Shown here one piece after another: positions 1-64,000 of a DNA stretch of 64,000 nucleotides. The stretch lies in the NCBI GenBank assembly GCA_003214355.1, contig QCLS01000003.1, positions 62,001-126,000 of the forward strand. Direction: 5' to 3'. A model generated the notes under the pieces. The model ran no database searches, was not told the origin of the DNA, and was given only the letters and a program-made list of their open reading frames with translations. A program made the position numbers and the translations under genes. The stretch's first letter is position 1. Each line of letters opens with the position of its first letter. Source of the DNA: Prochlorococcus sp. AG-418-C09. GTDB taxonomy: Bacteria > Cyanobacteriota > Cyanobacteriia > PCC-6307 > Cyanobiaceae.

Positions 1-406
1 CTTCCTCTACCTCTGGTTCATATGTTAACTGCTCTCCTGTAATGAAGTGGTCGTATGGTGCGATGAAGTTAGTAGGTCTATGATACTTGGAGTTGTACTC
101 AATGTATAATACTGCTGAGTATCCACCATGTCCATGATTATGTGTTGGATGATACATGTATGGGAGTGCTCGTTCATACCATGCTCTTACAATACGTGGA
201 TCACAATTATAGTCATGTGCGAACCAACTTAGTTCATCATGTAGTATATCTGATATGTCATTGATATAATTATTGTCACCACGATAGTCAGAGAGTACTT
301 GTTCGTCTCCCTGTACCATGTCCAGTGTGTCTATGTGTCTCAATAGCCTTTGTTTCTTCTGTTCCCACCAACTACACTTGTAGTGTGTCAGTGGTATATG
401 AAACAT
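1..406 (-). CDS. 2OG-Fe(II) oxygenase-like protein, cut at window edge
   Basis: The gene starts at an ATG two bases after the TAA of the upstream helicase gene (TAAACATG) and runs off the left edge, so the C-terminus is missing. The visible 135 codons begin MFHIPLTHYKCSWWEQKK and contain a His-rich stretch (HPTHNHGHGGYSAVLYIEY) followed by HRPTNF. A His-rich strand then a hydrophobic beta strand resembles the metal-binding core of the 2-oxoglutarate/Fe(II) oxygenase-like proteins common in cyanophages. The distal His and Arg are not in the window, so enzymatic activity cannot be judged. Confidence 0.6.
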   Translation of the reverse strand, partial: MFHIPLTHYKCSWWEQKKQRLLRHIDTLDMVQGDEQVLSDYRGDNNYINDISDILHDELSWFAHDYNCDPRIVRAWYERALPYMYHPTHNHGHGGYSAVLYIEYNSKYHRPTNFIAPYDHFITGEQLTYEPEVEE

Positions 407-408
407 GT

Positions 409-1689
409 TTATATCCATGCTGTTGCGGGTTTACCATGCTTGAAGATAGTATCAACTGTGCGTTGTACTCTCTTTGCTGTTGCCTTACCATAGTTATTAT
501 ATACAGGTATACTTATGAACCCTGTTGGTTTGTTGTAGTTATGGTATGCTCTAGGTCTCAATGTACCATTGCTGATATTGTTTCTATCCTGTGTGTCAAG
601 TCGAATTACACGTCCGATAGTCTGTGCCATTTCAACTGTCGATAGGTTACGTAACAGTACAACATTAGTCAGACCAGATACATTGATACCTTCTGACAAT
701 ATACTGTAATGAAACAGTACGAACTTCTGACCAGTAGCACTGAATGTGTCCAACTGTGTGAAGAACTGACTACGTGATACCTTCTTACCATTGATGATAG
801 CACCATGCTTAGATGTAATAGTCATGACATTATAGTCTGCTTGACGTAGATCACGGAATAGATCTGTGAATGCCATCATAGCATTGATAATACGTGCTGA
901 CGGTGCTGATACTAATACTCTCTCAGCATCATCAGCATTAATGACTCTTAATACTGTCTCAGCATCAATGTCTGCTACCTCTTCACGTGTCCTTACAGTG
1001 TCCACTGTGTGTACATTTACTGTCGGAGGAAGTATAGCACCACAATCAAGTAATTCATCTGCTGATACTGTGATTAGATTATTACCATATACATCCTCAT
1101 TGTTCATGCCACGTTCATGTTTAGCACTCATTTTAGGTGTAGCAGTGAAGAAGTACTTACGTCTGCTCTGCTGTGACACAATAGATGTAGCCTCAAAAAA
1201 ATTGCGTTGCGTAGTGTTGTGTGCTTCGTCACAATAGAAAGTGTCTACGAAGAACTGGTTATTTGCTATCTTGTGAAGACTATGATATGTAGTGAATAGT
1301 ATTACATGAGCACCGAATGTATGTGCTGAAGATACGAACCTCATGATGTCATCCTGTGAGGTCACAGAATAGAATGGAGAGTCACCACTGTGTACACTAC
1401 CAATCTTGTAGTTAGATACACTGTTAAGTATCTCATTGAACTCATTAGCAAGTTGTAGTGCTAACATAATACGTGGAGCAGCAACTACAGTAAGTGTAGG
1501 ATAGTCACTCTGAACTAACTGAGTACGTAAGTCCTCAATCATACAAATAGTCTTACCACCACCTGTAGGAATATACACTGTGCCATGCTCATTGTTGTAT
1601 AGAGCGTCGATAGTGCGTTCTTGATGTGGTCTGAGTGATAACATAGTTGCTTCGTTGTTATCACTATTATAATGTAATTTGATAGTCAA
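409..1689 (-). CDS. SF2 DEAH-box helicase (ResIII-like)
   Basis: A 426-residue superfamily 2 helicase. Near residue 20 is a Q-motif-like LRPHQ, then Walker A PTGGGKT (about residues 41-47), DEAH in FYCDEAHN (about 155), motif III FTATP (about 182), and motif VI QTIGRVIR near residue 370. The layout is that of type III restriction-like or UvsW-like helicases, which translocate on duplex DNA using ATP. By eye it is not clearly UvsW. It sits upstream of the truncated oxygenase and downstream of the SprT-like gene, in a block with two methyltransferases and a nuclease. A role in phage recombination, repair or restriction-type defence is inferred. Confidence 0.8.
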   Translation of the reverse strand: MTIKLHYNSDNNEATMLSLRPHQERTIDALYNNEHGTVYIPTGGGKTICMIEDLRTQLVQSDYPTLTVVAAPRIMLALQLANEFNEILNSVSNYKIGSVHSGDSPFYSVTSQDDIMRFVSSAHTFGAHVILFTTYHSLHKIANNQFFVDTFYCDEAHNTTQRNFFEATSIVSQQSRRKYFFTATPKMSAKHERGMNNEDVYGNNLITVSADELLDCGAILPPTVNVHTVDTVRTREEVADIDAETVLRVINADDAERVLVSAPSARIINAMMAFTDLFRDLRQADYNVMTITSKHGAIINGKKVSRSQFFTQLDTFSATGQKFVLFHYSILSEGINVSGLTNVVLLRNLSTVEMAQTIGRVIRLDTQDRNNISNGTLRPRAYHNYNKPTGFISIPVYNNYGKATAKRVQRTVDTIFKHGKPATAWI

Positions 1690-1708
1690 TTCATGTAATA
1701 GTGTACAG

Positions 1709-2152
1709 TTATTCTATTGTCACAACCCCTTCGTAGATTGCCCTGTTAGCAATATATCTCTCCCATGCTCTAGCATCTATCTCCCATGGTTCATCCCAAT
1801 ACTTAGTGAAGGGAGATACTATTTGCTTATGCCATGTGCTACTACCGTCTCTCTTCTGTCCCCACTCTCCCTTGACACGTTGTTTCACGTGTACCATTTC
1901 ATGTGCGAGTGTGACTAGGTAGTCCCATTTACTGAGACCATTATGTATTTGTATCTCAAAGAATCGTGGACGTGTAGCACTGTCCAGACATAGCATCTGT
2001 CCGTACAAGCACTCTCTCTTTAATCCCTTGGTTACAATATGGAAGTCCAGTTTATACCGTTTACCGATATATTTGTCCACGAACCAATCAATGAAGGAGT
2101 CTGTGATAGTGACTCTGCGATGATAACCCGAATAGAAGATAGAATGAGACAT
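1709..2152 (-). CDS. SprT-like zinc metalloprotein
   Basis: A 147-residue protein starting MSHSIFYSGYH. The key feature is LAHEMVHVKQ around residue 84, an HExxH zinc-binding motif, followed about 45 residues later by an acidic EIDARAWE helix that could give the third ligand. This matches the SprT/WSS-like metallopeptidase fold seen in many phages. SprT-family proteases (for example eukaryotic Spartan) act on protein-DNA crosslinks, but the phage substrate is unknown. An in-frame TTG six codons upstream is possible; the ATG is preferred. Confidence 0.65.
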   Translation of the reverse strand: MSHSIFYSGYHRRVTITDSFIDWFVDKYIGKRYKLDFHIVTKGLKRECLYGQMLCLDSATRPRFFEIQIHNGLSKWDYLVTLAHEMVHVKQRVKGEWGQKRDGSSTWHKQIVSPFTKYWDEPWEIDARAWERYIANRAIYEGVVTIE

Positions 2153-2203
2153 GACCAGTGTAAAAACCAAATGAGTGAAACGACGAAAGCTAATTTCATA
2201 TAT

Positions 2204-2353
2204 CTAAGCATACTCCCCCTTCAATATAACTAACTTCTTGTATAGTTCAACCCCATCAATGTCCTTGGGTTCCTCTGCTTCCATCATTAGACCAAGCAGA
2301 TAGTCTATTTCGTCAGGTGCTAGTGGGTTCCTGATTACCATAGGTGTGATCAT
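2204..2353 (-). CDS. small hypothetical protein, 49 aa
   Basis: A short frame starting MITPMVIRNPLAPDEIDYLL and ending KGEYA, filling the gap between the methyltransferase and the SprT-like gene. It has no cysteines and no membrane segment; the N-terminal half looks helical and acidic. It fits the dense packing of the region and leaves almost no non-coding sequence. Function is not recognised. Confidence 0.5.
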   Translation of the reverse strand: MITPMVIRNPLAPDEIDYLLGLMMEAEEPKDIDGVELYKKLVILKGEYA

Positions 2354-2368
2354 AATAAAAATCCGTTG

Positions 2369-3256
2369 TTAGTTTAATTGTAACGTATTAAAGTCCAGTG
2401 GTGTGAACTCAGTGGGCACTTCAGCAACTGAACACCTCTCCTCTGCTATTCTAACATACTCTGGTTCTTTTTCAATACCTATGAATGAACGTTCAGTAGG
2501 TAGAGCAGCAACACCAGTAGTTCCTGATCCGCAGAATGGATCCAGTATAGTTCCCTTCTCAGGGCAGTATATCTTGACTAACCACTCCATCAATGCTACT
2601 GGTTTAACAGTAGGATGGTTGTTGTTGTCTCCCTTCTCCTTACGTGTAGCACGTGGAGCATAGAAATACTTCTGGTGTGGTGCCTGTACCTCACCAACTA
2701 TATTACTTGGGTATCTGCCTTTTGGATTAGCATCCTTAGTACCAAACTCCTTCTGTGTGCCTGTTGTCTTACCATCCTTACCGAATGTCCTACGCTTGAC
2801 ACCTCCTGCTACCCACCCTGTTGGTGGTTTACCATCCCAAGGTACACGTGCGTCCTCTATATTGATCTTACCTACACCATACTTGGCATAGTTCTTCTCA
2901 ATACTACCTTCACATGGTTTCTGTGCTACCACAATAGGTTCATGTGCGGGTTTGAGTCTGTTAGTCTTAGGCATCTTGGTAGTTACCATCCACATGATCT
3001 GATCTTTGATCTCAAATCCTGCGTCCTCTACGTTCACTGCCATCCTATGATATAGTTGTGGACTACAAAATGATAGCAGGAAAGCACCAGGTTTCAGTGT
3101 CCTGTATACTTCTTGCCATAGTTCTTTTGTAGGTACACTGTAGTCCCAGTGTTCCATACCCATACCATATGGAGGGTCAGTGATACAACAATCGAATGAC
3201 ATGTCATCCCAACTGTCCAAAGCTTCTAGAGCATCACTTGAAGAAATTAAATACAT
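2369..3256 (-). CDS. DNA methyltransferase (DPPY type, N6_N4_Mtase family)
   Basis: A 295-residue class-beta amino-methyltransferase. The catalytic motif CITDPPYGMG lies near the N-terminus (about residue 26) and the SAM-binding LDPFCGSGTTG near the C-terminus (about residue 243). DPPY favours N6-adenine over N4-cytosine methylation. The start chosen is MYLISSSDALEALDSW, whose ATG lies 23 bp inside the end of the upstream PD-(D/E)XK nuclease gene, so translation is probably coupled. A longer in-frame start 20 codons upstream looks like readthrough of the nuclease region. The overlap with a nuclease suggests a restriction-modification pair; alternatively it is a solo protective methylase. Target sequence cannot be read. 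Confidence 0.85.
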   Translation of the reverse strand: MYLISSSDALEALDSWDDMSFDCCITDPPYGMGMEHWDYSVPTKELWQEVYRTLKPGAFLLSFCSPQLYHRMAVNVEDAGFEIKDQIMWMVTTKMPKTNRLKPAHEPIVVAQKPCEGSIEKNYAKYGVGKINIEDARVPWDGKPPTGWVAGGVKRRTFGKDGKTTGTQKEFGTKDANPKGRYPSNIVGEVQAPHQKYFYAPRATRKEKGDNNNHPTVKPVALMEWLVKIYCPEKGTILDPFCGSGTTGVAALPTERSFIGIEKEPEYVRIAEERCSVAEVPTEFTPLDFNTLQLN

Positions 3257-3800
3257 TCTGTTCGCATGTAGGTCTGTCCTTATGTGTAAAGTAATCAGTA
3301 TACTCTGCTGTACCACTCTGTGTGTACATCTCTCTCAGGTAGAAATCAAATCCTCTCTCGTCTTGCCACTCTGGTAGTGCCTGATAACGAACGAGTACAT
3401 CTTTCATCTCTAATAACATTCTATCATATAATTCTCTTTTGTCCAAGGTGAGTACGTCATCACCCCAAAACAATGTAGTCTCGTTGTACTTCTTACTTGT
3501 GAATACATACAGACCTCCTGCGTGTGGTCTACCACTGTTATACATTGGTTTAGCATTCTGACTACTCTTACACTCTAAGTTGATAGTACCCCATCGTGTA
3601 GGTATTTCATAGTCAGGGAAGTTTTGAGTACCATTAGGTTGATAGGTATAGACTATACCATATTCATCTAGCATCTCACCCACTCTCTTTTCATGGTCAT
3701 CACCATTTGCCCAAGGCAGATTCTTGAGTTTAGTCAAGAGATCTGCCATCCTATTAGCATCAAGTAATGGAGATACGAAACCTATATCATTTAGTTTCAT
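3234..3800 (-). CDS. PD-(D/E)XK restriction endonuclease-like protein
   Basis: A 188-residue protein with a type II restriction-like catalytic core. An N-terminal helix (DHEKRVGEMLDEYGIVY) carries a Glu, then FPDYEI supplies the Asp, and INLECKSS gives the E-x-K pair about 12 residues later. After the core comes MYNSGRPHAGGLYVFTSKKY, an arrangement resembling type II restriction enzymes that bind DNA through a following strand-loop. Its 3' end overlaps the DPPY methyltransferase start by 23 bp. The pairing suggests a phage-borne restriction-modification system or a nuclease for degrading host or rival DNA. Assignment is by motif only. Confidence 0.65.
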   Translation of the reverse strand: MKLNDIGFVSPLLDANRMADLLTKLKNLPWANGDDHEKRVGEMLDEYGIVYTYQPNGTQNFPDYEIPTRWGTINLECKSSQNAKPMYNSGRPHAGGLYVFTSKKYNETTLFWGDDVLTLDKRELYDRMLLEMKDVLVRYQALPEWQDERGFDFYLREMYTQSGTAEYTDYFTHKDRPTCEQNVFNFFK

Positions 3801-4057
3801 GAGTATGGACTCACTATTGTATCGCCCTTACGAGGATATGCTGCTACCTCTGGGTCTGGGTCTAACCACTTGACATACTCTCTGTCTTCAATACAACAAT
3901 CTAGTTGTGCTTGACTATCAAGATAATACATGTCGTAGTATCTCTTCTGTATGTCATTGAACTTTTGGATACGGAAGTCAGGTGCTCCGTTCTCTTCTAA
4001 CAATCCCTTCTGTACAAAACGATAGGGATATCTCTCTAGAATTACTTCTGTCTTCAT
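3797..4057 (-). CDS. hypothetical protein, 86 aa
   Basis: Begins MKTEVILERYPYRFVQKG; its ATG overlaps the TGA of the preceding 47-residue membrane protein (ATGA). It ends overlapping the start of the nuclease gene by 4 bp, so it belongs to the same transcript. Rich in Tyr and Asp, with no membrane segment. It could be a small accessory of the nuclease/methylase pair, but nothing in the sequence shows this. Confidence 0.6.
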   Translation of the reverse strand: MKTEVILERYPYRFVQKGLLEENGAPDFRIQKFNDIQKRYYDMYYLDSQAQLDCCIEDREYVKWLDPDPEVAAYPRKGDTIVSPYS

Positions 4058-4197
4058 GATTTGTTGTCCTCGTTGAATGGTGAATTGAAATACTTGCGGT
4101 TAGCAATATACAACACTGCTAGTGCTGTGATGATGCCGAAGAATCCGATGATAAGAATCGGACTCTGTGGGAAATCGTATGTTGGAATGTTGTTCAT
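4054..4197 (-). CDS. small single-pass membrane protein, 47 aa
   Basis: Begins MNNIPTYDFPQSP, followed by one hydrophobic stretch (ILIIGFFGIITALAVLYIA) and a positively charged, hydrophilic tail (NRKYFNSPFNEDNKS). This predicts one transmembrane helix with the C-terminus in the cytoplasm. Its stop overlaps the next start (ATGA). Function unknown. Confidence 0.6.
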   Translation of the reverse strand: MNNIPTYDFPQSPILIIGFFGIITALAVLYIANRKYFNSPFNEDNKS

Positions 4198-4203
4198 TTG
4201 GAA

Positions 4204-4635
4204 TTACCTCATGTATAAGTGACCACCTGTCCAATTAATCTTGTCAGGGTTGTGTAAGAACTCTCTGTCCTTGATGATTCTCATGTCAAATCTGACATGT
4301 TTGGCAGGGTTCTGCCATGATGCTGCTTTGTATACCTCACCAGTTTTCTTGTCAATGAATGCGTGTACTGAACCATTTCTGAATCTGTTGTCGTCTTCAT
4401 CAAATGTTTGGTATACAATCTTGTAGTACTTCTTACCTTCGATTGCTTTCCATGTGTAGAGATATCTTGCGTCTCTAGTCTTGATCTCTCTTAGTTTATC
4501 AAGAGCATGGTCTGTGTATCTGTCATCAGCAACCATTCTCTGATATGAGTCAACCTGTTCGTTGTAGAAGTTATCATTGAGAGCAGTAATGTAGTCTGCT
4601 GTCCATTCTTTAACTCTGTCTTGTAAGTTAGGCAT
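4204..4635 (-). CDS. conserved marine-phage protein, 143 aa
   Basis: Start chosen at MPNLQDRVKEW because a clear ribosome-binding site (AAAGGAG) sits 5 bases upstream; the frame extends further but into promoter-like sequence. The C-terminal half has HAFIDKKTGEVYKAASWQ and ends WTGGHLYMR, a pattern recalled from short proteins in many marine phages. No catalytic motif is visible. It has its own promoter region just upstream. Confidence 0.7.
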   Translation of the reverse strand: MPNLQDRVKEWTADYITALNDNFYNEQVDSYQRMVADDRYTDHALDKLREIKTRDARYLYTWKAIEGKKYYKIVYQTFDEDDNRFRNGSVHAFIDKKTGEVYKAASWQNPAKHVRFDMRIIKDREFLHNPDKINWTGGHLYMR

Positions 4636-4660
4636 GTGCTCCTTTGTTTTGTATATCCTA

Positions 4661-4719
4661 ATTATAGAGCCATGTGGTACGAATAGTGAAAATAGTGGAC
4701 ACTTTTTTAACTGTCCACT
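4661..4719 (-). promoter_or_regulatory. promoter -10 with upstream palindrome
   Basis: In front of the 143-residue gene lies TATAAT (complement at 4661-4666), about 26 bases upstream of the start. About 30 bp further upstream is a perfect 8-bp inverted repeat, AGTGGACA and TGTCCACT, with a 10-base A/T-rich spacer (4694-4719). The spacer carries the T-run, so this is more like an operator or hairpin than a terminator. No good -35 hexamer is visible, which hints at activator dependence. Confidence 0.45.
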
Positions 4720-4723
4720 CGTG

Positions 4724-5659
4724 TCACATATCAAATGGCAACTTCGTAGGTATAGCCTTAAGCCTCTTTTGGATCAGTGATCCGTAATCTTCATGGAGCT
4801 CACACCCGATATAACTGCGATCATGTTGCTTAGCCACCATAGCTGTAGTTCCTGATCCCATAAATGGATCCAGAATTACGTCGCCTTTCCTGCTTCCTGC
4901 TAATATACATGGTTCAATCAAATCAGGAGGGAAACAAGCAAAGTGTGCTCCCTTGTATGGTTTGTTGGTTATGCTCCAAACATCTCGTTTATTTTTCCGT
5001 TCATAAGACTTGGTAAGACCACTATGAGGTTGAAGGCCAGTGCCAGGATTGTGATACTTACCCGCATCGCGGTTCCTTGTTCCCCAGTCTTGCTTGACTG
5101 GTTCTTTAATTGCTTCATTGTCATAATAATACTTTTTGTTCTTTGATAGCAGGAAGATATACTCATGTGACTTGGTACACCTGTCCTTAACTGACTCTGG
5201 CATAGGATTTGGTTTATGCCATATAATATCCTGTCTAAGATACCATCCATCTGCCCGCAATGCGAAAGCGAGCATCCATGGTATACCTATCAGGTCTTTC
5301 TCTTTCAATCCATCTAACTTATTTGCTCTCCTATTACACTGTGTAGGTAGGTCTTGTGATGTTCTACTTACTGTTTGTTTAGGTAATCCACCTGTGCCTG
5401 GTCTGTAATTATAATAGCTATCACCTATGTTCAACCACAGTACACCATCATCCTTGAGTACATCACGTACCTCACGAAATACTTCTACTAGGTTGTTAAC
5501 GAACTCTTCTGGTGTTTCTTCCTGTCCTATTTGATTTGCTTCACCACCATAGTCACGTAGTCCATAGTAAGGAGGAGAGGTGACACACATTTGAGCACTG
5601 CCACGTGGAAACTGTTTGAGTGTCTCTTTACAGTCTCCAAATAATATAAGATCTACCAT
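4724..5659 (-). CDS. DNA methyltransferase (SPPY type)
   Basis: A 311-residue class-beta methyltransferase. The catalytic motif CVTSPPYYGLRDYG is near residue 26 and the SAM motif ILDPFMGSGTTA near residue 270. SPPY is typical of N4-cytosine enzymes but also occurs in some N6-adenine ones. The middle includes IPWMLAFALRADGWYLRQ, WHKPNPMPESVKDR and SHEYIFLLSK, the usual conserved blocks of the N6_N4_Mtase family. It is distinct from the DPPY enzyme at 2.4-3.3 kb and has no nuclease next to it, so it most likely protects phage DNA. Confidence 0.87.
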   Translation of the reverse strand: MVDLILFGDCKETLKQFPRGSAQMCVTSPPYYGLRDYGGEANQIGQEETPEEFVNNLVEVFREVRDVLKDDGVLWLNIGDSYYNYRPGTGGLPKQTVSRTSQDLPTQCNRRANKLDGLKEKDLIGIPWMLAFALRADGWYLRQDIIWHKPNPMPESVKDRCTKSHEYIFLLSKNKKYYYDNEAIKEPVKQDWGTRNRDAGKYHNPGTGLQPHSGLTKSYERKNKRDVWSITNKPYKGAHFACFPPDLIEPCILAGSRKGDVILDPFMGSGTTAMVAKQHDRSYIGCELHEDYGSLIQKRLKAIPTKLPFDM

Positions 5660-5907
5660 ATCTCTTCGTCATCCGTCCATGTGTACCTGTAGCATTCTTC
5701 ATCCTCCCAGTCAAATTCTGCCTTGTCATACTGCATCATGCGATATCCCTGCTCAGATCCAGCCCTGATATTGCTGTCTCCTTCATTCATAGACCACACC
5801 CATTGTAACCACTCTGTGATTTCATGGTCTGGGAGTGTCTCCATCATATGATCTAATAGAAATTCAAACTGAGCACGGTTGAGGTGCTTACGTTTAATCC
5901 TTGGCAC
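5653..5907 (-). CDS. hypothetical acidic protein, 84 aa
   Basis: Begins MPRIKRKHLNRAQFEFLL and becomes strongly acidic and aromatic towards the end (FDWEDEECYRYTWTDDEE). It overlaps the start of the SPPY methyltransferase by 7 bp and the end of the upstream paralogue gene by 14 bp. Function not recognised. Confidence 0.6.
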   Translation of the reverse strand: MPRIKRKHLNRAQFEFLLDHMMETLPDHEITEWLQWVWSMNEGDSNIRAGSEQGYRMMQYDKAEFDWEDEECYRYTWTDDEEIW

Positions 5908-6574
5908 GTCGTTCTTTCAATAGTATTTGTTTATTGACCCACATATTGACATAATCATTTAATGACTCTTCAATATTGATATCATCTAACCAGAATTCTA
6001 CCACATATCCTGAGTGTAGCAACTTTAGTTTACCTGTCCGTTGTACGAGATATGGTTGTCCTGCTTTTACGATGTCCCCATCATACCACATATCTTGCGT
6101 TGCGACAAGTAGTCTGTCAGTACGGTCAAATATTATATCTGCGTCTATCTTATGTACTGTCCTATTATAGTATCCTATATCCTTATCAGGATCAGGACCT
6201 ATACAAATAGCACTGGCATTATCAGTCAGTGCTGTCAGTCTGGTCATACCAGCCATCTTAAAATTTAGATATGTACCTGGCTTATTGATTAATGCGTGTG
6301 GTACTCCTGCTGTCTCACTCATCCATACACCACTAGGAAATAACAGACACCTGTTGTGTAGGTAAAACTTATCTAAGTATGCTTCAGCTGGCATGTCAGA
6401 ATCCAGCCCTGAGACATTATTATTCTTATATACTCTATCTCTTACATCTTTAGGAATAGGTATCACCTTACCTTCAGGGTCATCACCGATGAACTTGAAT
6501 CCTTTTTCTACGTTGTAATAATATAATATGGTAACACCATGACCTGAGTCTTGGATTACTTTTTCACTATGCAC
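5894..6574 (-). CDS. unknown protein, paralogue A
   Basis: A 226-residue protein related to the next gene upstream. Shared block here: FKMAGMTRLTALTDNASAIC then IGPDPDKD; the neighbour has YKMPGVTRLTSMVKDGSSVC then VGPVDAKN at the equivalent place. Both also share a later hydrophobic strand (GYVVEFWL / PTYLIEFTT). A tandem duplication followed by divergence explains this. Located directly downstream of the fibre/adhesin operon, so a structural or chaperone role is possible but not shown. Confidence 0.65.
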   Translation of the reverse strand: MHSEKVIQDSGHGVTILYYYNVEKGFKFIGDDPEGKVIPIPKDVRDRVYKNNNVSGLDSDMPAEAYLDKFYLHNRCLLFPSGVWMSETAGVPHALINKPGTYLNFKMAGMTRLTALTDNASAICIGPDPDKDIGYYNRTVHKIDADIIFDRTDRLLVATQDMWYDGDIVKAGQPYLVQRTGKLKLLHSGYVVEFWLDDINIEESLNDYVNMWVNKQILLKERRAKD

Positions 6575-7328
6575 TAAATCCCTCTGCGTATCCGTCCCAT
6601 TTATATTCTTTAGGCACTCTGTCTACGAACTCAATCAATCCATCCTCAAACTGTTGTAACCATGCTCTTCCTGCTTCAGCTGCGTTAACTTCATTAGTAG
6701 TGAACTCAATGAGATATGTAGGCTTAGTTACATTGAATGATTGCCAGTCAGTCACTGTGCATTTGAATGCGAAGTGCTTCTTCAATAGAAATCCTTGAAT
6801 GTAACAGTCTTCTGTTGGTACTATTATACTTCCTTCTGTCTCTGGTTTAAATCTACCACTCTCTGCCCAATAATATACTTTTCTCTGATAGTTCTTAGCA
6901 TCTACAGGTCCAACACACACTGAGGATCCATCTTTGACCATGCTTGTGAGTCTAGTTACACCTGGCATTTTATATCCAGAGTGACTACCCGCATGATGTA
7001 ATAGACTGTGGTTAGGCATATTTAATGCGTCTGCCTTCCAGTCTGAGGTGAATAGTATAGATCTATGGTGAATGATAGCATCATCATAACCATACTTACG
7101 TAGCAATGCTTCGTTCTCAGCCACCTTACCACTAGGATTCTTCTCTATCCAGTCAGCTAACACATCGAAATCAGGTTTCACCTCTGTTATGTCAGGGTCA
7201 TTACCAAATATCTTTTTGCCTAGTCTAGCACTCACACATGATAATATTTCAAACCCATGCTGTTCGATTTTCTTACCGAACCCATGAGCAGCGATGTCAT
7301 ATGATTTGTTCTCAGTTATGTCAAACAT
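6567..7328 (-). CDS. unknown protein, paralogue B
   Basis: A 253-residue protein beginning MFDITENKSYDIAAHG, and the second member of the tandem pair (see the MAGMTRLT / MPGVTRLT block). Stop and start overlap paralogue A by 8 bp, and its own start overlaps the stop of the 149-residue gene by 1 bp. No recognisable catalytic motif. Context: 3' end of the tail-fibre transcription unit. Confidence 0.65.
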   Translation of the reverse strand: MFDITENKSYDIAAHGFGKKIEQHGFEILSCVSARLGKKIFGNDPDITEVKPDFDVLADWIEKNPSGKVAENEALLRKYGYDDAIIHHRSILFTSDWKADALNMPNHSLLHHAGSHSGYKMPGVTRLTSMVKDGSSVCVGPVDAKNYQRKVYYWAESGRFKPETEGSIIVPTEDCYIQGFLLKKHFAFKCTVTDWQSFNVTKPTYLIEFTTNEVNAAEAGRAWLQQFEDGLIEFVDRVPKEYKWDGYAEGFSA

Positions 7329-7777
7329 TATTCAGTCAAGTTTTCAAATTGGAAGTCGAAGTCGTCTTCATGGAATATAGTTGTAATCCTAGTCTCTGTG
7401 AGTAGTGGATCGAAGTGATTAGCAGTCTGTTTGTGCATCTCTGTTAGATGTGTCTCTAACTCTGTAGCTGTACATGTCTGCTCTTGATTCTTTATAGTAT
7501 TACACTGAGTCAGCTGACTTGAGCTGTCTCCCTCTCTATTCTTCTGTAATAATACAGCATCGAATGCTAGTTTTGCTATCTGTAACCTGATTGGTTCAGT
7601 AGGATTTAGATTCCATGCATCAATTAATAGATCATCTGGTTGAGTTGATAACTCACTACAGTTGATTGATACATGTATTTGTTGAGCATCATCATCAACT
7701 TCAGTTATGGTGAACTTCACTGAGTCCGCACCTAATATTTTGAATTGAGGCTCTTGTGTTACGTCTGATTGTGCCAT
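7328..7777 (-). CDS. hypothetical protein, 149 aa
   Basis: Begins MAQSDVTQEPQFKILGADSV and is predicted to be mainly beta strand at the N-terminus, then a Gln/Thr-rich segment with two cysteines (TQCNTIKNQEQTCTAT). It follows the glycine-rich adhesin by 5 bp and is likely co-transcribed. It could be a fibre-assembly or small virion protein; no family recognised. Confidence 0.6.
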   Translation of the reverse strand: MAQSDVTQEPQFKILGADSVKFTITEVDDDAQQIHVSINCSELSTQPDDLLIDAWNLNPTEPIRLQIAKLAFDAVLLQKNREGDSSSQLTQCNTIKNQEQTCTATELETHLTEMHKQTANHFDPLLTETRITTIFHEDDFDFQFENLTE

Positions 7778-7782
7778 TGTTG

Positions 7783-8706
7783 TTAGTTTGCTGAACGACC
7801 TCTACGGTCACCTGTTGCTACCCACGAGTATATGTAGGACGCTCCATCTATATATCTCCCTGAGACACCATTCTGACCTGAGTTACCACCTGAAGCATCC
7901 TGACCAGGATTACCACCTTTGGCTCCTGAGTTGGATCCACATCCATTTCCTGCTCCACCATTACCACCTGAGTTGTAGGAACCATTGTTCCCACCATTAT
8001 TACCACCTGAGCCAGCAGGGATACCAGCTCCACCACCACCTCCACCGCCATTAGCGGGGTTGTAATTATATCCTGTTCCCTGTTGGTAACAGTTCTTACC
8101 ACAGTTAAAATTATAATAGTATGTACCTACACACTGTCCGTTCTGACCTCCACGGCCACCACCGCCACCTCCCCACATGTTTCCATTGTTCTCAATGAAT
8201 ACACCTGTACGAGTATACAATGCTGTACCACCTGCAGATCCACCACTTCCTACATTTCCTGCGTTACCACCACGTCCTGCTATTCTAGCACCACTGTTAA
8301 CCTTGATGTACACACGTGACTGACCACCAAAGTTACCTATGTTGATGCCAGGATTACCTCCTGCGTTACCAGTGACATGTATCACACCACGTATTCTATC
8401 GTTATTATTATATGTCCTGCCCAGTGAAGGAGAGACATAACCACTTGTAGTCAGCCATGTGTTTAAATTAAATGTGGAGGTTCGTGTACCACTGAGAGTT
8501 ACATAGAATGTAAATACATTCTCTGTGTCGTGCCACTTTCTCCATGAGCCACCAGATTTAACCCATGCTTGTTTGACTGTACGCCATGAATTACTGTGTT
8601 TGACTGACAGTTGGTCAACCCAACGCCATGTACCACCAGATTTTATGCGTGAATGATATTTTGGACTGAGATAGTTTGCTATCCCTGCGTCATAAGGTAA
8701 TCCCAT
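7783..8706 (-). CDS. glycine-rich tail-fibre adhesin (gp38-like architecture)
   Basis: A 307-residue protein. The N-terminus has Trp-rich repeats (GGTWRWVDQLSVKHS, AWVKSGGSWRKWH) common in phage fibre tips. From about residue 110 to the end it is extremely Gly/Asn rich, with runs such as WGGGGGGRGG and NGGGGGGGAG between variable loops. This architecture resembles T-even gp38-type adhesins (for example Salmonella phage S16), where polyglycine-II helices present receptor-binding loops; the function here is inferred. Four Cys lie in the variable section around QCVGTYYYNFNCGKNC. It sits at the end of the fibre operon. Confidence 0.75.
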   Translation of the reverse strand: MGLPYDAGIANYLSPKYHSRIKSGGTWRWVDQLSVKHSNSWRTVKQAWVKSGGSWRKWHDTENVFTFYVTLSGTRTSTFNLNTWLTTSGYVSPSLGRTYNNNDRIRGVIHVTGNAGGNPGINIGNFGGQSRVYIKVNSGARIAGRGGNAGNVGSGGSAGGTALYTRTGVFIENNGNMWGGGGGGRGGQNGQCVGTYYYNFNCGKNCYQQGTGYNYNPANGGGGGGGAGIPAGSGGNNGGNNGSYNSGGNGGAGNGCGSNSGAKGGNPGQDASGGNSGQNGVSGRYIDGASYIYSWVATGDRRGRSAN

Positions 8707-8708
8707 AA

Positions 8709-11700
8709 TTAATATCTATACCATATATCTCCATTATTACCACCACTAGGGTTGTTAGTAGAGATTGTACGTGCTCCGTATGCGTTGGATCCTGATCCAA
8801 TAGTTAGTGTCAATACACCAGTTGATGCGTTCAATGATATACTTGAACCACCTGATACTGACAGTGATCTAACACCTGTGTTAGAAATACTTATACTGTT
8901 AGCACCATTGCTAACACTGATACCATTACCAGCTGATATATTTGCTAGTGCGAATCCACTTGACGAACCTATAAGTAACTGACCGTTAGATATGGTTGAG
9001 GTGTTTATACCTGTACCACCGTATGCTCTGTTAATTATACTTGCTGTCCAAGTACCTGTACTAATAGTACCTATTGTACTCAATGATGACGCTGAAGTCA
9101 AGTTGCTGAGTGTGTCTATAGCACCCTCGATAGTTGCTTCTGTTGTAGCATCTATACTATCAATACCTTTAAGTGAGCAACTACCACCACTGTCTGAGAT
9201 AACATTAGTTGAGCCGACTGTTAAGTCACCACCACTAATAGTCAAGTCACCAGTCAGTGAGAAGTTATTTCTTATGGTTGTAGTACCACTGGTAGAACCA
9301 AGGTTTAAGCTAGTTGCTGCTCCACCTATGTTTAGTGTGGATGCTGTGCTGTTGATTAGGTTGAATGTGCTCTGGTTAGTTGTGATGTCACCACCATTGA
9401 CTGCTACGTCAGATGATGCTGTAATATTATTTGTGACTGACAGTGTGCCACCTAGTGTGGTAGCCCCTGAGTTTACATTAAGTGTACCTGTTGACTGTAT
9501 GTCCAGTCCAAGCCCACTCTTCAACTGCATGTCACCAGTTGCATCAGAGTTACCTGACCCACCTGTAATAGTAATATTACCTGTGTCTGTTAGTCCATGC
9601 TTGACCCAATAGTTACCATCCCAGTACCATCCTGTGTACTCACCACGTGTAGGTAGTTCTTTTAGTTTCCAGTCACCATCGTTGGCTGAACCTGAGCCTG
9701 GTGAGTTAGCAACAACGTCAATGTTTTTACTTCTTTCACCAGTCTTACCAATAGTAATATCAGCACAAGTGACTCTATCATTGATTGTAGTCTCACCCTG
9801 TACAAGGAACTTACCTTTAAATTCTGTTGTTAGAGTATTACTCTCAATGGTTATCTTATCCCTGACGATTATCTCATCAAATGTAGGACGTAAGTTTGCT
9901 GTCTCACCAACAACTGATAACACTGGAGTGTCTAGTGATTCTTCCTCACCTGTAACTGAGCTGATCTTGGTGTTACCTATGAATAGGTCACCATTACTGT
10001 TCAGTCCAGAGTAGAATGCGATACCACCCTCTTCCTTCTGTGACTGTGCTAATAGTATCTCATCACTTGTAAGAACTCTGTTCTGTACTGAAGGTAGACC
10101 AGTTGAATAGTTACCTGGTCCGAAACCAACGTATTCAAATGTGTGGTTACCAGATCTTAAGATACTAGGTCGTCTAACTTCTAGGTCTGTACCACCTGTA
10201 CTGTTTAGTGGTATCATTCTGACTGCTAGGTCTAGTTCTTCTGCGTCACCATCTCTAGCCTCTAGTGTGATGTAGTTAGCAGTCGCTGAGTCAGCTGAAG
10301 CATAGTTTGTATAGTTATTCTTCTGCTCCATGATAAACTCTGAGGTTATCTCTCTTGTAATAGAACGAGAGAGATCCTCAGTACCACCACCATCAGTCGT
10401 AGTAACAAGTCCAACAATAGTATTAGATGCCACTGAAGTTGCTAACAATGGATCTTCTGTTGGGTTGTCCTTATCTAACTGTGGATATAGGTTGTTAATA
10501 TTCTGAGAGAACGCAAAGTTACTGAGGTTACCGTTGGATGGGCTGATCTTACCATTTAACATGGTTAGATAGTAGATACCATTTTGAGCACCTGACTGTA
10601 GTGTTTGTACCTTCTCAATATCGTAGATATAATATACTTTCTCGTATGACTGACCAGTAGCAACGTTTCTGGGCTGAATAATATAACCGTTGATTGGGTC
10701 TCTTGATAGAACTGAGCTGTCTACAACATATCTGAATCTATATGTCCTGTCTCTAGATGACCTGTTGTCAGGTATCCTCATCATATATGATGCACCAGTG
10801 AATAGTGACGTTGCATAAAATGCTTCATTACCTAGATGATAGTGTACACCATAGGATGAGTTACTACTTGTTGCTGCTGTGATTCTTACATACCAACATC
10901 CTAGCTGATCATCAAACTGTAGTGGATGATTAGGGTCACCTGGTACAAAATTTTGTGTAGTTATATTTGTGAAATCATTGTCAGATACACTGCTGCTACC
11001 TGTTGGTGTGACATTAGCATAGTATATTTGAGGTGTTGATCCATTGATCAATGACACATATAATACATCATTGATACGAGCACCAAGGTTGTAACCTTGT
11101 AGTTTATATGGAGGTTTAGTTGCCTCTGAGTTATATCCATAGAGATATAATCTGGTGTCTACTGCTCCAATATATGACCACGTGACTCCTCCATCAGATG
11201 CCGAACCTGAAACGTGTGTGGGAGCTGTGCTACCAGTAGTACCACCAACAGCAGTATAATACGCATTGCCATTGTAAATAACACTTGTTCCTGCAGATAC
11301 TGTGGTGCTTCCTCCCCATGTTGGTTTGGGTGTGCCCACTGTCCTGCTGCTATTATATTTTATTTTTTGTACGTCTAGGGCTATGTAACCAACAGGTATC
11401 TCATCTATACTACCACTGTAGACTACAGAACCACTGGTATTTGATCCACGATAACCTCTGTTCAGTGTGATAGTACCATTAGTTGCTACACTCTCAATCA
11501 TATATGATTCAGTAGCATCAATAGCACCAATACGAATGAATTGGTTAGCGACCAGTCCATGACTAGAATTTAGTGGACTAGGTGTGACTGTCTTATTATT
11601 AAGATTAGCAGTAAATGTATATCCTGCTACTGCTGTGTATGTACGAGCTAACTTCTTAGGAGGTATAATATGTGTGACCTTACCCGCCTTGTCCTGCGTA

Positions 11701-13226
11701 AATGGTAAAGTCTTAAATCCTTTCGCTCTTAGAGCTGTTGATCCGAAGTTAGAGTTAGAGTTGGTAATTGACTGGTCGCCACCGCTAAGGGCAACGAAAT
11801 GATCAGCAAAACCAACAGCGAAAACAGAAACTGCCTGAATAACTGCGTCATTAGAGCATTTAACGTGGAAGTTTCGGTAGCTCGGTCTGTATATACTGTC
11901 GCCATCTGTATGATTACCTTGTATGTACGTTGAACCATCCCATTTGATGAACGCATTGTCATCTTTCTGCAGTGATACTCCAGTGAACTGAGCAACAACC
12001 ATAGATTTGAAACCAGTTGACTTACTACCATCAGCATGCATACCACATGTACCCCACGTTGAACGTAGAGATATGTTGAATATGTATGGTGACGCTGAGT
12101 CAACGTTGTCAATCTCAACTCGTACTGTAGAACCAGTAGCAGTTGGGTTGTTAGCAGGAGCAGCCTGATTGGGATCCTTTATTATGTATCTGAAGGTTGT
12201 TGTGGTTGGTACTTCTGTAATAAAATATGAACCGTTAAATCTACCAGCCACAGCCCCTGAGACACCTTCGATCTGAACTGGGGTTCCGTTAGAAAATCCA
12301 TGTGGTGTTGTGGTTGTTACCTCTGCTGTTGTAGTATACACACCACTGTTGATGTAGTCTGTGACTATACTACTGATAGTAATAGGACCTGAGGTATTAG
12401 GACCTACAATTCTATTTTCCTCAACTCTCTTCTGGAACTCGTCTGCTGCGACAACACCAGTAGTGTCAGGGATATCATCAAATGCCTTCGCTACCTTCTG
12501 GTAGTATAGGTCTAAGTCAGTGATAGTAAGAGCATTACCAGCTGTGTCGTTGACACTGCTCAGAATATTTTTACCATCAGCATATTCAAAGCAACACAAT
12601 TTGTGATGAGAATATGTTGGAGGTGTTGATGCACTGGGCTGAGCTGGGTCAGTATATACACCTGTCTTAGGACCATCAAAGAATGAGAACTGCCAGAAAT
12701 AACATCCACCAGTTACACGAAATATTGCTGCTCTGTCGATTGCTCCTGCTGTTGGATCAGGAACATATAATGGTCTTAGCTTAGTCTTTCTAAGATCCAT
12801 ACCCACGAGGGATGTACCTCTTGGGATGATGATACCACCCTCTACACTATTAAATTTGTATAGTATATTGTCAGGGTTAGGTGTACCATCAGAATTTTGT
12901 AAGTCTAGGTCTGTGCTAGAGTTTAGTATGGGTATATCATCGTCTACAAATGCCTGTCCAGATGTATTAGTACCTGGTCTGTTGTCTAGTACATAATCAG
13001 AGGGATATAATACTATCGTAAATGACTCGAAAGCATCGTTGAACTGTCCAGTACGATATGAGAATCGTGCTGACTCAACCAGTGCTCTTTGAATTGACTT
13101 GAATGGTCTGTTAGGACTATTACCTCTATTATCAAAAGAATCCGAAGCATCAAAATCGTCAGGGTTGACGTAGATACAACGGCCTGTCTTCGAGGTAAAG
13201 ACATTCTTTAGTCTTGTTAGTGCCAT
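8709..13226 (-). CDS. giant tail-fibre-like structural protein, 1505 aa
   Basis: The largest gene in the window. The N-terminus (MALTRLKNVFTSKTGRC, IYVNPDDFDAS, NRPFKSIQRALVESARFSY) is of a type recurring in cyanomyovirus fibre-like proteins and may be a pectate-lyase-like beta-helix cap. The middle is Ser/Thr/Gly rich with beta-strand character. The C-terminal 300 residues hold degenerate repeats (TLGGTLSVTNNITASS, TLNIGGAATSLNLGST, INRAYGGTGINTSTISNG) typical of trimeric fibre shafts. Position between the adhesin and two smaller structural genes supports a long fibre or baseplate-attached fibre role. Confidence 0.75.
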   Translation of the reverse strand: MALTRLKNVFTSKTGRCIYVNPDDFDASDSFDNRGNSPNRPFKSIQRALVESARFSYRTGQFNDAFESFTIVLYPSDYVLDNRPGTNTSGQAFVDDDIPILNSSTDLDLQNSDGTPNPDNILYKFNSVEGGIIIPRGTSLVGMDLRKTKLRPLYVPDPTAGAIDRAAIFRVTGGCYFWQFSFFDGPKTGVYTDPAQPSASTPPTYSHHKLCCFEYADGKNILSSVNDTAGNALTITDLDLYYQKVAKAFDDIPDTTGVVAADEFQKRVEENRIVGPNTSGPITISSIVTDYINSGVYTTTAEVTTTTPHGFSNGTPVQIEGVSGAVAGRFNGSYFITEVPTTTTFRYIIKDPNQAAPANNPTATGSTVRVEIDNVDSASPYIFNISLRSTWGTCGMHADGSKSTGFKSMVVAQFTGVSLQKDDNAFIKWDGSTYIQGNHTDGDSIYRPSYRNFHVKCSNDAVIQAVSVFAVGFADHFVALSGGDQSITNSNSNFGSTALRAKGFKTLPFTQDKAGKVTHIIPPKKLARTYTAVAGYTFTANLNNKTVTPSPLNSSHGLVANQFIRIGAIDATESYMIESVATNGTITLNRGYRGSNTSGSVVYSGSIDEIPVGYIALDVQKIKYNSSRTVGTPKPTWGGSTTVSAGTSVIYNGNAYYTAVGGTTGSTAPTHVSGSASDGGVTWSYIGAVDTRLYLYGYNSEATKPPYKLQGYNLGARINDVLYVSLINGSTPQIYYANVTPTGSSSVSDNDFTNITTQNFVPGDPNHPLQFDDQLGCWYVRITAATSSNSSYGVHYHLGNEAFYATSLFTGASYMMRIPDNRSSRDRTYRFRYVVDSSVLSRDPINGYIIQPRNVATGQSYEKVYYIYDIEKVQTLQSGAQNGIYYLTMLNGKISPSNGNLSNFAFSQNINNLYPQLDKDNPTEDPLLATSVASNTIVGLVTTTDGGGTEDLSRSITREITSEFIMEQKNNYTNYASADSATANYITLEARDGDAEELDLAVRMIPLNSTGGTDLEVRRPSILRSGNHTFEYVGFGPGNYSTGLPSVQNRVLTSDEILLAQSQKEEGGIAFYSGLNSNGDLFIGNTKISSVTGEEESLDTPVLSVVGETANLRPTFDEIIVRDKITIESNTLTTEFKGKFLVQGETTINDRVTCADITIGKTGERSKNIDVVANSPGSGSANDGDWKLKELPTRGEYTGWYWDGNYWVKHGLTDTGNITITGGSGNSDATGDMQLKSGLGLDIQSTGTLNVNSGATTLGGTLSVTNNITASSDVAVNGGDITTNQSTFNLINSTASTLNIGGAATSLNLGSTSGTTTIRNNFSLTGDLTISGGDLTVGSTNVISDSGGSCSLKGIDSIDATTEATIEGAIDTLSNLTSASSLSTIGTISTGTWTASIINRAYGGTGINTSTISNGQLLIGSSSGFALANISAGNGISVSNGANSISISNTGVRSLSVSGGSSISLNASTGVLTLTIGSGSNAYGARTISTNNPSGGNNGDIWYRY

Positions 13227-13230
13227 TTAA

Positions 13231-14226
13231 TTAACTAATAGTTACGCTTTCTTCAAATCCTATAAAATTAAATGCTACGCCAGCTGATGCACTCACGTAT
13301 AGATTCTGCCACTGTTCAAGTACCAGACCTGTCAAACTCACTTCAGAATTGTTTGGAATTGGGTATGATTTTAAGATCTTGTTCTGATCATTACTGTATG
13401 CTACGGAAGCAATAATAACTTCTGGTTGAGTAGCAGTCGTCATCTTCCACTCAGCAGTCACGTTAGTACCACTGGTATTACTAGAGTTATACAGTGTTAC
13501 AGTTGATAATGAGGGTAACCACTCATAACCTCTTGATGAGATTGATAGTTGTCCTGCTCCACCGATACCAGACACCCTTTGTAGTGTTGGCTCAGTATAA
13601 TACTGTGACTTCACGTTGTTAAACAGTGAGTCATTTTGGAATAACAGTGTACCTGTGAGTCTGTCATAGAATACAACTCTACCACTGGTTCCAACATATG
13701 AGTCAGTAATAGTTCCACTACCACCACCAGCTCCTGCTATTGTCAATGTAGCAGCTGTCACTGGCCATGATCCAACAGGTAACTCATACCATACTTTAAG
13801 GTTAGAAGCGTCCCATGCTATACATTTTGCTGTCTGAGTTCCAGTCAAACTACCACCAGTGATAGTAAGTGTTTCACCTGGTACATATGCTGTACCATTG
13901 TGACCTGAGATAATAACATATGATGATGTTACCTTATCATTAGGAGCGAAACTAAACTCTGAGAAGTTAGATACAGTAGGAGACTGTGAGCCAGGAGCAG
14001 CGAATTGAATTGCTTCTGTGTAGTCTTGGATAGCAACATCTACAGTTGCTGTAGCACCAGTCGTATTCATCATCCTAAGTGAACCACTTGTAAGTGTAGC
14101 ACTAGGAGTTGTGTACATAGGAAAATCAGCACGAACTAGACCATTTGGGTTAGCTGACTGGTCAACGTATGCATGTGAATATTTTGTTGTAGCGGACTGA
14201 TAGGACGCTAGTACACCGTTTGCCAT
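13231..14226 (-). CDS. virion structural protein, 331 aa
   Basis: Begins MANGVLASYQSATTKYSHAY and is rich in Thr, Ser, Gly and beta strands, with a GAGGGSGTI linker in the middle. No enzymatic motif. Spacing to both flanking fibre genes is 4 bp, so it belongs to the same late transcript and is probably a fibre or baseplate-attached component. Family not recognised beyond that. Confidence 0.65.
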   Translation of the reverse strand: MANGVLASYQSATTKYSHAYVDQSANPNGLVRADFPMYTTPSATLTSGSLRMMNTTGATATVDVAIQDYTEAIQFAAPGSQSPTVSNFSEFSFAPNDKVTSSYVIISGHNGTAYVPGETLTITGGSLTGTQTAKCIAWDASNLKVWYELPVGSWPVTAATLTIAGAGGGSGTITDSYVGTSGRVVFYDRLTGTLLFQNDSLFNNVKSQYYTEPTLQRVSGIGGAGQLSISSRGYEWLPSLSTVTLYNSSNTSGTNVTAEWKMTTATQPEVIIASVAYSNDQNKILKSYPIPNNSEVSLTGLVLEQWQNLYVSASAGVAFNFIGFEESVTIS

Positions 14227-14230
14227 TTAT

Positions 14231-15994
14231 TTAAGAATATGCGTGGAAAATAACTTTTGTTCTGCTTGTAGCAGAGATAGTATCAGCAGTAATAGTCTGT
14301 ACTGCACCGTTTAAGTCAGTTAACTTTAGACGTTTAGCATATATAGCACCGCCTATTTTGTTGACTGGATCTGTTTCAGTAACATAGAAGTCACCATCAA
14401 CATTACTATCACCTGTGACATCTAATCGTTTAGCAGGAGTCTTAGCGATACCCACATTACCATTAGAGTCAATCATCATCTCAGTGGTTCCATCAAATTT
14501 GTTGAACCTGATAGGAGTAGCATCTAATCTCCTTTGGAGTACAAATGCTGAGGAATCACCACCAATAAGTTGACCACCTGTAAAGTATATATCTCCTCCG
14601 ACTTCGAGCTTATATGCTGTGGGAGTTATATCTATACCTACACGATCATTTGTGTCATCTAATATGAATGTACCATCATCAAAGTTGACTGATCCAGTAG
14701 TAACTAGGTTACTAACCGCACCGATCTGACTGATTAGACTGAGGTTACCTGTGTGGATAATCTCGTTCTTTGTCTCTGTAGATGAACCATAATCATATTG
14801 TCTATACTGTAGTGCTCCACCAGATGTCGTAAACTCGATAGCAGCAGTAGTATAGTCTTGTCCTCCTGCGTCAATAGTAACAGATGAGAGAGCACCATTA
14901 ACTACAACTGGAGTAACAAGTGCATCAGAACCATCACCAGTGATGACTGCTGTCATTGCCTTAGATATATTAGCACCTGGATTGACGATAGTAAATCCTG
15001 AGACAGCACCGTTTGTAATATTAACTACTACAGAGGGCATTGTATAACCGATACTCGCTATTCTCATACCATATGAGTAATTGGTAGATGAGTAGTCTGT
15101 ATCTCTATCATAATATGCTAAATCAAGATACCTTGATGCTGAATCAGTTGAGACTGCTAAGTCACCAGCTAATTTACCTGCATTGGTATCTTGACTTGTG
15201 TCAAAAAACTTTAACTTCTTGTATGTACCAGTACTACTGATCTGATTAAGTGTGATGTCATCAGTAGCAGTTGTAGTAGCATTGATAGTTACTGGGTTGT
15301 TCGCAGTTAGATTTGCGTTCAACGTTGTAACAGCAGCAACTGTTAGTGTATCAGTATTGTCAGATCCTATGGTTGAGTTACCATCAACCTGTAAGTCACC
15401 AGATAATGTGAGGTTAACACCTGTCAAATCACCTGAGAATATAGGAGATACCAGTGTCTTACTGGTTAGAGTCTGAGTAGATGATGTAGTTACTATAGTA
15501 TCAATGTCAACTCCTGCATCAGGGAAGACAAATGTTCTAGTAGTACCTGTGGGTAATTGAGTGGCAGAAAATTTTATTATCTTACTGTTGTCCGAACTGT
15601 TGGGTACAGTGAACACCGAGTCATTGATAGCAATGGTAGAGTTGAATCTAATTAATCCAGTACCTAGTGCCTGTAGTGTCAGGTCTAAGTTGGAGTCTGC
15701 AGAGTCTCTAGCAGATAGAACTAATGAAGTAGATTGCTTTTCAAGCAATAGTTTAGAGTCACCAAGTGATATACCTAGTTCTCCTTGAGTTGTTGAATAC
15801 AGCCCTGTCGCTGTCTTCTGATCGAATGCCAAGCCAGGTTGGTTCTGTGATCCACCAGGCACTGCCTTAAAAATGGATCCTACTTCGCTCTTTTTATTTG
15901 TATCTACTGGGTCAGAATTATCAAGCAACAGAAGGGTATCTGAAGGTGATACTGTAGTCAGTAGAGTCAGGTCTGATATCTTACGAGTTGCCAC
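14231..15994 (-). CDS. tail-fibre-like structural protein, 587 aa
   Basis: Begins MATRKISDLTLLTTVSPSDT, a start typical of cyanophage fibre proteins. It contains repeated shaft-like segments (STQTLTSKTLVSPIFSGDLT, LTLSGDLQVDGNSTIGS) and ends with a region resembling fibre connector modules (KLEVGGDIYFTGGQ). First gene of the fibre operon, preceded by a perfect late promoter that overlaps the stop of the CpeT-like gene. Confidence 0.7.
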   Translation of the reverse strand: MATRKISDLTLLTTVSPSDTLLLLDNSDPVDTNKKSEVGSIFKAVPGGSQNQPGLAFDQKTATGLYSTTQGELGISLGDSKLLLEKQSTSLVLSARDSADSNLDLTLQALGTGLIRFNSTIAINDSVFTVPNSSDNSKIIKFSATQLPTGTTRTFVFPDAGVDIDTIVTTSSTQTLTSKTLVSPIFSGDLTGVNLTLSGDLQVDGNSTIGSDNTDTLTVAAVTTLNANLTANNPVTINATTTATDDITLNQISSTGTYKKLKFFDTSQDTNAGKLAGDLAVSTDSASRYLDLAYYDRDTDYSSTNYSYGMRIASIGYTMPSVVVNITNGAVSGFTIVNPGANISKAMTAVITGDGSDALVTPVVVNGALSSVTIDAGGQDYTTAAIEFTTSGGALQYRQYDYGSSTETKNEIIHTGNLSLISQIGAVSNLVTTGSVNFDDGTFILDDTNDRVGIDITPTAYKLEVGGDIYFTGGQLIGGDSSAFVLQRRLDATPIRFNKFDGTTEMMIDSNGNVGIAKTPAKRLDVTGDSNVDGDFYVTETDPVNKIGGAIYAKRLKLTDLNGAVQTITADTISATSRTKVIFHAYS

Positions 15995-16019
15995 ACGTAC
16001 CCTACATTAAGTTCTCCAT

Positions 16020-16445
16020 TTATTTATACGCTTTATCAAAGATAAAAGGTCCGTAACGACTGCCCCATGTCTGTTTCCCATCTTTATCGTATCCTCTGTC
16101 CACCACTGTGTACTTATCTTTCTCTAATATTGCTTCAGATCTGAGGTATCCACCGTTAACCCATGGACTTTTGAAGTTACGTCCGATATACTTATCACCA
16201 TCCTTGATGAAGTGTATATCTGCTACTGGATTAAGAGCTATGATCTCTCCATCTCTCTCTATTATCTCTATCTCCTTACGTCTATACTCCTCATTATTAT
16301 ATTTGTATCGTTGATGTGATAGGAACTTTGTACCCTCTGTCCTCTCATGTGTCAGTAGTACATGAGCATAGTAAGACGGCCAACTGGATGCTTGTCCCCA
16401 GTTGTTATACTCTCCCTCAAACCACTCAAGAAATTCTTCAAGCAT
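16020..16445 (-). CDS. cpeT: CpeT/CpcT-like bilin-attachment protein
   Basis: A 141-residue protein beginning MLEEFLEWFEGEYNNWGQAS, which matches the CpeT/CpcT start pattern (short helix, G-E-[FY]-N-N-x-x-Q-A), followed by YYAHVLLTHER and SHQRYKYNNEEYRRKEIEI. CpcT is a phycocyanobilin lyase and CpeT is linked to phycoerythrin chromophore attachment; cyanophages are known to carry cpeT. It is shorter than host proteins of roughly 200 residues. Likely partners here are the bilin reductase and heme oxygenase. Its stop codon overlaps a late promoter for the fibre genes. Confidence 0.75.
   Translation of the reverse strand: MLEEFLEWFEGEYNNWGQASSWPSYYAHVLLTHERTEGTKFLSHQRYKYNNEEYRRKEIEIIERDGEIIALNPVADIHFIKDGDKYIGRNFKSPWVNGGYLRSEAILEKDKYTVVDRGYDKDGKQTWGSRYGPFIFDKAYK
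16021..16028 (-). promoter_or_regulatory. T4-type late promoter TATAAATA
   Basis: A perfect late promoter -10 box lies about 27 bp upstream of the 587-residue fibre gene. It is embedded in the end of the CpeT-like gene: its bases encode the final Tyr-Lys and part of the TAA stop. Late promoters of this type are read by host RNA polymerase carrying gp55, with gp33 as co-activator; gp33 is encoded in this window. Confidence 0.8.
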
Positions 16446-16968
16446 TGAACTTGATTGCTAACGTAAATCTATACAATGGAGCAGCAAACGATTGCTGTCG
16501 TGCTGCGTGTGGTATAGTGCTGTCAAATATAATTATTCTACCAGGCTTATATGGTGTACAAAATTCTATTTCTTGTGCGTCATCACCTAACAGTATAGTT
16601 TCACCACCCCACTCATGCTTCCACTCTCTATTCATATAGTATAGCAGAGTCTTATCTCCTTTGCGTGAACTGTCCACGTGTACATCAGGACTCTCACTGT
16701 GTATACCACAGTTGATGTATGCTGTCTCCACATTCGCAGGAACATAGTCATCGAGGAACCCTGCGATACCATCAGTAAAGAAGTTCTCTACCACCCATTT
16801 CTGATCCACATATGCTACTGGTTTCTGTGTCTTTATATCTTGTATGTCATACTTATTGCTGCCTACCAATCTATATGGCAGTGAACATGCTTCTACATAT
16901 AGGTTAATCTGTTGCTGTAGAGGTATCAGATCATCAATGATAACTACCTCACCATTAGATAGTTTCAT
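16438..16968 (-). CDS. 2OG-Fe(II) oxygenase (prolyl-hydroxylase-like)
   Basis: A 176-residue protein with the 2OG-Fe(II) motif set: HVDSSRKGDKTLLYYMN supplies His-x-Asp (about residue 95), WGGETIL follows, and KPGRIIIFDSTIPHAARQ supplies the distal His. The final strand YRFTLAIKF offers an Arg for 2-oxoglutarate. These enzymes hydroxylate proteins or small molecules using O2 and 2OG; the substrate is unknown. Stop and start overlap both neighbours. Confidence 0.8.
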   Translation of the reverse strand: MKLSNGEVVIIDDLIPLQQQINLYVEACSLPYRLVGSNKYDIQDIKTQKPVAYVDQKWVVENFFTDGIAGFLDDYVPANVETAYINCGIHSESPDVHVDSSRKGDKTLLYYMNREWKHEWGGETILLGDDAQEIEFCTPYKPGRIIIFDSTIPHAARQQSFAAPLYRFTLAIKFNA

Positions 16969-17528
16969 CGGAACTTTAAATTAAATCCTATGCTGATACG
17001 ATCTTCGTTAGTATTATTCTTCTCCACTTTGTGTCTAAGATGAGCAGGGAAGATTAAGCATCGACCTGGTGTAGGATGAAACCATACTGAATCATGGATC
17101 GTTAGATCCTCTTTGATCTCATCATCTATCTTCCAGTTATATCTGAATCTTGCGTTCTCATCTTCAAATACTATATCACCACAATTCATAGGTGCTTGTA
17201 AATACAAGACACCAGAAAAATCCACACCCGCATGAATGTGGGAATAATTATAGTCGCCAGGTCTATTGACACTTGCCCACATTGATTGAACAGTAAATGG
17301 GGCTTCACTTATCTCTCGTAACGAGTGAGCAATATGTGCGTATATTAATAGAAAATGCTCTAAGAATGATTGATCTTCGTGTAGTGTATATTTCGAGTGC
17401 CACCCACATGATGAGGAGTTAGCGTCATGCTCTCCTGTCCTATAATATTCTTTGACCCAATTTAATAGTTTGGGTTTAACATCAAACTCACTGTGTAATA
17501 GTGGTGTCGGAAATAACGAAACGATCAT
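16965..17528 (-). CDS. 2OG-Fe(II) oxygenase-like protein
   Basis: A 187-residue protein beginning MIVSLFPTPLLHSEFDVK. Motifs: SHIHAGVDFSGVLYLQAP, then WFHPTPGRCLIFPAHLRHKV and ISIGFNLKFR. This matches a cyanophage family annotated as putative 2OG-Fe(II) oxygenase. The first metal site reads H-x-H-A-G rather than H-x-D, so activity is uncertain. Overlaps the next oxygenase gene by 4 bp. Confidence 0.7.
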   Translation of the reverse strand: MIVSLFPTPLLHSEFDVKPKLLNWVKEYYRTGEHDANSSSCGWHSKYTLHEDQSFLEHFLLIYAHIAHSLREISEAPFTVQSMWASVNRPGDYNYSHIHAGVDFSGVLYLQAPMNCGDIVFEDENARFRYNWKIDDEIKEDLTIHDSVWFHPTPGRCLIFPAHLRHKVEKNNTNEDRISIGFNLKFR

Positions 17529-17653
17529 TCTTTAGTCTTCTTCAATCTCTTACGAATCATTTTAGCATAGAGTCTCTCAGCGAGAGACCAGTGCTCTTTG
17601 TCTTTAATAATTTTCTTGGCGGTTTTTCGGATGTCTTTCTCCGAGTCTAGCAT
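17525..17653 (-). CDS. small basic protein, 42 aa
   Basis: Begins MLDSEKDIRKTAKKIIKDK and ends KRLKKTKE; highly charged and probably a single long helix. Its ATG overlaps the stop of the 100-residue gene (TAATG) and its stop overlaps the next start (ATGA), so it is locked into the operon. Function unknown. Confidence 0.6.
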   Translation of the reverse strand: MLDSEKDIRKTAKKIIKDKEHWSLAERLYAKMIRKRLKKTKE

Positions 17654-17955
17654 TAGTATCGTTTTGGTATTTTGTGATATGGTGAATCATCTTCATTGTC
17701 ATCATATAAGTCGTCGTTGATATCCTCTAGGAGAATATCCAACTCAAATCCCTCTTCTAAAAGGTATGAACTACCTCTATATAGGTCTTCATTTGTGAAA
17801 TGAGGTTTCTCTTCAGCAGTAACAACACTCTTTATATTGTCAGGAGTGTCATCTTCATCGAATGAGAATGGGATGCCATTTATAAAGTATACCTTACAAA
17901 CCCCCACTCCGTCAATGGTACGGAACTCTTTGTATAGTTGGGTTATCTCTTCCAT
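17653..17955 (-). CDS. hypothetical acidic protein, 100 aa
   Basis: Begins [18 protein letters not shown]; the C-terminal third is strongly acidic (ILLEDINDDLYDDNEDDSP). Overlaps the upstream gene by 13 bp. Unrecognised. The acidic tail could mimic nucleic acid or bind a basic partner, which is speculation. Confidence 0.6.
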   Translation of the reverse strand: MEEITQLYKEFRTIDGVGVCKVYFINGIPFSFDEDDTPDNIKSVVTAEEKPHFTNEDLYRGSSYLLEEGFELDILLEDINDDLYDDNEDDSPYHKIPKRY

Positions 17956-18680
17956 AAAAAATCAAAAGGGCATTTGTTTTCTTCTTCCTCTTCTTTCCTC
18001 AATCTTTCTTTGATGAGGTTCCACGAGTAGTTTTTGTGCCAGTCTTTGAGCCACAAGCTTTGTAGTTGTCGCTTAAGCACTTTTTTAGGGATGGATCGCT
18101 TTTCAAGTGTGAATTTGACATCTCTTGTTCTTTGGCTAGAGAATCTAACATAGCAAAGCGGGGATCCTTTTTCGAGCCAGATGTTTGAGTCATAGTTCTT
18201 GATTGTAAATCCTAAATTAATAGGTCTTGTCCAAACTGATAGTGGGAAAGTGCCAGACACTACGTCTAGTCCTCTCCTTGTCATGTCGGGATGTTGGAAC
18301 TGTTCAATCCATACGTCACTGTCCTCTGTCCAAAAACAATAACCTTGTTTGAATTGTATCTCTGGGTGTTCTCCCTCTGTCCAACCATCACCAAGCATGA
18401 CATACTCATCGAACACATCTTGTCCAAGATTAGTCTCTAAGTATTGTTCGGCAGATTTATATAGGAGACCAAGTGGGAAGCATTGCTTCATCACCCATGT
18501 GTTCCTGTAATATTCTTTAAAGGCAGGGCACTTAGAATGTCTATACTCTGGGTATCCTTTGAGGGCAGGAGTTGGTGCCTCAAAGTAATCATCAGCGAAG
18601 AAATCGAGTTCCCCTTCATCAAGGAAACTCTCTTCACTTCCACCCATTACATAGTTGTAAAATATTTTTTTAGTCTTCAT
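17943..18680 (-). CDS. unknown protein next to acyl carrier protein, 245 aa
   Basis: Begins [20 protein letters not shown]. Contains a CPAF motif ([20 protein letters not shown]) followed by beta-rich segments with many Trp ([31 protein letters not shown]). The CPAF plus aromatic pattern is faintly like DUF6065-type proteins, recalled and not tested. It overlaps the end of the ACP gene by 11 bp, so the two are translated together and may work together. Confidence 0.6.
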
Positions 18681-19095
18681 CTAACGCTTTGTCGATGTCA
18701 GCATCGAGTTGTGCTTGTTTCTCTGCCCTCGCTGTTGTTTGTTCAGCGAATGACTTACTGACCTTTCTCTTGTTAACCTTACGTGGTTTTCCTGCTTTGT
18801 TCTCTTTGATGATCGTGATAGCATCACCTACGGTGACTATCTCTCCTGCCTGTTCATCTCGTATTTCTACGCTGAAGCATTCCTCAAGGAACATCACCAA
18901 CTCAACTGTATCCAGTGAGTCTAGTCCAAGGTCATCATTTATTTTGCTGTCCCAGTTAATAGGTTCAACATTTCTTTCACCAAGAGTCTCAGCAATAGCG
19001 AGTGATGCTACTTCTAATAGCACCTCGTCTGTTACTGGTTTAGGGGCATTACGTAAGATGTCTTTGATCTTTAGGTACGTAACTGAATGTGACAT
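18670..19095 (-). CDS. acyl carrier protein-like protein with C-terminal extension
   Basis: A 141-residue protein. Residues about 22-100 match acyl carrier protein: [19 protein letters not shown] is the helix II region with the Asp-Ser-Leu motif that receives 4'-phosphopantetheine on Ser, followed by [18 protein letters not shown] as in bacterial AcpP. Beyond this is about 40 extra residues, first basic ([16 protein letters not shown]) then acidic ([11 protein letters not shown]). ACPs carry acyl chains in lipid or polyketide synthesis. The phage version could redirect host fatty-acid metabolism or tether another enzyme. No acyltransferase is next to it. Confidence 0.85.
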
Positions 19096-19097
19096 AA

Positions 19098-19271
19098 TTA
19101 ATACTTGTACGATACTTCATTTACTTCGCACGTTGCTCTGACAAATTCTAGTACCCTCATGAATTGATCAGAATCATCACATACCAGTTTCTCAACTTGT
19201 GATTGGTCACTGATAATAGTAAATGTACGTGCAGGGATATCCACCTCACACTGTTTTAAGAAGTCTTCCAT
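19098..19271 (-). CDS. small hypothetical protein, 57 aa
   Basis: Begins [20 protein letters not shown] and ends NEVSYKY; two cysteines, soluble, mixed alpha/beta. It overlaps the upstream 94-residue gene by 16 bp and stops 2 bp before the ACP start. Co-transcribed with ACP; function unknown. Confidence 0.6.
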
Positions 19272-19540
19272 GGGTCTCCAAAATCACTATCCTTATGATA
19301 AGGCAGTGGGTAAGCATTTGGGGTTGACATTGTGCCACTATGACATCTGGCATACTTGATGATGTCATCAGCATAGTGTTTGATGTCCTCCAGATCAGCA
19401 TGAATCTCTTTATAGATCTTCATAGCATTCTTCTGGTTGGGTATCCCCTTAACTTTCTCCTCTATGTAGTTTGCTTTCTCTGCGTTAATAAAGTCAACGA
19501 GAGTTTTAGCCTGACTAGAAGAAATTGTCATACCAAACAT
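19256..19540 (-). CDS. hypothetical helical protein, 94 aa
   Basis: Begins MFGMTISSSQAKTLVDFINA and is largely helical and Lys/Glu rich, ending [15 protein letters not shown]. First gene after the baseplate spike gene, 39 bp downstream of it. No family recognised. Confidence 0.6.
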   Translation of the reverse strand: MFGMTISSSQAKTLVDFINAEKANYIEEKVKGIPNQKNAMKIYKEIHADLEDIKHYADDIIKYARCHSGTMSTPNAYPLPYHKDSDFGDPWKTS

Positions 19541-19579
19541 GTGTTTGTTCCTTTACTATAGTACATTCAAGTCAGAATG

Positions 19580-20500
19580 TCAATTAAGGTATATTCCGTT
19601 ATTACAGGTAATTCTAAATTCAGAACCAGATGCACTCATCTGCACAGTCCCCTGTGCTTGTAATCTAAAATCGGTTGTGTTTATTTTTGCGTCTGATCCC
19701 TTTGTATCGAGTTCCCACCCTGTACCGTAACTCTTGTTTACGTCCATTCCAGAGGGTGCTCCACCCTCGATACATTCAATACCTTCGCCATGAGTAGTAG
19801 TTTTCATACTACCTTGGACTTCTGTAAAACTGTTTCTGCCAACTTTGTTATAGTGGCACCCATCGACATTGAAACGAAGATCACCCGCTGATTCTATAGC
19901 GAACGTTCCTCCTTCTTTATTCATTCTGATCACACGGTTACCATTGATAATCTCTGTCAACTGACCGCCATCCTCCATGTTTAATTTCTTGAAGGTGCAT
20001 TTCTCGTTGATAGAGTTAGCTATCATTCTGAGTTCATTAGCAACATTGATACCAAGATTAGATGAGGAATCTATCATCATAGTTCCACCAACCTTTAATT
20101 GGTACTCACCATTTACTCTGTCATATCTGTTTCCCTCTACCTCTGTGTGTAAGTCTCCTTCCACATTAAGGTGAGCGTCACCGATAACCTGAATAATAAG
20201 TTTGTCCTGTTTTTTATCTTTACCGACCTTCAGGGTGGTCGTTGCTTCACTATTTAGGTTTAAATCTCTTGAACTGATGACATATGTGTCTTTTTCTTCG
20301 TCCATTTCGATCAAAGAACCAGTCTTACCATTGATTAATCTGATTCTTTCACCGTCTTCTGTATTGTCAAACTCCAGTACATGACCAGCTGAGGTCACTG
20401 TTATCCAGTTCTTTGGATAGTTGGTGATATGTTGAGGATTTTCATTCTCCTGCTGATCACCTTGAAATAGATTTACGTTGCTTGTATCTTGTCTAGCCAT
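19580..20500 (-). CDS. baseplate spike beta-helix protein (gp5 C-terminal / VgrG-like)
   Basis: A 306-residue protein with repeated short strands of the VgrG/gp5 spike type: VISSRDLNLNSEATTTLKV, GDAHLNVEGDLHTEVEGNRY, GEYQLKVGGTMMIDSSSN. In T4 gp5 this triple-stranded beta-helix is the C-terminal part of one polypeptide; here it is a separate gene that overlaps the end of the gp5 OB-fold gene by 8 bp. It should trimerise and form the membrane-piercing needle below the hub. Confidence 0.75.
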   Translation of the reverse strand: MARQDTSNVNLFQGDQQENENPQHITNYPKNWITVTSAGHVLEFDNTEDGERIRLINGKTGSLIEMDEEKDTYVISSRDLNLNSEATTTLKVGKDKKQDKLIIQVIGDAHLNVEGDLHTEVEGNRYDRVNGEYQLKVGGTMMIDSSSNLGINVANELRMIANSINEKCTFKKLNMEDGGQLTEIINGNRVIRMNKEGGTFAIESAGDLRFNVDGCHYNKVGRNSFTEVQGSMKTTTHGEGIECIEGGAPSGMDVNKSYGTGWELDTKGSDAKINTTDFRLQAQGTVQMSASGSEFRITCNNGIYLN

Positions 20501-23021
20501 TTGGATGTCCTACGCAGTCAATATATGATTGAGACTCAAAGATCTCGCTGAACTTACTTGGACCTACGTACTGGTATGTAGGTATGATTCTAGCACCATA
20601 TCCGTTTGGATCTTCAATCACTGGTCTCATGAATCCTATAGTTTTAGTAGTAATAATAGGTGTCAGTAACCTACCCTGTGTGTCAACTGAAACAGTACCG
20701 ATCTCTTCATCACCAACTTTGATCTTAGGATCTTCATATCCTTTACCCACGTTAGTTATGTCAATAGTATCAAGGACTGGTATGATGTCATCGCAATTAG
20801 CATATAACGCTGTTGCGTTCTCAGGTATAGCAAGGTCAAAGAATACTTGATCAGGATTTAATTCAAACATATATGTGCCACCTGATGTCTGTAGTTTTAG
20901 ACCAGATGGAACATATGCGTTCTTGTCTAGTGTAGCAAGAGCAACTTTGTTAGTATTATTATAGTTGAAGTCCATAATCTGTAGAATGCCTTCGTTTGGA
21001 TCACCATCTGCTTCCTGATAGAAAATGATATCACCTGGCTCTGCGTAATCATTTAACTCTACATTGTCTATGAGGAAGAACTTCTGTTCTTTCGGGCAGT
21101 ATGTGTTGTCTGGATCTAATCCATAACCTATACCTGGTTTGTCAACTCTTATCTTCTCAATACTTCCGTTCTTGATGATAGGTGTAAGTTTAGCACCTGT
21201 ACCCTCTGGTTCGTTACAAGTGAACATTGCTCTTACTCTAGCAGTTGTGTTGATGTTGGATCCTTTATTCCTCATCAATACACCAACCATGGAACCTATG
21301 TCATCAATGATAGGTAATGCCTTAATAATACTTGTGGACTGTGCATTGTCAAAAATTAATTCTGGGAAGCAAGGTTTCTTACGTGTGTTTTCTGGTGAGC
21401 AATTAACAGTATCGTAGTTGATAGTACCATCTGAAGCACGTATAGGATATACACTGTCAAATTTCTCTACTAAGCTCTTACCCTTCTCAAATGACCTATC
21501 AGTCACACCTGTGCCAGGTGCTCCAACTTCTGCGAACTCACCACTCCTAGTGTTAAATGCTTTCTTAACAGGTTTGCCATTCTCATACGAAGTGACTGGA
21601 ACCCAACCACGTGAGTTCGGCTTACCTGAGCCAACTACCTGAGTCTTACCACTCTTCAATGCACCCTTTGCTGCATCACTGTACTGACTAATCTGTTTCT
21701 TTTGCTTATCTGCCTCACCTTCCTTACCTCCTGCTCCTGTCTCGAATGTAGATAATCCAAGAGCACAAGATAGGTCACCATCACAAACCATGTCGATTAA
21801 TTCAAGAACTTTGTTAGCGATACCTTGAATTAGATCTGCTGCTCCTTTAATAGCACTTATCGCACCCTTAAGAATACCCAAGGCAGTATCAATACCAGCC
21901 ATGAGTTTTTCCATGAGACCACCAAATAGCTCTTGGAATAGATCTTGAACTAAACATAACGCAGCATCAAGCACTTGACTGAGAAGATCCATCAACAGTC
22001 CACCGATGACATCAAGCATCTCCTCAAATATTTGTTTGAATAGACAGTCAATGAGATCTCCTATATCCTTGAGTTTATCAACAGTAGGATCTAATAAATC
22101 TGGATCAGGATTCTTGATGTCATTAATTTCTTTCTCGATCTCTTTCTGAACCTCCTTCATTATGGTTCCTTTGACGTTACTCAGAACACCACCCATGAAT
22201 CCCTGCATTCTGTTCTGCATCAATTCTATTTCATCAGCTACGTCTGCTATATCACCAGTCTGTTTGTCAATGAACTCACCTATCTCATTCTGTTCTATAC
22301 CTCTAGCAAACTTTAAGAACTCAGCAGTAGCACCCTTCATCTTTACGTCAGCAGGAGTACCACACTTACCATTACCTACATGTACTGTATACTTCTTTCT
22401 CTTGTCTGCTGCTTTCTGGGCATCTGTTTGTTGGGATGCCTTACCACGTTCATTGACAGTAGATACAGTCTTCTTATCATCACTACCTCCCTGTTCTTCT
22501 TCTCCTCCTATGTTTGTATTATTACCGTTCTTGTCTTTCTCTGTTGTATCAGCAGTACCACCAGGTGTACTACCACCATCCCCATGTAGTTTTGGATTGT
22601 AGTCTGGGGCAAATATCTGTTGATAACCTCTATTCTTATCTGTTGGTTCCTTCGAGTATGTTCCTTCTGGGTTCTGGTCACTAATACTACCCATAATAAT
22701 AGGTATCTGTGCCGATGCACCATCCATAAAGAATCCAACTACCCAACTGGTAACCTGTAACTGTTGAACAGAACCCATACCACTTCTTTGAGCATATACT
22801 ACAGGCATCACACAAGATGCCCATGGCAAGTCTGCTGTAGGTAGAATTGTTTTATCTGGGTTATGATACCCAACTATCCTTACCTTAACCTTTCCTGTAT
22901 AATCGTAATCTTTTGCGTTCGCACCAGTATACTCTGGATCAGACCCATCGTTTTCGATTTGTCCGATCCACCAATTCATTCCATCTTTACCGATGGCGTG
23001 TGCAGCACTCTCTATGTTCAT
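20493..23021 (-). CDS. 5: baseplate hub protein gp5-like (OB-fold), 842 aa
   Basis: The N-terminal 120 residues match the gp5 OB-fold: NWWIGQIENDGSDP, GKVKVRIVGYHNPDK, LPWASCVMPVVYAQRSGMG, VVGFFMDGASAQIPIIMGSI. The middle (about 240-400) is a long amphipathic and hydrophobic region (LGILKGAISAIKGAADLIQG). The C-terminal 300 residues contain beta-rich repeats. No T4-lysozyme-like Glu/Asp/Thr active-site pattern is evident where T4 gp5 has its lysozyme; an M23 peptidase upstream probably does that job. It should bind the gp27-like protein encoded just upstream. Confidence 0.8.
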   Translation of the reverse strand: MNIESAAHAIGKDGMNWWIGQIENDGSDPEYTGANAKDYDYTGKVKVRIVGYHNPDKTILPTADLPWASCVMPVVYAQRSGMGSVQQLQVTSWVVGFFMDGASAQIPIIMGSISDQNPEGTYSKEPTDKNRGYQQIFAPDYNPKLHGDGGSTPGGTADTTEKDKNGNNTNIGGEEEQGGSDDKKTVSTVNERGKASQQTDAQKAADKRKKYTVHVGNGKCGTPADVKMKGATAEFLKFARGIEQNEIGEFIDKQTGDIADVADEIELMQNRMQGFMGGVLSNVKGTIMKEVQKEIEKEINDIKNPDPDLLDPTVDKLKDIGDLIDCLFKQIFEEMLDVIGGLLMDLLSQVLDAALCLVQDLFQELFGGLMEKLMAGIDTALGILKGAISAIKGAADLIQGIANKVLELIDMVCDGDLSCALGLSTFETGAGGKEGEADKQKKQISQYSDAAKGALKSGKTQVVGSGKPNSRGWVPVTSYENGKPVKKAFNTRSGEFAEVGAPGTGVTDRSFEKGKSLVEKFDSVYPIRASDGTINYDTVNCSPENTRKKPCFPELIFDNAQSTSIIKALPIIDDIGSMVGVLMRNKGSNINTTARVRAMFTCNEPEGTGAKLTPIIKNGSIEKIRVDKPGIGYGLDPDNTYCPKEQKFFLIDNVELNDYAEPGDIIFYQEADGDPNEGILQIMDFNYNNTNKVALATLDKNAYVPSGLKLQTSGGTYMFELNPDQVFFDLAIPENATALYANCDDIIPVLDTIDITNVGKGYEDPKIKVGDEEIGTVSVDTQGRLLTPIITTKTIGFMRPVIEDPNGYGARIIPTYQYVGPSKFSEIFESQSYIDCVGHPNG

Positions 23022-24301
23022 CCTAAGTTATCCCTGTACAGAGTTACTCTAGTAGACATCATGTCTCTCTCAGATAAGAATTGTCTGTATATCTTGCCTA
23101 CTATGTATTTACCACTAATGACAGGTTCCTTTTTACCAGTTCTTGCATTGTACTTATTGACTTGAACAACCTGTCCGATCTTTAGATCTTGCATGCCCTC
23201 ATATTCAAAGGTAGCAGACTGATTAAAAAATAGTTGATTCCTTATCATAGACTGTGAAAGTTGTTTTGTCAAGTCTTGTGTGTATGTACCCTCTGTGTAC
23301 ATAGCAGTATCTAAAACCTTAGACATAATTCTAGTAGGTCTACCACCAGTCTCCTCACTACCAAATCTTTCGTAGAAGCTTGGCAATTCTCTTGGGTTTA
23401 ACTTCTTCATTGTTGGATAGAAGTCCTTGATAAAGAAGGGTATCTCTTCATACTTAAAGTCCTTCATGTTTAAAGTAAAGGTTGTACTAGCATAACTACC
23501 TAGATTGATACCACGAAACAAATCACTGGTCTCACTGACACTAAATCCAAAGATGTGTATATCCTTCATCTCTTCATCATCCCCATCCTCATTATCTGGA
23601 GCATAGTTGACATTTATATCTCTTGATGGTGCTTGCTGAGTTAAAGCATCCATAGATCTGAAGAAATAACCGTCAACATTTTCATAGAACAGATATCCCG
23701 CACTCTTTTTACCACTACCACCTTCCTCTATTGATCTCCAAGCTAACCAACTAATAATTGTATAAGGATCCCAGTATGGACTCACGAATGACAATTTAGT
23801 TGTGGATTTATCCACTACAAGTGGTCTGCTAGATGCTAGATCTTTCTTTAACAGTTCATCTACCATCTCATTTGTAAACTGTCCTCCACCTTTACCAAAT
23901 CTCCTTGATATCTTTGTAGCACTATTTCTTACCGCATCTATACTGATACAGTATAAGGTTGCTTGTGACTGTTTACCATCTTTTATCATACGATCTTTAA
24001 TATCATATACAACTAATGATTGTTTTATCACATTACCTTCCATACCCTCACTAAGAGAGTCATCTGTCCATATCAGTTCGACTGGATCCATACCTACCAG
24101 AGAATCCAACACTCCACTTCCACTATCATTAATCTTTAACATGATAAGGAGGTTTGACTTGGTGATGTCCTCAATATAATGTAACTCTATCAAGTGATTA
24201 GATGATAGAGAAACAACAAGGAATCCCTGATCACCAGACTCCTCACTCTTGGTAGAGATACCTATATCAAGTTGAATTAATCGGAAATTAGTTTGCTTCA
24301 T
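23018..24301 (-). CDS. 27: baseplate hub protein gp27-like
   Basis: A 427-residue protein immediately before gp5, as in T4, where gp27 forms the cup that holds the gp5 trimer. Length is close to T4 gp27 (391). Features include VDGYFFRSMDALTQQAP and SATFEYEGMQDLKIGQVVQV, near the end, which is the tube-like domain typical of gp27/VgrG/gp44 hubs. Stop overlaps the gp5 start by 4 bp. Identified from gene order and fold-like pattern more than from clear identity. Confidence 0.7.
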   Translation of the reverse strand: MKQTNFRLIQLDIGISTKSEESGDQGFLVVSLSSNHLIELHYIEDITKSNLLIMLKINDSGSGVLDSLVGMDPVELIWTDDSLSEGMEGNVIKQSLVVYDIKDRMIKDGKQSQATLYCISIDAVRNSATKISRRFGKGGGQFTNEMVDELLKKDLASSRPLVVDKSTTKLSFVSPYWDPYTIISWLAWRSIEEGGSGKKSAGYLFYENVDGYFFRSMDALTQQAPSRDINVNYAPDNEDGDDEEMKDIHIFGFSVSETSDLFRGINLGSYASTTFTLNMKDFKYEEIPFFIKDFYPTMKKLNPRELPSFYERFGSEETGGRPTRIMSKVLDTAMYTEGTYTQDLTKQLSQSMIRNQLFFNQSATFEYEGMQDLKIGQVVQVNKYNARTGKKEPVISGKYIVGKIYRQFLSERDMMSTRVTLYRDNLG

Positions 24302-25842
24302 ACTACATCATGTGGGGTTTGACCACCGTCTACTGCTGTTATGTTGGCAAGAAGATACTTACTGACTTCTAGTTCAGTGGGTGCGACTGCTGCCTTCATG
24401 TCCATAGTTATACCATTACCCATAGCCATTTTTGATGTCAGTGCCTTTACCTTAGATGTAAACTCATCTTCTTGGTTCTGATCCATAGTATCAGGGACTA
24501 CGAGAGTATTCAGCTCTGCCATTGATACTTCATTTAACTCAATAACTTGATTGGTCAAACTGTTGATGTCTTGATCATTTGTCTGAGCACCAATATCAGC
24601 CTTAAATACTCCACCTAAAATCTGGTTTAGTATACTAGCACCCTTATTGATTATTTTACCAGCTGTTGTACTCTTGAATATGCTCTTAGCAGACTCAGCT
24701 ATATTTGTGATAGCAGTTTTAGTCTGATCATAATGAGTATTTGCTGAAGCATATATCTTATCTGGAGGTGAACCATCTAGAGAAGGTCCTCCAGTTCCAT
24801 TTAACATCTCAATCAATCTATCATTCTGCATTCTACGGTTTTGTATTCCCGTAACAGCAGCACCCATAGGAGTGTCTCCAGATACTTTATGATCCTTGTC
24901 CTTAGCAAGTCCCATTAAGTTTGTGATAGTAGAGAAGAATCCACCACCAGCTATGAGTTGTTCTTTCTTACTCTCAACGTTCTTGGTAGACTCACTTGAC
25001 TCACTACCCATGTCAGGTTTCGGTAAGTCGAATGCGTCAGTAATATTGCTTATCTGTGACTTTGCTGCCATAAACTCTGGTGAGTCAGGCATATTCAAAG
25101 CACTTAATAATCCACCTAGACCAGCTGCCACTGCTTTCAATGGTAATCCCATAGCAGCTGCTAGAGCAGTCTTATACTTATCAAGTCCAAGATCTCCCGC
25201 AAATTCAGAAGCGACGTTAGAATCACCATCAAGTCCTAAATCCTCAAGTGGCGTGATACCACCTGATTTTTTCTGCTTTTGAGGTTGCAGAGAATTGAAC
25301 ATAGGACTAGCAGTAGCACCTGGAACATATCCACCTTTTGCTAGTTTAGTATCAGGTGTCTGACTAGGAGTGGTAGTTAGATCCTTACCAGTATTGCTAG
25401 GAGGTTGTATTTTAGTTTCACCATCCTTACCTGGCGGACCAGGTTGACCATCGACTCCATCTGTACCATCTTCTCCATCTCTACCCTCTACAATTTCTTC
25501 TTCATCCTCTTCATCCATGCCATCATCAAGATCAATCGGTGCATCGAGATCCATTATTGGCAATGATGCAGGATTGATGAAGTTAGCAAACTTCCTCATC
25601 GTGGTCTGAGCTTTGAGTATCTCATAACCATTAGCTAAATCTTGTTTTATTCCACCTTTTCTAGAATCATCTCTATTATCTGCCTCTATCATTGACTGAA
25701 TATTTTCTGCCAATAGGAAGTCCTTATACTTGTCCTCCTTCATCATAGTGTGAAGCATCGCATTGCGATCTTCAAAGAGATTGGTCAGATCACTCAGTAT
25801 TACATGTACATCTTCTAAAGTGGGAAACTCTTTACTATCCAT
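24298..25842 (-). CDS. tail/hub protein with collagen-like segment, 514 aa
   Basis: Begins MDSKEFPTLEDVHVILSDLT. Around residues 119-142 is a short collagen-like stretch of Gly-X-Y triplets (GRDGEDGTDGVDGQPGPPGK), preceded by an acidic run. The rest is Ala/Lys/Gln rich and helical, like tape-measure or hub-filling proteins. Sits between the M23 peptidase and gp27 with 1-4 bp overlaps. In T4 this position holds gp28/gp29. It may be the second half of a split tape measure; not proven. Confidence 0.55.
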   Translation of the reverse strand: MDSKEFPTLEDVHVILSDLTNLFEDRNAMLHTMMKEDKYKDFLLAENIQSMIEADNRDDSRKGGIKQDLANGYEILKAQTTMRKFANFINPASLPIMDLDAPIDLDDGMDEEDEEEIVEGRDGEDGTDGVDGQPGPPGKDGETKIQPPSNTGKDLTTTPSQTPDTKLAKGGYVPGATASPMFNSLQPQKQKKSGGITPLEDLGLDGDSNVASEFAGDLGLDKYKTALAAAMGLPLKAVAAGLGGLLSALNMPDSPEFMAAKSQISNITDAFDLPKPDMGSESSESTKNVESKKEQLIAGGGFFSTITNLMGLAKDKDHKVSGDTPMGAAVTGIQNRRMQNDRLIEMLNGTGGPSLDGSPPDKIYASANTHYDQTKTAITNIAESAKSIFKSTTAGKIINKGASILNQILGGVFKADIGAQTNDQDINSLTNQVIELNEVSMAELNTLVVPDTMDQNQEDEFTSKVKALTSKMAMGNGITMDMKAAVAPTELEVSKYLLANITAVDGGQTPHDVV

Positions 25843-26750
25843 TATAACGCACCATATTTACCTGAGAATGGACTAACACCCAATACCACCTTTCTCTCTA
25901 CCTTCTTCTCTATGACTCTATTAACAGGGAAGGGGACGGGATTATAATATGGGAGTGGAACGAACATTAATTGTGGTTTTGTGACAGCAACAGTTGAGTT
26001 TTCATTAGGTATCAGTCCTGATGCCTTAGCAGGAGAGAAAGAAGCACCTCCCATTGCTCCGTTACTACTTGGCCACTTAACTGTATTAGTTAATGGATAA
26101 CCGTAACTGGGACCTCCTGTACCCTCCTCTGATGGAGGTTCAAAGTTACCTAACTTTATTAGAGGTGCGAATGGAAGTGGATCTCCTGCTCCACCATATC
26201 TAGTTGAGTCTTTCTTATCATCGTATTCAAAGTGCAAATGAGGACCTGTAGAATTACCTGCACCAGGATCTCCCTTAGCACCACCAGTCTTTGCGAGAAC
26301 CTCTCCCGCTAAAAATTCCCCAGATTTTTTTACGAAGGAACTTAAATGAGCAATACGCATTTGTATTCCAGTATTAGGTAGCCATACGTCCATCATGTTA
26401 CCATAACCACCATATCTTCCTGCTGCCAATATCTCACCACCTTCAGAAAAACCTACGGGTGTACCTGTGGGAGTAGCAACGTCCACACCACCATGAGGTC
26501 TTGTTCTATTCTCTGTTGAACCATAGTAATCAGTGATGTTAAAATTAGATACCATTGTTTTATCACCCTGTATGGTTGTGGTAGCAGTATCAGCAGTGTT
26601 AACAGCAGAGCTAGCAATTTGTGTAACCATGTCTGGTTGAGCCATCACTGGTCTCTTCAATATATTCATAATCAATCCAGCTATAGGATTAGCAGCTGTA
26701 AATGCTCTCCTTGCTGTGCCAATCAGTTTATTTGTAATCTTTTTTACCAT
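25842..26750 (-). CDS. M23-family peptidase, virion-associated
   Basis: A 302-residue protein with the lysostaphin-type M23 zinc site: HGGVDVATPTGTPVGF (His and Asp ligands, about residues 85-100) and THIS-type second site GPHLHFEYDD (H-x-H, about residue 169), with IAHLSSF between. The N-terminus is basic and hydrophobic (MVKKITNKLIGTARRAF), possibly for packing in the tail. M23 enzymes cleave peptidoglycan peptide bridges. Encoded within the hub operon, overlapping the tape-measure-like gene by 23 bp, so it likely replaces the lysozyme activity that T4 builds into gp5. Confidence 0.85.
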   Translation of the reverse strand: MVKKITNKLIGTARRAFTAANPIAGLIMNILKRPVMAQPDMVTQIASSAVNTADTATTTIQGDKTMVSNFNITDYYGSTENRTRPHGGVDVATPTGTPVGFSEGGEILAAGRYGGYGNMMDVWLPNTGIQMRIAHLSSFVKKSGEFLAGEVLAKTGGAKGDPGAGNSTGPHLHFEYDDKKDSTRYGGAGDPLPFAPLIKLGNFEPPSEEGTGGPSYGYPLTNTVKWPSSNGAMGGASFSPAKASGLIPNENSTVAVTKPQLMFVPLPYYNPVPFPVNRVIEKKVERKVVLGVSPFSGKYGAL

Positions 26751-28086
26751 TGAAAATCTTTGGAATCACACCGCCAGGAAATAGTCCACCTAACTTATTT
26801 GCTTCTGATAATACTTTTTGTGTGTCTGAACTAGGAGTTGGTAGTGTAGTAAGGAATCCTTTAGTGATGCCAAGCATCATAGCACCTACTTCCTTGAATA
26901 GACTAGACATTACCTTACCCATCTTAGAGTGAGGTATAACCAGTTCTCCTTCACCACCTTCACCGATTAACGCTTTAGTAGGACGTGTGACTTGTCCACC
27001 TTCTGAGAAAGGGAGTACTCCCTTCTGACTCTTGCCACTATAAGTGCCAGTATTTTCATCAAATGCTGCGTATGGATCTTGTCCACTAAGAACTTGAACA
27101 AGTTCAAATATTGTCAATCCCCATCCCGCAATCTGTGAGACAACTTGAGCGATAGCTGGAACAGCAGCACCTACACCAGTGACAGATGCAGGAGCAGTTC
27201 CTAGAGTTGTTGCGTCAGCACCCATGTCTAGAGCAGCAAGAGCAGTGCCGAGCCATCCTTTCCAACCACCTATTTTCTGATAACGAACCATATCATTAGC
27301 TGACAGTGCCATACTTGCTACTGGAATTGCTCGTCCAGAACCTTTCGCCATAACTTTGGAAAGGTTCTTGAACATCTTAGAGTTCTTTAGAGTTTTAACT
27401 ACTGACTTCGCATTATCAACCATCATTGGTGCTTTCTTCCACAAGTCTTTTATCCTCTTGATGCCACCGTCCATCATGGCACCGCTGACATTTTTGACTC
27501 TAGTAGCACCTCCAACTATTTTCTTCTTCAAGAAACTTCCTGCACTGGTTAATTTCTTACCCGCATAGTTGATGCCCTGCATCCCTTTTTTTGCTATCCA
27601 CTTTCCACCTTGTTTTACTTTATTTCCAGCTGCTATACCTTTATCTTTTATCTTATTTCCAATTCTTGCTATATTTCTAGGATTAAGAAACTTAAGCGGA
27701 CCTCTATATACTGCTTTCTTTCCTAAAGCAGGTGCACCACCAAGTCTTAATGCTCTCGCTCTTATACCACGAGCAAATCTACCTATCTTACTGCCCTTAC
27801 CGAAACTTTTAAACCTAAGTCTCTTCTTTTTCTTAAGGAATCTTCTATTTCTGGGTATACCAAAACCACCACCATCACCACCGTCTGCGTCTCTATCCCT
27901 CTTTCTTCCACCAACTACAACTCTTTGCTGTAGCAAGTTCGTCATTATGAAGAACTTCTTTCTATTCCTGAGATAGTCGATGTACTCCATCTCAGTGTCG
28001 AGCATATTCTTGGCTGTACGAGTCATCTTACCTGATACAGGTAAGAGTTTAACTCCTAACATCTTAGAGATAGCACGACGATTCAT
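26728..28086 (-). CDS. tape-measure-like tail protein, 452 aa
   Basis: Very basic N-terminal half (FLKKKKRLRFKSFGKGSKIG and many Lys/Arg) followed by a hydrophobic stretch (LDMGADATTLGTAPASVTGV) and a C-terminal motif ALIGEGGEGELVIPHSKMG, close to the A-x-[VI]-G-E-x-G-x-E-[LA]-V-I-P signature seen in many tape-measure proteins. It directly follows the gp26/gp51 tail-chaperone pair, the classical place for a tape measure. ATG overlaps the gp51-like stop (ATGA). At 452 residues it is short for a contractile tail, so the job may be shared with the 514-residue protein. Confidence 0.65.
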   Translation of the reverse strand: MNRRAISKMLGVKLLPVSGKMTRTAKNMLDTEMEYIDYLRNRKKFFIMTNLLQQRVVVGGRKRDRDADGGDGGGFGIPRNRRFLKKKKRLRFKSFGKGSKIGRFARGIRARALRLGGAPALGKKAVYRGPLKFLNPRNIARIGNKIKDKGIAAGNKVKQGGKWIAKKGMQGINYAGKKLTSAGSFLKKKIVGGATRVKNVSGAMMDGGIKRIKDLWKKAPMMVDNAKSVVKTLKNSKMFKNLSKVMAKGSGRAIPVASMALSANDMVRYQKIGGWKGWLGTALAALDMGADATTLGTAPASVTGVGAAVPAIAQVVSQIAGWGLTIFELVQVLSGQDPYAAFDENTGTYSGKSQKGVLPFSEGGQVTRPTKALIGEGGEGELVIPHSKMGKVMSSLFKEVGAMMLGITKGFLTTLPTPSSDTQKVLSEANKLGGLFPGGVIPKIFNGKKDYK

Positions 28087-28289
28087 CTTCTCTTACGTGA
28101 TTGACGTTCCTTTTCTATACGTTCCCTTTCATCGTTTAACCACTTAGAAAGCATATTGACGTAAATGTCACGCTCCCAAGGGATCATATTCTCTATGTCA
28201 CTCAAGGTATATTTATGGTGTTGAACCAAGGCAAAATTCGTCTGATAGAACCTTGCTAACCCTTCTTGGAATAGGGCTATCCGAAAAAA
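28083..28289 (-). CDS. 51: gp51-like frame, probably expressed by -1 frameshift from gp26
   Basis: An open frame of 68 residues (FFRIALFQEGLARFYQTNF, ALVQHHKYTLSDIENM, IPWERDIYVNMLSKWLNDER) in the -1 frame relative to the end of gp26. There is no ATG, GTG or TTG at its beginning, and the upstream end is closed by a TAG about 22 codons into overlap. The sequence is clearly protein-like and ends in ATGA overlap with the tape-measure-like gene. In T4, gene 51 encodes a hub-assembly catalyst. Coordinates begin at the slippery site and the start is therefore not a normal initiation codon; TTG at the ALVQ region is an alternative. Confidence 0.7.
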   Translation of the reverse strand, partial: FFRIALFQEGLARFYQTNFALVQHHKYTLSDIENMIPWERDIYVNMLSKWLNDERERIEKERQSRKRR

Positions 28290-28303
28290 TTGACTAATCC
28301 TTC
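28258..28303 (-). promoter_or_regulatory. candidate -1 ribosomal frameshift signal
   Basis: Minus-strand order: internal Shine-Dalgarno-like GAAGGA (28298-28303), 8 bases, slippery heptamer T_TTT_TTC in the gp26 frame (28283-28289), then after GGAT a 6-bp stem AGCCCT / AGGGTT (28273-28278 with 28258-28263). The gp26 stop TAG lies 3 bases past the slippery site. After slipping, reading passes into the gp51-like frame. This is the standard three-part -1 frameshift layout known from dnaX and from tail-chaperone gene pairs such as lambda G/GT. Confidence 0.7.
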
Positions 28304-28975
28304 GATGACACTAGAAGTTTTGACACCTGTGTTAGGATTAGTAACTGTAAGCTCATGGCGAAGAGTAGGCATAGTATCAAAGAACTTTTGGATACTTTCA
28401 AACTGATCAGTAGTAAGTTGCTCAAGCCAGTCTTGAGCCTCTTTAGGTGTGAACGATCCACAATCTTCTTCTCCTTGGTAAACTCTGTCGATGCATGTAG
28501 ATACCAATTCATATGGATCTACCTCTTCCTCAGTGAAATTAATCTTTGTAAAGTATTCTAGGTTAGGATACTTCATCACCACTGTCACACTCTCGTTAAC
28601 TTTGATTGTATTGTTATGTCCTTCTGGGAAGTTAACCTTAATCTGATCAACGGGAATAGTCACGGGGACTTTCGTCTTTGGATCATCTTCACATGGTACT
28701 TCTATTTCAATGGTTTCTTGAATAGACCTACCACGTAGTTGTAAAAAGATATACTCAACGTCAAAGATAGACAAGTCATCCATCTTAAATCTAGTATTGA
28801 TACAACTCTTAAATATAGTCTTTATTGCTTCTAGTATCTGTGAGGTATTGTTTTCCTCTAATGCTAGGATCAGAACCTTCTGTTCTTTAACTAAAAAGGG
28901 GCGATATTTTAGTTTCTTTTTGGTTGATGGTACTACCAACTCATACGTTGGCGTAACAAGTTCAGGTAATGGCAT
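28277..28975 (-). CDS. 26: baseplate hub assembly protein gp26 / tail chaperone
   Basis: A 232-residue protein beginning MPLPELVTPTYELVVPSTKK, as cyanophage gp26 does (T4 gp26 starts in a similar beta hairpin). It contains FLVKEQKVLILALEENN, FDVEYIFLQLRGRSIQETIE and ends SVIEGLVNFFG with the slippery T-run in the last codons. In T4, gp26 is needed for hub assembly. Position before gp51 and the tape measure matches the two-gene tail-chaperone arrangement of many tailed phages. Confidence 0.85.
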   Translation of the reverse strand: MPLPELVTPTYELVVPSTKKKLKYRPFLVKEQKVLILALEENNTSQILEAIKTIFKSCINTRFKMDDLSIFDVEYIFLQLRGRSIQETIEIEVPCEDDPKTKVPVTIPVDQIKVNFPEGHNNTIKVNESVTVVMKYPNLEYFTKINFTEEEVDPYELVSTCIDRVYQGEEDCGSFTPKEAQDWLEQLTTDQFESIQKFFDTMPTLRHELTVTNPNTGVKTSSVIEGLVNFFG

Positions 28976-29002
28976 AATAAGTTAGTCAGTATATATTATA
29001 TA

Positions 29003-29695
29003 TCAAGCTTCTACAGAGATACTTTTTGAGCCAGCATCTAGTAATTCAGAGTACTCATAGTACATACCTACGCTTAGTTTAACAACTCCTGATCCACCAG
29101 AACTATATGGTATAGATGAAACCATATATGGATAAGAGTTAATTAGTTTTACTGTCCACACATGGTACTGCTCGTTTGAATTATTTGTTGTTACTGCCCC
29201 TCCTGCTTGTGGATCATACTTTTCAAACTTCTTGATTATAGTATCACATACGTATGACTTATAGTAGTGCTGTACATATGCTCTGTCATATACTCTACCT
29301 TGAGCAACAAAGTCTATGTTAGCAGGATTACCTGTTATAAAATCTTGCCATCCTCTGAAAAATTTATATGCTTCTGACTGAATATCAAGTATAAACGACA
29401 TATCCATCTCATTGAACACCTTTGCCATAGCTGGTTTCATGTTGATACCTTTATGTATTCCCTTGACATCCTGAGACACCATTGATACACCTGGTATCTG
29501 GATCTCGTTTGCCATATCAACCATCAACTTATTAAAGGAGTTGTTTTTGACTCCATATGATTCTAACCACTTAGCTAATTCGCCATTGACTCCCGCAGGA
29601 TCAATACCGAACTGCAGATCATATTGGTTAGTAGAGGACGGACCTCCACTGAACTTTAGATCAGTTAAAAATTTTGTAACGCTCTTCAGTGCCAT
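29003..29695 (-). CDS. 54: tail-tube initiator gp54-like / tube-fold protein
   Basis: A 230-residue protein starting MALKSVTKFLTDLKFSGG. Features shared with phage tail-tube fold proteins: MSFILDIQSEAYKFFRGW, FVAQGRVYDRAYVQHYYKSY and a final PYMVSSIPYSSGGSGVVKLS then VGMYYEYSEL. T4 gp54 and gp19 share this fold. Since gp48 (the other initiator) is divergently encoded next to it, gp54 is the best assignment; tail tube gp19 is the alternative. Start chosen because it lies 27 bp after a late promoter; a longer frame reads into gp4. Confidence 0.7.
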   Translation of the reverse strand: MALKSVTKFLTDLKFSGGPSSTNQYDLQFGIDPAGVNGELAKWLESYGVKNNSFNKLMVDMANEIQIPGVSMVSQDVKGIHKGINMKPAMAKVFNEMDMSFILDIQSEAYKFFRGWQDFITGNPANIDFVAQGRVYDRAYVQHYYKSYVCDTIIKKFEKYDPQAGGAVTTNNSNEQYHVWTVKLINSYPYMVSSIPYSSGGSGVVKLSVGMYYEYSELLDAGSKSISVEA

Positions 29696-29729
29696 AAATA
29701 CACTACATGGGGTGGTATTTTTATTTATG
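29693..29729. promoter_or_regulatory. back-to-back late promoters overlapping both start codons
   Basis: Plus-strand CATAAATA (29693-29700) lies 27 bp upstream of the gp4 ATG; minus-strand CATAAATA (complement at 29722-29729) lies 27 bp upstream of the gp54-like ATG. The first three bases of each box are the complement of the other gene's ATG, so the 37-bp region is symmetrical and holds both promoters, both leaders and both starts. Confidence 0.7.
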
Positions 29730-30200
29730 TCTCTAAAACAAGGAAAGTTCAAACCCAAGAACTATAAGAAATATAAAGGGGATCCAACTAACGTATTTTA
29801 CAGGTCTGGTTGGGAACTTAAGTTCATGAACTGGTGTGATAGTGACAGATCAGTGCTTAGTTGGTCATCGGAAGAGATAATAATTCCATACAAATGTCCT
29901 ACCGATAACAGAGTACACAGGTATTTCCCAGACTTCTGGGTTAAGATACAGGAGTCAACAGGAGTTAAACAGTATCTTGTAGAGGTCAAACCTCTAAAAC
30001 AGACACAAGTACCCAAACCTCAGAAACGTCAAACCCAAAGGTATCTAACGGAGGTTATGACCTATGCTAAAAACGATGCAAAGTGGAGGGCAGCTCAGGA
30101 ATTCTGCGACGACAGAGGATGGAAGTTCAGACTCATCACAGAACGAGAACTCAGAATTAACTACACTGCTCCTAAACCTAAAAGGAAGCAAGGTAAGTAG
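29727..30200 (+). CDS. 4: head completion protein gp4
   Basis: A 157-residue protein beginning MSLKQGKFKPKNYKKYKGDP. It contains TNVFYRSGWELKFMNWCD, VHRYFPDFWVKIQ and KQYLVEVKPLKQT, typical of T4 gp4/50. The pattern E..PDF..EVKP is that of a PD-(D/E)XK nuclease-like fold, which gp4 resembles. It acts on filled heads before tail joining. First gene of a short plus-strand late unit with gp48 and gp53. Confidence 0.88.
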   Translation: MSLKQGKFKPKNYKKYKGDPTNVFYRSGWELKFMNWCDSDRSVLSWSSEEIIIPYKCPTDNRVHRYFPDFWVKIQESTGVKQYLVEVKPLKQTQVPKPQKRQTQRYLTEVMTYAKNDAKWRAAQEFCDDRGWKFRLITERELRINYTAPKPKRKQGK

Positions 30201-30207
30201 AGGTCAA

Positions 30208-30558
30208 CTGAGAGAAAAAATATTTGAAGCACTCTACGACAATGCCACAGAACAACCAGAGGTAGGTAAGTGGTATTTCTTTGAATATGACCCGAAATGG
30301 AAAGATATATTAAAGGTATGGGATGAGTACCCATTAATAAAACTCATGGAAATTAAAAGCGATAGACTACTTGGTGCGAATATACATTACCTTAAACCAA
30401 GAGCTAGGTTAGGGTCACTAAATAGTCAGGAAGCCCCTATGTCTACGCTTCACTACTATATACCTAAGAATGCCGACAACCTTTTCTTCGAGGTCGGTGA
30501 AGAAGATGTCGCAGCAATGAGTCAATTACCACTAGAAAAATTTCATAGACAGAGATGA
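30208..30558 (+). CDS. conserved T4-like phage protein, start uncertain
   Basis: The protein-like part begins around LREKIFEALYDNATEQPEVG and continues KWYFFEYDPKWKDILKVWDE, YPLIKLMEIKSD and LGANIHYLKPRARLG, a pattern (Y-x-Y-D-P-K ... N-x-H-Y-L) recalled from small late proteins of T4-like phages. There is no ATG, GTG or TTG between the gp4 stop and this region; the given start is CTG. The only upstream in-frame ATG (30064) lies inside gp4 and would add about 48 unrelated residues. A frameshift from gp4 or a rare start codon is possible. Stop overlaps the gp48 ATG. Confidence 0.6.
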   Translation: MREKIFEALYDNATEQPEVGKWYFFEYDPKWKDILKVWDEYPLIKLMEIKSDRLLGANIHYLKPRARLGSLNSQEAPMSTLHYYIPKNADNLFFEVGEEDVAAMSQLPLEKFHRQR

Positions 30559-31769
30559 ATAAATATAAAAAAATCTATGGAAGTGGAGCATCCTATCCAG
30601 TAGGAGTGTCTAATATTAGATATGCATCCTACTTAGAGATAACAAAATATAAGTATAACTCAGGATTGAAAGCAGCCTATGACAATGGTCAGAGAGACGT
30701 TGCTGCTTCATTTGGTCAGAACTCTATTGTTCAGGCTGCTAGAAAAGTTGTTAATGAATCAGGTAAAGGATTATTTGGAGGTCTTGATGAGACTGACTAT
30801 GACCTATCCAAATTAAATGCTGATATAATAAAGGATATAAAGGAAAGCGATGCTTTCAATAAAGAAGAGAGAAAACAGATAAGAAAAAACATAGCAAACG
30901 GAGACTATAGTCATATATTTAAAGATGGCAATGAAATTACATTACAAAATGGTGATGTAATTAAAAACGCAGAACAATTACAAGCAATTAAAAGGGAAGC
31001 AAAGTCAGCAATAGGTCAAGAGTCTGCTATCTTTAACTTACCCATGCCTCAAGAGTTTAGTTACAACTACAGTGCTGACTGGTCTAATGAGTTCAAGATG
31101 GGAACCATGGCTAGACTCATGGATGACTTCGCAGGAGGTCTAGGTCAGATGGTTACAACAGGAGCATTCTCGGTAGGAACTGAACTAGCAAATATAACAG
31201 GAAAACTTGCTGTAGGAGGTTTTGCTGAAGGTGCTGGCTTTGATGGAGGAAGATTTGAAAATGTGATTGGAGCAGCATTTAAAGGAGCAACTAACCCACT
31301 AGGTAGTACTGACGCATTAGATATTAATAGAATGTTAGGACTGGCTGGACTAGCACCTAATGAGAATGCTATTAACTTCTTTAAGAAGATGCAGAACAGA
31401 AAGTTCACTGTATCATTTGACTTCTTTGCTCGTAGTCCAGAGGAAGGAACTAATATAGATGAGATCATATACGCATTCAAAGGAGGAATGCATCCATCAG
31501 CAAGTCAAAAAGGAACTGGTGGAGTTCTTGGTTTCCCAGACTTATTCGTTCTTAAACCAATGTTTGTTGAAGCAGATCAGACTAAGATTAGACATCCAAT
31601 GATGCCTAAGTCTAAGATGTGTGCTTTGACTGACCTACAGATAAATACTACACCATCAAATAACTTTGTAACAACCAAAGATGGTAAGATCCCATTACAG
31701 TCAGTTACAATGATGTTTGAAGAGATAACAGCAATGACTCAATCAGATATAAAGGCAGGAGATTTCTAA
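30555..31769 (+). CDS. 48: baseplate tail-tube cap gp48
   Basis: A 404-residue protein beginning MNKYKKIYGSGASYPVGVSN. The C-terminal third (FFKKMQNRKFTVSFDFFARS, FPDLFVLKPMFVE, MMPKSKMCALTDLQINTTPS, LQSVTMMFEEITAM) aligns in pattern with T4 gp48: central tube-fold strands then L-Q-I-N..T followed by the last strand. In T4, gp48 caps the hub and starts tube polymerisation with gp54. Followed by gp53 with 1-bp overlap. Confidence 0.85.
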   Translation: MNKYKKIYGSGASYPVGVSNIRYASYLEITKYKYNSGLKAAYDNGQRDVAASFGQNSIVQAARKVVNESGKGLFGGLDETDYDLSKLNADIIKDIKESDAFNKEERKQIRKNIANGDYSHIFKDGNEITLQNGDVIKNAEQLQAIKREAKSAIGQESAIFNLPMPQEFSYNYSADWSNEFKMGTMARLMDDFAGGLGQMVTTGAFSVGTELANITGKLAVGGFAEGAGFDGGRFENVIGAAFKGATNPLGSTDALDINRMLGLAGLAPNENAINFFKKMQNRKFTVSFDFFARSPEEGTNIDEIIYAFKGGMHPSASQKGTGGVLGFPDLFVLKPMFVEADQTKIRHPMMPKSKMCALTDLQINTTPSNNFVTTKDGKIPLQSVTMMFEEITAMTQSDIKAGDF

Positions 31770-32395
31770 TGTTATTTCAAAGAGGACCTAATGTCCTATA
31801 CAACTATACAGATAAACACCTAGATCCCAAGGTTTATACCGCAGCAAATCTATGGAGAAGGAATGACATCAAAGATGATTATCTTTCTTCTCTTGTCCTT
31901 ATGGATGAATATCTAATAAGATCTGGTGACACTCCTGAGTCAGTATCATTTGACTTCTATGGGAGAGTAGATTTTGGGTGGTGTATAATGGTAGCAAATG
32001 ATATTACTAGCTATCATGACCAGTGGCCAAGAACATCTACAGCATTGAGTGACTATGTTTATGCTAAGTATGAAAATCCTGCTGCTGTGATGATGTATGA
32101 AACTACTGAAGTTACAGATGCTTTAGGTCGTAAGATTGTTAAAGCAGGACTCAGAGTTCCATCTAACTATCAGGTCACATACTATGATGGCACAGCGTCT
32201 GCGGGTGTAACTGTCAATCCAGTATCACCAGTGACATACTATCAATATGAAGAGAGATTGAATAGTGAGAAAGAAAAAATAAACGTAATAAAACCCGCCT
32301 ACATAGAGGAGTTCGTAAGAGTTTACGTCTCGTCTCTACATCGGGCGGGTTCAACCGTTATTGGTCAGAGTAAAGCTGATATTAAAATAGACTAA
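31769..32395 (+). CDS. 53: baseplate wedge protein gp53
   Basis: A 208-residue protein of gp53 type. It contains YLIRSGDTPESVSFDFYGRV then DFGWCIMVANDITSYHDQWP, matching the LysM-like 'G-x-P-E-x-[LV]-A-x-x-x-Y-G-x-x-x-x-x-W' block of T4 gp53, which clamps the wedge to the hub. The C-terminus (YIEEFVRVYVSSLHRAG) is helical. It converges on the transaldolase gene, overlapping it by 4 bp, and its 3' end contains a hairpin that could terminate talC transcription. Confidence 0.87.
   Translation: MLFQRGPNVLYNYTDKHLDPKVYTAANLWRRNDIKDDYLSSLVLMDEYLIRSGDTPESVSFDFYGRVDFGWCIMVANDITSYHDQWPRTSTALSDYVYAKYENPAAVMMYETTEVTDALGRKIVKAGLRVPSNYQVTYYDGTASAGVTVNPVSPVTYYQYEERLNSEKEKINVIKPAYIEEFVRVYVSSLHRAGSTVIGQSKADIKID
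32292..32351 (-). terminator. candidate terminator inside gp53, downstream of talC
   Basis: On the minus strand AACCCGCC (32344-32351) pairs with GGCGGGTT (32292-32299), followed by TTAT. The loop contains a second hairpin CGTAA / TTACG (32314-32327). Transcripts leaving talC would meet it within gp53 coding sequence. Loop length makes it weaker than the compact terminators elsewhere in the window. Confidence 0.35.
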
Positions 32396-33192
32396 GGATT
32401 AAATCCTACACCAGGATCAAAGTCACCAAAGTCGACAGTTCCCTGTGTCTCAGGTGTGTCGATGGTATAAGTAAATCCATCATCTATTCCTGTAGGAAAG
32501 TCATAAGATAGACCATCTAATCTATCCATATCGCCACCGACTCTTTCACTAGAGAAGGTGGTTTTGTGGTCTTCATCGAAGATTTTTAATCCTGCGTCTG
32601 TTAACACATGATCGTACATCTTAGTGAATACCTTTGGAGGTATGGTACAAATATGAGCACCATTCCAGAATGCGAGTGTAACCTTAGCAACGTCACGAAT
32701 AGATGCTGCTAATACCTCAGTATAGATACCATGCTTCTTGTAGATATCAACTATAGAACGAACAACTTCTACACCTGAGTGAGAGTTATCTTCTAGTCTA
32801 CCAACGAAAGGTGAGACATATGCTGCCCCTGCCTTTGCTGCTAGGATTGCTTGTGCTGTGCTGAATATAAGTGTTACGTTTACTCTAATTAATTCTTTTG
32901 AAAGAGTGTGACAAGCAAGGAGTCCGTCTGGTGTACACGGAACCTTGATTGTCGCACAGTCACCAAACTTTGCTTTCAATCTACGACCTTCGTTGATCAT
33001 AGTTTCAGCATTGCCTACGACTTCCATAGAGATATCACCGATTCCCATGTCCTTGAGTTTTTGGTACACCTTTTCTGGGTGTCTGCCACTCTTCATAATA
33101 AGGGTAGGGTTGGTTGTTACACCATCAATAAGACCTGTTTCGTATGCGTCTTTAATCGCCCATACGTCAGCGGAATCAATGAAGATCTTCAT
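32392..33192 (-). CDS. talC: transaldolase TalC with C-terminal extension
   Basis: A 266-residue transaldolase. MKIFIDSADVWAIKDAYETG and DGVTTNPTLI form the first strands, ATIKVPCTPDGL holds the Schiff-base Lys, and NVTLIFSTAQAILAAKAGA and YVSPFVGRLEDNS follow. Bacterial TalC-type enzymes are usually around 215-220 residues; here about 45 acidic residues are added after the last helix (ERVGGDMDRLDGLSYDFPTG onward). It transfers three-carbon units in the pentose phosphate pathway, and with CP12 it favours NADPH and ribose production for phage nucleotides. Next to gp32. Confidence 0.92.
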   Translation of the reverse strand: MKIFIDSADVWAIKDAYETGLIDGVTTNPTLIMKSGRHPEKVYQKLKDMGIGDISMEVVGNAETMINEGRRLKAKFGDCATIKVPCTPDGLLACHTLSKELIRVNVTLIFSTAQAILAAKAGAAYVSPFVGRLEDNSHSGVEVVRSIVDIYKKHGIYTEVLAASIRDVAKVTLAFWNGAHICTIPPKVFTKMYDHVLTDAGLKIFDEDHKTTFSSERVGGDMDRLDGLSYDFPTGIDDGFTYTIDTPETQGTVDFGDFDPGVGFNP

Positions 33193-33194
33193 AG

Positions 33195-34100
33195 TTATTC
33201 GTTAGCAAGTTTAGCAAAGTAGGATAATGCGTCATCTTCTTCTTCTACTGGAGCAGATGCCGACTTGAAGGATGGAGCTGCGGATGCTGCTATCTCAGTA
33301 GCACCTTTTACCTCTCTATATTTTCCTTCTGACTCATCTTCCAACTCAGCGTCTGGTATTCTGCGAGTTGGTTGAGTACTAAGAACTGTCTGTAGACGAG
33401 TATCTAACTCTTCAAAAGTTTTAAACTTATCAGGAGCAGTAAAGTCAGTAAGACTATACTGTTGCTTCCAAAGAGTTTCTAACTCTGAATCACTAAATCC
33501 CTTAAGTGTGCTTGGTTCAGCAAACTCAGACTTGTCGTAGTTCCAATAACCTTCTACCTTTCTGATCTTCACCTTGAAGTCAGCACCCTTCCAGAAATCG
33601 AATGGGTTGATAGGGGTCTCATCAGCAAATGCAGGTTGCATTGCTTCGGTAAGTTTGTCAAAAATTTTCTTACCATACTTATAAAGGAATACTCTTCCTT
33701 CGTTCTGTGGATTAGCAGGGTCTTGTAAGACGTAGATATTACTGTAGTAAGATAACTTACGTTTTTGCTTACGAGCAATTTCTTTGTCAGCGTCACTACC
33801 GCTATTCCATAATGTCCTATTAAGATCCGATACTGGATCCTTCTTGCCTAAAGTTGTGAGAGAGTTCTCAATATACCATCCACCAGGACCTTGGAAGGCA
33901 TGACTCCAAACTTGTGCCCATGGAAGGTCTTCTCCATCGGGTGCGGGTAGGAATCTGATTACTGCGTAACCATTGCCCGCTTTGTCTACTTCTGGTTTCC
34001 AAAGACGCTCGTCGGCACCTCTGACCTCGGTCTTGTTTAGTGACTCTGCCTTAGAAAGCAGATCAGTATAACTTGACTTTTTAAGTGAAGCAAAAGACAT
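33195..34100 (-). CDS. 32: single-stranded DNA-binding protein gp32
   Basis: A 301-residue gp32. The N-terminus MSFASLKKSSYTDLLSKAES carries the basic LAST-like region, the core contains YAVIRFLPAPDGEDLPWAQV then WSHAFQGPGGWYIENSLTT, and the tail is acidic (PVEEEDDALSYFAKLANE) for contacts with gp59 and polymerase. The region that in T4 holds the zinc ligands (one His, three Cys) has no Cys here, so this gp32 is probably zinc-free. Preceded by a late promoter embedded in the bilin reductase gene. Confidence 0.9.
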   Translation of the reverse strand: MSFASLKKSSYTDLLSKAESLNKTEVRGADERLWKPEVDKAGNGYAVIRFLPAPDGEDLPWAQVWSHAFQGPGGWYIENSLTTLGKKDPVSDLNRTLWNSGSDADKEIARKQKRKLSYYSNIYVLQDPANPQNEGRVFLYKYGKKIFDKLTEAMQPAFADETPINPFDFWKGADFKVKIRKVEGYWNYDKSEFAEPSTLKGFSDSELETLWKQQYSLTDFTAPDKFKTFEELDTRLQTVLSTQPTRRIPDAELEDESEGKYREVKGATEIAASAAPSFKSASAPVEEEDDALSYFAKLANE

Positions 34101-34144
34101 TGTATTCTCCGTATTGTTTGTATTGTACTGTGTAGTCGTACGTT

Positions 34145-34921
<777 letters not shown>

Positions 34922-34929
<8 letters not shown>

Positions 34930-35119
34930 AAATTCCGTAAGGTGTCAAATCATATTTTACCTTGGCAATGCCTTCATGTTTTTCACGTTTGGGTTGTCCT
35001 ATCTTTGCTAGGATATCACCAGGTATTTTCTTTTTGGTTATGTCGTAAGGTATGGGTGCGTTTGCTACACATACCCTAACACATTCCCATTCTTCTTCAG
35101 TTAGTTCAATGTGGGTCAT
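34922..35119 (-). CDS. hypothetical protein, 65 aa
   Basis: Begins MTHIELTEEEWECVRVCVAN, continuing to a basic central part (DITKKKIPGDILAKIG) and ending TPYGIYD. Mixed alpha-helical with two Cys. In an operon between gp59 and the bilin reductase. Not recognised. Confidence 0.6.
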
Positions 35120-35180
35120 AATAACGAATGAGTGCTGCTGTTGCTACAATGAGAACAACAACAATAATAGTAGCGATCAC
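35106..35180 (-). CDS. possible 24-aa membrane peptide (GTG start)
   Basis: A GTG start overlaps the TGA of the 108-residue gene (GTGA), giving a hydrophobic peptide IATIIVVVLIVATAALIRYY and ending DPH. One transmembrane helix with a positively charged end. It would fill the gap between its neighbours, but at this size chance cannot be excluded. Confidence 0.35.
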   Translation of the reverse strand: MIATIIVVVLIVATAALIRYYDPH

Positions 35181-35503
35181 TTTGCTGCCTCCAATTCTTC
35201 GATCATTTTTTCTACCTGTTCCTTCAACTGGTTGTAGAAGGTGGTATTTACATGCTCAGGTTTCATACCTAACAATGTTGCTGCTTCACGAACCTGTGCC
35301 AGAATACGTTTTGCTTCTGGTCTGTCAGATAGAGTGACACGCATAAACATTGTCTGTTGTAAGTCTATGAGTTCTAACAGTTTGATCAGTTGTTGAATCT
35401 TCTGGTCTACTGTCAGTATAATCCCCATACGATTGATGTCAACGTATAGGTCTTGCATTCTTTTTAATTCGTCCTGAACTACGTCAGACTCGAAGAATTT
35501 CAT
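35177..35503 (-). CDS. conserved helical protein, 108 aa, next to gp59
   Basis: Begins MKFFESDVVQDELKRMQDLY and is almost entirely helical with heptad-like repeats (IQQLIKLLELIDLQQTMFMR, LKEQVEKMIEELEAAK), suggesting a coiled coil. Its start overlaps the gp59 stop by 4 bp. Possibly a replication-associated accessory; unrecognised. Confidence 0.65.
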   Translation of the reverse strand: MKFFESDVVQDELKRMQDLYVDINRMGIILTVDQKIQQLIKLLELIDLQQTMFMRVTLSDRPEAKRILAQVREAATLLGMKPEHVNTTFYNQLKEQVEKMIEELEAAK

Positions 35504-36069
35504 AGGTAGAGCTCCTTGAGTATTTTACGGTGCTTATCGGTAGATGTCTTTAGTAAAGGTTCATACTTCGTGATCTTAGATTTAGCATCTTGCCAAACTG
35601 GATCTGTAGCAGTCACACTTTTACAGAACTCAAACATCTTTTCCATTATAACCACCGACTCTAATTGTATTTTACCACCCATCCACAATTTAATCAAGGT
35701 CGGGTGTGGTTTGCCAATGAATAGGTCATTAAAGTCATTACATGACTCTTTCATTATACGTGCGTCGCTCTGGAAAATATATGATAAGGACTGTAGTTTT
35801 CTTATATAGTCGAGATAGTTCTTTTCTCCATTGGCGGTCATCGCACCAATCCACTCACTATTCTCTTGTACAAAATTTGCCAGATAGAATCTTGCTAACT
35901 CCTCCTCATTATATTTACGTGATAGTTTTATAAAGAAATATTTGTCCTTCCTCTTGTCATATGTTTCTTGCTTTGCCTTAGCGAATTGATTCCTTCCGAA
36001 ATCGTAGGTTTTAGTCTTAAAATGATTACGCATGGCAAGATACATGCGATAAGCATCATAACCCTTCAC
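35500..36069 (-). CDS. 59: helicase loader gp59
   Basis: A 189-residue protein whose pattern follows T4 gp59: YDAYRMYLAMRNHFKTKTYD, TYDKRKDKYFFIKLSRKYNE, ELARFYLANFVQENSEWIGA. In T4, gp59 loads the gp41 helicase onto gp32-coated forked DNA. It overlaps gp33 by 4 bp and lies two genes from gp32-related genes, as in other cyanomyoviruses. Confidence 0.87.
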   Translation of the reverse strand: MKGYDAYRMYLAMRNHFKTKTYDFGRNQFAKAKQETYDKRKDKYFFIKLSRKYNEEELARFYLANFVQENSEWIGAMTANGEKNYLDYIRKLQSLSYIFQSDARIMKESCNDFNDLFIGKPHPTLIKLWMGGKIQLESVVIMEKMFEFCKSVTATDPVWQDAKSKITKYEPLLKTSTDKHRKILKELYL

Positions 36070-36326
36070 AGTGCTAAAAATCCTCTGCTCCCCTTCTTGA
36101 TGAAATTTAACTTTTGTGCTTCGTACTTAAGCTTCTCCTTAAGTGGTTTGTTGATTAATTTATTTACCCCTTCTATCTCAATAGATTTCTCTTCGCAATA
36201 CATTACTATTGCTTCAATATAATTAAGTGATCCATCTTTGACGATGTTCTCAATCTCAAGCGAAAACTTGCTCGCAGTCATAAAATTTTCCTCTAGGGCA
36301 TCATTTAGTTTTTTACCAGTCGCCAT
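36066..36326 (-). CDS. 33: late transcription co-activator gp33
   Basis: An 86-residue protein whose core (FSLEIENIVKDGSLNYIEAI then VMYCEEKSIEIEGVNKLINK) matches the T4 gp33 region IEKMVEEFGMSYLEATTAFL followed by EENSI. In T4, gp33 links the sliding clamp to host RNA polymerase for late transcription. The gp55 sigma gene is not in the window. Consistent with the many TATAAATA promoters found here. Confidence 0.8.
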   Translation of the reverse strand: MATGKKLNDALEENFMTASKFSLEIENIVKDGSLNYIEAIVMYCEEKSIEIEGVNKLINKPLKEKLKYEAQKLNFIKKGSRGFLAL

Positions 36327-36981
36327 GTTGATCCTTGTAGTAGTCTATGTACTCTTTTAGTTTGGGTACGTACGTTAGAATGTCTTTCTTGACAAAGACT
36401 TGTGGAGTTCCAGTTTCCACAGCGATGATGGTTACAAGTTGTTTTACCTTTAAACCTGTAAGTTCTTGAAACATTATAGCATAAGCGGTTTCTTGTGAGA
36501 AGTAATCTTGTATCCACTCCTCACGCTTGAACTTAGTTGACGTTTTAAAATCTATAATCGCTAGTTCGTTATCATATTCAGCAATACAGTCGACTCGTCC
36601 TGCGAGTTTCAGTGTGTGAGAATATAGAGATTCTTCTAGTGCGTGTATATTATTTATCTTGTCAATATAAGGTCGTATTTGGTGGAACAATCCTAATGAT
36701 AGCACGTCATCCCTGTATCTGTCTAGGGGTTTGTTACTTAAATAATCTTCTGCTAACTTATGACATTTGTTGCCACGTGTAGTCGCACGTTTAGATATAG
36801 CATTAGCTTCTTCCTCTCCTACCTTACGTCTCCATTCCATGATGGATTTTTTCTTCTTCTCACCAATGACAGTTGTGACGGAAGGGTAGGCATTACCCTC
36901 AACGAAGTAACGTCTACCCTTCTCTGTTGTCTTTGCTTTTAAGTTTGGAAAATTATGTATATTAAGATGCTTAAAGTCCAA
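36313..36981 (-). CDS. PD-(D/E)XK exonuclease (RecB/Cas4/MGME1-like)
   Basis: A 222-residue protein. Motifs: RGNKCHKLAEDYLSNKP (His-helix), LKLAGRVDCIAEYDNELAII (Asp), DFKTSTKFKREEW (D-x-K), then QETAYAIMFQEL with the Q-x-x-x-Y motif of RecB-type nucleases. In phages, enzymes like this degrade host DNA or process recombination ends. Overlaps phoH by 11 bp and gp33 by 14 bp. Confidence 0.82.
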   Translation of the reverse strand: MDFKHLNIHNFPNLKAKTTEKGRRYFVEGNAYPSVTTVIGEKKKKSIMEWRRKVGEEEANAISKRATTRGNKCHKLAEDYLSNKPLDRYRDDVLSLGLFHQIRPYIDKINNIHALEESLYSHTLKLAGRVDCIAEYDNELAIIDFKTSTKFKREEWIQDYFSQETAYAIMFQELTGLKVKQLVTIIAVETGTPQVFVKKDILTYVPKLKEYIDYYKDQHGDW

Positions 36982-37717
36982 GATTCAATTTATTAATGAG
37001 ATAAGATTTCACCAAACCAGATCGGATGATATCCTGTATCCCAAACTCTACCATTTCAAATTCATCCATACCTTGAATGATCTTCATGAAGTCTAGAATA
37101 CCGTTCCTCTCGTTTGTTTTGACAAGATCAGTTTGTGCTGCGTCACCCGCAAAGATAATCTTTGTGTTGACACCTAATCTAGTTATAATACTATCTAACT
37201 CGTGGAAATTCAAGTTCTGTGATTCATCTACCAATACGATAGAGTTGTCCAGTGTTGTACCACGTAAGAAAGATGTAGACCAGAATGAGATAGTCTCTTG
37301 TGCTTTTAGATTAGCATATAGCATATCAAAGCTAGCATCATCAGGCATCTTAAACATATAACGTACCATGTTCTGATATGGTATCTGATATAGTTCTGCC
37401 TTGTCATCATGGTCACCAGGTAAGAATCCAATCTCTCTGGTAGGCACTAATGATCTGACAATATAAAGTTTATCATAAGATGATTGCTCGTTAAGGATCT
37501 CTTGTAGTGCTAGGTACATACCTATAAAGGTTTTTCCTGTACCCGCTGCTCCATATAGATAGAGATTCTTTTGCTTAGAGAACGCATCAAAAACTTTCTC
37601 CTGACTTGGAGTCAGAGGTTTTATCTGAGTTAGATATCCTGAGTTGATGGGTTTGCGTTTCATTTGTCTTCTGGTCAATCCAACCATAGAAGGTTGTTTC
37701 TTTTCTTTAACTGGCAT
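36971..37717 (-). CDS. phoH: PhoH-like P-loop ATPase
   Basis: A 248-residue protein. LTPSQEKVFDAFSKQKNLYL leads to Walker A GAAGTGKTFIGMY, with VLVDESQNLNF as Walker B and IIFAGDAAQTDL as sensor, the PhoH/helicase-like signature. Widely found in cyanophages; the role is uncertain (RNA metabolism or phosphate-stress response suggested by name only). In a cluster with ThyX and the exonuclease. Confidence 0.92.
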   Translation of the reverse strand: MPVKEKKQPSMVGLTRRQMKRKPINSGYLTQIKPLTPSQEKVFDAFSKQKNLYLYGAAGTGKTFIGMYLALQEILNEQSSYDKLYIVRSLVPTREIGFLPGDHDDKAELYQIPYQNMVRYMFKMPDDASFDMLYANLKAQETISFWSTSFLRGTTLDNSIVLVDESQNLNFHELDSIITRLGVNTKIIFAGDAAQTDLVKTNERNGILDFMKIIQGMDEFEMVEFGIQDIIRSGLVKSYLINKLNLGL

Positions 37718-37720
37718 AGA

Positions 37721-37960
37721 CTAAGGAGCCTCGAATTTAGCGTAAGGATGATGTTTTTTGACATTACGAAGTCGGTCTTTGAAACCATCAGGTAGCTTGT
37801 CCTGATAATCTCCAACTCCAGAGACTGCATCGCAGACTCCTGCGTTCCAATCTTTATCCCAGTCGGGATTGCTGTCTCTCCACTCTTCGTATTGAGCAAG
37901 AGTCATTTGGAGTTCTCTCATCTCTCCTGTTTTTAAGTTTTTAACTGGGTAAATTGCCAT
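37721..37960 (-). CDS. conserved small protein, 79 aa (FmdB-like region)
   Basis: Start MAIYPVKNLKTGEMRELQM chosen because its ATG overlaps the thyX stop (TAATG). Later DKLPDGFKDRLRNVKKHHPY resembles the C-terminal end of small phage FmdB-like proteins, but the Cys pairs of the zinc ribbon are absent (only one Cys). Function unknown. Confidence 0.65.
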   Translation of the reverse strand: MAIYPVKNLKTGEMRELQMTLAQYEEWRDSNPDWDKDWNAGVCDAVSGVGDYQDKLPDGFKDRLRNVKKHHPYAKFEAP

Positions 37961-38610
37961 TATGTTGTCCAATCAAGTGCTTCTGATACTGTAGGGAATT
38001 GTTTTATGAACACCTTACGACATGCTTCAGCAATGTCCATGTGTTCTTTTTGTGTCCCATGAGCACTTCTTAAATTTATATAGTGAACCCACGATCTACA
38101 TGATCCCGTCATATAGAGTTTAGTAGGAGTTGCTAACGGGAGTACAAATCTAGCACACTCTTTAGCGACACCTGACCGAATAAGTTCATTATATAAGTCT
38201 ATTCCCTCAGCAAAATACTTTGCTATGACCTTTTGTAGTCTATCTCTCTCCTCTGGTTCTATATCATCTATACTGTTCTGTCTGTTCTTATCGTCCTGTC
38301 TTCTCAAGTCTGGTATGGGTATCTCACCCAATAGGTTAGTGTTAGCATATCGCTGACTAAACTCTTGAAACGTAAATGACCTGTGTCTCAATATCTGTGC
38401 TGCTAGACCTCTAGTGGTTGTAATCTCTAGTGTCATAGTTGCTTGCTCAAATACTGACCAGTGTTCATGCTGAATACAGTATTTAAGTAATCCTGCCACT
38501 TTAGGGTTTTCCTGATTATTGGGGTTGGATACTCTTGCGATGAACCCCATAGTCTTTTCAGCATCAGGAGTTATTGATATCAATTTGACTGGTGTCGGTC
38601 TCAGTTTCAT
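37960..38610 (-). CDS. thyX: flavin-dependent thymidylate synthase ThyX
   Basis: A 216-residue ThyX. The signature RHRSFTFQEFSQRY (RHRx7S) is at about residues 76-89, preceded by HEHWSVFEQATMTLEITTTR. The C-terminal CRSWVHYINLRSAHGTQKEH matches the substrate-binding end. It makes dTMP from dUMP using FAD and NADPH, feeding phage DNA synthesis together with NrdAB. Stop overlaps the next start (TAATG). Confidence 0.95.
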   Translation of the reverse strand: MKLRPTPVKLISITPDAEKTMGFIARVSNPNNQENPKVAGLLKYCIQHEHWSVFEQATMTLEITTTRGLAAQILRHRSFTFQEFSQRYANTNLLGEIPIPDLRRQDDKNRQNSIDDIEPEERDRLQKVIAKYFAEGIDLYNELIRSGVAKECARFVLPLATPTKLYMTGSCRSWVHYINLRSAHGTQKEHMDIAEACRKVFIKQFPTVSEALDWTT

Positions 38611-38758
38611 TACGTTGGTTTGATGTATGTTGATAAAGTGCCTCGAAGATCTCGTCTGCTAAATCGTCGATATCCTCTGTTTCTGACTTGAAGTCAAACA
38701 AGTCATTTTTTCTTTTTTGTAGCTCCTTTATTTGATGCGTCAATGTATTTGTTGGCAT
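38564..38758 (-). CDS. possible small acidic protein, 64 aa
   Basis: Start taken at MPTNTLTHQIKELQKRKNDL, with an acidic middle (FKSETEDIDDLADEIFEALY) and Asn/Thr-rich end. It overlaps the upstream gene by 56 bp and the start of thyX by 47 bp. The sequence looks like protein and bridges a gap of 92 bp, but both overlaps are long for this genome, so this is moderate confidence. Confidence 0.45.
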   Translation of the reverse strand: MPTNTLTHQIKELQKRKNDLFDFKSETEDIDDLADEIFEALYQHTSNQRNETETDTSQIDINNS

Positions 38759-39032
38759 CGAAGAGTTTTGCTGTGATTTGTCCACCTGTGTACTCTATAC
38801 TTTTTAAACTGCCCTTACCGAGGGAGTCATAGTAACAATCAAAGATATTGACCTTAAGACCAATAATAATATCATGATGCTCGACTCCATCCGTCATGTA
38901 AGTGACGATATATGAATTACGAGGAAGTTTAGGATTGTCAGCGAGTTTCTTATCGCAATCAATCTCTAGAACGACTATACCATACTTATCTTGTTTTTCT
39001 GGTACATCGTCATTCTTTGCCCAAACGGTCAT
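38703..39032 (-). CDS. hypothetical protein, 109 aa
   Basis: Begins MTVWAKNDDVPEKQDKYGIV and is beta-rich (VVLEIDCDKKLADNPKLPRN, SYIVTYMTDGVEHHDIIIGL), ending in a Lys-rich tail (ASNKGATKKKK). Start overlaps the upstream gene by 4 bp. Unrecognised. Confidence 0.65.
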   Translation of the reverse strand: MTVWAKNDDVPEKQDKYGIVVLEIDCDKKLADNPKLPRNSYIVTYMTDGVEHHDIIIGLKVNIFDCYYDSLGKGSLKSIEYTGGQITAKLFDANKYIDASNKGATKKKK

Positions 39033-39481
39033 CCTCTATTGCCCCACTCAATTTGAGGGAAAGCTTCAGCAACAACTGCTTTGGTCACTCTATACTTAGA
39101 TTGAAGATTCTTGTTACAGGCAAGAACGAATAAATCTGCTTCATCTTCCTGTAGACCTTCTAGGAGTTGTATAAACAACTTCTCTCTATGCATTGATGTT
39201 AGAGTCTCATCACCACCTTTAAAAAAGCGATAAAACCCCTTATATTCATGATCTAGTCGAGTATGCTCAGTTCCTGCGGGTGCTTCATTTCTTTTAAATG
39301 GTACATCACCCTCTGGAAGAGAGAATTTCAAAGATTCATCAAAATTGATGATTAGGACTGATCTGAGTCCATTGTTGTTGTATTGTTGTAATAATGCTAT
39401 CTTCTCTTTCTTTGTTTTAGCGGAAGAGACCTGTTGTATAATTTCAGTCAACAACGCATCATTTGGTAATTTTTTTGCCAT
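39029..39481 (-). CDS. conserved cyanophage protein, 150 aa (DUF6433-like)
   Basis: Start at MAKKLPNDALLTEIIQQVSS, the likely initiation site after a promoter-like TATACTGACTTGAT. Contains KKEKIALLQQYNNNGLRSVL then IINFDESLKFSLPEG, and ends FPQIEWGNRG. Resembles the phage family DUF6433 in pattern (recalled, unverified). Function unknown; the conserved end -W-x-x-R is typical. Confidence 0.7.
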   Translation of the reverse strand: MAKKLPNDALLTEIIQQVSSAKTKKEKIALLQQYNNNGLRSVLIINFDESLKFSLPEGDVPFKRNEAPAGTEHTRLDHEYKGFYRFFKGGDETLTSMHREKLFIQLLEGLQEDEADLFVLACNKNLQSKYRVTKAVVAEAFPQIEWGNRG

Positions 39482-39498
39482 AATAATGTTACCTATCA

Positions 39499-39508
39499 AG
39501 TCAGTATA
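39499..39508 (-). promoter_or_regulatory. candidate -10 element TATACTGACT
   Basis: TATACTGACTTGATAGG occurs in the 30-bp gap upstream of the 150-residue gene. The same TATA(n)CTGACT sequence precedes gp26 (complement at 28984-28993) and the 67-residue gene (50822-50836), each just ahead of a start reached through a ...TTATTATG leader. No clear -35. Confidence 0.4.
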
Positions 39509-39511
39509 CTA

Positions 39512-39745
39512 CTAATCCTCATCTTCGTCAAGTAGTAGGTCATCATCCATGAATTTAACTGCTAGCAGTTCTTCATTTACATATGATCCATTACCATCCA
39601 AAAACTCAGGATGTAGGTTATCTAGTTGACGCTTATATGTGTTTTGGTCAACGGTACCTCTATATATCCATCCTATTATACCGCCCAATCCAAAGGCGAA
39701 TATGGTGCTAACACTAGCAACCCAGATCATTAAGTTAGTTTCCAT
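39512..39745 (-). CDS. membrane protein with acidic tail, 77 aa
   Basis: Starts METNLMIWVASVSTIFAFGL, one transmembrane helix (VASVSTIFAFGLGGIIGWIY), then a soluble region that ends strongly acidic (FMDDDLLLDEDED). Type III membrane topology predicted. Overlaps the upstream 40-residue gene by 11 bp. Conserved-looking but unknown. Confidence 0.65.
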   Translation of the reverse strand: METNLMIWVASVSTIFAFGLGGIIGWIYRGTVDQNTYKRQLDNLHPEFLDGNGSYVNEELLAVKFMDDDLLLDEDED

Positions 39746-39857
39746 GTCTCTCCGTGATGTCAAATTTTATTCTTAATCGACACCTCCACTTAAAGAAAGG
39801 GAGGGTCAAATCAAAGTCGAAATTACTCTTCTTTACCCTCCTTGCTCTTGGGAGCAT
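39735..39857 (-). CDS. small conserved protein, 40 aa
   Basis: MLPRARRVKKSNFDFDLTLP then FFKWRCRLRIKFDITERHGN. The short two-strand pattern NFDFDLTLPFFKW is the type of compact protein repeated in cyanophages. Start taken at the internal ATG because the longer frame reads into the preceding gene. Overlaps downstream membrane protein by 11 bp. Confidence 0.5.
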   Translation of the reverse strand: MLPRARRVKKSNFDFDLTLPFFKWRCRLRIKFDITERHGN

Positions 39858-39870
39858 TAGCTCTATGCCT

Positions 39871-40236
39871 TTATTTAGCGATGGATTTTTTCCTCCTGCC
39901 TGGTCGGTGCTCCCACTCGTATCTTTTGGCATCATCAATAATTCCTCTCAAGTATTTTACAATTTTCCTCGCTTCTGGTTTGCTAAGGAAGTGGTACGCT
40001 TCACGAAGTTGCGTATGTTCTGAATCTTTACCGCCCTTGATGTACTCCTCAAGGTCGTGTGCGGTGTCTTCTATCGCCTTAGCGGTAGTTGACTCCAAAA
40101 ACTCTAATGTCGACTTCCTAGTCGCTTTAGAGTGGGTTAGGAGTGGGTATAGTTTGAACAGGAACCTCTTCTCCAGTATTGCTACGTCAAGTGCTCTTTC
40201 AGCAAGTTCGTAGACATCATCAATCTGTTTAGACAA
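39871..40236 (-). CDS. conserved helical protein, 121 aa
   Basis: Begins MSKQIDDVYELAERALDVAI and continues with helical segments (KSTLEFLESTTAKAIEDTAH, AYHFLSKPEARKIVKYLRGI) and a basic end (RYEWEHRPGRRKKSIAK). Stop is close to the next small gene, and its start overlaps nrdC by 8 bp. Unknown function; no catalytic motif. Confidence 0.7.
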   Translation of the reverse strand: MSKQIDDVYELAERALDVAILEKRFLFKLYPLLTHSKATRKSTLEFLESTTAKAIEDTAHDLEEYIKGGKDSEHTQLREAYHFLSKPEARKIVKYLRGIIDDAKRYEWEHRPGRRKKSIAK

Positions 40237-40465
40237 AGTTGTGCTCTCTTAAGTATTTTACTGTGTCGGTACAACCACCGAGTTTTTTACCATTACATGT
40301 GACTTGGGGAAATGTTGCCCCAGTGCCAAATTCCTCGTAAAACTCTTGTCGGTTGAAGTCCGTATCCAGATCATATACCACATATTGTAATTTGGCAAGC
40401 TCTAAGACTTGTTTGATGCGAGTGCAGAATGGGCACCCACCTTTTGAGTAGACAGTAAAGTTCAT
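40229..40465 (-). CDS. nrdC: glutaredoxin NrdC
   Basis: A 78-residue glutaredoxin. MNFTVYSKGGCPFCTRIKQV carries the redox CPFC motif, followed by GATFPQVTCNGKKLGGCTDT with the cis-Pro and the GG-x-x-D glutathione site. It reduces the phage ribonucleotide reductase (NrdA) after each turnover. It overlaps the neighbouring oxygenase gene by 4 bp. Confidence 0.93.
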   Translation of the reverse strand: MNFTVYSKGGCPFCTRIKQVLELAKLQYVVYDLDTDFNRQEFYEEFGTGATFPQVTCNGKKLGGCTDTVKYLREHNFV

Positions 40466-41034
40466 TGAGGTACTTCGTAATTAAACCAACCAGTAGCTAT
40501 ATATTTCTCTTCGATCTCAGATATCTGTCCTTTGTGAACATGTGTCCACGCAGCAGGCCAGATTGCTATTCTACCAACAATCGCTTCCATGGTAAACCCT
40601 TGCTCAAGGAACATTGTTCCTCCATCTGAGCAATTATTTAGAAATACGCTCCATGCCAAGGCACGTGTTGTTTGCGGATTCGGATAATTAGTGAAATTGG
40701 TCGTTTCATGATGCCACAACTTAAAACCGCCTTTTGGTTTATAGTGCTGTAGGTTGAAACTGTCGTGTAACGAAAATCGGTCAGTATGTTGTAAATTTTT
40801 ATGTTCTTTCTCGTATTTCTCAAATGCCTTTACTAGGGCACTGTAGATAATCCTATGAGTCAAACTGGACTCTGAAAATCGCGTATATACGTCTGTAGAG
40901 TCCTTTAACTCAGGATCGACAAAACCATACCCTATCTGTCCCGCTTCTTTGTCGGGATGTTTGTTAAAATATTGAATTATGACATTACAATCATCAGCGG
41001 TCAAAATGTCATCATATATGCCGATAAAGTTCAT
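40462..41034 (-). CDS. 2OG-Fe(II) oxygenase
   Basis: A 190-residue protein. GFKLWHHETTNF provides H-x-E in place of H-x-D, then LAWSVFLNNCSDGGTMFLEQ, then GRIAIWPAAWTHVHKGQIS with the distal His. This is the cyanophage 2OG oxygenase family that uses Glu as the acidic ligand. Substrate unknown. It starts directly after the cp12 stop. Confidence 0.8.
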   Translation of the reverse strand: MNFIGIYDDILTADDCNVIIQYFNKHPDKEAGQIGYGFVDPELKDSTDVYTRFSESSLTHRIIYSALVKAFEKYEKEHKNLQHTDRFSLHDSFNLQHYKPKGGFKLWHHETTNFTNYPNPQTTRALAWSVFLNNCSDGGTMFLEQGFTMEAIVGRIAIWPAAWTHVHKGQISEIEEKYIATGWFNYEVPQ

Positions 41035-41262
41035 TTAGTCATCATATACTAGACACTCAGGTTCATCTGGGTGTAAATCACAAAATAGCTCTAGAGCATT
41101 TGGGTCGTGATGATCTCCTGCTTCGATCTCATCTTTGTGGTGTTCAGCGTACTCTTGTAACTCTACCAACTCAGTTTTAAAGTGTCTTCTAGCAGCACTA
41201 GAAACTGTTGGATCGTTTACGTGGTCTAAGTCATACTGAATGTGTTCTTCGATAGTTTTCAT
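41035..41262 (-). CDS. cp12: CP12, Calvin-cycle inhibitor
   Basis: A 75-residue protein. The C-terminal NALELFCDLHPDEPECLVYD matches the CP12 C-terminal loop with its Cys pair (C-x7-C), which forms a disulfide and binds GAPDH. The middle has the expected helix (RRHFKTELVELQEYAEHHKD). The N-terminal Cys pair of host CP12, which contributes to PRK binding, is absent. CP12 shuts down carbon fixation by holding GAPDH and PRK; cyanophage copies are known. Start at MKTIEEHIQYDLDH; a longer frame reads through the promoter region. Confidence 0.85.
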   Translation of the reverse strand: MKTIEEHIQYDLDHVNDPTVSSAARRHFKTELVELQEYAEHHKDEIEAGDHHDPNALELFCDLHPDEPECLVYDD

Positions 41263-41285
41263 CTTTGTAACCTCGTGTACACTAC

Positions 41286-41293
41286 TATTTATT
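41286..41293 (-). promoter_or_regulatory. late-promoter-like AATAAATA before cp12
   Basis: AATAAATA on the minus strand, ending 24 bp upstream of the cp12 start. One mismatch to TATAAATA. The repeated element at 41307-41342 is immediately upstream. Confidence 0.45.
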
Positions 41294-41306
41294 GAAAAAA
41301 CCCTGT

Positions 41307-41342
41307 GGGCAAAAAATACCCGAAATATTTTTTCCACTTTTC
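41307..41342 (-). repeat. repeated upstream element, copy 1 (cp12)
   Basis: Minus-strand order: AAAAGTGG, A-rich run, TATTTCGGG, TATTTTTTGCCC. A second, nearly identical copy lies at 50856-50892. Both copies are 45-50 bp upstream of the start of a gene. The GGGTATTTTTTGCCC portion can form a small hairpin. Likely regulatory. Confidence 0.6.
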
Positions 41343-41377
41343 TGGGCACAGAAAGTCGGATTTCCCTCAGTATAGCA

Positions 41378-41410
41378 TAAAAAAAGACCCCCTGTAAATA
41401 GGAGGTCTTT
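41378..41410 (-). terminator. terminator after psbA
   Basis: Between psbA and cp12. On the minus strand AAAGACCTCCT (41400-41410), loop ATTTAC, AGGGGGTCTTT (41383-41393), one mismatch, followed by a T-run. It ends the psbA transcript; the symmetry of the arms also gives a partial signal on the plus strand. Confidence 0.8.
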
Positions 41411-41428
41411 GATCTCGAACAAATATAT

Positions 41429-42523
41429 TTATCCGATTGATGGAGCAGTTAATGCTACTTCTGTTGTCTCAGCAGATGCTAAGTCAAGTGGGAAGTTGTG
41501 AGCATTACGCTCGTGCATTACTTCCATACCTAGGTTTGCTCTGTTTAGAACGTCTCCCCATGTAGGGATAACTTTACCATTAACATCAACAACTGATTGG
41601 TTGAAGTTAAATCCGTTCAAGTTGAATGCCATTGTACAGATACCCATAGAGGTTAACCATACACATACAACTGGGAACACTGCTAGGAAGAAGTGAAGAC
41701 TTCTTGAGTTGTTGAAAGAAGCATACTGGAAGATAAGACGACCAAAGTAACCGTGTGCTGCTACTATGTTGTATGTTTCTTCTTCTTGTCCAAACTTGTA
41801 ACCATAGTTCTGTGACTCTTCTTCAGTTGTCTCTTTGATTAGAGATGAAGTAACTAAAGAACCGTGCATTGCTGAGAATAAAGATCCTCCGAACATACCT
41901 GCGACACCTGCCATATGGAAGGGGTGCATAAGAATGTTATGCTCTGCTTGGAACACGAACATGAAGTTGAACGTACCTGAGATACCTAAAGGCATACCAT
42001 CTGAGAAAGATCCCTGACCAAATGGGTACACTAGGAATACAGCAAAAGCTGCTGATACAGGTGCTGAATATGCTACACATATCCAAGGTCTCATACCTAA
42101 TCTGTATGATAATTCCCATTGTCTTCCCATGTATGCTGAGATACCAATTAGGAAGTGGAAGATTACCAACTGGTAAGGACCACCATTATATAACCATTCG
42201 TCTACAGTTGCTGCTTCCCAGATAGGGTAGAAGTGTAGACCGATAGCGTTTGAAGATGGAACTACAGCACCAGAGATGATGTTGTTACCATATAAGAAAG
42301 AACCCGCTACTGGTTCTCTGATTCCGTCGATATCGACTGGAGGTGCTGCTATGAAAGCAACGATGAAACATGCTGCTGCTGCGAGTAAGCATGGAATCAT
42401 GATTACACCAAACCAACCAACATAAAGTCTGTTGTCTGTGGATGTAACCCACTCGCAGAATTCAGGCCACCCTGCTAGGAGACCACCGCTTCTACGTGCG
42501 GTTCTGTTTGAAAGAGTTGTCAT
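41429..42523 (-). CDS. psbA: photosystem II D1 protein
   Basis: Complete 364-residue D1. Conserved pieces: [120 protein letters not shown] and [20 protein letters not shown]. The residue equivalent to 130 is Gln (low-light D1:1 type). Substitutions such as ATVDEW and [20 protein letters not shown] point to Prochlorococcus-like D1. No intron. It replaces host D1, which turns over quickly under light. Preceded by its own late promoter and a roughly 190-nt leader. Confidence 0.98.
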
Positions 42524-42714
42524 TAGTAAGACGTTTTAAGTAGGGCATCAAGGGTAGATGCGAAACTTATTTCCAGTAATCCCTCACTACTGGATATGAA
42601 AGACGAAGTATTATACTGCCTATAGGTCTTGGTTTGAGAGCAGTTGGTAGTCAGGGTTACGATTGTTTCGAGTCCTTCCTAATGGTGAGGAAATCCTCAC
42701 TTCAGTTATTTATA
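42524..42714 (-). promoter_or_regulatory. psbA late promoter and 5' leader
   Basis: TATAAATA (complement at 42707-42714) is followed by a leader of about 180 nt before the psbA ATG. The leader contains hairpins GTGAGG-AAAT-CCTCAC (42685-42700), CCAGTA-n9-TACTGG (42572-42592) and GCATC-n7-GATGC (42547-42563). The middle has tRNA-like words but no tRNA fold. The long structured leader could control psbA translation or stability. Confidence 0.6.
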
Positions 42715-42753
42715 TTACGATATCTTTACACAAAAGTCAATCAGTATATATAC

Positions 42754-42870
42754 CTATTCTTCAAATTCTTCACCCATCGCCATCTTCATCATCACAACTG
42801 CGACAGAAGTGATCACAACAGTTCCTGCTGTGATCTCTAAGAACATAGGGATGATGTGTGCTGCGTTCAT
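42754..42870 (-). CDS. small membrane protein, 38 aa
   Basis: MNAAHIIPMFLEITAGTVVI then TSVAVVMMKMAMGEEFEE: a single transmembrane segment with an acidic C-terminus. It starts 1 nt after the 95-residue gene stop. Last member of the membrane-protein block before psbA. Function unknown. Confidence 0.6.
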   Translation of the reverse strand: MNAAHIIPMFLEITAGTVVITSVAVVMMKMAMGEEFEE

Positions 42871-42871
42871 C

Positions 42872-43159
42872 TTACATACCCTGCCAGAATGTATCGCCCA
42901 CTGGTTGTAAATTTCTTGATAGGAAGTATAATCCTAGGTTACATACGAACCAGTTAATATTAACAATCCATGTCTCTCTCCATAGGTACTTCCTATTTGT
43001 CTGTACGATATACATGTGTCTCTCGTTCAGTTCAGTTGAAGGTGTGAGTGGTCTGAACTTCAACCACTGCTCTAGTCCTAGTGCGATAACAAATCCAATA
43101 GCATAGATGTAGAAGACAAAGTTAAGTAAACTTGATGCTGATAGTAGTAGTGGAATCAT
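42872..43159 (-). CDS. membrane protein of the hli-psbA block, 95 aa
   Basis: Begins MIPLLLSASSLLNFVFYIYA, with hydrophobic helices at 3-25 and 67-85, separated by a charged stretch (LEQWLKFRPLTPSTELNERH). Two transmembrane helices predicted. ATG overlaps the stop of the 125-residue gene (4 bp). Not recognised; placement within a photosynthesis operon suggests an association with the thylakoid membrane. Confidence 0.7.
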   Translation of the reverse strand: MIPLLLSASSLLNFVFYIYAIGFVIALGLEQWLKFRPLTPSTELNERHMYIVQTNRKYLWRETWIVNINWFVCNLGLYFLSRNLQPVGDTFWQGM

Positions 43160-43533
43160 CCGACCTCCTGTAATTTTTGTGCGACTGTTTGTTTTTGTAT
43201 TGGTGCTACGTCATTTAATCCGTTAGCATCAAACCATGGTGCGGTCTCCCAGTCAAAACCATCACCGAATGTATTATCTGCCTCTGCTACGTACCAGTGA
43301 CATGCTGCGTCTGGTACATCTACAGCACACTTCTCCCAATCATCTGACCATTGTGGTACTTGAACCCAGATGACAGGTTCCTTATCCATAGCGTGTGTGA
43401 TCTGTGGAAAAGCTAGAGACAACGATACGACAGATACTATTGCCCAAAAGAATGTGGGTATGTACCTGACGCTCATTGGTCTTTTATATACTTCCATGAC
43501 ATCGTGGTAAGATTGTGACATTAGATCGCTCAT
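43156..43533 (-). CDS. membrane-anchored protein of the hli-psbA block, 125 aa
   Basis: Starts MSDLMSQSYHDVMEVYKRPM, a cytoplasmic segment, then one hydrophobic helix (TFFWAIVSVVSLSLAFPQIT), then about 75 residues with two Cys (KCAVDVPDAACHWYVAEADN) that would lie across the membrane. N-in topology and a possible disulfide suggest a lumenal or periplasmic domain. Start overlaps the 31-residue gene stop (ATGA). Unrecognised. Confidence 0.7.
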   Translation of the reverse strand: MSDLMSQSYHDVMEVYKRPMSVRYIPTFFWAIVSVVSLSLAFPQITHAMDKEPVIWVQVPQWSDDWEKCAVDVPDAACHWYVAEADNTFGDGFDWETAPWFDANGLNDVAPIQKQTVAQKLQEVG

Positions 43534-43625
43534 ATTATTCCTAGTGATCCTGCTGCTGTCCCTACGACAACAAAAAATCCGAACTCAATTAATGAGTAGT
43601 ACGGATTAAACATTAAGTTTTTCAT
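43530..43625 (-). CDS. small membrane protein, 31 aa
   Basis: MKNLMFNPYYSLIEFGFFVV then VGTAAGSLGII, one hydrophobic helix. Overlaps both neighbours by 4 bp (ATGA at each end). Unknown. Confidence 0.55.
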   Translation of the reverse strand: MKNLMFNPYYSLIEFGFFVVVGTAAGSLGII

Positions 43626-43696
43626 ACATATGCGATGCTACCTACACCTGTCACGATGTAAAGGGTAACGATTGTTGTGAATAGAATGTGATACAT
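43622..43696 (-). CDS. small membrane protein, 24 aa
   Basis: MYHILFTTIVTLYIVTGVGS then IAYV: a single helix. ATG overlaps the TAA of the 57-residue gene (TAATG) and its stop overlaps the next ATG. Similar in size to small photosystem subunits, but no identity recognised. Confidence 0.5.
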   Translation of the reverse strand: MYHILFTTIVTLYIVTGVGSIAYV

Positions 43697-43869
43697 TATG
43701 CTCCTTGGTATACTGGTGTCATTACTCCACCACCTTCATCGTCATCGTCATCGTCACCACTGATGGCACGAAGGAATAACTCAAGAAATACTATGGCACC
43801 TACTGGATAGAGACACCATAGTATTGCTTGGAAGGGAGTGATAGCATTGTCTGCTACTAACTCGGTCAT
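43696..43869 (-). CDS. small membrane protein with poly-Asp, 57 aa
   Basis: MTELVADNAITPFQAILWCL, YPVGAIVFLELFLRAISG, then DDDDDDEGGGVMTPVYQGA. One transmembrane helix followed by a hexa-Asp stretch. ATG overlaps the upstream hli stop (TAATG), so it is translated with hli. Unknown. Confidence 0.65.
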   Translation of the reverse strand: MTELVADNAITPFQAILWCLYPVGAIVFLELFLRAISGDDDDDDEGGGVMTPVYQGA

Positions 43870-43994
43870 TAGACGAAACCTGGTATGAGTTGTCCTGTTG
43901 TTAAATAAGCACCGATCCCTGCGATGATGCCTAGCATTGCTAATCTACCGTTAAGTTTCTCGGCAACGATCTTTTCCTTTTCGATATCTTTCAT
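43869..43994 (-). CDS. hli: high-light-inducible protein, 41 aa
   Basis: MKDIEKEKIVAEKLNGRLAM then LGIIAGIGAYLTTGQLIPGF. Contains the chlorophyll-binding E-x-x-N-G-R-x-A-M-x-G helix of Hli/CAB-type proteins. Start chosen by family length; the longer frame upstream overlaps another hli gene. Hli proteins bind chlorophyll and carotenoid and dissipate excess energy around photosystem II. Confidence 0.88.
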   Translation of the reverse strand: MKDIEKEKIVAEKLNGRLAMLGIIAGIGAYLTTGQLIPGFV

Positions 43995-44101
43995 TAGAAT
44001 ATACCTGGAATGATTTGACCTGTTGTTACGTAAGCACCTACTGCTGCTACGAAGCCAAGCATTGCTGCCCAACCATTAAATCTTTCTGCTTCTGGAGTCA
44101 T
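43994..44101 (-). CDS. hli: high-light-inducible protein, 35 aa
   Basis: MTPEAERFNGWAAMLGFVAA then VGAYVTTGQIIPGIF. The chlorophyll-binding Glu and Asn are present, but the usual Arg after NG is Trp (FNGWAAM), which occurs in some Prochlorococcus Hli. Coupled to the next hli by TAATG. Confidence 0.85.
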   Translation of the reverse strand: MTPEAERFNGWAAMLGFVAAVGAYVTTGQIIPGIF

Positions 44102-44125
44102 TGTTTTTTACCTGTTAGAATTGTT

Positions 44126-44245
44126 TTAGAATAAACCTGGTGCTATCCATCCGAATAGACCGTAGTTGATAGTGCCGATCACTAGACCGAGCATTGCGAG
44201 ACGACCATTAAGTCTCTCTGCGTACTTCCAGTAATTATTTTCCAT
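44126..44245 (-). CDS. hli: high-light-inducible protein, 39 aa
   Basis: MENNYWKYAERLNGRLAMLG then LVIGTINYGLFGWIAPGLF. Canonical E-x-x-N-G-R-x-A-M. Its start overlaps the upstream hli stop (TAATG). The C-terminus GWIAPGLF differs from the others (TTGQIIPG). Confidence 0.88.
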   Translation of the reverse strand: MENNYWKYAERLNGRLAMLGLVIGTINYGLFGWIAPGLF

Positions 44246-44442
44246 TAGAAAATACCTGGTATGATTTGTCCTGTAGTGATGTAAGCACCGATGAGTGCCA
44301 CAAAACCAACCATTGCCCAACGACCATTAACTTTCTCAGCATTCTGAGGGTAACCTTCGTAAGACACAGACTCATCAATGTAAGGACGTGTCTCGGATGG
44401 GAACATGTTTTGTCTGCCACCTGATTCAGTTGTAGTTGTCAT
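44245..44442 (-). CDS. hli: high-light-inducible protein, 65 aa
   Basis: MTTTTESGGRQNMFPSETRP then YIDESVSYEGYPQNAEKVNG and RWAMVGFVALIGAYITTGQI. The longest Hli here, with an N-terminal extension before the E-x-x-N-G-R helix. First gene of the light operon, read from a strong sigma-70-like promoter about 30 bp upstream. Confidence 0.9.
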   Translation of the reverse strand: MTTTTESGGRQNMFPSETRPYIDESVSYEGYPQNAEKVNGRWAMVGFVALIGAYITTGQIIPGIF

Positions 44443-44472
44443 TGAAATTAGTTTGTAAAGAACTGTAACAAT

Positions 44473-44502
44473 ATTATATATACAAGTATTAAGTTTTGTC
44501 AA
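44473..44502 (-). promoter_or_regulatory. sigma-70-like promoter for the hli operon
   Basis: Minus strand: TTGACA (complement at 44497-44502), 18-bp spacer, TATAAT (complement at 44473-44478). Both hexamers are perfect matches. Host-type promoter, so the hli block can be transcribed early by unmodified host polymerase. Confidence 0.8.
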
Positions 44503-44609
44503 GTACCGTGTGCCAGTTGTGTGACAGTCTTACGATTTCTTTATGATTGCTATAGGTTTTGCTTATCAGTGTAAAGGTTTATATATAGTGCAAGGTAAAT
44601 TATACCATC

Positions 44610-45104
44610 ATGAAGAAGTTTTTAATACTCGGTATGGTAGCAGGACTCGGTTCTCCTGCTTTTGCGGACGTAACACATAGAATGCAGTCCAGTGTACAGT
44701 TGCAGACTAACGCAGCAGCAACACAAGTCTCAAGAATCGGATCAACATATAGTGTGTCAGGTTCTGGCGTGTCTACAGACGTAGGTGGCGGTGGATCTGC
44801 TGATCTAAACGTTGGTGGTCTAGGAACTCTAACTGATGGTGTAGGACAAGGTTCTATTGCTACTGCTACTCACACTGCAGGTACAGCGTTCTCATTCTCT
44901 CAATCATTCATTGAAGGTGACGCTATACAAACTACTGCTCCAAGTTTAGGTGCGGTTAGTGCTTACTCAGATCAGACATCTACTGGTGTAGGTAGTGGAA
45001 CTGGTACAGGTACAGTGACCTCAGCACATGCTGTAACAGCAGTTGGTGGAGGAAGTGGTACTCTAACTACAGGTCAGTTTGTAACTGAATTAACAATAGA
45101 CTAG
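44610..45104 (+). CDS. exported Gly/Ser/Thr-rich protein, 164 aa
   Basis: MKKFLILGMVAGLGSPAFAD is a typical signal peptide (cleavage after AFA). The mature part is Gly/Ser/Thr rich with STYSVSGSGVSTDVGGGGS, a motif shared with the next gene (WTYSVSGSGVEVEQG), and TDGVGQGSIATATHTAGTAF. Likely secreted to periplasm or surface, or a virion component. First of three plus-strand exported genes, possibly from a promoter with TTGCTT and TATATA near 44555-44585. Confidence 0.7.
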   Translation: MKKFLILGMVAGLGSPAFADVTHRMQSSVQLQTNAAATQVSRIGSTYSVSGSGVSTDVGGGGSADLNVGGLGTLTDGVGQGSIATATHTAGTAFSFSQSFIEGDAIQTTAPSLGAVSAYSDQTSTGVGSGTGTGTVTSAHAVTAVGGGSGTLTTGQFVTELTID

Positions 45105-45111
45105 ATGGGCG

Positions 45112-45558
45112 ATGCGTATCAGACTTTTGTTATGTACGCTAGCCGTTGGGTGGGTTAGTCCTACCCTCGCTGTCCCCGTGGTGCCAAATTTTACACAGGG
45201 CAGTATGACTTCGGTGACAACCCAGACTGTCACTACAAATGAGACCATAAATAGTATGGATTATGCAACAGGCTGGACTTATTCGGTCAGTGGCTCAGGA
45301 GTAGAGGTAGAACAGGGTACAACAATATCACCTGACGTGACAACTACACAAACTAATACCAATAATGGTGTGACTTCAACATGGACTGGACTAGATTTAT
45401 CAACATCAAACAAACCAAATTGGAAGCAATCCGAAGCAGGTGCAGCGTTCCAATTCACAGAGCATTACAGTGGACCAGGTCTTCAGACTCACACGATAAT
45501 ACAGAGAGAAACCACCGTCCAAAGCGTCACAGAAAGCACAAGTATATTCTCAAACTGA
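45112..45558 (+). CDS. exported Thr-rich protein, 148 aa
   Basis: Signal peptide MRIRLLLCTLAVGWVSPTLA, then a Thr-rich mature part (SMTSVTTQTVTTNETIN, TYSVSGSGVEVEQGTTISPD). Shares the YSVSGSGV motif with the 164-residue neighbour, 7 bp upstream. Paralogous in design. Function unknown. Confidence 0.7.
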   Translation: MRIRLLLCTLAVGWVSPTLAVPVVPNFTQGSMTSVTTQTVTTNETINSMDYATGWTYSVSGSGVEVEQGTTISPDVTTTQTNTNNGVTSTWTGLDLSTSNKPNWKQSEAGAAFQFTEHYSGPGLQTHTIIQRETTVQSVTESTSIFSN

Positions 45559-46229
45559 TCTTAGGATTATCACTCCTACCTACAGTACCTATTGCTAGGG
45601 CGACTGATGTGGGTGGTGTATCAGCGACAGCAAATCCAGTCGCGAATAGTTCAGGCTCAGTTACCAACCAGGCAATACAAGTTTTACAAGGTCCGTACAT
45701 CACCAACACATATGGTGATGGTATTCAGTGTCAAGGGGCTACCATGAACCTTACTCCATATGTCACCAGAACAGGAACGTGGCAAGATCCTTACGAGGCT
45801 TGGTTCAACGATCCAGTCTACAACATGGCAGATAACAACGATGATAACATACCAGATAGCCCTGGTGAGATACTCTACTACGTTCCTACACGTACTGGGC
45901 AGAAGTCTACGCAGAATATAAACATAGGTCTATCAATGACCATCTCTATACCATTAGATAAGAAAGCAATGCAGCAGTGTAAAGAGTCTGTTGCCTTACA
46001 TAATGAGTATCGTACTCAGGTCATAGCAAATAAACGCCTTGACTTTGAGATAGCTAGGTTAAAAAATTGTGGACAGATGAAAAAGGAGGGCATAGTATTC
46101 CATCCAAACTCACCATACTATAGTGTATGTGCTGACGTTATGTTAATCAATCCACCTGGTGTAGTAGGTGAACACAATCATTCTATTTCTTCAAAGGAGG
46201 TAGACCTTTCGATTGGCGATATTGATTAG
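45546..46229 (+). CDS. exported conserved cyanophage protein, start uncertain
   Basis: A frame whose recognisable part begins at LKLILGLSLLPTVPIARA, a signal peptide, followed by TDVGGVSATANPVANSSGSV, TNQAIQVLQGPYITNTYGDG and IQCQGATMNLTPYVT. There is no ATG, GTG or TTG near this point: candidates are ATT (45546, giving an initial MLK) or CTG (45555, overlapping the upstream TGA as CTGA). A distant in-frame ATG (45381) would place 55 unlikely residues ahead of the signal peptide. Overlaps the upstream gene by 13 bp. Recurrent in cyanophages; function unknown. Confidence 0.6.
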   Translation: MLKLILGLSLLPTVPIARATDVGGVSATANPVANSSGSVTNQAIQVLQGPYITNTYGDGIQCQGATMNLTPYVTRTGTWQDPYEAWFNDPVYNMADNNDDNIPDSPGEILYYVPTRTGQKSTQNINIGLSMTISIPLDKKAMQQCKESVALHNEYRTQVIANKRLDFEIARLKNCGQMKKEGIVFHPNSPYYSVCADVMLINPPGVVGEHNHSISSKEVDLSIGDID

Positions 46230-46923
46230 TTTTTATATCCATTCTTGTTAACTTGGTAGGTGTCTTGCCTACCTTTTTTTGTATCGTAGTCCATATCTTT
46301 TTAATCACAGGTCGTATGACTCTGATTAGTAATGGTGTCGCAGCAGCACCCGCTGTAGCAACCACAGCTAGTGCGGTCACCGTTGACACCTGATTTATAG
46401 GTGGTATATACTTCTCCACTGGTGAGGTAGGTTCGTACAATGTCACACAGGTAGTACCCTGTAGTTCATGACCTACAACCTTCTCATCACCTGACTGTGT
46501 TACATCACCCACTCTTAGTTGAGCAGGACCTGGACATGGTGTCTCTTCAGTGAGTCCACCTGTATCAGGTGTCTCTGGAGCACCTGGTGGGTCAGGTGGT
46601 GGTTGTACTGGAGGAGGTGGTGTCTCTACATATATGTTTAAATCTTCTGGAGTATAGTCCATCGCATCATACGTTGGATAGTCTCCATCACAAAGAACCC
46701 TCGTCCCATTGGAGTCATCCTCCTTTAGGTTGGGGGTTTCTCTATTGTCTGCTGCGTCTGGATGAAACTTGACACAACCAGGCAAGTCAACAACAGGAGA
46801 ACCTATGTTTAATATGAATGGTACTGTCTGTGTTGCGGGTGGTAGTGAATATATCTGTGGTACTTCTATCCTAAAGACATTGACATCACCCACACCTACA
46901 TTATTAATCTGTGGTATCGACAT
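46183..46923 (-). CDS. Pro-rich protein with C-terminal membrane anchor, 246 aa
   Basis: Begins MSIPQINNVGVGDVNVFRIE. The middle has a Pro-rich linker (PPPPVQPPPDPPGAPETPDT), the C-terminus a hydrophobic helix (STVTALAVVATAGAAATPLL) followed by a basic tail (TRMDIKTNQYRQSKGLPPLK). Likely a surface or virion-associated protein. It converges on the exported trio, overlapping by 47 bp. Confidence 0.65.
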   Translation of the reverse strand: MSIPQINNVGVGDVNVFRIEVPQIYSLPPATQTVPFILNIGSPVVDLPGCVKFHPDAADNRETPNLKEDDSNGTRVLCDGDYPTYDAMDYTPEDLNIYVETPPPPVQPPPDPPGAPETPDTGGLTEETPCPGPAQLRVGDVTQSGDEKVVGHELQGTTCVTLYEPTSPVEKYIPPINQVSTVTALAVVATAGAAATPLLIRVIRPVIKKIWTTIQKKVGKTPTKLTRMDIKTNQYRQSKGLPPLKK

Positions 46924-47374
46924 ACGTTCCTTGGTTCCTACGTATCTCTTTTAGTTCCTCGAAGTTCTTATTCTTTTTACCACCATCGTATGCCCAAGCA
47001 TACCCTTCGTCTATCATTTTTTCGTTAAGGGACACAGTTGCATCCCCGATATAAAGCCACCCAAGAAGACGACCATATTTACCGACCCCACCATCAAGTT
47101 CAGTCCTAATAATAAGGTCATCGTCACCGTCAATAGCACCTTCGAGGTGGTCTTTAATCCATTCAGTCGCGTCCAGACCGAGTGCTTTTTCTTCAAGATT
47201 TCTTGTCCTCTTCTCAGGTGTGTCGACCCCTGCCACTCTCACTCTTTCTTTCTTGTAGAGATCGAACCCAAGGTCTATAGTAACATCTATTGTATCACCA
47301 TCTACTACTTTGTCAATGCTGATCACTCGAAAGTTGTAACAACTCTTCCTGCTCGGTGGTGTCATTGCTCCCAT
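46904..47374 (-). CDS. thermonuclease (SNase-like)
   Basis: A protein with the staphylococcal nuclease fold: ISIDKVVDGDTIDVTIDLGF and ERVRVAGVDTPEKRTRNLEE carry the Asp and Arg of the active site, with GRLLGWLYIGD following. It hydrolyses DNA or RNA using calcium. The N-terminus (MGAMTPPSRKSCYNFRV) has two possible ATG starts three codons apart and overlaps the upstream lipoprotein gene by 62 bp. No signal peptide, so it acts inside the cell. Confidence 0.85.
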   Translation of the reverse strand: MGAMTPPSRKSCYNFRVISIDKVVDGDTIDVTIDLGFDLYKKERVRVAGVDTPEKRTRNLEEKALGLDATEWIKDHLEGAIDGDDDLIIRTELDGGVGKYGRLLGWLYIGDATVSLNEKMIDEGYAWAYDGGKKNKNFEELKEIRRNQGTYVDTTD

Positions 47375-47573
47375 GATTAAACTCCATTAATGCTTTATAT
47401 ATGTCATCTTCTATGCCCTCTGTCTTGACTTTGTTACGTTCGTACTGAACGTTCTGTCTTGCCCACGTCATGAGTGTTTGATAGTCCTGCATGATGTCAG
47501 CATGAGCAGGAGGATCAGTGACAGGTGCTGTACACCCGACCAGTATGATAGGTAGTAGTATAAATTTAGTCAT
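47313..47573 (-). CDS. small lipoprotein, 86 aa
   Basis: MTKFILLPIILVGCTAPVTD contains a lipobox (I-L-V-G-C), so the mature protein starts at Cys14 and would be lipid-anchored. The rest is helical (MQDYQTLMTWARQNVQYERN). Size and position after a 30-residue membrane peptide suggest a possible outer-membrane spanin-like component, which is speculation. Confidence 0.65.
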   Translation of the reverse strand: MTKFILLPIILVGCTAPVTDPPAHADIMQDYQTLMTWARQNVQYERNKVKTEGIEDDIYKALMEFNHGSNDTTEQEELLQLSSDQH

Positions 47574-47658
47574 CGTAAGTTAGTATAGCATAGATCACAA
47601 AGATTACTGCCACGCAAAGCGTGAAGACCATGATGTTTACGCTATGTACAACGGTCAT
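47566..47658 (-). CDS. small membrane protein, 30 aa
   Basis: MTVVHSVNIMVFTLCVAVIF then VIYAILTYDD, a single helix. Overlaps the next gene by 8 bp and the cupin gene by 4 bp. Confidence 0.5.
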   Translation of the reverse strand: MTVVHSVNIMVFTLCVAVIFVIYAILTYDD

Positions 47659-48128
47659 TCTCCTAGTGTATGGATGACAGGTTTCTCGTTCTTAAGTATA
47701 TTATATAGCTCCATGTTCTCTGCTGTGGATACTGGATAGAACTCAGCGTTGGGATCGAACCCATCGTATCTGGTTGCTTGATTGATAACTATAGATCCAC
47801 TCTCTCCTGACACTGACCTATGGAATGTACCACGTGGTATAAACAAAGCACCACTGTGTACATTAAGGTGTACTATATGATAGGGGCACTTCCAATCTCT
47901 GTTGACTAACTCAAAGGTTCTCTCACCCTGTATCACTCTGTTAACATCGTCTTGGAAACTATGGATGTAGAACTGTTTACCTCCTACACAATCAGGTGGA
48001 GGTGATGTAGCAGCACCTGTGTGTACCACGAGGTCACTAGCATTTGATTCTTCTACACTTATATCATAAAAGATAACATCGTCTGTCTCTCTGAACACAC
48101 GATGTCTTCTGAATTGTATGTCGCTCAC
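47655..48128 (-). CDS. cupin-like protein, 157 aa
   Basis: Starts from GTG (overlapping the upstream TGA). The pattern QDDVNRVIQGERTFELVN, then IVHLNVHSGALFIPRGTFH, then RSVSGESGSIVINQAT is that of a cupin barrel (two strand pairs with His and Gly). No clear full set of metal ligands. Function unknown; related proteins occur in cyanophages. Confidence 0.65.
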   Translation of the reverse strand: MSDIQFRRHRVFRETDDVIFYDISVEESNASDLVVHTGAATSPPPDCVGGKQFYIHSFQDDVNRVIQGERTFELVNRDWKCPYHIVHLNVHSGALFIPRGTFHRSVSGESGSIVINQATRYDGFDPNAEFYPVSTAENMELYNILKNEKPVIHTLGE

Positions 48129-48250
48129 TTTTTCTTGAACTTATTATCTATTGCTATCTTAGCATAGTATAACAAAATAATCCACACTGTAAAGAACACA
48201 CCGTCCCACCAGCCTAGTTCTTCCCATGCCCATTTCAAAAATTCAAACAT
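48125..48250 (-). CDS. small membrane protein, 41 aa
   Basis: MFEFLKWAWEELGWWDGVFF then TVWIILLYYAKIAIDNKFKK. One transmembrane helix with several Trp at the interface. Stop overlaps the GTG of the cupin gene; start overlaps the upstream stop. Confidence 0.6.
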   Translation of the reverse strand: MFEFLKWAWEELGWWDGVFFTVWIILLYYAKIAIDNKFKKK

Positions 48251-48552
48251 TAGTCTCGTTGCCTCCAGTCATCTGACCTGTTATCGTTGCGGAACCACTC
48301 TGCTATATCGTCTGCTCCACTGAAACCCTTTTTGTGTTTCCTTGGATCTGGGTCTCCTATATCCAAGTACTTAAGAAAAGTTGAGTCAGGATCCGTTGCT
48401 AATCTTCTTGCTTGATTCAGCATACCTCTTGCTGATGTGTTACGTTTAGATAATTTTTGTGCCCAAATCATATCGTCAATGCTGACTTCTGTTCCTGCTG
48501 CTATGGATTTGCAGATACCTTCAAGACGAAGGCGGTATGCTGTAGATAACAT
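48250..48552 (-). CDS. conserved cyanophage protein, 100 aa
   Basis: Begins MLSTAYRLRLEGICKSIAAG and contains MIWAQKLSKRNTSARGMLNQ and LKYLDIGDPDPRKHKKGFSG. The IGDPDP block recurs in cyanophage proteins. Helical, soluble. Function unknown. Confidence 0.75.
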   Translation of the reverse strand: MLSTAYRLRLEGICKSIAAGTEVSIDDMIWAQKLSKRNTSARGMLNQARRLATDPDSTFLKYLDIGDPDPRKHKKGFSGADDIAEWFRNDNRSDDWRQRD

Positions 48553-48578
48553 GTATTAATATATTGTATTACATCTAC

Positions 48579-48911
48579 TTATACACTTAAGATTGCCTTC
48601 ATAATGAAATCCTTTGACAGGACAGGGTTTCCAAACATTTCTAGTTGAATATCTTCTGCGTCTACAAACATATCGTCCTTGTTCTTACGACAATGGTGCC
48701 AATAGTATGTACCATCCTCTCTTTCATAGAAGTAACTGGTGTTATGTGAGTCCAAACAAAACAAGGCAACGACCTGTGGGTACGTTACCTTGCGATTTGG
48801 ATCTGGTCTACATGATTTACCCATGTCGGCATACATTGGTCTTGCTCCACTCCCATGAGGAGTGGGTAAGTTTCTGCCATGGTCTCCGAATAAATCGTAT
48901 CCTTTACTCAA
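48579..48911 (-). CDS. hypothetical protein, 110 aa
   Basis: Begins MSKGYDLFGDHGRNLPTPHG, with SCRPDPNRKVTYPQVVALFC and FYEREDGTYYWHHCRKNKDD. Three Cys and two adjacent His could bind a metal. Overlaps the petE stop by 8 bp. Unrecognised. Confidence 0.6.
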   Translation of the reverse strand: MSKGYDLFGDHGRNLPTPHGSGARPMYADMGKSCRPDPNRKVTYPQVVALFCLDSHNTSYFYEREDGTYYWHHCRKNKDDMFVDAEDIQLEMFGNPVLSKDFIMKAILSV

Positions 48912-49260
48912 CGTGTATGACTCCTATCATTCCTGCTCCTGCGTGTGGATCACACTGGAACCTATAATCTCCTGCCTTATCGAAGGTTACATCAAACGAT
49001 TCGCCAGGAGCAAATGCTAAGTCAGAGTGTGAATACTCTGGATGGTCTGCTACCATCATATTATGTGGAGGTAGTTCGTTATTCCTAAACGTAACTGTAT
49101 CTCCTACAGCTATTGTTAATTCACATGGTTCAAAGACGAGCATCCCTTCATTGCCCATCAATATTTCGACAGCGTATGCTGTGCTGCCCCAGAAGAAACA
49201 GAAGACAAGTAGTACACAGACTACCACACATCTCTTGCTCCAATTTAAAAACTCTTTCAT
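48904..49260 (-). CDS. petE: plastocyanin
   Basis: A 118-residue pre-protein. Signal sequence VVVCVLLVFCFFWGSTAYA, then a blue copper domain: LPPHNMMVADHPEYSHSDLA gives the first His, YRFQCDPHAGAGMIGVIHVE gives the Cys-x-x-His-x4-Met copper site. It carries electrons from cytochrome b6f to photosystem I in the thylakoid lumen. Known as a cyanophage gene. Likely strengthens electron flow together with phage D1. Confidence 0.93.
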   Translation of the reverse strand: MKEFLNWSKRCVVVCVLLVFCFFWGSTAYAVEILMGNEGMLVFEPCELTIAVGDTVTFRNNELPPHNMMVADHPEYSHSDLAFAPGESFDVTFDKAGDYRFQCDPHAGAGMIGVIHVE

Positions 49261-49301
49261 TAGTAAGTAAATATACTCATAGTATATAGTAGCACAAGAA
49301 C

Positions 49302-49330
49302 AAAAAAATAGGGACTCTATGGTGAGTCCC
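49302..49330 (-). terminator. terminator upstream of petE
   Basis: GGGACTC (49311-49317), loop TATGGT, GAGTCCC (49324-49330), perfect arms. On the minus strand the hairpin is followed by TATTTTTTT, giving a Rho-independent terminator for the 49-residue gene. Confidence 0.85.
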
Positions 49331-49336
49331 TTACAT

Positions 49337-49486
49337 TTACTTTAAAATTTCCGTACAAACCTTGCGACATATGTTATCCGTACAATCTATCATACAGGAA
49401 AAGTATTCGTCGATTAGTTCGTCTTGTGTGAGACTGTCGTCGTCGTGATGAATCCATTCTGCCATTTGATTGCTTGACATTCGCAT
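49337..49486 (-). CDS. small Cys-containing protein, 49 aa
   Basis: MRMSSNQMAEWIHHDDDSLT then QDELIDEYFSCMIDCTDNIC and RKVCTEILK. Four Cys in the second half (C-x3-C, C-x3-C) suggest a metal or disulfide hairpin. A strong ribosome-binding site GGAGGA is 6 nt upstream, and a terminator follows, so it is expressed as a unit. Function unknown. Confidence 0.65.
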   Translation of the reverse strand: MRMSSNQMAEWIHHDDDSLTQDELIDEYFSCMIDCTDNICRKVCTEILK

Positions 49487-49586
49487 GTTGTCCTCCGTTA
49501 AAGTTGAAACATAATGAAGAGACCTTTACTTCATCTTGTTGCTCCTTAATTCTACCATTATCTAGGTTCCCTAACATATAGGTACT

Positions 49587-50249
49587 TTATCCTTTGTTAA
49601 ACATGGTGTTGAAGAACACTTGCCAAGCACCTATAGCAGCACTGCCATCGAGTTCGTCAAACATATACATGTTAAGACGGAAAGCAAAGTTAGCCTCAAC
49701 TATGATAGCATTCTGCTGTGACACAGTGAGTGGTAGGTTGTCTAGTATCTCACGATACTTTGCTTTGTATGCTTTCTTATCCTCGATGTCAAACTTATAG
49801 AAGTCAAGACCCTGCTCTAGATTCATTGCCTTCTCTGCTATGGTCTTCAGTATCTGACCACCAGATAGATCACCAAGGTAACGAGTGTAGTGGTGACCCA
49901 CTAGCAACTCTTCTTCACACTCCATGATGCGATTGACATATGATTGACATGAATCACTTGGTTTAATCTTCATGAACCAGTCATCACCATAGAAATACTT
50001 AAGGTCTTTCTCTAATGCTCTAGTTCTACTGAGTTCTTTCAACTCTTGTAGAGGACCTAGCACAGGTGACATAGCATGGGTGTCCATGCGTTCTTCCAAG
50101 GCACGATAGACATAGTAGAAGTCTGCTACAAGTTTCCTGTAACTCTCCTCCTTGACACACCCACCGAGGAAACTCTTCACGAATGAAGTGTTCTCAGCAG
50201 CAGAGTGTGACTTCTTGGTTCCTTCTTTTATATCTTTAGAGAATGTCAT
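49587..50249 (-). CDS. ho1: heme oxygenase
   Basis: A 220-residue heme oxygenase. Motifs: IKEGTKKSHSAAENTSFVKS with the proximal His, CEEELLVGHHYTRYLGDLSG with the distal Gly-rich GDLSGGQ, and LDFYKFDI. It opens heme to biliverdin, CO and iron using ferredoxin. Together with the bilin reductase this gives the phage a heme-to-bilin pathway. Confidence 0.93.
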   Translation of the reverse strand: MTFSKDIKEGTKKSHSAAENTSFVKSFLGGCVKEESYRKLVADFYYVYRALEERMDTHAMSPVLGPLQELKELSRTRALEKDLKYFYGDDWFMKIKPSDSCQSYVNRIMECEEELLVGHHYTRYLGDLSGGQILKTIAEKAMNLEQGLDFYKFDIEDKKAYKAKYREILDNLPLTVSQQNAIIVEANFAFRLNMYMFDELDGSAAIGAWQVFFNTMFNKG

Positions 50250-50605
50250 TTAGTAGGTGGTGTAGCAGGAACAATCTTCAATGGCATCTGTTCAATCTTA
50301 ATTGTCTGAACAGTTCCACCGCCAGTAGATCCTTCGGTCTTGTCTTTCTTCTTGCTTGAAGTCTGAACACCAAAGGTAGCTAAAGTTCCTGTGAAGACCG
50401 AAGCTATAAAGGTCGGATCAATTTTCTGCTCTTGTACATAGCCAGGTATCTCGACGTAGTTCAATGTTAATATCCCTGCCGACCAGGTGAGTACCGCAAG
50501 TCTGACGATGGTAGATAGGAATGCTAGTTGCTCTTCCTTATCCTCAGCATGCTCTTTTAGTTTACCGAGGAGACCTTTCTTCTCCTCCTTCTTTACTTCT
50601 GCCAT
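50246..50605 (-). CDS. membrane protein with basic N-terminus, 119 aa
   Basis: Begins MAEVKKEEKKGLLGKLKEHA; hydrophobic segments FLSTIVRLAVLTWSAGIL and FIASVFTGTLATFGVQT; ends in a Gly/Thr/Lys stretch. Two transmembrane helices with a charged N-terminus: holin-like in outline, but no test possible. Overlaps ho1 by 4 bp. Confidence 0.65.
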   Translation of the reverse strand: MAEVKKEEKKGLLGKLKEHAEDKEEQLAFLSTIVRLAVLTWSAGILTLNYVEIPGYVQEQKIDPTFIASVFTGTLATFGVQTSSKKKDKTEGSTGGGTVQTIKIEQMPLKIVPATPPTK

Positions 50606-50609
50606 GTTC

Positions 50610-50813
50610 TTAGAATGGTAACGCAGGACCAGTTAGATCAGGAATAGCATTCTGGATGCCACCACCTATGTCAGGCATAACTGATTCCATTACTTTTGAT
50701 TTGATGTTATCTACGATAGCATCTTTTCTGATGAATACGTATCCACCAACGCCAACGACTCCTAGTGCTACTACACCAGAGAAGATAGCGATTCCGTTAA
50801 TAATTTTTTGCAT
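50610..50813 (-). CDS. small membrane protein, 67 aa
   Basis: MQKIINGIAIFSGVVALGVV then GVGGYVFIRKDAIVDNIKSK, one transmembrane helix, and an amphipathic C-terminal part ending GIQNAIPDLTGPALPF. Preceded by TATAAT and by the second copy of the repeated upstream element, so regulation is shared with cp12 in some way. Confidence 0.7.
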   Translation of the reverse strand: MQKIINGIAIFSGVVALGVVGVGGYVFIRKDAIVDNIKSKVMESVMPDIGGGIQNAIPDLTGPALPF

Positions 50814-50855
50814 AATAATTAAGTCAGTCTATTATATAGTCTAGAAAAATCATAG

Positions 50856-50892
50856 GGGTAAAAAAATACCCGAAAATTTTTTTCCACTTTTT
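50856..50892 (-). repeat. repeated upstream element, copy 2
   Basis: Minus-strand order: AAAAGTGG, A-run, TTTTCGGG, TATTTTTTTACCCC. Nearly identical to 41307-41342. The GGGTA...TACCC arms pair perfectly. Located about 45 bp upstream of the 67-residue membrane protein, followed by CTATATAATAG. Confidence 0.6.
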
Positions 50893-50906
50893 TGGTAACT
50901 AAAAAG

Positions 50907-51086
50907 TCAATTTAGATTATACTTTGTCTTACAATATTCTACGACACCATCAACATTATCATGTGTATCACACCACATGTCCGCACAATCATACACCTCT
51001 CTTGGTGATCTGTTTATAAAGGATGCCATCAGTTTTCTCAATACATTCTGACGGAGGTGTTGCTTTGAAGGTGTCCAGTCTTTCAT
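50907..51086 (-). CDS. small hypothetical protein, 59 aa
   Basis: MKDWTPSKQHLRQNVLRKLM then ASFINRSPREVYDCADMWCD and THDNVDGVVEYCKTKYNLN. Three Cys and a helical character. Stop lies 15 nt beyond the repeated element. It overlaps the upstream membrane protein by 4 bp. Unknown. Confidence 0.6.
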   Translation of the reverse strand: MKDWTPSKQHLRQNVLRKLMASFINRSPREVYDCADMWCDTHDNVDGVVEYCKTKYNLN

Positions 51087-51316
51087 CTTACTACCATGTC
51101 CTGTTCGTAATATTTATTGGGCGACCTTTCTATTCTACTAGGCATTGTGATAATGTCAATGGTTTCCTCGAACCATCTGTTCATTGACTTAGCCATAGCA
51201 CGATAAGATGTGCCAACGTAAAGTTGTCCCGCTACAACAGCAACAGTTGCTGCTCCCCAGAACATATAATAGAACCTAGACTTCAGTTGATGCCTGATTC
51301 CGTCACTCTTTTTCAT
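51083..51316 (-). CDS. membrane protein, 77 aa
   Basis: Begins MKKSDGIRHQLKSRFYYMFW, one helix (YYMFWGAATVAVVAGQLYVG), then a soluble domain (MNRWFEETIDIITMPSRIER). Similar small membrane proteins are common in cyanophages. Overlaps the upstream gene by 4 bp. Confidence 0.65.
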   Translation of the reverse strand: MKKSDGIRHQLKSRFYYMFWGAATVAVVAGQLYVGTSYRAMAKSMNRWFEETIDIITMPSRIERSPNKYYEQDMVVR

Positions 51317-51627
51317 AGTTTAGGTAGTTTTTCTAACACTTGTTGTGTGATGTCATCTATAATGTTGACATCTATGTCCATGAACGGTGGGATAATACCT
51401 AGGATTCTAAGTAGTCCGTCAATGAATAGTGCGAGCACAGTGAACCCCAGTATCATAGAGATAACTGTAGCGTCTCTGTTGTGCTTTGCCATTGATGCCT
51501 CATCAATAGCTCTTGCTTCTGACACAGCAGCAGCAATGAGAGCATTGACCTCTTCCTTAGTATAGGTATCTCTTTGAGATTTGTATGCGTCGGATAAAGG
51601 TATGTTCTGTATGAGTTTGTTAACCAT
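51313..51627 (-). CDS. membrane protein, 104 aa
   Basis: MVNKLIQNIPLSDAYKSQRD, with helical TYTKEEVNALIAAAVSEARA and a transmembrane helix (VISMILGFTVLALFIDGLLR), then an amphipathic end. Possibly a small virion or holin-type protein. Function unknown. Confidence 0.65.
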   Translation of the reverse strand: MVNKLIQNIPLSDAYKSQRDTYTKEEVNALIAAAVSEARAIDEASMAKHNRDATVISMILGFTVLALFIDGLLRILGIIPPFMDIDVNIIDDITQQVLEKLPKL

Positions 51628-51667
51628 TCTAGTATAGGATGTAGTCTAGTCTACCCTACCATGAATG

Positions 51668-52444
51668 TTATGTCAAGTACATTGCTGTCCTTGCTCCGAC
51701 AATACTTGGCCAGTCTTCTGCGATGGCAGCATTGACGTAGGTCATATGGGTAGTAGCAAGGGCAGTCTGACCTGAGTCGATCAGTTCTTTTTGTATCATG
51801 GTGTACTTTCCACCACCCTTTATTGTATCATATTTAGTTAAGTCATCAGCAGAAAACGATTCTGATTCGGTTTTCCACACAGGATATGTTAGTCCCTTTG
51901 GTTCTTCGTATATGTATCCGTCTCTAATAACATAGCTTGGAGACCATAATCTGTAGAAGGAATCGAACTCATCAATCATAGATTGTACCTTTGCCCAACC
52001 CTTTACTGGTTCCTTGATGAACAGTAGATGCTCACCAAAATAACTCTCCTTAATTACCTTGTAGTCTGGGAAGACAGTGCTTGCTGTACCCTTATCAGTA
52101 GATGGTATTCGGAAACCCTTGAACCATTTGTTCACCACTGTACCTCGCATGTCCTGATAGAACACACAGTCTCCAAACATGATCACAGTAGGTTGTGTAG
52201 ACCTACGCATAATCTCTGAGTATATAACATCTGAGTTCTTAAACGCACCAAGAGACCTAGAGTAGACAGCATCGTTGTCTAAACACCACTGCTTCACGTA
52301 CCTCATCTGCTCACCATGCCTAGCAGTATCATGTACTGTAGGTTTGATGCCAGGAAATCCAGTAGCAAATGTTTTTAATGATGTGACACCAGTAGCAAGT
52401 TCACTGGCACTGTTAGTGTCAATTATTATATGTACGTTCCACAT
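51668..52444 (-). CDS. unknown protein with glycosyltransferase-like start, 258 aa
   Basis: Begins MWNVHIIIDTNSASELATGV. A strand followed by TSLKTFATGFPGIKP and later TVIMFGDCVFYQD resembles the nucleotide-sugar binding Rossmann part of GT-A glycosyltransferases (strand, helix, G-D-x), but the usual D-x-D is not seen. Transcribed from a late promoter (CATAAATA) so it is likely a late or structural gene. Unassigned. Confidence 0.6.
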   Translation of the reverse strand: MWNVHIIIDTNSASELATGVTSLKTFATGFPGIKPTVHDTARHGEQMRYVKQWCLDNDAVYSRSLGAFKNSDVIYSEIMRRSTQPTVIMFGDCVFYQDMRGTVVNKWFKGFRIPSTDKGTASTVFPDYKVIKESYFGEHLLFIKEPVKGWAKVQSMIDEFDSFYRLWSPSYVIRDGYIYEEPKGLTYPVWKTESESFSADDLTKYDTIKGGGKYTMIQKELIDSGQTALATTHMTYVNAAIAEDWPSIVGARTAMYLT

Positions 52445-52463
52445 TGTGTTGAGAGTTTATTTT

Positions 52464-52471
52464 TATTTATG
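52464..52471 (-). promoter_or_regulatory. late promoter CATAAATA overlapping a stop codon
   Basis: Minus-strand CATAAATA just upstream of the 258-residue gene, ending 20 bp before its ATG. The TAA inside it is the stop codon of the Phd-like gene. Confidence 0.65.
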
Positions 52472-52637
52472 CTCCGTCGTCATGATCCCACAGATGCCTT
52501 AGATCCTCTGGGTTTTGAGGTACCATCAGCACTTTAGATCCATCTTCCTTCGCTAGGAGTATAGGTTCACCCTGCTCTACTCTATCAAGATATGATTTCT
52601 CATTCATCTTGAGTTGCTTCTCTGTAATTTCAATCAT
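52467..52637 (-). CDS. Phd/YefM antitoxin-like protein, 56 aa
   Basis: MIEITEKQLKMNEKSYLDRV then EQGEPILLAKEDGSKVLMVP. The pattern (I-T-x-x-x-x, helix, V-x-x-G-E-P-I-L-L-x-x-x-D-G-x-x-V-L-x-x-P) follows the DNA-binding part of Phd/YefM antitoxins. No RelE, YoeB or Doc-like toxin is adjacent; its partner, if any, may be in the host. ATG overlaps the upstream stop (ATGA). Confidence 0.65.
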   Translation of the reverse strand: MIEITEKQLKMNEKSYLDRVEQGEPILLAKEDGSKVLMVPQNPEDLRHLWDHDDGA

Positions 52638-52804
52638 TTTTGTAGAGTTACTTTCCAGTTGTACTTATAAAAGACTATGTTCAGTTGAACCCACTTAGCA
52701 TATGTTACCCCACGGTAACAGAGCAGAGCAAATACTTTCTCTGGGTTGTGCTTTTCTGGGTCATACTCAGGTAAGGTATGTCCCTCCCACCTGATCTTAA
52801 ACAT
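52634..52804 (-). CDS. small protein with DUF4278-like end, 56 aa
   Basis: Start at MFKIRWEGHTLPEYDPEKHN, containing LLCYRGVTYAKW. The Y-R-G-V-x-Y unit is the hallmark of DUF4278, a short family frequent in cyanobacteria and cyanophages. Stop overlaps the Phd-like gene (ATGA). Function unknown. Confidence 0.6.
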   Translation of the reverse strand: MFKIRWEGHTLPEYDPEKHNPEKVFALLCYRGVTYAKWVQLNIVFYKYNWKVTLQK

Positions 52805-52863
52805 TTTCTTAATCTCCTGTAACAATTTTATTTATTTGTTAGGAGATGTTCACATTGTACCAT

Positions 52864-52889
52864 AAAAAAAGAGGGTGTCAAGCACCCTC
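52864..52889 (-). terminator. terminator after the porin-like gene
   Basis: GAGGGTG (52871-52877), loop TCAAG, CACCCTC (52883-52889), followed on the minus strand by TTTTTTT. Rho-independent. A weaker hairpin GAGACC / GGTCTC lies at about 52906-52926 between it and the gene. Confidence 0.85.
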
Positions 52890-52934
52890 TGTAAGTTCCG
52901 AATTGTAGAGACCGCACGAAAGGTCTCACCTTAT

Positions 52935-53291
52935 TTAGAATGTGTACTTAGCACCAACTTTAACACCGTATGCGTTGTCAGCAGTCTCATCTGTTTGAAC
53001 AGATAACTCACCGTAAGCACCGATTGCGTCTGTAAGAGCAAGTGATCCACCAACGTAACCAATGAAGTCTGTTGAAGACTCACCGTTGTCTGGAGAATCT
53101 ACGATAGGACCACCAGATACATACCAGTTCTCACCTTCGTAACCGATCTGTAGTTCTGTTGATAGACCTGTGTAGTCATCACCTGAGTAAGACTGTACTG
53201 TTTCTACATTCACATAAGGACCAGCAAATGCTGCACCAGCTAGAAGGAATGGAGATGCTGCCACTGCAGCGATTGTTGATTTAATAGACAT
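52935..53291 (-). CDS. outer-membrane porin-like beta-barrel protein, 118 aa
   Basis: Starts MSIKSTIAAVAASPFLLAGA, a signal peptide ending AFA. The mature part has alternating beta strands (NVETVQSYSGDDYTGLSTEL, QIGYEGENWYVSGGP, GAYGELSVQTDETADN) and ends YGVKVGAKYTF with a terminal Phe, as in outer-membrane barrels. Small for a porin (four to six strands). It is read from a strong sigma-70-like promoter through a structured leader. In cyanophages such proteins are frequent, but their role is not settled. Confidence 0.75.
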   Translation of the reverse strand: MSIKSTIAAVAASPFLLAGAAFAGPYVNVETVQSYSGDDYTGLSTELQIGYEGENWYVSGGPIVDSPDNGESSTDFIGYVGGSLALTDAIGAYGELSVQTDETADNAYGVKVGAKYTF

Positions 53292-53439
53292 GAATTTTGT
53301 TATAGTCTCTCGCAAGGGAAAACCCCTGCGGATGGAAATACCTTCGACAAAAGTATCTTACATCACGTAGGGGCACGATCTTTCGATCCCTGTGTTATGT
53401 AATGTTATTTAGTATACAATATCTTTGGGATCATGTCAA
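53292..53439 (-). promoter_or_regulatory. sigma-70-like promoter and structured leader of porin-like gene
   Basis: TTGACA (complement at 53434-53439), 17-bp spacer, TATACT (complement at 53411-53416). The leader of about 110 nt holds a GATC-GAAA-GATC hairpin with a GNRA-type loop inside a GGG..CCC stem, and just before the gene CGCAGGG-GTTTT-CCCTTGCG. Both could control translation. Position of the -35 lies at the end of the upstream oxygenase gene. Confidence 0.7.
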
Positions 53440-53444
53440 GGTCC

Positions 53445-54140
53445 TCATGCCACAACAACATCTGTCACACGATATGTCTCTCCAAAATTTCTCTCTGCGG
53501 GTTCCTTAAGAACAAAATGATCAAACAAATCACCACACATATGAGTGTGTGTAAGGTAGTTCTCTCCCTCGAATGGTATAATAGGACACTTATCATACAT
53601 GCCTTTGATCATGGTGTAAGGATAGTATGCCATCTCTTTTGATCGAGTCAACCCTTTGGGTCTCCTGTCTGTCCACACGTTCACATATAATTTACAGTCA
53701 TCATGGCTTGCCATGTCTGACCATGCTACATTACCATCCCATATTACAGTCTTACCCTCTGCTCCATATGAATAGACACACTCCGTAGGTTTGATGTCAC
53801 CATAGGTCATGTTACTGATACATGTAGCACCCTTATCAAGAGTCATGTTGATACATGCTGACCACTTAGGGTGTGTGATCTGTGGATCTCTTTCATCCTT
53901 ATCAAAGTGAAAGGGATCAAAACTATTACCGTTCTCTGATTTGTATACCCAATACTCCATACCTTTATAGTCACCAGTAAGGAAAGCATAGTACCACTGG
54001 TGTAGATACTCTTCAATAAAATTCCTTGGAGCATCGTCCTTACCTAACCAATAGTTCTTACGACCTATCGAGTTACAGTTGTGCTGTAAGGTACAGTTCA
54101 CATTAGGTGTATGTACATCTAGATATGATCTAATTAACAT
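53445..54140 (-). CDS. 2OG-Fe(II) oxygenase-like protein, 231 aa
   Basis: Begins MLIRSYLDVHTPNVNCTLQH. FDPFHFDKDERDPQITHPKW supplies H-x-D and a His, followed by NMTLDKGATCISNM; later TVIWDGNVAWSDMASHDDCK supplies further His. The arrangement is that of a 2OG-type jelly-roll, with ligands in order but with unusual spacing. Overlaps the 58-residue gene by 11 bp. Confidence 0.6.
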   Translation of the reverse strand: MLIRSYLDVHTPNVNCTLQHNCNSIGRKNYWLGKDDAPRNFIEEYLHQWYYAFLTGDYKGMEYWVYKSENGNSFDPFHFDKDERDPQITHPKWSACINMTLDKGATCISNMTYGDIKPTECVYSYGAEGKTVIWDGNVAWSDMASHDDCKLYVNVWTDRRPKGLTRSKEMAYYPYTMIKGMYDKCPIIPFEGENYLTHTHMCGDLFDHFVLKEPAERNFGETYRVTDVVVA

Positions 54141-54306
54141 CCCTCACTGTTCCTGTTGGTTCAGACTCAACCATAGTTTGATATTGTATGCGTGTCATGT
54201 CCCATGCCATGTCCTTTACCTTTCTCTCCGCTGCCTTCTCATCGTCAGCATCTACTCTGACCCACGTCCTGTAGGTACAGACAGTTTCTACATCGTACTG
54301 TTTCAT
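54130..54306 (-). CDS. small hypothetical protein, 58 aa
   Basis: MKQYDVETVCTYRTWVRVDA then DDEKAAERKVKDMAWDMTRI, a compact alpha/beta protein like small phage domain proteins. Start overlaps the upstream gene by 4 bp; unknown. Confidence 0.6.
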   Translation of the reverse strand: MKQYDVETVCTYRTWVRVDADDEKAAERKVKDMAWDMTRIQYQTMVESEPTGTVRDVN

Positions 54307-54518
54307 CCTTGATCCTTGAGTAAAAAATGTTTCTTAATCACTGTGATCTGATCCTCATACTTAGCGATCATGTTTAACTCTTCTTCGATTGCTTCCATGA
54401 CGTTGGAGTGTTCACCAATACCAACAGGGTTAGCTAAGTAAACTTCTACATTCATTTTGTGCTTCTGTATATCTCCTTGAGCATGAGCAAGAAGAGCACT
54501 CACCATTTGGTTTCTCAT
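54303..54518 (-). CDS. conserved cyanophage protein, 71 aa
   Basis: MRNQMVSALLAHAQGDIQKH then KMNVEVYLANPVGIGEHSNV and MEAIEEELNMIAKYEDQITV. This sequence type (R-N-Q-M ... N-V-E-V-Y-L-x-N-P-V-G-[IV]-G-E-H) is recalled as very widespread in cyanomyoviruses. Helical and soluble; function unknown. Confidence 0.8.
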   Translation of the reverse strand: MRNQMVSALLAHAQGDIQKHKMNVEVYLANPVGIGEHSNVMEAIEEELNMIAKYEDQITVIKKHFLLKDQG

Positions 54519-54988
54519 TTTTTAATATCTATAAAGATTAGTTCTAGGTCACCATCGGATACATTGTATGCCTCATGTGTTACGTCTTGGACATCCCACA
54601 CTCCATACTCACCTGACCTCCATGGTTTCTTCTCTCCATCCCACACCATGTAACAGCATTTGTCACAGGGTACGACGAGAGGTATGTGTATCCTTCTATA
54701 TCTATCAGGGTAGACAGGAGGATCACGATGCTTAGGTAGTTTAGTTCCTGCGTAGAACATAGCACCTGTAGCAAATAGTACTTCATCCTTAGATAGAATG
54801 TCAATGACCTTCTTATCATCTATTAATGATGTACGTACACCAGAGAATGCTTTACCTGTACCCTTCAACCAACACATACCTATGGGTTGGTTCGAGTATC
54901 CCTCAGCAGTAGGAGCATTTTTATAGGGTAGTTCAGTTGTCATACCCCACTCGTATATGATGTCTAACTCTTTAGTTGTCAGCATCAA
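54515..54988 (-). CDS. aspartyl/asparaginyl beta-hydroxylase-like protein
   Basis: A 157-residue protein. PKHRDPPVYPDRYRRIHIPL then CYMVWDGEKKPWRSGEYGVW and VWDVQDVTHEAYNVSDGDLE: H-x-D, an Arg-rich strand, and a distal His in THEAYN, matching the Asp_Arg_Hydrox family (2OG-Fe type). Substrate not known. Start overlaps the upstream stop by 17 bp. Confidence 0.75.
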   Translation of the reverse strand: MMLTTKELDIIYEWGMTTELPYKNAPTAEGYSNQPIGMCWLKGTGKAFSGVRTSLIDDKKVIDILSKDEVLFATGAMFYAGTKLPKHRDPPVYPDRYRRIHIPLVVPCDKCCYMVWDGEKKPWRSGEYGVWDVQDVTHEAYNVSDGDLELIFIDIKK

Positions 54989-55412
54989 AATAATCCTTAC
55001 GCATATACCTACCTAGTATATTATTATTATAGTATTTTGGCAAGCCATCTACTGACTCGGTGAGCACGTTGTTGAGGAAGAGCTGTCGGGTCTCTTCATA
55101 GTTGACTCTTCCGAGGGTCTTGTGGACTGAGAGGATTTCTCTTCTGAAATTCTCTCTGCCCAGATCTTTAATGTCTCGTTTAAGCTCCTCAGAGCTTCCA
55201 AAGTATCGCTTCCAGTCTGATTCAGAAGTGACTCTACGCTTTCCTCCTTTGGGTTTTCTTTTTTGCCAGAAATATTTTCTTCCGATATATTGTTTGCCCG
55301 TGCTGAGATTTGTAATGCGGTAGACGAAACCGAAGAGATCATTAATATCGTCAGAAGTGAAAGCTGAACCTTTGTAGTACCAGGGATTTTCATAATCAAT
55401 CGGGGTATCCAT
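54972..55412 (-). CDS. GIY-YIG-like endonuclease
   Basis: Start at MDTPIDYENPWYYKGSAF; a further ATG is 15 bp upstream. LFGFVYRITNLSTGKQYIGR then KYFWQKRKPKGG corresponds to the GIY-YIG region (V-Y-x-I-T ... Y-I-G-x-K), followed by SDWKRYFGSSEELKRDIKDL and NFRREIL with the conserved Arg and Glu. A homing-type or host-DNA-degrading nuclease is likely. Known in T4-like phages. Confidence 0.75.
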   Translation of the reverse strand: MDTPIDYENPWYYKGSAFTSDDINDLFGFVYRITNLSTGKQYIGRKYFWQKRKPKGGKRRVTSESDWKRYFGSSEELKRDIKDLGRENFRREILSVHKTLGRVNYEETRQLFLNNVLTESVDGLPKYYNNNILGRYMRKDYFDADN

Positions 55413-55545
55413 CGTCATCATCTTCACCTACATAATAACCATCTTCATCTCGATACTTATCGACATCAGAATATACCTCTACCTTTAGTTCTGCTAGTAC
55501 TTCTTCAAGTTGTTCAAGCAGTTGCTTGAGTCTGTTTCGCTGCAT
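55396..55545 (-). CDS. small acidic protein, 49 aa
   Basis: MQRNRLKQLLEQLEEVLAEL followed by an acidic tail (GYYVGEDDDDGYPD). A leading coiled-coil-like helix. Overlaps the GIY-YIG gene by 17 bp. Unknown function. Confidence 0.55.
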   Translation of the reverse strand: MQRNRLKQLLEQLEEVLAELKVEVYSDVDKYRDEDGYYVGEDDDDGYPD

Positions 55546-55578
55546 AAAAAAATCCCCGACTACTATATGTAGCGGGGA
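55546..55578 (-). terminator. terminator, strong hairpin
   Basis: TCCCCG with CTAC (55553-55563), loop TATAT, GTAG with CGGGGA (55569-55578), one bulge; on the minus strand followed by TTTTTTT. It lies directly upstream of the 49-residue gene start and ends the transcript of the 30-residue gene and DUF4278 gene. Confidence 0.85.
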
Positions 55579-55584
55579 ATACTT

Positions 55585-55677
55585 TTAAGCATTCTTCTCT
55601 TTGTAGAGAAGCATAGTCTCAGCATAGATTAGTGATAGGAAAACTACTGAAGCAGCAGAGATCCATAGTACTTCCAT
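55585..55677 (-). CDS. small membrane protein, 30 aa
   Basis: MEVLWISAASVVFLSLIYAE then TMLLYKEKNA: one transmembrane helix, cytoplasmic Lys-rich end. ATG overlaps the DUF4278-like gene stop (TAATG), so it is expressed with it under the riboswitch. Confidence 0.6.
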   Translation of the reverse strand: MEVLWISAASVVFLSLIYAETMLLYKEKNA

Positions 55678-55784
55678 TACTTAGCGTGAGCAATGCCACG
55701 ATAGGTAAGTTCGACCTCTTTTTGCTGCTGAGCTTTCTTGTTGTTGGTGTCGTACTTAACACCACGATAAGTGACTTGTGCCAT
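55677..55784 (-). CDS. DUF4278-like peptide under riboswitch control, 35 aa
   Basis: MAQVTYRGVKYDTNNKKAQQ then QKEVELTYRGIAHAK. Two Y-R-G units as in DUF4278 proteins. The candidate glutamine-type riboswitch lies immediately upstream, and glutamine riboswitches of the downstream-peptide class are known to precede such short open frames in marine cyanobacteria and phages. An AGGAGA ribosome-binding site is present. Function unknown. Confidence 0.75.
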   Translation of the reverse strand: MAQVTYRGVKYDTNNKKAQQQKEVELTYRGIAHAK

Positions 55785-55817
55785 GAGATTTTCTCCTGAA
55801 ATAGTAGGGGTTTTTAA

Positions 55818-55895
55818 TCCCGTTCCTTCAGTCGGCTTTTGCGTCCCCCTGCCAGAGGGATGAACGATCCGTTCCGAGTCGGCTTACTTGCGTCC
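55818..55895 (-). ncRNA. candidate glutamine (downstream-peptide type) riboswitch, with extra half copy
   Basis: Minus-strand core 55866-55821: CGTTCATCC, hairpin CCCTC-TGGC-AGGGG, GGACGCAAAAGCCGACTG, AAGGAACG. CGTTC pairs with GAACG to close the domain. This matches the glutamine-II / downstream-peptide RNA pattern (GUUCAYCC ... GGACG-AAG ... GAAGGAACG). A second block GGACGCAAGTAAGCCGACT then GGAACGG (55869-55895) precedes it, overlapping the stop codon of the upstream gene. Located before the DUF4278-like peptide. Confidence 0.75.
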
Positions 55896-56114
55896 TATGA
55901 TGTAAGCATCACATTCACCTTCAACTTTCGTACGAAGGTAATCAATAAGGTACTCGTGTGCGTCAGAGTTGAGACTCTTATCACTAAGGATCTCTATTCT
56001 GTTGCGGTTCCAGTCTGCACACGACATATCCCAGTGGAATGAGTTGTGTTCAGATAGAAGTGTTGCGAGTAGTGCTACTTCAATCATTGGATGAACGTAA
56101 AGGTATGTTAGCAT
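55884..56114 (-). CDS. hypothetical protein, 76 aa
   Basis: MLTYLYVHPMIEVALLATLL then SEHNSFHWDMSCADWNRNRI and EGECDAYIIGRK. The end of the coding region is part of the riboswitch duplication (stop is inside GGACGCAAGTAAG). An internal ATG at codon 10 is an alternative start. Cys/Trp-rich centre. Function unknown. Confidence 0.65.
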   Translation of the reverse strand: MLTYLYVHPMIEVALLATLLSEHNSFHWDMSCADWNRNRIEILSDKSLNSDAHEYLIDYLRTKVEGECDAYIIGRK

Positions 56115-56145
56115 ACCTACACATATTTAGCAACTTTATGTTACC

Positions 56146-56739
56146 TTAACCTTGTACGGATAACCACTCCACCCATCCAGTACATATATACTTCTCATGT
56201 TTTTTTGATATCTCTCCTACATGCTTGTGCGTGAAAGTCGCAGGGAATACTACAGTCTTACCCTTCTCTGCGTGGATAGTGAACCCATCATTGTTCACCA
56301 TAATAGTACCACCATCAGGCACGTCGTTGAGATAAGTTATGTAAACTAACACCCGACTCATCACTGCTGACTCAGCATCTATATGTGGGAAGTAATATCC
56401 CTCACCAGGTTGATAGTATTGTATCTGTGGTAAGACTTTGATCCCTATAGGTGGTGGTAGCTTGAAGTGCTCCCAGTAATCTGAGTAGCAGTCAGTTACG
56501 AAGTCCATGTAGTCACGTAGACCCCAGACATCATCACCCATCTCTCCGTTCCAGATGTCCTCGAATGGCATCTCTGTACTCTTCTTCTTATCAGGTTGTG
56601 GTTTACCCTGTGGGCAATCTATACTACCTACCCTACCTTCCTTAGTAAAACCTTGACGATCTGCTTCTTTATAAAACTCTATTAATTTATCACATTGTTC
56701 TGGGTCACCCCAGTACTCTCTAATATATTGATCATTCAT
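56146..56739 (-). CDS. 2OG-Fe(II) oxygenase
   Basis: A 197-residue protein. YYFPHIDAESAVMSRVLVYI gives H-x-D, TYLNDVPDGGTIMVNNDGFT the following strand, and GKTVVFPATFTHKHVGEISK the distal His. One of about eight oxygenase-like proteins in the window. Overlaps the upstream 77-residue gene by 8 bp. Confidence 0.82.
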   Translation of the reverse strand: MNDQYIREYWGDPEQCDKLIEFYKEADRQGFTKEGRVGSIDCPQGKPQPDKKKSTEMPFEDIWNGEMGDDVWGLRDYMDFVTDCYSDYWEHFKLPPPIGIKVLPQIQYYQPGEGYYFPHIDAESAVMSRVLVYITYLNDVPDGGTIMVNNDGFTIHAEKGKTVVFPATFTHKHVGEISKKHEKYICTGWVEWLSVQG

Positions 56740-56965
56740 ATCGTTTGAAGAACTCTTTCAATGTGGTCTGATGACCTGACTCTCTACTAGGTGGTTCCTT
56801 GATCCCCTTCATCCTCTTGTAATCGTTGTGCATCGCTTGGAGTAACCATGCCTGTGCTAATTGTTGGGGTCCCTCTTTCAACAACTGGATTTGAAATTTC
56901 GATAGACCAGCCTTCATCTCCAAATACTCCTGTCTCCACAACGTGTGGGGTTGTTGGTTCGTCAT
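56732..56965 (-). CDS. hypothetical protein, 77 aa, overlapping another gene
   Basis: MTNQQPHTLWRQEYLEMKAG then LSKFQIQLLKEGPQQLAQAW and TTLKEFFKRYE. Helical. It lies in a different frame over 179 bp of the 133-residue gene. Both look like proteins, so either a real overlap or one is wrong. If real, the start is inside the other gene. Confidence 0.55.
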   Translation of the reverse strand: MTNQQPHTLWRQEYLEMKAGLSKFQIQLLKEGPQQLAQAWLLQAMHNDYKRMKGIKEPPSRESGHQTTLKEFFKRYE

Positions 56966-57188
56966 GTTCTTCCCAATGTTTCTTGAGTGCCTCTGCCTGA
57001 CGGTCTATGTCACGCATGTTATTATATATTTTAACATCAATCCAAAAATTTTTCAACCACTCGATAGCACCGAGCAATAAAAAAGAGATGGGAAACTTTT
57101 GTTTCTTAGCCCATCTCTTTGCCTTCATGTACCAAGGAATAGTACCTGATCCTATTAGTAATGTTTTTTCAAACTTTATCTTAGGCAT
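56787..57188 (-). CDS. hypothetical protein, 133 aa
   Basis: MPKIKFEKTLLIGSGTIPWY then MKAKRWAKKQKFPISFLLLG and AIEWLKNFWIDVKIYNNMRD, then an acidic C-terminus (EEHDEPTTPHVVETGVFGDE). A hydrophobic central part could be membrane-associated. Start overlaps the nrdB stop by 1 bp. Unknown. Confidence 0.6.
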   Translation of the reverse strand: MPKIKFEKTLLIGSGTIPWYMKAKRWAKKQKFPISFLLLGAIEWLKNFWIDVKIYNNMRDIDRQAEALKKHWEEHDEPTTPHVVETGVFGDEGWSIEISNPVVERGTPTISTGMVTPSDAQRLQEDEGDQGTT

Positions 57189-58375
57189 CAGAGTTTAAAT
57201 CCTGCGAAACTATTCTTCTTAACATCTTGTTTGATACCTCCTACTACATAAGACTCTATTTCTGTCTCTTGTGGAGCGTTCTGCTGCCCTTTGGAGTTAA
57301 GCCAGTGCTCTGTCCATGGCAGTGGGTTGTTGCGGATAGGAATATCATAGAGTGGATCTAATCCTAATGCTCTGAGTCTCCTGTTAGCAATGAACTCCAC
57401 GTATTTGTGTAGTAGTTTAGCATTGAGTCCGATCATACTACCATTAGAAAACAGATAGTCTGCCCAATCCTTCTCTTCATCTACACAGTTACGGAACATG
57501 TCTAGGACATTTTCCCTTTCCTCATTTGCGATATCAACCATTGTGGGGTCGTCTCCTTCTTGCCATTTCTTGAGGATTTGTTGAGTAAGTGTAAGATGCT
57601 GGCTTTCATCTCTGGAGATGAGAGAGATAATTTTAGCTGATCCTTCCATAAGTTTGAGTTCACCAAACGCAAACGAGCAAGCGAAGGATACATAGAACCT
57701 AATGCCCTCAAGAATGTTAACGTTGACGATGGCACGGTAGAGTAGTCTCTTGAGTTCTTTGAGTTCATAGGAGGAGGTGTAGGTTTCTTTGTGACCATCT
57801 TTGTATAGGTTACTGGTACCCCAGTTCTGAGCAGCATTGATCAGATTATTATATGCTTTCGTTACCGATTCAGCACGTGCTATTATCTTATCATCGTCTA
57901 AGATTTTGTCAAAGACATCACTAGGATCTGAGTACACGTTCTTAATAATATATGTATAAGATCTACTGTGTATCATCTCCATAAACTCCCACACCAACAT
58001 GGCAGACTCTAGTTCTGGTAGGGAAACATAAGGAATGAATGCCATGCCTGGTCCTCTACCTTGAACTGAGTCCAGTAGTATCTGGTACTTAAGGTTGGAA
58101 GTAAATATATGCTTTTGCTGATCAGATAGTGTCTGATAGTCAGACCTATCCTTTTGTAAGGAGACCTCCTCTGGTCTCCAGAAATATCCTAACTGTTGCT
58201 GTGTTAGTTTATCAAATACAGGGTACTTGTACTTGTCGTATCGTTGTACTCCTAATGGTTTACCAAAGAACATGTGTTGTTTATTGGTATCAACGTCCTC
58301 AGTATTGAAGACAGTCATTCCATCGGGGATTGCCATTTCGTTATTAGATTGAACATGATTCGCACTCTTCTTCAT
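57188..58375 (-). CDS. nrdB: ribonucleotide reductase beta subunit NrdB
   Basis: A 395-residue class I small subunit. LLDSVQGRGP provides the Asp ligand, ELESAMLVWEFMEMIHSRSY gives Glu, His and the radical Tyr, NVNILEGIRFYVSFACSFAF the second helix, and SLISRDESQHLTLTQQIL the second Glu/His pair. Complete iron and radical set. It holds the tyrosyl radical that NrdA needs. Stop overlaps the next start; start overlaps nrdA by 32 bp. Confidence 0.96.
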   Translation of the reverse strand: MKKSANHVQSNNEMAIPDGMTVFNTEDVDTNKQHMFFGKPLGVQRYDKYKYPVFDKLTQQQLGYFWRPEEVSLQKDRSDYQTLSDQQKHIFTSNLKYQILLDSVQGRGPGMAFIPYVSLPELESAMLVWEFMEMIHSRSYTYIIKNVYSDPSDVFDKILDDDKIIARAESVTKAYNNLINAAQNWGTSNLYKDGHKETYTSSYELKELKRLLYRAIVNVNILEGIRFYVSFACSFAFGELKLMEGSAKIISLISRDESQHLTLTQQILKKWQEGDDPTMVDIANEERENVLDMFRNCVDEEKDWADYLFSNGSMIGLNAKLLHKYVEFIANRRLRALGLDPLYDIPIRNNPLPWTEHWLNSKGQQNAPQETEIESYVVGGIKQDVKKNSFAGFKL

Positions 58376-60650
58376 TCGACTCCATAATATCTGTTAGTAA
58401 ACTATTGAGATCAGTGTGTGCTACTTCCGCAATAGGTTCCTCTGCATCTTTCTTAGCATCATACGTGTTCTGATAGTATGATGTCTTCCACCCATACTTG
58501 TAGGTGGTCAACCAGTCTTGTGCCATGACAGAGGTTGGCACTTCATTATCTGGATAGTTCTCAGGATTATAACTCCAGTTGCCTGATATACCTTGGTCAA
58601 AGAACTTTTGCATGACAGCAATAACTTTGATGTACCCTTCATTACTTGGCATATCCCACAACAATGTGTAGTTACTTTTTAGATATGGAAAACCTGGAAC
58701 AACTTGCTTAAGAGGTCCTTTCTTTGACTTCTTAATGGACACGTAATCTCTTGGTGGTTCGACTCCGTTGGTTGCGTTAGACACAATGGAACTACTTTCT
58801 GATGGCATCTGTGCGGACAATGTTGAGTGCCTAAGACCGTGGGTCTTGATGTCATTGCGTAAAGTATCCCAATCATAGTTCAATACGTTTGGTACGATGT
58901 CGTCTACGTCCTGCTTGTACGTGTCAATAGGAAGTAGCCCGTCTGAATATTTAGTATGATCAAAGTATTCACATGCCCCCTTCTCTTGTGCTATCTGATT
59001 GGATGCTTTGAGTAGGTAGTATTGGAATGCTTCAGACAAATCATGTACTAATTTCCATGCTTCTGGGTCATCATACTTAACTTTATTCTTAGCAATATAA
59101 TGTGCTAACCCTATGTACCCTACCCCCAGTGATCTACGTGCCAGTGTGCTGCGTCTGGCAGCAGCTACAGGGTACTGTTGATAGTCTATCAGTTCTTCTA
59201 GTCCTCTGACAGATAGGTCACATAGATCTTCTAGTTGATCTAGTTGTGTGATCTTACCTACGTTGATAGCAGACAGTATACACAATGCTATCTCTCCTCC
59301 TGCGTCATCAATGTGATCAATAGGGTCAGTAGGTAGAGTGATCTCCTGACATAGGTTAGACATACTTACCTTGTCTTTGAATGAACTGTGACTATTACAG
59401 TGGTCTATGTTCATCAGATAGATACGACCTGTCTCTGATCTCTCCTTGAGTAGATCAAGGATCAGTTCTTGTGCGTCAATAGTCTTCCTAGGTATGCTTG
59501 TGTCATTCTCATACCTTACATAGAGTTCATCAAAGTATTCTGTACCGAAGGCATCGTATAAACCTGGTACATCATGAGGAGAGAACAGTGAGATCTCTCC
59601 TGCCTCAATGAATCTCTGATAGAATAGTTCACTGAGTTGAATACTGTAGTCAAGCTTCCTTACTCTGTTGTCTTGCGTCCCTTTGTTGTTCTTGAGAACA
59701 ATGATGTCTTCAATTTCTTGATGCCAGATCGGAAAGTGTACAGTGGCTGACCCTCCTCTGATACCGTTTTGCGTACAGCATCTAACAGTTGCCTCGAACT
59801 TTTTAAGGAAGGGGATAACACCTGTGTGTTGTACTTCTCCACCCCTGATTTTACTGTTGATGCCACGGATTCTGCCCGCGTTAATCCCAATACCAGCCCT
59901 CTGTGAGACATATTTGCCAATAGCCATATCACTGCTAAAGATACTATCGAGGGTGTCATCAATATCAACCAGAACACAAGATGCAAATTGACGAATGGGT
60001 GTCCTGACCCCTCCCATGATGGGGGTGGGGATGTTGATTTTGTGTGTGCTGATTGCGTTGTAGTAGCGTCTGACATAATCGAGTCTTGTTTCTATTGGAT
60101 AGTTTGCGAAGAGTGTAGCAGCGATCATAATATACATCTGCTGCGGTGATTCATAGTGTTCACCAGTGCTTCTGTCTTGGACTAAATACTTATCAACAAC
60201 CTGTCGCAGTCCTGCGTAGGTAAATAAGTAATCTCTTTCATGCTCGACGAAACTGTTAATCCTGTCCCACTCCTCTTCACTATAGCGGTTCACGATAGTT
60301 CCATCGTATACTCCTTTGTCAATACACCCCTTGACGTGCTCCAAAAGCGGGGGAAGTATCTCTGGGTGTCCATGTACTGCTTTCCGAAGTCCGAATAGCA
60401 ATAACCTAGCAGCAACGTATTGATAGTTAGGATGTTCTTCACTGATAAGATCACTTGCTGATCTAATTAAGATCTCTTGAATATCATTAGATGTAATACC
60501 ATCACAGAACTGTAGTCCTGATTGTATTTCTACCTGTGATGCTGATACTCCTGCGAGTCCTTCTACTGCGAACTCTACCATCTTATGTACCTTTTCAAGA
60601 TTGAGTTCCTCTTGGGTTCCATCTCTCTTGAGTACGTTTATGCTGCTCAT
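58344..60650 (-). CDS. nrdA: ribonucleotide reductase alpha subunit NrdA
   Basis: A 768-residue class I large subunit. ATP-cone at the N-terminus (MSSINVLKRDGTQEELNLEK). Active-site pieces: FASCVLVDIDDTLDS (Cys), KVSMSNLCQEITLP (Asn, Cys, Glu), GGEIALCILSAINVG (Cys), GWKTSYYQNT (Tyr-Tyr radical path), and the tail EECESCSI with redox Cys pair served by NrdC. No intein or intron. Reduces ribonucleotides for phage DNA. Confidence 0.96.
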   Translation of the reverse strand: MSSINVLKRDGTQEELNLEKVHKMVEFAVEGLAGVSASQVEIQSGLQFCDGITSNDIQEILIRSASDLISEEHPNYQYVAARLLLFGLRKAVHGHPEILPPLLEHVKGCIDKGVYDGTIVNRYSEEEWDRINSFVEHERDYLFTYAGLRQVVDKYLVQDRSTGEHYESPQQMYIMIAATLFANYPIETRLDYVRRYYNAISTHKINIPTPIMGGVRTPIRQFASCVLVDIDDTLDSIFSSDMAIGKYVSQRAGIGINAGRIRGINSKIRGGEVQHTGVIPFLKKFEATVRCCTQNGIRGGSATVHFPIWHQEIEDIIVLKNNKGTQDNRVRKLDYSIQLSELFYQRFIEAGEISLFSPHDVPGLYDAFGTEYFDELYVRYENDTSIPRKTIDAQELILDLLKERSETGRIYLMNIDHCNSHSSFKDKVSMSNLCQEITLPTDPIDHIDDAGGEIALCILSAINVGKITQLDQLEDLCDLSVRGLEELIDYQQYPVAAARRSTLARRSLGVGYIGLAHYIAKNKVKYDDPEAWKLVHDLSEAFQYYLLKASNQIAQEKGACEYFDHTKYSDGLLPIDTYKQDVDDIVPNVLNYDWDTLRNDIKTHGLRHSTLSAQMPSESSSIVSNATNGVEPPRDYVSIKKSKKGPLKQVVPGFPYLKSNYTLLWDMPSNEGYIKVIAVMQKFFDQGISGNWSYNPENYPDNEVPTSVMAQDWLTTYKYGWKTSYYQNTYDAKKDAEEPIAEVAHTDLNSLLTDIMESNEEECESCSI

Positions 60651-61636
60651 ATTTTTTTCCAGTTGTTTAATTTTAATTTTGCTTGTAGTCCTTGATAGAT
60701 GTTTGATTCTATCACACTTTGTGGATCAATGCCACTGTTGAACATGTCATTTATATCTTTGTCATCAATACCTGACGGCCAGATGACTACCTTATCTCCT
60801 CTGTCAATGGTGGACTCGATTCGGTTGACGATTTCTCTGTTACGAGGTTCGTTATCATAAACCCAAATATAATCGCTCCAACCAAACGACCTAGGATCAA
60901 GGTCAGACCCAGCCATCGCAACCGAGTTGTCCAAGAAGAGCGAGTCGAAGGGTCCTTCGACAATAAAGATAGGTTTGCTTTCATTGATTTTGTCTAGTCC
61001 GTATATTTTGGGAGCATCTTTCTCCAACATGACTGTAATGTATCTCATCTGTGTAGGGTTATGGAATGCCCTGCCTTGAAATCCCATGAGGTTTCCGTCC
61101 TTATCATTCAAGGGAATGATAATACGTTCCTCGTCATGCTTAGTAGATTTGAATGTTTGCTTGTGTGTATTTGTCCACACCTTGAAGTTAGGACAATAAT
61201 ATAACTCATCTAATTTGTCAAGAGGAAGACCTCTTCCCATGACGTATGCTAAAGCCAAGTGAGAATTATTTAGAGAAGAAAGTGGTTCAAGATGTATGCG
61301 TCTTTTGAATGTTGGTTTATCAAAATTAAACTTAGGTTTTGACACACTTCTGTGCTTACCTGTCAACCCTGCCTTGTACTTTTCCATCACATACATGTCG
61401 TACTGAGTAGGGAACTGTTCCTTCAAGAAGTTACCGAAGCTCCTACCAACACCACAGTTGTGACATTTATATACTAGATCATTTTTGACAGTAAAAAAAT
61501 AACCTCTCGCTTTGTTCTTATACTTCTGTGAGTCACCACAGTAAGGACAGCGGAAGTTATAGGTTCCTTTATTCTTCTTTTTAAATTGGTCTAGCGAACC
61601 AGATATATTAAATACGAACTGATTGTCTATCGACAT
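60647..61636 (-). CDS. 61: DNA primase gp61
   Basis: A 329-residue primase. Zinc ribbon FRCPYCGDSQKYKNKARGYF then VYKCHNCGVGRSFGNFL; catalytic TOPRIM core PIFIVEGPFDSLFLDNSVAM with the conserved Glu, and YIWVYDNEPRNREIVNRIES with Asp. It makes RNA primers for lagging-strand synthesis with the gp41 helicase (not in the window). Overlaps nrdA by 4 bp. Confidence 0.9.
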   Translation of the reverse strand: MSIDNQFVFNISGSLDQFKKKNKGTYNFRCPYCGDSQKYKNKARGYFFTVKNDLVYKCHNCGVGRSFGNFLKEQFPTQYDMYVMEKYKAGLTGKHRSVSKPKFNFDKPTFKRRIHLEPLSSLNNSHLALAYVMGRGLPLDKLDELYYCPNFKVWTNTHKQTFKSTKHDEERIIIPLNDKDGNLMGFQGRAFHNPTQMRYITVMLEKDAPKIYGLDKINESKPIFIVEGPFDSLFLDNSVAMAGSDLDPRSFGWSDYIWVYDNEPRNREIVNRIESTIDRGDKVVIWPSGIDDKDINDMFNSGIDPQSVIESNIYQGLQAKLKLNNWKKI

Positions 61637-62021
61637 CTACTAAGGATACACTGTGTACCATGTTAGCAGTGTTTGATTGATCTGTCAACGGTCTGATAAA
61701 CCTCTGCCCCACTGGACTTACGAGGAATGATATGATAGTGAGACCCCCTGCGATACTCCACATCTTCTTCTCCATCATCCTGAGTCTGTCATCTACCTTA
61801 CGTATATCTCTCTCGCATCCTTTCTTTATTGCTATTGTTTCTCTATTGAAATCCTTATTAAGAGTCTCTAACTTCTCAAACAACACACCATCAATACGAT
61901 CCTGCTTCTCTAACTTCTCGTTATGTACAGCAAGAAGCTGACCCATCTTCTGAGAGTTCTCAGACAGTGAGTCAACAACTCTTTCGAGTCTTTCTATTAT
62001 GGCAGTGTTAATGTTTTCCAT
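61608..62021 (-). CDS. coiled-coil membrane protein, 137 aa
   Basis: MENINTAIIERLERVVDSLS begins a long coiled coil (EKLEKQDRIDGVLFEKLETL, RKVDDRLRMMEKKMWSIAGG), followed by one transmembrane helix (SIAGGLTIISFLVSPVGQ) and an extended end. Could bridge membranes (spanin-like) or belong to the tail; unproven. Its end overlaps the primase start by 29 bp. Confidence 0.65.
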   Translation of the reverse strand: MENINTAIIERLERVVDSLSENSQKMGQLLAVHNEKLEKQDRIDGVLFEKLETLNKDFNRETIAIKKGCERDIRKVDDRLRMMEKKMWSIAGGLTIISFLVSPVGQRFIRPLTDQSNTANMVHSVSLVDVDRQSVRI

Positions 62022-62040
62022 AATAGTTATTTATTACTAT

Positions 62041-62901
62041 TTAAAAATAGAACCTCCAAATGCCATCGCACTTGATCCCATGACCCTGTAAGGTGATGCG
62101 ATTGTCGTCTGGCATACACTTATATCTAGCGGGAGCTATCTGATGTACGATATGACCTGTGAAATATACTAGGTTCTTCTCTATATACTCCTCGAACAGT
62201 GGTTCGTGATCCATCCTCTTAAGTTCTGCTGTACCAGAGTTGAAACATATCTCACCCTTGAGTCCAGACTTACTATACTTATAGCTTCCATTGTCATAGA
62301 GGAACTTGTTCTTCAGCTGACTGTTCTTGTCATCGTTGTGTTGGAAGTTAAAGTTATCTATGAAGTCCTGATCCATGTCCACCCAGTCCCAGATGTACAG
62401 TCCACCACCATACTTAGGCATCTCTAGTGCCAGAGTAAAGTTCAGTGTATTCTCTAGGTCATACTCCTTGAACGTCTTCCAGTAGTAGTTGTGCTCCTTG
62501 TACTGTATGTCTGTGTGGATACTAGCAAGTGGTTGTGATAACCAATAGCATTCTTTATCAGTCATAGAGATCCCTTTCTTCTGACCGAACACATGGAAAC
62601 CAGGATGACCTAGTTTATCATCAATGGTACAAGGATCCCCTAGTTCCTCCTCGAATCTACGACACAGAATGTCGTACAACCAAGAGAACTTCTTCTTTAA
62701 TATTGGATTGATTGCCTTCCTATGTCTATGGTACATGCCTATGTTCTCTGTACCATCGAGATAAGTGACTGCTCCTAGCGTCCAGAACGGAACACGAGGG
62801 GTGTGTGGTTGACCACCACTACGGTTCAACCAACATTTATCTAGACTGTGTATTATATCTACTGCTCTCTGTCTCTCTTCTTCTGTCAGGATGTTCTTCA
62901 T
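62041..62901 (-). CDS. 2OG-Fe(II) oxygenase-like protein, 286 aa
   Basis: Start at MKNILTEEERQRAVDIIHSL, placed 10 bp after the upstream gene. SQPLASIHTDIQYKEHNYYW gives H-x-D, EMPKYGGGLYIWDWVDMDQ the following strand, and KNLVYFTGHIVHQIAPARYK the distal His with Arg. Larger than the other family members in the window. Substrate unknown. Confidence 0.7.
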   Translation of the reverse strand: MKNILTEEERQRAVDIIHSLDKCWLNRSGGQPHTPRVPFWTLGAVTYLDGTENIGMYHRHRKAINPILKKKFSWLYDILCRRFEEELGDPCTIDDKLGHPGFHVFGQKKGISMTDKECYWLSQPLASIHTDIQYKEHNYYWKTFKEYDLENTLNFTLALEMPKYGGGLYIWDWVDMDQDFIDNFNFQHNDDKNSQLKNKFLYDNGSYKYSKSGLKGEICFNSGTAELKRMDHEPLFEEYIEKNLVYFTGHIVHQIAPARYKCMPDDNRITLQGHGIKCDGIWRFYF

Positions 62902-62911
62902 CCTGCCAAAC

Positions 62912-63625
62912 TTACATGTTGATGAAATCTGATAGGAACTGTTTAGAGTTTCCAACGTTGTCGATCCATGCTTCTTTGTGGTCATCACTTAATTCCATAA
63001 ACTTAGTTACTACATATGCTGCTTCCTTAACAGTGATTTCTAGTTCACTATCATCATAGAAGAAGTATGTTGTAGGGTTGGTGTTAGTATCTTCGATCTG
63101 CTCTAGCATAAAGTTAAGAATGTTAGCACCATCATATGCTTCTGTCTTACCTTTATCCTTGTTAAGATTCTGTGCGATCTTCTTCTGTCTATCTTTTGCC
63201 TTACGTTGATAGTCAGCAGACTTAGCACGAGCGATTGTCTGGATCTCGTTCTTGCGGTTAGCGGCTCTCTTATCACGTTCTTGTTTCTTCTGCACCTTAC
63301 GACGCTGAGATAAGAACTTGTATGCTTGTTTAGTAGCAGCTCCAGATTCTGCTAGTTGTTCTTCGTTCATTTTCTTTTTGCGTTTAGCTAATCGTTTAAT
63401 AAGTTTACGAGCTTGCTTGCTCCTACCATCTATGTAGGTAGGATCTTTTCTCCTGTGATCCCACTGTTTACCCGCAGACTCTTGCTTCTTACGTTTCTTA
63501 GTGGCACGTTTGGAGAACTTCATGATCGGATCAAACCCTGCTATAGCACCTTGTCCTGTGACGGGGGTGTTAATAGGACCCACGTTGCCACCAAATGTTC
63601 CCATCTCAGCGAGTCCGTGGTTCAT
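62912..63625 (-). CDS. very basic conserved phage protein, 237 aa
   Basis: MNHGLAEMGTFGGNVGPINT then a Lys/Arg-rich centre (ATKKRKKQESAGKQWDHRRK, RKLIKRLAKRKKKMNEEQLA) and an acidic C-terminus (TYFFYDDSELEITVKEAAYV). The highly basic part suggests nucleic-acid or capsid interaction. Similar long basic proteins occur in T4-like phages; function unknown. Start overlaps the upstream stop. Confidence 0.65.
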   Translation of the reverse strand: MNHGLAEMGTFGGNVGPINTPVTGQGAIAGFDPIMKFSKRATKKRKKQESAGKQWDHRRKDPTYIDGRSKQARKLIKRLAKRKKKMNEEQLAESGAATKQAYKFLSQRRKVQKKQERDKRAANRKNEIQTIARAKSADYQRKAKDRQKKIAQNLNKDKGKTEAYDGANILNFMLEQIEDTNTNPTTYFFYDDSELEITVKEAAYVVTKFMELSDDHKEAWIDNVGNSKQFLSDFINM

Positions 63626-63993
63626 AATGATTTGAGTTCCTTAATGATCTGTTCGTTAATAGGTATTCGTTTGAGAGTATCAGTCTCAACTTGGGGATAG
63701 CGTTCAAGGAATATCATAATTGATTTTATGATAGACCAATACTCCTTGTCCATCTTGTAGAACAAGAGGGGAGTAGCAGCCTCATTGAACACATTATATA
63801 CTATTATAATATGATTGAGAAGTAAGTGTAACTTGACCTCTCCGTTCTTTAGATACTTGTTAATGAGACGCTTGATATATTTAAAGCGTCTCAGGTCATC
63901 TAAAAAATCTTCTTTGGTAACCGCTGAAGGATTATCATAATATTTAATAGCGAATAGGACGTAGTTGTCCTCAGTCAATTCAGTAAAATTCAT
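63622..63993 (-). CDS. conserved phage protein, 123 aa
   Basis: MNFTELTEDNYVLFAIKYYD followed by FLDDLRRFKYIKRLINKYLK and HLLLNHIIIVYNVFNEAATP. All helical; similar proteins are common in T4-like cyanophages and sit near the same neighbour. Not assigned a function. Confidence 0.7.
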   Translation of the reverse strand: MNFTELTEDNYVLFAIKYYDNPSAVTKEDFLDDLRRFKYIKRLINKYLKNGEVKLHLLLNHIIIVYNVFNEAATPLLFYKMDKEYWSIIKSIMIFLERYPQVETDTLKRIPINEQIIKELKSL

Positions 63994-64000
63994 TCATTAG

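Follow-up and report, generated by a model that had tools for sequence, protein, structure and literature searches.

A probable -1 frameshift joins gp26 to the gp51 reading frame in T4-like cyanophages and their relatives

The window is a stretch of 64,000 nt from contig QCLS01000003.1 of Prochlorococcus sp. AG-418-C09. It encodes a D1 protein at positions 41429–42523, recognised from its translation, and we take the window to be part of a psbA-bearing T4-like cyanophage contig. No tRNA genes were found in the window. The cyanophage contig lies within a 32-contig, 1.6-Mb assembly that is of bacterial size and 95% complete, as if an infected single cell had been sequenced or the bin had been formed together with its phage.

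The locus is on the minus strand and has the gene order tail tube, chaperone (two overlapping frames) and tape measure, where the tape measure call is weak (Table 1). The gp26-like protein matches Pfam family PF12322 (T4_baseplate, the gp26/gp51 family) with an E value of 3.2e-63 (213.8 bits, cut-off 24.5) and the PHROG profile phrog_150, baseplate hub, with an E value of 4.1e-73. This is the one PF12322 match in the whole 1.6-Mb assembly, whose completeness for the phage is not guaranteed. The T4-type arrangement, with separate short and long genes, is not seen here; there is a single gp26 copy. The 452-aa ORF downstream matches phrog_10093, tail length tape measure, with an E value of 2.4e-8 over residues 318–395 only, and has no Pfam match. 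Synteny and weak profile matches tentatively suggest that it is a tape measure protein. Three consecutive ORFs follow the chaperone at positions 24298–28086, of 452 aa, 302 aa (with an M23 peptidase domain) and 514 aa (with a collagen-like stretch), where phage S-PM2 is annotated with one 1167-aa ORF directly after gp51. The first two of the three have matches to tape measure or endolysin profiles. The tape measure of the window may be split into several proteins.

Table 1. Features of the gp26/gp51 locus in the window
Feature	Position	Strand	Basis
Tail-tube-like gene, directly 5' of gp26	29003..29758	-	PF23849 Phage_TTP_2, E 4.9e-12; phrog_45 tail tube, E 1.4e-23
gp26-like gene, putative short tail assembly chaperone form, 232 aa	28277..28975	-	ORF; PF12322; phrog_150
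Open -1 frame through two shifted codons, without start codon	28284..28310	-	bounded by a TAG stop of this frame at 28313-28311
SD-like GAAGGA, 8 nt upstream of heptamer	28298..28303	-	not supported as a selected signal
Slippery heptamer T_TTT_TTC, gp26 frame	28283..28289	-	sequence; T_TTT_TTN at the same place in relatives
gp51-domain extension in the -1 frame: 66 codons past the predicted shift, then TGA	28083..28283	-	phrog_634; C-terminal end of phrog_150
gp26 stop TAG, met by non-shifting ribosomes	28277..28279	-	sequence
Possible downstream stem, 5' arm UAGCCCU	28273..28279	-	RNAfold
Possible downstream stem, 3' arm AGGGUUA	28257..28263	-	RNAfold
ATGA, gp51-frame stop overlapping start of tape-measure-like gene	28083..28086	-	sequence
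Tape-measure-like gene, 452 aa, directly 3'	26728..28086	-	phrog_11440, E 1.8e-13 (unknown function); phrog_10093

The last codons of gp26 are GTC AAT TTT TTC GGA TAG. A slippery heptamer of the X_XXY_YYZ type is thus present, in frame, near the end of this first ORF and is separated from the stop by one codon (GGA). The -1 frame is open from position 28310 to 28086 and reads FFRIALFQEGLARFYQTNFALVQHHKYTLSDIENMIPWERDIYVNMLSKWLNDERERIEKERQSRKRR from the heptamer. There is no ATG, GTG or TTG in this frame before the heptamer. If codons are numbered from 0 at the first base of the heptamer, TTG first appears at codon 20 and ATG at codon 34. The original prediction of an in-frame T_TTT_TTC with the gp26 stop just beyond it, and of a -1 frame that has no start codon and overlaps the tape-measure-like gene by ATGA, is confirmed at these positions. 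The gp51 frame matches phrog_634, baseplate hub assembly catalyst, with an E value of 7.5e-27. It has a further match (E 2.8e-10) to the C-terminal end of phrog_150, which implies that the gp26 and gp51 parts are fused in some phages. A Pfam match of the gp51 frame to Stealth_CR2 is sub-threshold and was taken as chance; NCBIfam gave nothing above the cut-off. A shift at the heptamer would yield a fusion product of 231 + 66 = 297 aa.

A search of a phage collection gave 831 records that match gp26 and 723 that match the gp51 frame. DNA was read for part of these records and for IMG/VR relatives; the locus sets include the best 80 of at least 598 confirmed and the best 80 of 276, and near relatives are over-represented. 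In the first set of 94 sequences, 86 have both a gp26 match and a gp51-frame match among the matches listed. The heptamer T_TTT_TTN is in frame in all 86, with C as the last base in 57, A in 27, and T and G in one each. The gp51 frame is the -1 frame in 86/86, and this frame is free of start codons before the slip site in all of them. Sequences outside the 86 are two of the two-gene T4 type (L001 and L093), two whose contig ends before gp51 (L004 and L037), one without the T-run (L089) and a group of three that BLAST missed and that were added later (L085, L086 and L090: phages phiAS5 and Aeh1 and Stenotrophomonas phage Yut2). These three, read by eye, fit in both heptamer and -1 frame. The second set has 105 loci from five named cyanophages (S-WAM1, S-8S29, ACG-2014f, S-PM2 and P-SSM2) and three further scans. 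Among the matches listed, gp51 is in the -1 frame in 105/105 and T_TTT_TTC is present in 87/105; the 18 loci without the T-run are all from the scan with phage Vi01 (Ackermannviridae). Pooling gives an in-frame T_TTT_TTN in 176 of the 195 loci that have a gp51-like -1 frame among the matches listed, and the other 19 are all Salmonella phage Vi01 (L089) and its relatives. In all 176 heptamer loci the -1 frame lacks a start codon before the slip. These loci include repeat fetches of one contig (for example, L012/L194 and L022/L178) and reduce to 146 distinct 160-nt sequences.

The heptamer may be compared with the remainder of the same genes. The 86 open gp26 frames have 20,251 other codon positions, and it is in frame at 8 of them. 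Adjacent Phe codons could happen to make it, and the Phe codons of these genes are rich in TTT (638 TTT, 338 TTC), so that the motif could be viewed as a product of chance, with the frame change being a sequencing error or the mark of a decayed gene. However, 176 loci from many lineages share the heptamer together with the frame-specific conservation described below. The comparison already contradicts a reading by chance or error, and its probability is negligible.

A comparison of 143 distinct sequences shows that conservation switches from the gp26 frame to the -1 frame exactly at the heptamer. Upstream of the heptamer the -1 frame is poorly conserved and has stops at codons -9 (102 sequences), -5 (42) and -1 (38). 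From the heptamer on it is conserved and stop-free across the 22 codons examined, and the gp26 frame displays the reverse. A stop of the -1 frame directly adjoins the heptamer in 39 of the 146 distinct loci. Selection was analyzed as pN/pS in two groups from 81 distinct loci, the clade of the window (41 loci) and a second clade (30 loci). Codons 4–9 follow the gp26 stop, and all 71 loci tested lack a start codon there. In the clade of the window, these codons have a pN/pS of 0.12 when read in the -1 frame; the gp26 frame gives 1.08 and the +1 frame 7.75. The corresponding values for the second clade are 0.29, 1.62 and 5.11. A wider stretch, which took in the first start codon of some loci, gives 0.26 (-1), 0.95 (gp26 frame) and 3.3 (+1) for the 41 loci, and 0.37, 1.51 and 2.7 for the 30 loci.

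These values bear on a second explanation, that gp51 is a separate protein made by reinitiation or from a weak internal start (ATG, GTG or TTG), the overlap and the T-run being incidental. Public records do give gp51 its own start, for example in P-HM2, S-PM2 and P-SSM2, and a start codon is present at codons 3–6 after the slip in 50 of the 146 distinct loci; in the other 96 the first ATG, GTG or TTG is at codon 10 or later. A TAATG overlap in Schizotequatrovirus would also permit reinitiation. Against this stand the lack of an upstream -1 start in 176/176 loci, together with the late TTG and ATG of the window, the presence of the heptamer in 86/86 loci compared with its rarity elsewhere in the same genes, and the T4 protein in which the domain is made as the C-terminus of a gp26-like protein. 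In the 71 loci, purifying selection acts on the -1 frame of the start-free codons 4–9, and an independent gp51 start was rejected on this frame-specific conservation; we consider it very unlikely. Selection on these codons, in combination with the late first start codon of many loci, indicates that translation very probably enters the gp51 frame from gp26.

Stimulated bacterial -1 frameshift signals of the dnaX type have an SD-like stimulator upstream and a stem-loop downstream of the slip site. The original prediction included both elements. The GAAGGA sequence is present, but its SD-like strength is not unusual when compared with synonymous recodings of the upstream codons (p 0.71 in the window; p ≤ 0.05 in 7/81 loci). 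Within the respective gp26 it scores in the highest 5% of windows in 15/81 loci because of conserved Glu-Gly codons, and recodings with the same amino acids are equally strong. The element was thus rejected as a special signal.

The stem predicted 4 nt downstream of the heptamer is present as described, with 6 bp between AGCCCU (28278–28273) and AGGGUU (28263–28258); RNAfold lengthens it to 7 bp with a delta G of -7.5 kcal/mol. In the window it is not above chance, with a z of -0.10 against dinucleotide shuffles and a p of 0.13 against synonymous recodings. In the relatives, comparison with synonymous recodings of the -1 frame gives p ≤ 0.05 in 81 of the 146 distinct loci and p ≤ 0.01 in 58. 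The stem occurs in two registers. One is GCCCTC/GAGGGC around a 6-nt loop; the other, found in part of the TTTTTTA clade, has 7 bp and a 4-nt loop. The stem is missing in some relatives. There is therefore no single structure across the alignment. RNAalifold found no common pairs in 81 aligned distinct loci (five duplicate rows are left out), and a universal stem-loop was rejected. When the two registers were written by hand, 71% and 65% of cells were paired, with mixed covariation. The 6-bp register was equalled in 0/500 shuffles on cells paired but in 125/500 on the covariation score; the 7-bp register was equalled in 0/500 on both. The structure alignments have 50 and 20 rows, chosen by us. 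Conservation of both heptamer and stem in related cyanophages had been proposed as a check. The heptamer is kept, whereas the stem is lineage-specific.

Homopolymer T-runs are a usual substrate for slippage by RNA polymerase, and longer runs would favour it. The polymerase could slip on the six T residues and add a U, such that part of the mRNA would read straight into gp51; the data here do not separate an event on the mRNA from one on the ribosome. However, 145 of the 146 distinct loci have a run of exactly six T residues and the remaining one has seven, and a stem selected beyond codon choice in more than half of these loci suits ribosomal slippage. Polymerase slippage is considered highly improbable.

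Loss of the T-run in homologues had been named as an outcome that would speak against the frameshift. Such loss does occur, but in distant lineages: Vi01 and its relatives, and the T4-type gp26 of two-gene phages. Vi01 (L089, positions 2478–2600) and 18 Ackermannviridae relatives (L197–L214) have a gp51-like domain in the -1 frame in 19/19, and T_TTT_TTN is absent in 19/19. In its place this group conserves GA[A/G]_ATT_TTC_AT[T/C]_TAA. A TAATG stop-start overlap is present in the -1 frame in L211–L213, and the other Vi01 relatives have TAATT. The Vi01 group would use either a non-canonical slip site or reinitiation. In Schizotequatrovirus and relatives, two loci (L087, positions 2585–2640, and L092) have both T_TTT_TTC and a TAATG overlap in the -1 frame, and synthesis of both a long form and a free gp51 is possible. 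For two other loci of these phages (L115 and L116), scoring covered only the heptamer, the frame and upstream starts.

Phage T4 has a different arrangement. Genes 26 and 51 are divergent neighbours and therefore cannot be joined by frameshifting. A divergent gp26/gp51 pair is also found in phages KP182, G5211, 44RR2.8t and AB1I1T. Both T4 proteins match PF12322, as does gp26 of the window. In T4 gp51 (249 aa) the match is over residues 1–201 (E 3.9e-52) and is followed by a phrog_634 match at the C-terminal end, the same C-terminal domain as in the window; T4 gp26 (208 aa) has no phrog_634 match. By domain content, T4 gp51 is a long form made in frame, and T4 gp26 is its short-form paralogue. 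T4 gp26 ends with GLKEFFELL and the frameshifting gp26 proteins end with GL..FF, but the T4 codons are GAG TTC TTT GAG and there is no heptamer. The window, unlike T4, has a single gene with a single slip site and lacks a second copy.

A tree of 30 proteins places the 17 frameshifting rows on one side of a branch with support of 96/96, with Vi01 inside. The two-gene gp51 rows are on another branch (100/99) that includes a row from Enterobacter phage EC-F2, and the two-gene gp26 rows, which have long branches, are unsettled. The tree is rooted at the midpoint only and therefore does not give the direction of change. We infer that the frameshift is older than the two-gene state, because it is found in phiAS5, Aeh1 and Vibrio phages, which are recorded in the Straboviridae with T4. 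It is perhaps an even call whether, in the whole T4 supergroup, a chaperone made from one gene by frameshifting came first and was replaced once on the T4 branch by duplication and fusion, with Ackermannviridae as a third state. In EC-F2, a Pseudotevenvirus, a long-form gene is followed by an apparent short-form gene on the same strand, in tandem (L095, positions 2501–3794); this is possibly an earlier step of the duplication. One T4-type gp51 gene (L111, positions 2983–3758) is broken into two overlapping frames, unlike its relatives, and was excluded for this split; it is likely a sequencing error or a decayed copy.

Frameshifts in lambda-type tail assembly chaperones were reportedly treated by Xu, Hendrix and Duda in 2004. 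The position of a short/long pair between a tail tube gene at its 5' side and a tape-measure-like gene at its 3' side fits a lambda tail assembly chaperone, and gp26/gp51 fits a short/long chaperone pair of lambda type. The likeness to lambda gpG/gpGT consists of a predicted -1 slip near the 3' end of the short chaperone gene, the neighbouring tube and tape measure genes, and a short form that would be made beside a long form extended at its C-terminus. The window differs from the lambda-type systems in being T4-like, in its T_TTT_TTN site and in its PF12322 family. In lambda, according to the part of a 2016 review consulted, the short form attaches to the tape measure protein and the extended part of the long form brings in tube subunits (PMC5009743). 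The T4 literature, in the excerpts consulted, describes gp26 and gp51 as hub assembly chaperones, with gp51 essential and of unknown function (PMC3004832).

Structural comparison of a predicted gp26 model (pLDDT 85.7) is consistent with a moderate match to the HK97 tail assembly chaperone (PDB 2ob9). The first ~85 residues align with a Z score of 7.1, tied with 3fgx and with the next row at 3.7, where the tool sets its caution level at 8. The alignment covers only 84 of 232 residues, at 12% identity. A Foldseek search of the model against the PDB gave nothing at E ≤ 0.001, with 2ob9 at rank 16 (E 3.3), and the HK97 chaperone reached the top only on re-ranking. No chaperone is among the rows listed for the T4-type long-form model. 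Sequence searches of solved structures with gp26 (PF12322 family) and mixed profiles found no tail assembly chaperone, only weak unrelated matches.

The frame-specific selection, the conserved heptamer and the long form in T4 gp51 point to the same mechanism as the core of the original prediction, and in all likelihood a -1 programmed frameshift joins gp26 to gp51, giving a 297-aa long form beside the 232-aa short chaperone form. Most ribosomes would stop at the TAG and produce the short form. A minority, with tRNA-Phe in both the P and A sites on T_TTT_TTC, would move back by one base and read on in the -1 frame to produce the long form with the gp51 domain. By analogy to lambda gpG/gpGT, the short form may coat the tape measure protein that is encoded just downstream, and the long form may recruit tail tube subunits.

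Cyanophage gp51 has been annotated in another way. Sullivan et al. 2010 note that it has ~20% of the usual length and is without the first ~200 residues (PMC3037559). The word "frameshift" is absent from that text, and the portion consulted has no explanation of the short gp51. Six cyanophage records were examined (P-HM2, S-WAM1, S-8S29, ACG-2014f, S-PM2 and P-SSM2). None has a joined gp26-gp51 gene; five have gp51 as its own gene, and S-WAM1 has no gp51 entry. The slip site is present in every close relative examined, and cyanophage gp51 is thus probably the tail end of a longer form and not a truncated separate gene.

In its consulted part, the 2016 review describes G-T frameshifting as a widely conserved feature, "except T4" (PMC5009743). 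The PRFect paper, also seen in part, states that some T4-like phages use one short and one fused long chaperone gene in place of a frameshift and credits Vladimirov, Gautam and Davidson 2022 (PMC10885494). Likewise, a passage in the paper on Pseudomonas phage Adele cites Vladimirov et al. 2022 for the presence of poly-T slip sites in the TAC-N genes of T4-like phages (PMC12846349). As far as these passages show, the general idea is thus already known, and the cyanophage case may well be included in Vladimirov et al. 2022. In the parts of the open literature consulted, no description of a gp26-gp51 frameshift in cyanophages was recognised. The chaperones of Vandenendeviridae and Andersonviridae, as described in the excerpts of the Adele paper, are similar in being from myoviruses, in the poly-T -1 slip and in a -1 frame that stays open across a stretch annotated as a gene of its own; they differ in phage family and in having GTTTTT where the window and its relatives have TTTTTTC/A (PMC12846349).

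If frameshifting from one gene came first, the phages that keep it would be cyanophages, pelagiphage Mosig, Sinorhizobium, Rhizobium and Vibrio phages, Aeh1-like phages, one Stenotrophomonas phage and one Pseudomonas phage. Ackermannviridae would have kept the -1 extension and lost the canonical slip site, with R_ATT_TTC or stop-start reinitiation instead. A free gp51 protein, i.e., a truncated hub assembly catalyst, would not exist in cyanophages. With the frameshift as the very likely mechanism, T4, the exception, looks derived; culturable phages such as S-PM2, P-HM2 and Aeh1 allow a test of this. The residues that cyanophage gp51 lacks are then those of gp26, which corrects the usual annotation of gp51 as a separate, shortened gene and groups the tail chaperone of these marine phages with those of lambda type.
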